From NCBI GenBank assembly GCA_013812995.1, contig JACCSL010000457.1, positions 1 to 5,368 of the forward strand: a stretch of DNA of 5,368 nt. The letters are read 5' to 3'. Below, piece by piece: positions 1-5,368 of the stretch. Position numbers and translations under genes: made by a program. The notes below the pieces were generated by a model that saw only the letters and a program-made list of their open reading frames with translations, was not told the DNA's origin and did not search any database. This DNA is from Ardenticatenales bacterium. GTDB taxonomy: Bacteria > Chloroflexota > Anaerolineae > Ardenticatenales > Ardenticatenaceae. Each line of letters opens with the position of its first letter. The stretch's first letter is position 1.

Positions 1-304
1 CTAGGGCGCTCAAGGCTTCATTCTGGTTCTCTACCGCCACCAGGATGTCGATATCCTTTGTCGCTCGTTCCGGCATATACGCACGAGTCGCAACCCCGCC
101 AATGATGGCCCAGGGAATATCCTGCAAGATAGGTCGCAGATCGGGCCAGGGAATCATGGCAGTTCTCATTTCCAGGAAGGAGGGGGCGCTACCCGTGCCA
201 GGCTTCATCCGCCTCCCACAAAATTCAATCATGAAGCGTCGCCGCTGGGCAGGCGTCAGTTGTCCATCAGGGGCAATGGCGGCGATGGAAGAGGGAATGC
301 TCAT
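1..304 (-). CDS. Nucleotidyltransferase-like protein, N-terminal part (cut by left edge)
   Basis: The frame is open for 101 codons from an ATG at 304 to the window edge, so the C-terminus is missing. Residues 63-89 carry the hallmark of nucleotidyltransferase-fold proteins of the AbiEii/MNT-like kind: a hydrophobic strand ending in Gly-Gly (69-70), then an Arg-x-Tyr stretch, then T-K-D-I-D-I-L-V, in which D84 and D86 would be the metal-binding DxD pair. The first ~50 residues look like a loose, unconserved extension, so translation could instead begin at Met46 or Met50. The ATG at 304 is preferred because AAGGG lies 7 nt upstream and because its ATGA overlaps the stop of the BatA-like gene, the usual arrangement for translational coupling. 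Substrate is unknown: relatives include toxin-antitoxin nucleotidyltransferases, antibiotic-modifying enzymes and uncharacterised housekeeping proteins. The fold assignment is fairly secure; the function is not. Confidence 0.72.
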   Translation of the reverse strand, partial: MSIPSSIAAIAPDGQLTPAQRRRFMIEFCGRRMKPGTGSAPSFLEMRTAMIPWPDLRPILQDIPWAIIGGVATRAYMPERATKDIDILVAVENQNEALSAL

Positions 305-2277
305 GGGGCTGCCCTTCTCGTGCGTAGCCAGCTTCGGGCGCGAGCCACGGCATCTTTCTGGTAAACGAGCCACTCCAGCGCCAGGATAATCAGCCCCAGG
401 AGAAGCAGCGGCTGCCAGAGGTCCAGCCGCGCCTCGCCCGCCAGGCCACTCTCTGGCGTTCCCGCCGCACCCCCGCCCGTGGTTGCCAGCGATAAGCTCT
501 GGGAGGGCGCAATGGCGCTCTCAGTGGGAACGAAGAGATTGACGGTGAAGGCGATTGCGGGCTGCGTGCTCCCCTCCCAGCGCACCGCGTAGATGCCGGG
601 TGTGAGGGGCACATAGGAGGTAGTGGTGGCTCCCGCGTCCAGCCGGGGGCGAATCATCTCACCGCCTGGCGTCTCCACCTCGACATAGTCGGCATCAAGC
701 AGGGGCAGCGTGATGGCCTGCCCCGGTGGCAGGCTCCGCCCGGCTAGGCCACCCGCCGGTCCGGCCAGCAGGTAATCGGCTAAGCTTGCGATGAGCACCG
801 GATAGGTAGGCTGATAGACGAGGTTGCTCATCACCACATCGCGCGGCGGGTCCAGCGTGATGCTCTCCGGAACCCCGTACAGCACCAGGTTCAGCACCGC
901 CACGCGCCGTCCGCCCTGCTCGCCCACCCAGAGGAGCGGCGCACCTGTCGAGCTGTCCTCCAGCACCACGGTTCCCCACGGGGGCACCTCGCCTCGGCGC
1001 GCCTCGACGAAGAAGAGGTCGCTCTCGAAAAACAGGTTCTCCTCCAGCCCCGGCAGGTAGCCGGTTTTGAGCGGGAACGGGTTGGTGATGACGCCGCTTG
1101 TCTGGATGACATCATTCCCCGCAGGCGGCGCGAGGATAAGCAGATTCTCGGTGGTGCCCGGCAACCCCTGGTCGGGCAGCCAACGGTCCAGGATGAGCAG
1201 GTCGGCGCGCGCCTCGCCCGAGGGCTGGACGGTGTCGCTCAGCACATTGCCCTGGCTAAAGCCGTCGCCCACCAGAATCTGGAAGGGAACACGCACGAAG
1301 CGGTTGTCTTTGGAGGCAGTCATCAGGCGTACCTGCCGCGTGCCGGCGGGGCCGGGTACCGCCCAGGCATGGTCATCGCCGGGCAAGGGGTCGTCGCCCT
1401 CCAGCCGCGCCTCCACGCGGAAGCTGTCGCTGCGCTCGACGGGGAAAATCTTCGAGGTCTGCTGACCTGCCGGAATGGCAAGGTCGCTCGCGGTGAAGGG
1501 CTCGTCGTCCAACGTTACCACCAGGCGGCGCTCCGCATTGACCGGGCCATAATTCGTCACCTGGACGAATAGATCATAGCCGCCCTCGCGCGGGCTGAGG
1601 TTGAGCGCGCTGATGGCCTGATTGTTTGCATCGCTGCCAATGGGAACGAAGCGCACGGGCCGCTCCACCGCCAGCGTGGGCGGAAGCTGGACCGCCCCAT
1701 CGCTGAGAATCACGATCTCGCTGTCGGCCTGGCGCGCCGCCGCTGCTGCCGCCAGGGTCAGGGCAGGGCCGAGGTCGCTGTCGCTCGCCAGGGGTTCGAT
1801 CTCGGCCAGAGCCGCGCGCACGGCGACCAGGTCATCGCTGTTGGCGGCCATGATATCCGCGCCATCGCCCGCCCGAATGACCGTCACCCGCCCGTTATCC
1901 GGCAACCCTTCCATCAGGCGCAGCGCCTCGGCGCGGGCTGTCTCCAGGCGCGTTCCCTGCCCGCCATCCTCGGCTCCCATGCTGATGGAGCTGTCGATGA
2001 CCAGGATCAGGCTCTGCCCGGTGGCCCCCGCCGTCTTGAGGAAGGGACGAGCCAGGCCGAAGGTCGCGAGCAGCAAGAAGAGCAACTGGAGCAGCAGGAG
2101 CAGGTTGCGTCGCAGACGCTGCCAGGGCGCGTTCGCCTCGATGTCCTGAACCACCTGCTCCCACAGATAGACGCTGGAAACCAGCACCTCCTCGCGGCGG
2201 CGCTTGAGCAGATACATGGCGATGACGGGGGCCAGCAGCAGCAGGCCGAGCAACCCCAGGGGCGCAGCAATTCCCAT
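301..2277 (-). CDS. BatA-like membrane protein with VWA domain
   Basis: This 658-residue protein has the BatA/aerotolerance-regulator architecture. A hydrophobic segment at about 5-24 is followed by the basic K-R-R-R and the 'SS-x-x-LW' region typical of the BatA N-terminal domain. A second membrane segment lies at about 58-76. A VWA domain spans about 88-215, with MIDAS residues D95-x-S97-x-S99 and D193 in ILSDG. The position normally occupied by the MIDAS threonine appears to be serine (S167 in SDSDLG). Residues ~220-310 look like an immunoglobulin-like (CARDB-type) domain. About 350-500 resembles the GATase-like domain often found in these long BatA-type proteins. A last membrane helix at ~622-638 precedes a basic tail. 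The VWA domain follows the second helix, so it is probably exported with the long middle region; this orientation is an inference. The ATG at 2277 is preceded by AAGG 7 nt upstream. It lies downstream of moxR and DUF58 genes and is presumably their membrane partner. Confidence 0.88.
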   Translation of the reverse strand: MGIAAPLGLLGLLLLAPVIAMYLLKRRREEVLVSSVYLWEQVVQDIEANAPWQRLRRNLLLLLQLLFLLLATFGLARPFLKTAGATGQSLILVIDSSISMGAEDGGQGTRLETARAEALRLMEGLPDNGRVTVIRAGDGADIMAANSDDLVAVRAALAEIEPLASDSDLGPALTLAAAAAARQADSEIVILSDGAVQLPPTLAVERPVRFVPIGSDANNQAISALNLSPREGGYDLFVQVTNYGPVNAERRLVVTLDDEPFTASDLAIPAGQQTSKIFPVERSDSFRVEARLEGDDPLPGDDHAWAVPGPAGTRQVRLMTASKDNRFVRVPFQILVGDGFSQGNVLSDTVQPSGEARADLLILDRWLPDQGLPGTTENLLILAPPAGNDVIQTSGVITNPFPLKTGYLPGLEENLFFESDLFFVEARRGEVPPWGTVVLEDSSTGAPLLWVGEQGGRRVAVLNLVLYGVPESITLDPPRDVVMSNLVYQPTYPVLIASLADYLLAGPAGGLAGRSLPPGQAITLPLLDADYVEVETPGGEMIRPRLDAGATTTSYVPLTPGIYAVRWEGSTQPAIAFTVNLFVPTESAIAPSQSLSLATTGGGAAGTPESGLAGEARLDLWQPLLLLGLIILALEWLVYQKDAVARARSWLRTRRAAP

Positions 2278-2293
2278 AACCTTACCTTAAAAA

Positions 2294-2323
2294 AGTATAT
2301 CCGCACGCATTTTCTATTGTAAA
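2294..2323 (-). promoter_or_regulatory. Candidate sigma70-type promoter of the BatA-like gene
   Basis: On the minus strand TTTACA (2323-2318, 5 of 6 matches to the -35 consensus) is separated by 18 bp from TATACT (2299-2294, 5 of 6 matches to the -10 consensus). The expected start of transcription is near 2287, only about 10 nt before the ATG at 2277, so the leader would hold little more than the AAGGTAAGG ribosome-binding region. Supporting context is the terminator-like hairpin upstream, which would leave the BatA-like gene needing its own promoter. It is a pattern match only. Confidence 0.55.
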
Positions 2324-2497
2324 GAGCAGGCGTATTTGATATACTGTGGCTGTCTGGTGACTATAGCCTGAAACATCGAGGAGGTGGTGCTTACTGAACA
2401 GCGATACCCAACCCATCGAAAATTCAGATAGTACAGAAGGAACATTCGAAGCAGCATAGAAACGCTGCAGAGCAACTCGCTCACGAAAAAAGGTTTG

Positions 2498-2523
2498 GAG
2501 GGGCACCTGAAGCCCCTCTTTTT
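2498..2523. terminator. Terminator-like hairpin after the DUF58 gene, probably bidirectional
   Basis: GAGGGGC (2498-2504) and GCCCCTC (2512-2518) form a perfect 7-bp GC-rich stem with a 7-nt loop. On the plus strand it is followed at once by TTTTT (2519-2523). On the minus strand, the direction of the genes, it begins 14 nt after the DUF58 stop codon and is followed, after a 6-nt spacer, by six T residues (complement of 2486-2491). The position directly behind the DUF58 stop suggests it ends or attenuates the moxR-DUF58 transcript. The better T tract lies on the plus strand, where no gene is seen to terminate, so strength in the gene direction is uncertain. Confidence 0.62.
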
Positions 2524-2531
2524 GTTGCCTT

Positions 2532-3422
2532 TTAGCGCAGAACATGCTGCCGCCGCAACAGATTGAGGGTGATCTCTTCCACAGGAATATCGGAGGAGAG
2601 GGTGGCGTAGCCAATACCCCGCGCCCCGCACCAGCGGCGCAGTTCGCCCTGCCATGCCTGGAGGTTGTCGTTGTAGCGCTGGAGCATGGCCGCATCCACG
2701 GTCAGTTCCAACTCCGTCCCCCGTTCTACGTCCCGCAGTCGCACATCTCCGGCCAGGGCAGGAGAAATCTCCTCGGGTGAGAGGAGGTGGAGAACGGTCA
2801 CATCAAAGCGGCGGGTGAGGAGCGCGCGCAGTCCCTCCTGCCAGGTCGGGTCGAAGAGGTCAGAGATGAGAATCAGCGGCCCCGCATATCTGGCTCCCTC
2901 GGCGTAGCGCTTCAGGGTACTACCCAGCGTGGCGGTGCCACCGGCCTGCAAGCCCAGCAGGAACTCGAAGAGATAATGCGCCTGCTGCTTGCCTCGGCGC
3001 GGCGGAAACACAGTAACATCGCCGCCAAAGGTCGAGGCGGTCACGCGGTCCAGCCCTGCCAGCGCGATGTAGCCAAGCGCCCCTGCCACCTGCCGCGCAA
3101 CCAGGAATTTATTGGGCGTGCCCCAATCCATCGAGCGCGAGGTATCCACCAGCAGGTGAACGGTCAGATCCTCTTCTTCTACAAAGAGCTTGAGAAAAAG
3201 TGTTTCCAGTCGGGCGTAGACGTTCCAATCGATCAGGCGGAAGTCATCGCCCCGGCTATACTGGCGATAATCCGCGAACTCCACTGACTGGCCGCGCTTG
3301 ATGCTACGCCGCTCGCCCTGCATCTGCCCGGCGCGGAGGCGCTTGGAAACGAGCACGAGCTGGTCAATCTGCCGGAGAAAGCGTTCCTCGAAAAGGCGGG
3401 GTCGATCTTTGCTATCGGCCAT
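2532..3422 (-). CDS. DUF58 domain protein (MoxR-associated, MIDAS-containing)
   Basis: A soluble 296-residue protein with no membrane segment. It carries the DUF58 signature at residues 51-71 (DYRQYSRGDD followed by R-L-I-DW and AR), which is highly conserved across the family. A VWA-like fold follows, with MIDAS motif D93-T-S95-R-S97, the distal threonine in GGTATLG (T165) and the third-loop aspartate in LISDLFD (D188), so the metal site looks complete. Its length matches the shorter DUF58 proteins that lack the N-terminal membrane helices. Members are nearly always encoded next to MoxR ATPases and are thought to act as their adaptor or partner; the precise role is unproven. The ATG at 3422 has only a distant AGGGA (11 nt upstream), so initiation may be weak. 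A DnaA-box-like 9-mer overlaps the last base of the start codon complement. It lies 139 bp downstream of moxR, and a hairpin follows its stop. Confidence 0.9.
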   Translation of the reverse strand: MADSKDRPRLFEERFLRQIDQLVLVSKRLRAGQMQGERRSIKRGQSVEFADYRQYSRGDDFRLIDWNVYARLETLFLKLFVEEEDLTVHLLVDTSRSMDWGTPNKFLVARQVAGALGYIALAGLDRVTASTFGGDVTVFPPRRGKQQAHYLFEFLLGLQAGGTATLGSTLKRYAEGARYAGPLILISDLFDPTWQEGLRALLTRRFDVTVLHLLSPEEISPALAGDVRLRDVERGTELELTVDAAMLQRYNDNLQAWQGELRRWCGARGIGYATLSSDIPVEEITLNLLRRQHVLR

Positions 3423-3502
3423 TATTCACAAAATCCCTGAGTTATCCACAAGTGACTCCCCTTTTCCACAGCCACCAAAGGAGTTATCCACACTTTTCCA
3501 CA
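3422..3502 (+). promoter_or_regulatory. Cluster of five DnaA-box-like 9-mers between moxR and the DUF58 gene
   Basis: Five 9-mers fitting the consensus TTWTNCACA lie in one orientation: TTATTCACA (3422-3430), TTATCCACA (3442-3450), TTTTCCACA (3462-3470), TTATCCACA (3484-3492) and TTTTCCACA (3494-3502). Start-to-start distances are 20, 20, 22 and 10 bp, close to whole or double helical turns, which would put the sites on one face of the DNA. TTATCCACA is the high-affinity DnaA site known from oriC and from DnaA-controlled promoters. The adjoining stretch 3503-3560 is richer in A+T than the genes around it. No dnaA or dnaN gene is visible. Whether this is an origin, a titration locus or a regulatory region for the DUF58 gene cannot be told here. 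Confidence 0.72.
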
Positions 3503-3529
3503 TCAATTTGCGGCTAGTGCCAAGCTAGG

Positions 3530-3543
3530 CCCTATATTTAGGG
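3530..3543. other. Small AT-looped hairpin downstream of moxR
   Basis: CCCTA (3530-3534) and TAGGG (3539-3543) form a 5-bp stem around a TATT loop, about 19 nt after the moxR stop codon. There is no T tract on the minus strand, so it is a poor terminator candidate. It may equally be the most easily melted part of the spacer beside the DnaA-box cluster. Confidence 0.25.
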
Positions 3544-3561
3544 GTACTGCAAAGTTTCTGC

Positions 3562-4566
3562 TCAACGAGTTGCGGCCCCGGCCAGGGCTTCTGCTGGCAC
3601 CTGTTCCAGGATATTATCCACAATCGTGTCGGTTCCTACCCCTTCCGCCTGTGCCTCAAAGTTCAAAATCATACGGTGGCGCAGCGCGGGTTTGGCCGCC
3701 GCCCGAATATCATCGAAAGCCACATTGAAGCGCCCATCAAGCAAGGCTTTGATCTTCCCCGCTAGAATCATGGCCTGCATCCCACGCGGGCTGCTGCCGA
3801 AGCGGACAAAGTTGCGCACAGAATCAGGCGCAGTGGGGCTATTGGGGTGCGTGGCAGAGACCAGCCGCGCGGCGTAGGTGGTGACATGACTCGCCACAGG
3901 CACCTCACGCGCCAAACGCTGCATGGCAAGAATCATTGGGCCATCGGCGACCTTCTGGAGCGCGATGCCATCCGCGCCCGTGGTGCGCTCCGCGATGAGG
4001 ACGAGATCCTCCACCGAGGGGAAGGGCACATCAATCTTGAAGAAGAAGCGGTCTAGCTGCGCCTCGGGTAGCGGGTAGGTGCCCTCCTGCTCCAGCGGGT
4101 TCTGGGTAGCAAGCACGAAGAAGGGCTGCGGCAGCTTGTGAATCTGCTTAGCGACGGTCACCGTGCGCTCCTGCATCGCCTCCAGCATGGCCGACTGCGT
4201 CTTGGGGGTGGCGCGGTTGACCTCGTCCGCCAGAACGAGGTTGGCGAAGATCGGTCCCGCCTCGAACTGGAAACGCCGCGTGCCGTTCGCGTCCTCGCCA
4301 ATGACGTTGGTACCCACGATGTCGGCGGGCATGAGGTCGGGAGTAAACTGAATGCGGGAAAAGTGAATATCCATCACCTCGGCCATCGTGCGCACCAGCA
4401 TCGTCTTTCCCAGGCCGGGGACGCCCTCCAGCAGGGCATTGCCGCCCGCCAGCAGGGTGACCAGAGTCTGGTGGACCAACTCGCGCTGGCCCACGATGAA
4501 GCGGCCGATTTCATTCTCGATGGTGGCGGCGGTGGCACGGAATTGTTCAGGGGTTAGCTCTGACAT
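3562..4566 (-). CDS. MoxR-family AAA+ ATPase
   Basis: A 334-residue protein of the usual length for MoxR ATPases. All AAA+ elements are present: Walker A GVPGLGKT (48-55), Walker B LVLADE (110-115) followed by the MoxR-typical VNRA and QSAMLEAMQE, sensor 1 asparagine in ATQNP (N156), the EGTYPLPEAQLDRF block with a likely arginine finger at R173, and sensor 2 in SPRG (R261). MoxR proteins form oligomeric rings that remodel or activate client complexes, usually with DUF58 and VWA partners, both of which follow here. The ATG at 4566 is chosen because GGGAGA (4576-4571) sits 4-5 nt upstream; an in-frame TTG at 4578 would swallow that ribosome-binding site. The stop is 139 bp before the DUF58 start, a wide gap for this normally compact pair. 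A perfect DnaA-box 9-mer lies inside its 3' end (3614-3622). Confidence 0.94.
   Translation of the reverse strand: MSELTPEQFRATAATIENEIGRFIVGQRELVHQTLVTLLAGGNALLEGVPGLGKTMLVRTMAEVMDIHFSRIQFTPDLMPADIVGTNVIGEDANGTRRFQFEAGPIFANLVLADEVNRATPKTQSAMLEAMQERTVTVAKQIHKLPQPFFVLATQNPLEQEGTYPLPEAQLDRFFFKIDVPFPSVEDLVLIAERTTGADGIALQKVADGPMILAMQRLAREVPVASHVTTYAARLVSATHPNSPTAPDSVRNFVRFGSSPRGMQAMILAGKIKALLDGRFNVAFDDIRAAAKPALRHRMILNFEAQAEGVGTDTIVDNILEQVPAEALAGAATR
3614..3622 (+). promoter_or_regulatory. Sixth DnaA-box-like 9-mer, inside the 3' end of moxR
   Basis: A perfect TTATCCACA on the plus strand, in the same orientation as the five boxes in the spacer and 111 bp beyond the nearest of them. Read on the minus strand it encodes Val-Asp-Asn within the moxR C-terminus. 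It may be part of the same DnaA-binding region, or a chance consequence of those codons. Confidence 0.45.
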
Positions 4567-4603
4567 GGATTCTCCCAAGATGTTCTATGTTGCTAGTGGT
4601 CTG

Positions 4604-4618
4604 TCACGGATGACGTGA
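4604..4618. promoter_or_regulatory. Short dyad upstream of moxR, possible operator
   Basis: TCACG (4604-4608) and CGTGA (4614-4618) are perfect inverted repeats around a 5-bp centre, 38 bp upstream of the moxR ATG. Position and symmetry would suit a dimeric repressor, but short dyads of this size arise easily by chance and no regulator gene is visible. Confidence 0.22.
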
Positions 4619-4742
4619 TGGATAAGGACGTTTGGAAGGGTTGGTAAAACGTAAAACGTAACTGCTTCTGACGGAATTTGTGGTATGGAAGAGGGGAAGC
4701 GTGCCATGCGAGCCCTCTCCCCCACGTCGCTGCGCTCCGTGT

Positions 4743-4768
4743 CCCCTCTCCCGACATCGGGAGAGGGG
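4743..4768. repeat. Central palindrome of the intergenic element
   Basis: CCCCTCTCCCGA (4743-4754) and TCGGGAGAGGGG (4757-4768) are perfect 12-bp inverted repeats separated by only two bases (CA). It could extrude as a cruciform or fold as a very stable RNA hairpin. No T tract follows on either strand, so it is not a typical intrinsic terminator. Confidence 0.8.
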
Positions 4769-4882
4769 CGGCCGAAGGCCGGGGAGAGGGCCACCACGCA
4801 GAGCCACCCCTCAACCACAAATTCCATCAGAACCAGAAACGTAATGGACTCTGGGCGTCCGCTGTGTGGGGTAGCGAAGTCG

Positions 4883-4910
4883 TTTTACGTTTTACGCATT
4901 ACCTTTTACG
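4883..4910 (+). repeat. Heptamer tandem array TTTTACG
   Basis: Four 7-bp units follow one another: TTTTACG, TTTTACG, CATTACC, TTTTACG. The left end of the element carries the inverted counterpart in units GGTAAAA, CGTAAAA and CGTAACT (4643-4663). The 7-bp periodicity at both ends suggests these arrays belong to the element rather than to flanking sequence. Confidence 0.7.
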
Positions 4911-4938
4911 GTCTCATCCAACGCTGCTTCATGCACCA

Positions 4939-5368
4939 CTAGTTGCCGCTAATCCGGCGTTGGTACTGGATGATGAGGTCCTCGTAGTAGCCGGAGAGGG
5001 GAGGTCGATCCTCGCCCGCGTAGCTGCCGGAGTCAAAGCCCCCGGAGAAGCTGCTCCCAGGCACAATTGCGCCGTTGTCCACCCCCGCCTGGGAGCCACT
5101 ACCCTCGCGCTCCTGCGTCTCCCCCGTGCTGCCCTGCTGCCCCTGAACGAGGTCGGGGTCGCCCCAGGAAGGAACGAGAACCTCCTCGTTGCCGCCACCG
5201 AAGTTCGGATCGCCTTCCACCGCGCCGGGGCCGGATCGATCGGGGTCGCTGCCTGCAAAGCTGCCGCTTCCGGTGCGCCCGCCGCCATCGGTGGGAGAGT
5301 TTGAACCCCCACCCCCGCCGCCCGGCTGACCTTGTCCCTGACCCTGACCCTGACCCTGACCCTGACCT
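4939..5368 (-). CDS. Glycine-rich (Gly-Gln)n-tailed protein, C-terminal part (cut by right edge)
   Basis: The frame is open from the right edge for 142 codons to a TAG at 4941-4939; the N-terminus lies outside the window, so the GTG at 5220 need not be the true start. The visible part begins with seven Gly-Gln dipeptides, then a glycine run, then a low-complexity stretch rich in Gly, Ser, Asp and Pro, with FGGGNEEVLVPSWGDPDLV near the middle. Only the last ~18 residues (LSGYYEDLIIQYQRRISGN) look capable of regular structure. No membrane segment or catalytic motif is seen. I do not recognise a family. From memory, long membrane proteins encoded beside moxR in Chloroflexota often end in a similar disordered Gly/Gln-rich tail with a short helical end, which would fit, but this is a weak inference. 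Coding status is supported by in-frame repeats and synonymous change (GGA CAA among GGT CAG codons). Confidence 0.62.
   Translation of the reverse strand, partial: GQGQGQGQGQGQGQPGGGGGGSNSPTDGGGRTGSGSFAGSDPDRSGPGAVEGDPNFGGGNEEVLVPSWGDPDLVQGQQGSTGETQEREGSGSQAGVDNGAIVPGSSFSGGFDSGSYAGEDRPPLSGYYEDLIIQYQRRISGN
5336..5365. repeat. Hexamer tandem repeat CCCTGA, five copies
   Basis: Five perfect head-to-tail copies of CCCTGA on the plus strand, read on the minus strand as GGT CAG codons that encode Gly-Gln. Because the unit is six bases, gain or loss of copies keeps the frame. The repeat reaches almost to the window edge, so its full length is unknown. Confidence 0.9.

Follow-up and report, generated by a model that had tools for sequence, protein, structure and literature searches.

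The window, by which is meant the whole 5,368-nucleotide stretch of Ardenticatenaceae DNA that was analyzed, carries genes for a BatA/VWA protein, a DUF58 protein and a MoxR AAA+ ATPase, together with a row of DnaA boxes in the spacer between the latter two:

301..2277, minus strand: BatA/VWA protein gene (PF07584 and PF13519), downstream neighbor of DUF58
2532..3422, minus strand: DUF58 protein gene (PF01882, E 1.2e-34), with the array just upstream, in its presumed 5' leader
3422..3430, plus strand: DnaA box TTATTCACA, exact TTWTNCACA match, array offset -20, sharing one base, the first, with the DUF58 start codon
3442..3450, plus strand: DnaA box TTATCCACA, exact match, array offset 0
3462..3470, plus strand: DnaA box TTTTCCACA, exact match, offset 20, where G001, G002, G004 and G005 also have a box
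3484..3492, plus strand: DnaA box TTATCCACA, exact match, offset 42, where G001, G002, G004 and G005 also have a box
3494..3502, plus strand: DnaA box TTTTCCACA, exact match, offset 52, where G004 also has a box and G002 one with a single mismatch
3503..3561, no strand: remainder of the moxR-DUF58 spacer, about 47% GC, without a DnaA-trio, with a palindrome-like CCCTATATTTAGGGG near 3530
3562..4566, minus strand: moxR AAA+ ATPase gene (PF07726, E 1.1e-62), upstream of DUF58 and in the same direction
3614..3622, plus strand: sixth exact box TTATCCACA, within the 3' coding end of moxR, off the conserved register and of doubtful role

Exact matching confirmed the five sites described in a sequence-only reading of this DNA, namely TTWTNCACA in one orientation at 3422-3502 with starts 20, 20, 22, and 10 bp apart, and the place named there is a real moxR-DUF58 spacer, bounded by the stop codon of moxR (3562) and the start codon of DUF58 (3422). 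The stability of a hairpin in this spacer is no greater than that of shuffled sequences (z -0.44). Elsewhere in the window, a short tandem repeat (ACCCTG) occupies the end (5332-5368) and gives a Gly-Gln repeat in the open frame 4939-5367. The spacer upstream of moxR (4636-4905) shows by eye GTAAAACGTAAAACG on one side and its inverse CGTTTTACGTTTTACG on the other, with CCCTCTCCC...GGGAGAGGG between them, and is perhaps a repeated or mobile element.

DnaA boxes are sparse in the window's own assembly, G000 (5,031,308 bases in 1069 contigs), where 108 exact TTWTNCACA matches correspond to about 0.12 per window length; among the 100 of these 108 places listed, three matches inside 300 bp do not recur on any other contig. 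Two boxes on G000:C893 were considered as a second cluster and set aside, as they lie among tRNA genes by eye. When up to one mismatch is allowed, the window contains 9 matches, whereas 200 dinucleotide shuffles average 2.56 (sd 1.57) and always stay below 9. A Poisson estimate puts a same-strand cluster of five boxes, at any place in the assembly, at about 1.6e-12. The low genome-wide density and the shuffles both count against a chance cluster or an assembly artefact, and the recurrence of the array in five genomes, separately assembled relatives included, refutes this explanation, which has next to no probability left.

A search for DUF58 homologs in 60 genomes returned same-family matches in G001-G005, with orthologs that are 53-57% identical. 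At least four boxes in the same orientation lie just upstream of DUF58 in G000 and in four of these five relatives, that is, in five of six Ardenticatenaceae genomes, while G003 has a single box. In an ungapped alignment, offsets 0, 20, and 42 are common to all five arrays, offset 52 to G000 and G004 (with one mismatch in G002), and offsets 63-64 to four. The boxes called for in the same spacer of related genomes are therefore present and in the same register, and their conservation in place supports the part of the sequence-only reading that proposed a DnaA array and control site. Pairwise identity over the five arrays is 85% in box columns and 34% in spacer columns; because of this difference the boxes appear to be under selection, most likely for DnaA binding, and boxes that are kept amid changing sequence are the mark of a putative protein-binding array. 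The array keeps to DUF58 in G001 and G005, although moxR is not adjacent there. A slightly closer DUF58 homolog from another family (L003 in G012, 59% identity) has no nearby box. A wider survey took the best 80 of more than 555 DUF58 relatives in a named genome collection, 4 of the 80 with less than 500 bp of upstream sequence. Three of the 80 are family members (two arrays and one single box), and among the other 77 the array was found in none and a lone box in 2; these 77 include L207, labeled Ardenticatenaceae, whose DUF58 is 46% identical and has no box. Within the genomes surveyed, the array is a trait of this family.

The same early reading had allowed for an origin in this spacer, with the flank at 3503-3560 as its unwinding region. 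According to the excerpts of PMC8287927, a BUS-type oriC is defined by a box, a spacer of up to 16 bp and at least three trios. Spacers resembling this layout were found elsewhere in the family. In G000, the predicted oriC (L108, G000:C697, 10698-11085) lies 3' of dnaA on a separate contig from the window, and consists of degenerate and exact boxes followed by TCATCCACATATCCCCAGCCCCTACTACCACTATAAAAGATATAATG, which contains a box, a GC cluster, and a DnaA-trio; a selA-like gene comes next. The same 3'-of-dnaA layout is found in G006, a member of the same order without a DUF58 match. In G001-G005 an oriC-like spacer with boxes and a trio or trio-like motif lies upstream of tsaD (L128-L132); the trio scan finds four of the five, and in G004 the trio-like CCTACTACGTCTA was recognized by eye. 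The 3.2 kb around the dnaA end of G001-G005 holds 0 or 1 exact boxes, and the scan found no trio near this end in G001-G004, the reading having been extended to larger stretches in G001, G003, and G004. All seven oriC spacers (six from the family and that of G006) share a triple at 0/21/41 in map order, each member with at most one mismatch, and the member nearest the trio is TTATCCCCA in all seven. The predicted origin and dnaA thus seem to have parted within one family, since it lies 3' of dnaA in G000 and upstream of tsaD in G001-G005. An origin at dnaA was considered for G002 and rejected, as GC skew is negative in 24 of the 25 stretches examined (of 36 20-kb stretches) on the dnaA contig; the sole non-negative one adjoins dnaA.

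Trios were located with a home-made scan whose first threshold missed all five tsaD spacers; relaxed to score 11 plus 3 GC, it found four and missed G004. At score 11 the 700 kb of G002:C5 give a single match, at 451182 upstream of tsaD, and the 11.7 kb of G000:C697 likewise give one, 3' of dnaA; the 500 kb sampled from the G002 dnaA contig and the five DUF58 arrays (L053-L057) give none. This setting also gave extra matches in L132, L302, and L304, and because it missed 13 of 26 loci in another family, f53, absence at score 11 alone is weak; hence a relaxed scan was applied. In the relaxed scan, the best scores at the five DUF58 arrays were 0-10, as in random pieces, and with thresholds that were fixed after the sites had been seen, a score of at least 11 was reached by 19 of 26 other f53 loci, 0 of 5 f53 satellites (trio-less triples, see below), 0 of 5 DUF58 arrays, and 4 of 400 random pieces of G002. 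A strict trio pattern run on seven genomes recovered the oriC spacers of G001, G002, and G003. In G000 it matched one unrelated place instead of the trio there, and it failed to pick up G004, G005, and G006. The GC content is 43.2% in the array, 46.6% in the flank, and 62.5% in the window. The flank is less GC-rich than its surroundings, as had been pointed out, yet it is not AT-rich, and with 33.3% GC after the G000 trio, its proposed use as an unwinding region is not supported.

The position of the array relative to oriC can be read in the best-assembled relative, G002, in which contig C5 (700,437 bp) was covered in all but its last 437 bases. Cumulative GC skew along C5 is V-shaped with a minimum near 435 kb. 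The array lies at 436973-437045 and the tsaD spacer at 450.8-451.3 kb, so that array and trio are 14.1 kb apart. There are parS-like sites at 462.7 and 464.4 kb, one of them exact. The skew minimum is 2 kb from the array and 16 kb from the predicted oriC, which agrees with the earlier suggestion that a minimum might fall here, but GC skew is unable to separate two sites that are only 14 kb apart. Strict boxes (TTWTCCACA) are concentrated in the same region: of the 23 on the 700 kb contig, 13 are no more than 30 kb away from the tsaD spacer, and the remaining 640 kb contains 10. When the array and oriC are subtracted, 5 origin-near strict boxes remain as compared to 0.94 expected, and a reversed control pattern has 0 of its 3 sites in this zone. 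In G004 an inversion has shifted oriC relative to the array, probably to about 42 kb as judged by synteny, and the array is still beside DUF58. Array-oriC distances come from G002 (measured) and G004 (synteny), whereas G000, G001, and G005 give none, in the case of the window's own genome because its contigs are short. The array may lie near oriC in the family, at 14.1 kb and about 42 kb in these two genomes.

A scan for three in-phase boxes was extended to 298 genomes of the class. A phased triple occurs in 51 of them and the reversed control pattern in none, and G000, G001, G002, G004, and G005 each yield a single phased triple, the DUF58 array. Among matching genomes outside the family, 13 of 34 have a triple directly 3' of dnaA (loci examined), and the register of the array resembles the 0/20/41-42 of those triples. 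This resemblance, together with the nearby skew minimum in G002, would fit a chromosome origin at the array, or an origin in two parts, with DnaA assembly at the array and unwinding at a place kilobases from it. However, the array has neither a trio nor an AT-rich flank, all six predicted oriC spacers own a triple (at most one mismatch in each member) with a trio or trio-like motif, and the oriC of G000 lies 3' of dnaA as in G006, a genome without a DUF58 match. An origin at the array is rejected as the best reading because the trio, the AT-rich stretch, and the oriC-like layout are all found elsewhere, and we consider it improbable. Of the original proposal, then, the DnaA array and control site is supported, while an origin within the moxR-DUF58 spacer is not, given the spacers with a trio or trio-like motif 3' of dnaA or upstream of tsaD and the trio-less arrays.

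Triples that are separate from a predicted origin also occur in another family. In f53, 32 of 61 genomes have a phased triple and four of 61 (G242, G270, G308, and G352) have phased triples more than 1 kb apart. Each of these four has one triple with a trio 235-293 bp away, and five trio-less triples lie 2.1, 17.9, 20.6, 23.4, and 29.2 kb from the trio-bearing one:

G242:C9:182737, trio-less f53 satellite
G270:C13:225026, trio-less f53 satellite
G308:C8:109130 and 114599, trio-less f53 satellites
G352:C25:42544, trio-less f53 satellite

The neighbors of the G242 and G270 satellites are, by eye, genes apparently unrelated to DUF58, and an exact parS-like site (109192) lies 13 bp from the end of the G308 satellite at 109130. 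G117, G134, and G219 have a second phased triple on another contig, outside the closeness comparison. The common factor of the satellites, where measurable, is closeness to the predicted origin. A chance product computed from three satellite distances presupposes uniform placement, was calculated post hoc, and is a guide only. In L038 (G260:C44), about 600 bp (1468-2065) contain 23 exact boxes that point one way and a single one that points the other way, with a trio at the end; this is an unusually large oriC-like array.

A second motif is shared by oriC and some of the arrays. The oriC spacers of six family genomes contain a palindrome near CYACWASATSTWGTRG, with best scores of 13-16 of 16. 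Upstream of nrdR the same motif forms pairs spaced by 32 bp (L272-L276) in all but one of the six genomes in which that gene was found; the exception is G006, and G000 yielded no nrdR gene. NrdR boxes are described in the excerpted text of PMC12051234 as two 16-bp palindromes with 15-16 bp between them, an expectation that the paired motif upstream of nrdR appears to fit. The 700 kb of G002 contain only three NrdR-like sites with a score of at least 14, of which two lie in oriC and the third in the DUF58 spacer; this scarcity is partly circular because the consensus was drawn from such sites. A fixed NrdR pattern applied to whole genomes matched five places in G002 (one in coding frame) and none in G001 and G005. 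The DUF58 spacer of G004 has one NrdR-like box at the same offset as in G002, and such a box is absent from the array spacers of G000, G001, and G005 and from upstream of DUF58 in G003. In the window, CCCTATATTTAGGGG scores only 11/16, and the best candidate in the spacer (12/16) was discarded as not above background (173 such sites in 700 kb of G002). NrdR and fork speed are the subject of PMC12075136, as far as its partial text goes; none of the literature matches listed describes, in its title or in the opening of its abstract, NrdR boxes located at an origin. It is possible that NrdR-like boxes in oriC spacers would link deoxynucleotide sensing to initiation.

The constant association with DUF58 could also mean that the array is a DnaA-controlled operator, in which leader-bound DnaA tunes or blocks transcription and has no role in initiation; this would tie DUF58, a MoxR-partner protein, to the replication cycle. 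Each of the five array genomes has the array immediately in front of the DUF58 start, whether or not moxR is adjacent, and a gene-regulatory role explains equally well why it stays with DUF58 in G001 and G005. In these two genomes a promoter-like site just upstream of the array places it between the predicted +1 and the start codon; in the window the only promoter-like site falls inside the array, and G002 has none, so that both lack such a site upstream of the array. There is precedent in B. subtilis, where DnaA regulates sda, ywlC, and other genes (PMC4447404, in the part seen). On the other hand, the 77 non-family DUF58 relatives among the best 80 of more than 555 are without the array, the f53 satellites share closeness to a trio-bearing triple and not a gene (G242 and G270, where examined), and the DUF58 spacers of G002 and G004 carry an NrdR-like box, as oriC does. 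An operator without any role in initiation is possible but less likely than the reading given below.

Alternatively, the array might have no present function and be left over from a former origin, or have been copied from an origin as a fragment. The predicted origin has moved within the family, since G000 has it 3' of dnaA and G001-G005 have it upstream of tsaD, and the array is nearly lost in G003, as would be expected of such a remnant. Against this, the boxes were conserved while the bases between them diverged, which implies continuing selection, and a functionless relic is quite unlikely.

Taken together, the five sites are best read as a satellite DnaA-box array, apart from the predicted origin, that probably gathers DnaA near the origin and would in this way restrain the frequency of initiation (probability about 0.6). 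Among the observations that weigh against this reading are these: G003 retains one box only, the array of G004 would be some 42 kb from oriC, and the skew minimum of G002 is nearer to the array than to the predicted oriC. DnaA would most likely bind the boxes as a one-direction row, two helical turns apart. The array would be duplicated soon after initiation and then take up free DnaA, acting as an early-replicated sink. Because the array lies between the predicted promoter and the start codon in two relatives, DnaA bound in the DUF58 leader would be expected to hinder DUF58 transcription too, and perhaps the array also dampens DUF58. A broader scheme can be put forward as a speculation: Anaerolineae-class Chloroflexota may combine an oriC (phased triple and trio) with one or more mobile, trio-less phased satellites within tens of kilobases, beside unrelated genes; in the Ardenticatenaceae the satellite would have become tied to DUF58, and the deoxynucleotide sensor NrdR would act directly on initiation through its boxes at oriC and also, in a single genus, through those at the satellite.

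To our knowledge, E. coli and B. subtilis are the main organisms in which DnaA titration sites have been described. A literature search for Anaerolineae with DnaA box gave no match, and none of the matches listed on DnaA boxes, Chloroflexi, and oriC treats such an array, judging by title. A phased, one-orientation satellite whose register is kept amid changing surroundings is a simple cis-element in a little-studied phylum, and offers a way to ask whether origin-proximal DnaA sinks arise repeatedly.

Among known systems, the array shares with the BUS-type oriC (box, GC cluster, DnaA-trio) the same boxes in a similar 20-22 bp phase. A DnaA-box cluster is present, but the box-spacer-trio arrangement and the AT-rich unwinding element of such an origin (PMC8287927, excerpts) are absent, and the predicted oriC of the family lies elsewhere. 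Like the DnaA-regulated promoters of sda and ywlC in B. subtilis (PMC4447404, in part), it has boxes upstream of a gene; unlike them, its gene belongs to the DUF58 family, and the likeness is drawn from sequence. In E. coli, box density peaks near oriC, and the DnaA-binding locus datA, which is close to oriC, lowers DnaA activity (PMC12371093 and PMC5010248, as excerpted). The G002 array and the excess of strict boxes near the predicted oriC recall this zone. datA acts together with IHF and promotes ATP hydrolysis (PMC5295017, excerpt), whereas the array resembles it in its boxes and, in G002, its position. According to the available portion of PMC5010248, the function of datA in E. coli is itself disturbed by transcription that runs through the locus. 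The DnaA-box clusters (DBCs) outside oriC in B. subtilis cause early initiation when six are deleted together, and their nearness to oriC matters (PMC5295017 and PMC5010248, seen in part). The array differs from the DBCs in being a single short row with strict phasing and one orientation, placed upstream of DUF58 and known from sequence; with the DBCs and datA it has in common that it is a cluster of DnaA boxes separate from oriC, which in this family is a predicted one.
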